NCBI GenBank assembly: GCA_913046025.1
Contig: CAJWRP010000174.1
Coordinates: 1 to 5,789 of the forward strand
Direction of reading: 5' to 3'
Length of the DNA: 5,789 bases
Source: an uncultured Chloroflexota bacterium
GTDB taxonomy: Bacteria; Chloroflexota; Dehalococcoidia; SAR202; UBA11138
In this document: piece after piece, positions 1-5,789 of the stretch
How the letters are laid out: the number at the start of each line of letters is the position of its first letter
Numbering within the stretch: the stretch's first letter is position 1
The notes under the pieces: generated by a model
Told to the model about the DNA's origin: nothing
What the model saw: only the letters and a program-made list of their open reading frames with translations
Databases searched by the model: none
Translations under genes and position numbers: made by a program

Positions 1-1
1 G

Positions 2-448
2 CTGGCCCGGAAAATGCGCCAGGCGATGACCCAGACCGCCCGCCGCAAGCCCCTGTTCGGCACGTGCAAAGGCGTCGTCGCAGCCCGCCAGTTCGAGCGG
101 CACCGCGACGTTTTCCAGCGCCGTAAGGTAGGGGAACATATTCCGACTCGTCTGCTGCCAAATGAAACCGACCTCTTCCCTGCGGTAGAGTTCGACCTCT
201 TTCCCTGTCATTCTAAGCAGGTCCTTGTCGCCCACAGTCAACCGGCCAGCCGACGGCGCATCGTATCCTGCCAAGATGTTAAGGAGCGTGCTCTTATCGC
301 TACCGCTGGCCCCAACTATGGCGATTACCTCACCACGCTCAACGCTGAGGTCCAGACCACGCAAAGCTACGACTTCCAGATCGGAGATCTTTTATATCTT
401 GAACAGGTCCTCGCAGCGAATGTAAGGTACTGCTTCAGGGTTGCTCAT
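2..448 (-). pseudogene. ABC transporter ATP-binding protein, LolD/MacB type, 5' part, inactivated
   Basis: The minus strand reads from an ATG at 448 to the window edge in one frame (149 codons). It encodes the N-terminal half of an ABC ATPase, the subunit that powers transport or extrusion across the inner membrane. Visible landmarks are a Walker A region at residues 46-54 (G-A-S-G-S-D-K-S-T), a Q-loop around W97-Q98-Q99, and the family-typical stretch after it (NMFPYLTALENV). Signature and Walker B motifs would lie beyond the window. A GGAG Shine-Dalgarno site sits just before the ATG. Two lesions are seen. Codon 19 is TAA (392-394), where relatives carry the adenine-stacking A-loop tyrosine (pattern KIYK). 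Walker A residue 51 is Asp (GAT, 296-298) where Gly is expected. The frame is otherwise open, so this looks like a young pseudogene. Restart at TTG codon 29 is possible but would lose the A-loop. The family call is firm; the substrate is unknown. Confidence 0.82.
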
Positions 449-481
449 GCAATCTCCAGCAGATGACGACGTTGATAAACA

Positions 482-511
482 ATAATACCCGTATATTCTT
501 GCTGGCCACAA
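482..511 (-). promoter_or_regulatory. Candidate promoter of the broken ABC gene
   Basis: On the minus strand a TTGTGG hexamer (511-506) is separated by 18 bases from TATTAT (487-482), about 33 bases upstream of the ATG at 448. The -10 matches the sigma70 consensus at five of six positions; the -35 matches only in its TTG. This is a pattern match only. Confidence 0.35.
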
Positions 512-529
512 TACGACCTTGTCGCTTGG

Positions 530-549
530 GCGGATTGTCGCTAATCCGC
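530..549. repeat. Perfect 7-bp inverted repeat in a divergent intergenic region
   Basis: GCGGATT (530-536) and AATCCGC (543-549) are exact inverse complements separated by six bases. The repeat lies between the divergent ABC and acyl-CoA-dehydrogenase-like genes, just upstream of the candidate ABC promoter. There is no T-run beside it, so it does not look like a terminator. An operator for a dimeric regulator is one possible reading. The rest of the 449-712 gap holds only an A/T-rich promoter-like stretch near 600-645. Confidence 0.4.
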
Positions 550-634
550 AGACGAACGGCCGGACCGCCGAGTTATGGCCATTTCTCGGCAAAGCAAAGA
601 TGAAAAAATAATCGTATAGTGATATTCTATTGCC

Positions 635-640
635 TATAAT
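635..640 (+). promoter_or_regulatory. Consensus -10 box upstream of the acyl-CoA-dehydrogenase-like gene
   Basis: An exact TATAAT lies in an A/T-rich stretch 72 bases before the ATG at 713. A second -10-like hexamer, TATAGT, is at 615-620. No convincing -35 hexamer is found 16-18 bases upstream of either, so the promoter may be weak or depend on an activator. The leader would be about 65 bases. Confidence 0.45.
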
Positions 641-712
641 ACAAGCATGATTGAGAGCCGTATTGGCCTCACATTATATGCTGAATTTATTGTTAGCTGG
701 AGCAGGTAATAG

Positions 713-1906
713 ATGAATTTCAGGCTGACCAAAGAGCAAGAACAATTAATTGAAAAAACAAAGTGGATAGCCAAGGAAAAGCTGGCACCCAGAGCAGAGC
801 ACTACGACAAGACAGCCACTCACCCCAAGGAGAGCTGGAAAGACATCTGGGAGAACGGCCTACTAGGGATAGCCATTCCCAAGGAGTTCGGCGGTCTGGG
901 TCTGGATATGCTCTCTTACGTCCTGGTAGTGGAGACGCTTACCCAGGGCTGCACCAGTACCGGGATGACTGTACATATGCACTCAGTGGTCCAGAGGTTC
1001 ATCAGCGAGTTAGGTACACAAGAACAGAAGAAGAAATTCTTTGCCGAAGTCATCAAGGACGGTCGTGTATTTGGTAGTTGGGGAAGCGAACCGGCACGAC
1101 GCGGAGGAACGGGTACCGCCGACTCGATTGTGTCCAAGCGCGAAGGCGGATACTACCTCAATGGACGCAAGCATTTCTGCACTATGGCCGGCGCCACCCG
1201 ACGCAGCATCGTGCACTCGACTATGAAGGGCATGGATGCTATCAACGGCTACATACTAGCCATCCCATCGGAGGACGCTCCTGGTCAGACGATAATTGGC
1301 GATTGGGACACTCTGGGCATGCGCGCCACAATCAGTCCCAGCGTAAGCTTTGAAAATTGCGAACTGGCCGAAGACGAAATCCTAGGCACGCCAGGCAGAG
1401 GCGACAAGCTAGGCATCGGTCAGAGCTTTGGCCTGGGCTACGCATCGGTCTACCTTGGCGCCGCGCAGATGGCCCTGGATTTTGTAAAAGACTACTCTCG
1501 CAACACCCGCTTCGACCCAGACCCAAATCCGATGTCGCACACGCTGCCCGTGCAGGGTCGTGTTACCGAGATGACCATGGCCTTGGAGGGCGCACGCCTT
1601 TCCATCTACAAAGCGGCCAGCCTGTGGGAAGTTTCGAACCCCTTCGAGAGGGCAGTGCTTTCGGCCAAGGCGAAGTACCTGGCCACGGAGGCTGCACTAA
1701 TGGTCACTGAGAAGGCCATTCAGACGGTAGGAGGACGCAGCGCCCACGCCAGCAACCCGTTGGGTCGTGTATTCCGAGATGTTCGAACCTGCACGCTAAT
1801 GCCTCCCAACAGCGACAGGCAGATGGAAATCATCGGCAGGGCAGAGATGGGCGTGGACAGCGAAGGGGACGAAATGCTCTCCCGTCTAACCCACTTCGTC
1901 TCTTGA
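713..1906 (+). CDS. Acyl-CoA dehydrogenase-fold flavoprotein lacking the usual catalytic Glu
   Basis: The 397-residue protein spans the standard acyl-CoA dehydrogenase length and layout: N-terminal helical domain (about 1-115), middle beta domain (about 118-228) and C-terminal four-helix domain (about 235-390). Recognisable motifs are GCTSTGMTVHMHS (79-91), the flavin-contact region around W123-G-S-E-P127, WDTLGMRAT (198-206), VGGRSA near 339-344, and the C-terminal RDVRT...EIIGR block (355-376). Family members are FAD-dependent cytosolic enzymes that usually oxidise acyl-CoA thioesters. Hand alignment to medium-chain acyl-CoA dehydrogenase puts Pro364 where the catalytic Glu (YEGT motif) belongs. 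The alternative isovaleryl-CoA-dehydrogenase site appears to be Phe239. The fold is certain, but true dehydrogenase activity is not; a flavin monooxygenase-like relative (DszC type) or another acyl-CoA-related activity is possible. The ATG at 713 has GGAG at 699-702 and AGGT at 704-707. The gene stands alone between divergent and convergent neighbours. Confidence 0.9.
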   Translation: MNFRLTKEQEQLIEKTKWIAKEKLAPRAEHYDKTATHPKESWKDIWENGLLGIAIPKEFGGLGLDMLSYVLVVETLTQGCTSTGMTVHMHSVVQRFISELGTQEQKKKFFAEVIKDGRVFGSWGSEPARRGGTGTADSIVSKREGGYYLNGRKHFCTMAGATRRSIVHSTMKGMDAINGYILAIPSEDAPGQTIIGDWDTLGMRATISPSVSFENCELAEDEILGTPGRGDKLGIGQSFGLGYASVYLGAAQMALDFVKDYSRNTRFDPDPNPMSHTLPVQGRVTEMTMALEGARLSIYKAASLWEVSNPFERAVLSAKAKYLATEAALMVTEKAIQTVGGRSAHASNPLGRVFRDVRTCTLMPPNSDRQMEIIGRAEMGVDSEGDEMLSRLTHFVS

Positions 1907-2045
1907 TTCTAAATGGGTTAGGCGAATGCCTTCAGAGGCAAAGAGCATCATAGGTACAGACCAGCATGTTAGCAGCACCTTTACCAGAGAAGACTCTAGG
2001 CCTTATCTCCACTTGGTCTATCCCTGATTGTGGCTGCCCATAAAT
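1907..2045. other. Convergent intergenic gap with no clear terminator
   Basis: This gap lies between the 3' ends of the acyl-CoA-dehydrogenase-like gene and the AhpD-like gene. It holds only a weak 5-bp hairpin (TGCCT/AGGCA, 1927-1940, 4-base loop) without a following T-run. No gene or strong intrinsic terminator is seen. Confidence 0.5.
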
Positions 2046-2669
2046 TTAAAAGTTACCGGGGTGGGCTGCTATGGAGCCGAAAGTCTTAGATGACACCTTG
2101 TCGCTAAATGACAACTCGGCCGATATGTCTACCCTGTTAGTCTCGATCTCAATTCCAAGCCCCTCGGCAATACGCACCTGATAGGCATAAAGTGCTGTGA
2201 TATGCACGATGTCGATGACGTCTTCATCGGTCCAACCAACTTCCAAAAGTGCGTCGACGTTGGCCTGACTCATGCCAGATGGGCTGATGGTAAGGAACTC
2301 CGCAAACTCCAGCATAGCCTCCTGCTTGGGCGTCAAGTCCGCGTGTCGATAGTCTTCTCCCAACTGCTGTGCGATCTTGGACTCCGGGGCCTCTTGACGC
2401 AGAGCCTCTGCGTGGGAGACCGTTCAATAAACACATTCGTTGATTCCCGACACCACCGCAGCAATCATCTGGCGCTCTGCTCCGGTGAGTCCAGACTCGG
2501 TCTGCATAACGATCCTCGAATGCGATTCTATGGATTTCATGATATGTGGCCGAGCAGCGTTTACTGTCAGCACGTTGGGGAACATTCCTCGTTTTTCGAA
2601 TACCTGATCGTAGGCCTCTCGAACTGGGCCTCGGGAGTCAGCGTATTTCACAGTCTTAATGTATGCCAA
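2046..2669 (-). CDS. AhpD-like / carboxymuconolactone decarboxylase family candidate selenoprotein (CxxU)
   Basis: Read through one in-frame TGA, this is a 207-residue protein of the alkylhydroperoxidase AhpD/CMD superfamily, closest in look to the 'peroxidase-related' CMD subgroup. Such proteins reduce peroxides or shuttle thiol electrons through a CxxC pair with a nearby His. Landmarks are the MAYIKTV start, LTGAERQMIA (61-70), the redox centre N-E-C79-V-Y-[TGA82]-T-V-S-H86, then LTPKQEAMLEFAEFLT and a GWTDEDVIDIVHITALYAYQVRIAEGLG helix. The C-x-x-[TGA]-x-x-x-H spacing equals the AhpD C-x-x-C-x-x-x-H pattern, so TGA replaces the second Cys alone. A SECIS-like hairpin follows directly. The frame stays open for 125 codons after the TGA with family-typical sequence. 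The chosen start is TTG at 2669, with GGAG six bases upstream; a TTG at 2681 has its AAGGA immediately adjacent and fits worse. The last 35 or so residues (SFSDKVSSKTF...) form an unrecognised tail. The alternative is a Cys-to-stop nonsense mutation in a CMD pseudogene, which the hairpin makes less likely. Confidence 0.82.
2388..2421 (-). promoter_or_regulatory. Predicted bacterial SECIS element after in-frame TGA
   Basis: The mRNA just downstream of the TGA (2424-2426) folds by eye into a two-tier hairpin. The lower stem is GGUCUC (2421-2416) with GAGGCC (2393-2388), six pairs including one U-G. An internal loop of CC against CAA follows. The upper stem is ACGCAGA (2413-2407) with UCUGCGU (2403-2397), seven perfect pairs, capped by the loop GGC (2406-2404). 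The first loop G lies 17 bases after the TGA. Bacterial SECIS elements are known to sit immediately 3' of the UGA inside the coding region, with a conserved G in the first two apical-loop positions about 16-37 bases away. The apical G-rich loop and its distance resemble E. coli fdhF as I recall it. The folding was done by hand, without an energy calculation. Confidence 0.75.
2424..2426 (-). other. In-frame TGA, predicted selenocysteine codon (U82)
   Basis: The TGA occupies the second Cys position of the CxxC motif in the AhpD-like gene. Other genes in the window end in TGA, TAA and TAG, so TGA is an ordinary stop here and reading through it would need a local signal. Cysteine codons are TGT and TGC, so a single-base change to TGA is the rival explanation. 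Confidence 0.75.
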
Positions 2670-2698
2670 AGTAATCTCCAATCCTTAGGAATGGCGCG

Positions 2699-2727
2699 AT
2701 GATAGCCGACAACACGGCTTTTGCCAA
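2699..2727 (-). promoter_or_regulatory. Sigma70-type promoter of the AhpD-like selenoprotein gene
   Basis: On the minus strand TTGGCA (2727-2722) and TATCAT (2704-2699) are separated by exactly 17 bases, each matching consensus at five of six positions. Transcription would begin near 2692, leaving a leader of about 23 bases before the TTG start at 2669. Having its own good promoter argues that the gene is expressed rather than decayed. Confidence 0.65.
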
Positions 2728-2752
2728 TGCAGTGGGATTCGTGGGCGAACTC

Positions 2753-2781
2753 TTGACACAAAAGACAGTTATGAGAAGATA
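2753..2781 (+). promoter_or_regulatory. Candidate promoter of the cupin-DUF3500 operon
   Basis: A perfect -35 box TTGACA lies at 2753-2758, about 50 bases before the cupin start. The -10 is poor: AAGATA at 2776-2781 has the correct 17-base spacing but few matches, and GATATC at 2778-2783 is only slightly better. It lies back to back with the AhpD-like promoter. Confidence 0.5.
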
Positions 2782-2810
2782 TCCAGCAACATAAAAGGAG
2801 GATCGACACA

Positions 2811-3149
2811 TTGGCAATCATTAGACTTTACACCGGCGATGACGGCGAAACACACATGGAGGAGCTAGACCCTGCAGATCATACAGAGCTTACGGAACTG
2901 CATGAGGCAAAGGGTGTTCGGTTCCGGGTCTCGCCAGCAGGGTACTTTAGCGACTGGCATAACGCCCCTCGACGTCAATACGTAATCAACCTTTCAGGTC
3001 AGGTAGAGATTGGCCTAAAAGATGGCTCGGTTCATCGGTTCGGGCCCGGCCACGTTACCCTTGCGGAAGACACCACTGGCAACGGCCATACAACCAGAGT
3101 GGTGGGCGACGAGCCTCGATTTTCGGCAACGGTGACGCTAGAAGACTAA
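2811..3149 (+). CDS. Small cupin-domain protein
   Basis: This is a 112-residue single-domain cupin, a small beta-barrel that often binds a metal or small molecule. Motif 1 is seen around D48-W-H-N-A-P-R-R-Q56 and the LSGQVEI turn (61-67). Motif 2 is RFGPGHVTLAED (76-87), followed by D-T-T-G-N-G-H93. The usual HxH pair of metal-binding cupins is only partly kept: His50 and His93 are the clear candidates, with Gln56 and Glu66 nearby. Metal binding and function are therefore unknown. The start is a TTG at 2811, supported by AAAGGAGG at 2794-2801 with nine bases of spacing. The protein begins MAIIRLYTGDDGE, which looks like the true N-terminus of this group. The gene is followed after 53 bases by the DUF3500 gene on the same strand and is probably co-transcribed. 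It is complete, with no signal peptide, and likely cytosolic. Confidence 0.85.
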   Translation: MAIIRLYTGDDGETHMEELDPADHTELTELHEAKGVRFRVSPAGYFSDWHNAPRRQYVINLSGQVEIGLKDGSVHRFGPGHVTLAEDTTGNGHTTRVVGDEPRFSATVTLED

Positions 3150-3202
3150 GGCATAACCTTCGCTGAATGGACCGGAAACACAGAGTGACGAGGAGACGCA
3201 AT

Positions 3203-4378
3203 ATGCGACTTCAGGTAAGAGACTTCGAACCGGGAGAAAGGCCGCATAGTTCAGCTCGGGCATTACCAGACACCCTGCATGAGTTGTTCCAGGGAATGCT
3301 CGATACCGGCACACGCCTGGTTACCGAAGAGTTCAAAGGCGTTACAGAGGCTGGGTCGCCCGAGACCGGCCTGTTTTCTTTGGATGATCAAAGAGTACCA
3401 AGCACCGGTGTAGACACAGCTGCCAGGTTATTTCTGGAATCGCTGAATGCCGACCAGAGGGAAAGCGCCCTGTTCTCCATTGACAGCGATGTCTGGAGAC
3501 GCTGGAGCAACGTGCATCCGTACCTTATGAGGCACGGCGCTTTCCTGGACGAGCTCGCCCAGACGCAAAAAAACCTGGCCATGACTCTGATGCGCGAAAG
3601 CCTTAGTCCTGAAGGCTTTAAAACAGCCCGTGACGTAATGCGCCTAAATGAGTCCATACTTGAAATTACGGGGCAAGGCGAAGAGTATGGCGAGTGGCTC
3701 TACTGGCTAAGCATATTGGGCAATCCGTCAGACAATCAGCCATGGGGTTGGCAGATCGACGGTCATCACCTGATCATTAATTACTTCGTGCTGGGCGGCC
3801 AGATAGTCGCCACACCCACCTTTATGGGCTCAGAGCCTGTAGCCGTGGATATTGGGAAATATGCCGGGACACGGGTGTTCCAATCCGAAGAAGAGACAGG
3901 GCTAACCCTGGGCATGTCATTCACTCCTGAACAACGAGTAAAAGCCACCATAGCGGAAACTATGCCGGGCGAGGTGTTTACGACAGCATATCGAGACAAT
4001 TTCGAAATGCGCTACGAGGGCATCCGATACGATGAGCTTTCCGTCGATCAGCAAAACATGGTTTTGGCCATCGCGGAGACCTACGTCGGCAGGGTACCGA
4101 AAGCGCATGCAAAGGCAAAGATGGCGGAGATATGGGCGCATCTTCATAGGACCTACATCGCCTGGATTGGTGGCTATAACGAAGACAGCATCTTCTATTA
4201 CAGAATACACAGTCCTGTGGTTCTTATAGAATTTGACCACCAGAGCGGCATTGCGCTGCACCATACGGAACCTAGCCGAAATCACATACACACCGTGATT
4301 CGCACACCAAACGGCAACGACTACGGCAAGGACCTGCTTCGCCAACACCGCGAGCAACATCACCCGAGCGGCGCATAG
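3203..4378 (+). CDS. DUF3500 domain protein
   Basis: The 391-residue protein matches the DUF3500 family (function unknown) across most of its length. Conserved-looking blocks are W181-G-W-Q-I-D-G-H-H-L190, TPTFMGSEP (204-212), WIGG (321-324), FYYRIHSPVVLIEFDH (331-346) and HIHTVIRTPNGNDYG (361-375). The clustered His, Asp, Asn and Arg residues suggest a polar or metal-binding active centre, but no reaction can be assigned. No signal peptide or membrane segment is evident. The start at 3203 is preferred over an in-frame ATG at 3167. It has GAGGAG at 3190-3195 with seven bases of spacing, and its MRLQVRDF opening matches the start of the paralogous fragment at 4442, whereas the 12 extra residues (MDRKHRVTRRRN) have no counterpart. 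It is the second gene of a probable operon with the cupin and is followed by a truncated relative. Confidence 0.9.
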   Translation: MRLQVRDFEPGERPHSSARALPDTLHELFQGMLDTGTRLVTEEFKGVTEAGSPETGLFSLDDQRVPSTGVDTAARLFLESLNADQRESALFSIDSDVWRRWSNVHPYLMRHGAFLDELAQTQKNLAMTLMRESLSPEGFKTARDVMRLNESILEITGQGEEYGEWLYWLSILGNPSDNQPWGWQIDGHHLIINYFVLGGQIVATPTFMGSEPVAVDIGKYAGTRVFQSEEETGLTLGMSFTPEQRVKATIAETMPGEVFTTAYRDNFEMRYEGIRYDELSVDQQNMVLAIAETYVGRVPKAHAKAKMAEIWAHLHRTYIAWIGGYNEDSIFYYRIHSPVVLIEFDHQSGIALHHTEPSRNHIHTVIRTPNGNDYGKDLLRQHREQHHPSGA

Positions 4379-4422
4379 CAGAAGACAAAGACCCCATTTA
4401 CGTCGTGACCCCGAAACGATTC

Positions 4423-4428
4423 AGGAGG
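4423..4428 (+). promoter_or_regulatory. Ribosome binding site of the DUF3500 remnant
   Basis: AGGAGG lies 13 bases before the ATG at 4442, a somewhat long gap. A GTG at 4437 is closer but is followed at once by a stop (GTG AAA TGA), so the ATG is the start. Retention of this site shows that the remnant derives from a once translated gene. Confidence 0.55.
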
Positions 4429-4441
4429 AAGAGAGAGTGAA

Positions 4442-4549
4442 ATGACGCTAAAGCTAACGGACTTCCAGCCACGTAATCGAGTAGTCAGCTCCGGTAGAAC
4501 TTTGCCAGAAGAGCTATCCGAGCGTACTGCTCCATTCATTATCCCCTAA
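4442..4549 (+). pseudogene. Truncated DUF3500 paralogue (N-terminal remnant)
   Basis: A 35-codon reading frame, ATG 4442 to TAA 4547, resembles the N-terminus of the DUF3500 protein 63 bases upstream. Aligned from both Met residues without gaps, 13 of the first 27 positions are identical, including M1, L3, D7, F8, P10, R13, S16-S17, R19, L21-P22, L25 and E27. After Glu27 the similarity ends (RTAPFIIP) and the frame stops 12 bases before the 3' end of the convergent PLP-enzyme gene. The rest of a roughly 390-codon gene is missing. The moderate identity means the two copies were divergent paralogues, not a recent duplicate. A small independent peptide is an alternative but less likely. Confidence 0.72.
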
Positions 4550-4561
4550 TCTGTTGATCGC

Positions 4562-5698
4562 CTACCCCAAAGCCTGTGAAAGGTCTGCCAAGAGGTCGTC
4601 TGTATTCTCGATGCCAACTGACATGCGCAAGAGGTTGTCTGGTGTTGCCGTTCCCGGACCTTCTATAGACGCACGGTGTTCAATCAGGCTCTCGGTGCCA
4701 CCAAGGCTTGTTGCCCTGGTGAAAAGCTTAAGCTTGGCCGCAACCTGCATGGCCACTTCAGCGCCGCCCACCACCTGCAGAGACAACATGCCGCCATAAT
4801 CTTTCATCTGTTCGCTGGCAATGGCATGCCCTGCGTGAGATGTCAAGCCCGGGTAGTGCACCGTCTCTACTTTGGGATGGTCGCTGAGGAATCGAGCAAT
4901 CTGTCCCGCATTGTCGCAATGCGCCCGCATTCGCAGGTGCAGCGTTCGAATTCCCCGCAATACCAACCAGCTATCAAAGGCCGATGGGACAGCACCGTAG
5001 GTCCCCTGAATCTCGCGAATCTTATTGAAGGCATCGCTCTCCTGCTTGGCAATTACAGCACCACTCAACACATCGCTGTGACCGCCTAGGTACTTGGTGG
5101 TCGAGTGCACCACTAGATCGGCGCCCAGGTCCATAGGTCGCTGCAGCATAGGAGTGGCCCAAGTATTGTCGCAAACACACAACGCCCCGGCCTCATGCGC
5201 TATATCAGCAGTCGCCGCAATGTCCGTTATCTTCAGCATGGGGTTGGAGGGCGTCTCGAGCCAGACAAGCCTTGTGTTCGATTTAATGGCTCGTCGGATC
5301 TCCGCCGGGTCTGTGGCGTCAACAAAGGTCGTTTCCAAGCTCCATCGAGAGAAGATATCGCGCAGCAGATTGGCAGTGCCGTGGTAGCAATCCTCCGCCA
5401 CTACTACGTGGTTGCCGGCAGACAGCGACTGAAAGACGGCGGCGGTTGCGGCGGAGCCGGACGAGAATGCAGCGCAGGCGTTACCGCCCTCCAGTGAAGC
5501 CATCACGCTCTCTAGCTGCTGCCGGGTAGGGTTGCCTACACGAGAATAGACGTTCCCGGTGGGATAGCCTCCATCGGCTCCCCGTTCGAATGTGGTGGAC
5601 GGCTGTATAGGCGCCAGAATAGCCCCAGTGGCTGGGTCTACGTAGTGGCTTGCGCGGGCGGCAATAGTTTCGGGGTTCATGTCACTATTTTTGTGCAT
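4562..5698 (-). CDS. Cystathionine gamma-synthase/gamma-lyase family PLP enzyme
   Basis: This is a complete 378-residue member of the gamma-family of PLP enzymes in cysteine/methionine trans-sulfuration (cystathionine gamma-synthase, cystathionine gamma-lyase, methionine gamma-lyase and relatives); cytosolic, normally a tetramer. Motifs are TGAILAPIQPSTTFER (24-39), Y51-S-R53 with NPT (phosphate contact from the neighbouring subunit), SSGSAA (79-84), Y105-H-G-T, LETPSNP (147-153), CDNTWATP with Asp177 facing the PLP ring, and the Schiff-base lysine K202 in VHSTTKYLGGHSD. The C-terminus has SLGGTESLIEHRAS and NLLRMSVGIEN. Glu340 aligns by eye with Glu339 of human gamma-lyase, where E. coli MetB has Ser, which leans towards a lyase-type preference. 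That is not enough to choose metB or another symbol. The start is either Met1 (5698) or Met7 (5680, MNPETIAARA); neither has a strong ribosome site. The gene is convergent with the DUF3500 remnant and is monocistronic in this window. Confidence 0.92.
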   Translation of the reverse strand: MHKNSDMNPETIAARASHYVDPATGAILAPIQPSTTFERGADGGYPTGNVYSRVGNPTRQQLESVMASLEGGNACAAFSSGSAATAAVFQSLSAGNHVVVAEDCYHGTANLLRDIFSRWSLETTFVDATDPAEIRRAIKSNTRLVWLETPSNPMLKITDIAATADIAHEAGALCVCDNTWATPMLQRPMDLGADLVVHSTTKYLGGHSDVLSGAVIAKQESDAFNKIREIQGTYGAVPSAFDSWLVLRGIRTLHLRMRAHCDNAGQIARFLSDHPKVETVHYPGLTSHAGHAIASEQMKDYGGMLSLQVVGGAEVAMQVAAKLKLFTRATSLGGTESLIEHRASIEGPGTATPDNLLRMSVGIENTDDLLADLSQALG

Positions 5699-5748
5699 CG
5701 ATGTTGCCCGTCAAAAGCAATCTGTTTGGATTGAGACTTCAAATTCGT

Positions 5749-5776
5749 ATCATAGGCCTGTTTTCAAAAACTACAA
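5749..5776 (-). promoter_or_regulatory. Candidate promoter of the PLP-enzyme gene
   Basis: On the minus strand TTGTAG (5776-5771) is separated by 16 bases from TATGAT (5754-5749), about 50 bases upstream of the ATG at 5698. The -10 matches consensus at five of six positions, the -35 at only three. The 5699-5789 stretch shows no other gene or riboswitch-like structure. Confidence 0.4.
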
Positions 5777-5789
5777 GGCTTTTTAAGCA

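Follow-up and report, generated by a model that had tools for sequence, protein, structure and literature searches.

We identified a gene on the minus strand of the window (the whole 5,789-nucleotide stretch of DNA that was analysed) that very probably encodes an AhpD-like, peroxidase-related protein containing selenocysteine, from a Chloroflexota bacterium; on the sequence comparisons described here, we put the probability of this reading at about 0.95. Computation yielded a TGA codon that is conserved among relatives, a hairpin whose pairs covary, constraint in the gene before and after the TGA, genes for selenocysteine (Sec) in related genomes, and a family and fold assignment. The initial annotation had read the gene as encoding a Cys-x-x-Sec redox protein, a view that these sequence results strongly support. 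A scan of one genome per species for relatives gave three. Two of them, the Chloroflexi MAG contigs L001 (77% identical) and L002 (57% identical), have TGA at the same codon as the window; the third, the archaeal L003 (35% over 74 residues), was set aside as too distant, and its genome (G003) gave no profile match and one tRNA-Sec score, below threshold. The gene and its putative expression signals are:

2046..2669, minus strand: predicted selenoprotein gene, AhpD-like (TIGR01926, PF02627), 207 codons, TTG start, TAA stop, Sec at codon 82
2424..2426, minus strand: TGA in frame, predicted selenocysteine codon (Sec82), in a column shared by TGA and Cys copies
2676..2679, minus strand: GGAG, ribosome-binding-site-like, 6 nt upstream of the TTG; the start in L001 likewise follows a GGAG
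2699..2727, minus strand: promoter-like TTGGCA-17-TATCAT, 10/12 consensus matches, with hexamers and spacing repeated in L001

The frame runs from the TTG at 2669-2667 to the TAA at 2048-2046 and contains one TGA, at codon 82, within the motif C79-V-Y-TGA-T-V-S-H86. No frameshift or second stop was found inside the gene, and frame 1 of the plus strand over 2046-2669 gives an unrelated reading. The initial annotation gave no strand for its 207-codon frame with a single TGA, and minus-strand translation bears that frame out; the promoter that it ascribed to the gene holds as a consensus match (2727-2699) that recurs in L001. The position of the start codon is common to the window (TTG), L001 (ATG) and L002 (GTG). 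Read through the TGA, the window protein passes the cut-off of TIGR01926 "peroxidase-related enzyme" (147.7 bits against 81.8, residues 7-177) and that of the Pfam CMD family PF02627 (41.2 bits against 23), and it fails those of AhpD proper (TIGR00777; 20.1 bits against 191.95) and NF041238 (62.5 bits against 175).

A profile search of 393 genomes of the class to which L001 belongs (E ≤ 1e-20) gave matches at 79 places in 61 genomes. Together with five matches in G002 (the genome of L002), L001, L002 and the window, these made up the copy set, from which duplicates, the L081 copy (too close to a contig end) and three copies with other codons (GGC, GAG and a misaligned ATA) were excluded before counting. 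This left 49 distinct TGA copies, window included, and 33 Cys copies. The column of the second Cys of CxxC, where the initial annotation had placed the TGA, holds TGA in 49/49 of the former and TGC or TGT in the 33 latter, so that both kinds of relative that it had proposed to look for at position 82 exist. The 49 TGA copies do not amount to 49 independent events, since the copies are related and some stand in tandem. TGA copies are present in 30 of the 393 class genomes at the same threshold. On a tree of the copies, those with Sec do not form one clade; there are 6 label changes, at least 4 of them forced by supported branches, and therefore Sec/Cys exchange probably occurred several times, with long branches that make the details of the tree unsafe. 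The Sec column is occupied by Leu (CQYL) in the database proteins P0019 and P0020 and by Gly or Glu in L066 and L121, possibly reflecting loss of the selenol. Two TGA copies, L070 (G001, C310) and L083 (G255, C5), have a second TGA in frame, 101-122 codons downstream of the Sec codon and close to where homology ends; it is probably the true stop.

Just downstream of the TGA lies a candidate recoding element:

2397..2413, minus strand: bacterial SECIS-like hairpin, 7-bp stem ACGCAGA/TCTGCGT with a 3-nt GGC loop, spacing from TGA to loop 17 nt

Published limits for bacterial SECIS elements are a loop of 3-9 nt, an upper stem of 4-16 bp, a G in the first two loop positions, a distance of 16-37 nt from the UGA and a minimum free energy at or below -7.5 kcal/mol (PMC13188914). 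The window hairpin falls within all the limits given there, with its 3-nt GGC loop, 7 bp, 17 nt and -8.2 kcal/mol for the bare hairpin; the 43 nt that include it fold at -18.3 kcal/mol. Taken alone, the window fold is modest against shuffles (z-score -2.17; 7/200 shuffles as good). Scored at the exact window register, as a stem of at least 6 bp with a G among the first two loop nucleotides, the hairpin is found in 47/49 TGA copies against 1/33 Cys copies; its lack in the latter is due partly to descent, because most Cys copies belong to one distant clade. The initial annotation had named close relatives that all have Cys and no hairpin as evidence against a selenoprotein, a situation contradicted by L001 and L002, which have TGA and the same hairpin. 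Two TGA copies, L074 and L075 (G332 and G135), do not form the hairpin at the register shared by the others; they have instead another hairpin, strong and GC-rich, whose loop lies 33 nt downstream of the TGA. Both were retained in every count.

The stem also covaries across copies. Alignment pair 17-27 occurs as C-G, G-C, G-U or U-A and pair 20-24 as A-U, G-C or C-G. Two-sided changes occupy 34 cells, against 11.0 ± 2.7 in shuffles (0/500 as high), and the share of stem cells that pair is 95.9%, compared with 27-58% in the slid controls. Two further counts show no excess over shuffles: pairs with a change in each arm (3 against 2.2) and additional pair types (7 against 6.3). Each strongly covarying pair has one partner at a third codon position, which argues that compensation in the stem is not simply driven by the protein. 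At an E limit of 5, an Rfam scan of the window gave 3 matches; every one lay far under its gathering score and none was a SECIS. No tRNA was found in the window.

Purifying constraint is similar before and after the TGA. The comparison of the window with L001 gives a dN of 0.13 and a dS of about 1.5 for each flanking half; dN is 0.38 and 0.36 in the two halves between the window and L002, and 0.36 and 0.27 between L001 and L002, with dS at or near saturation in both of these comparisons. The synteny with L001 is preserved as well, and together with the identity to L001 it points to a Chloroflexota origin of the gene. It extends over two neighbours on the opposite strand:

2811..3149, plus strand: divergent 112-aa protein, conserved neighbour, no Pfam or NCBIfam match at E 0.001, 90% identical in L001
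3167..4378, plus strand: DUF3500 protein, conserved neighbour, 75% identical in L001

Elsewhere, the window stretch is not free of decay. An ABC transporter ATPase frame at 2-466 on the minus strand has a TAA in frame at 394-392 and an unusual P-loop (GASGSDKST), and looks like a decayed gene; at 4442-4549 on the plus strand lies a 35-aa remnant of a second DUF3500 start, with 19/28 residues identical to the N-terminus of the L001 DUF3500 protein. Both lend some colour to the idea that the AhpD-like gene is itself a pseudogene or a sequencing error, that is, a former CxxC gene struck by a recent nonsense mutation or a base-call error. This idea has very little left to recommend it: the same TGA recurs in relatives as little as 57% identical, from genomes that were recorded separately, the two halves are under like constraint, the gene is otherwise intact, the hairpin covaries, and none of the 8 closest database matches, among the matches listed, spans the site with Cys. 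We regard it as refuted because the TGA is conserved.

The initial annotation had expected gene callers to split such genes, and protein records bear this out. All 9 database proteins that match the N-terminal half (9/9, protein records only) are exactly 81 aa long, with CVY as their last three residues, the Tyr standing just ahead of the TGA position. A profile built from the three genes gave 191 matches in the protein database, 120 of them listed. Among these 120, 77 span the site (75 with Cys, and the two with Leu) and 43 begin after it. Among the matches listed, the site-spanning Cys proteins are 31-43% identical to the window protein, against up to 84% for the post-site fragments. In these database searches, the close family of the window gene thus shows up solely as halves, for example as the 81-aa "carboxymuconolactone decarboxylase family protein" P0127 and the 130-aa "peroxidase-related enzyme" P0008. 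Such separate records, and the conservation of both halves, would also fit two cooperating proteins, an N-terminal part of 81 aa and a C-terminal part of about 105 aa made from an internal start. We consider this highly improbable: the active site (Cys79, position 82 and His86) would be divided between the two products, the recorded start of the C-terminal part is not constant between genes (the first model position matched ranges from 84 to 119 across the 43 post-site matches listed), and both the covarying hairpin and the exchange of Cys for TGA would be left unexplained.

A single selenocysteine-containing product would require the Sec machinery, and related genomes encode it. G002 has a complete set: tRNA-Sec by ARAGORN, SelA (563 bits), SelB (349 bits, above cut-off) and SelD (372 bits). 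G001, the genome of L001, has tRNA-Sec, SelA (555 bits) and SelD (383 bits); selB was not found in this draft assembly by the SelB model search. Its two best SelB-model matches, on contigs C261 and C100, appear by their sequence to be EF-Tu and a piece of EF-Tu. In both genomes, selD has a TGA of its own in frame; in that of L001 it lies near the start, in the context SCAG-TGA-ASKF, where the catalytic Cys or Sec of SelD proteins is located. Two further tRNA-Sec candidates, L007 and L128, were rejected as tRNA-Ser by ARAGORN. Across the class, every genome with TGA copies has at least one gene of the Sec system (30/30): 24 have selA, five of the other six have a tRNA-Sec by ARAGORN, and the sixth (G215) has a SelB over cut-off. 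The enrichment of selA (24/30 genomes with TGA copies against 231/363 others; one-sided p = 0.05) is weak because most class genomes have selA (255/393). Among genomes with Cys copies only, 11/31 have no selA match at E ≤ 1e-60. That the UGA is instead read as another amino acid, such as Trp or Gly, by reassignment or a suppressor tRNA and without selenium is the least probable reading of all: UGA is reassigned in some bacterial lineages, but the genomes of L001 and L002 have tRNA-Sec with anticodon TCA, homologues have Cys where the TGA sits, the hairpin accompanies the TGA copies, and the standard code gives no internal stops in SelA of either genome, in SelB of G002 or in the DUF3500 gene of L001.

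For the predicted selenoprotein, the residues of the putative active site are:

2433..2435, minus strand: Cys79, partner thiol of the CxxU pair, TGC or TGT in 91/93 match rows
2412..2414, minus strand: His86, conserved in the active site and corresponding to His137 of M. tuberculosis AhpD (PMC3141380)
2469..2471, minus strand: Gln67, 12 residues ahead of the first Cys, where M. tuberculosis AhpD has its proton-relay Glu118

The remaining 2 of the 93 rows at the Cys79 column are one misaligned G002 match, seen twice. In the window, a CxxU pair is followed by His four residues after its second position (C79-V-Y-U82-T-V-S-H86), and this His is found in 50/50 TGA copies and 31/31 Cys copies. Of the five-residue proton relay of AhpD, the residues Cys, His or Tyr, Cys or Sec, and His are all present, as Cys79, Tyr81, the predicted Sec82 and His86; Tyr in place of His132 has been described for PA0269 (PMC3141380). 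The window protein lacks the acidic relay residue 12 positions before the first Cys and has Gln67 there. Gln is shared by the window, L001 and L002, against Glu or Asp in the other 78/81 copies, and by 9/9 of the database N-halves. An acidic residue is not an absolute requirement, since one AhpD-like structure is noted to have His at this position (PMC3141380). Peroxidase activity may nevertheless be altered, because Gln67 stands in for the usual acidic residue. No AhpC was found among the six window proteins scanned.

By these features, the protein would act as follows. The ribosome would meet the UGA at codon 82, and the downstream hairpin would recruit SelB with Sec-tRNA-Sec, placing Sec at the second Cys of CxxC. 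Sec insertion in the source organism is thus predicted from the gene, its hairpin and the machinery of relatives. The product would fold as an all-helical subunit of AhpD type, in which the Cys79-x-x-Sec82 pair, together with His86, may reduce peroxides or disulfides; the likely chemistry is that of a peroxidase or thiol reductase, in which the selenolate would attack, a Se-S bond with Cys79 would form, and a cellular reductant would restore the pair.

AhpD-like selenoproteins with CxxU were described from the Sargasso Sea metagenome in 2005 (27 sequences, COG2128; PMC1088965), and the GOS data added 299 sequences of "AhpD-like 1" (PMC2398784), in line with the initial annotation's mention of Sec-containing AhpD-like proteins in marine metagenomes. 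A 2026 review files these proteins under TIGR01926 (PMC13188914), and a 2022 review gives the same example protein under COG2128 (PMC9312934). Since such proteins have been reported since 2005, the window gene is an addition to a described family and no new kind. It shares with that family the CxxU motif, a bacterial SECIS just downstream and Cys homologues, and differs in its Chloroflexota lineage and in a subclade with Gln at the relay position. Three selenoproteins were known in Chloroflexi in 2006 (PMC1794560). Our literature searches found no paper on selenoproteins in SAR202; among papers on Dehalococcoidia selenoproteins or Chloroflexota selenocysteine, none concerned the AhpD-like family by title or abstract opening.

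Related models and structures resemble the window protein to different degrees. NF041238 (AhpD_rel_CFYUT, alkylhydroperoxidase-related (seleno)protein) shares the AhpD core, and its name implies C-x-Y-U-T as in the window, but it describes a longer protein (357 model positions) and the window protein lies below its cut-off. The peroxidase-related structures 2prr, 3c1l, 2pfx, 6k40 and 2oyo have Cys where the window protein has its predicted Sec, and the three alignments shown place Glu at the position 12 before the first Cys, against Gln in the window protein. M. tuberculosis AhpD (1knc, 1gu9) is distant, at 9% identity over 137 aligned residues, and differs from the window protein in the latter's predicted Sec82 and Gln67. 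The fold comparison also lists Sestrins and Bmp8, and fold does not decide function. Bmp8 (6ohi), a debrominase by its PDB title, is 16% identical to the window protein; nothing found here points to dehalogenation, and the literature search found no paper joining Bmp8, debrominase and AhpD.

Less expected than the family itself are Gln for Glu at the relay position and, in relatives, tandem selenoprotein genes behind LigXa-type oxygenases. Class genomes hold up to six TGA copies (E ≤ 1e-20), including tandem arrays of four in G242 (L071, about 3245-6600, C22), two in G345 (L077) and three in G360 (L081); a further tandem pair of predicted Sec-containing AhpD-like genes lies on C124 of G008. 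A LigXa_C oxygenase stands upstream of the array in G242, G345 and G360. Its Rieske domain was matched in G345 only; in G242 the contig end truncates the gene, and in G360 the stretch analysed stops within it. The window gene lies outside any such array. One could imagine that these amplified genes, some of them behind a LigXa-type Rieske oxygenase, serve as selenol partners devoted to the aerobic breakdown of aromatic (lignin-type) compounds, where they would clear peroxide or process intermediates that are reactive or halogenated, rather than as general AhpD antioxidants, and that the Gln subclade uses the low pKa of Sec in place of an acid-base residue; we hold this to be a doubtful proposal.

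Read correctly, the window gene adds a well-supported predicted selenoprotein to an uncultured Chloroflexota lineage, in place of the fragment records under which its close family is found. Predicted Sec-containing AhpD-like genes recur in L001's class (30/393 genomes, E ≤ 1e-20). The seven-pair stem within the coding region, with two-sided changes at three pairs, offers a clean test case for SECIS function, and the Gln found at the relay position makes it possible to ask whether acid-base catalysis is less needed when selenium is present.
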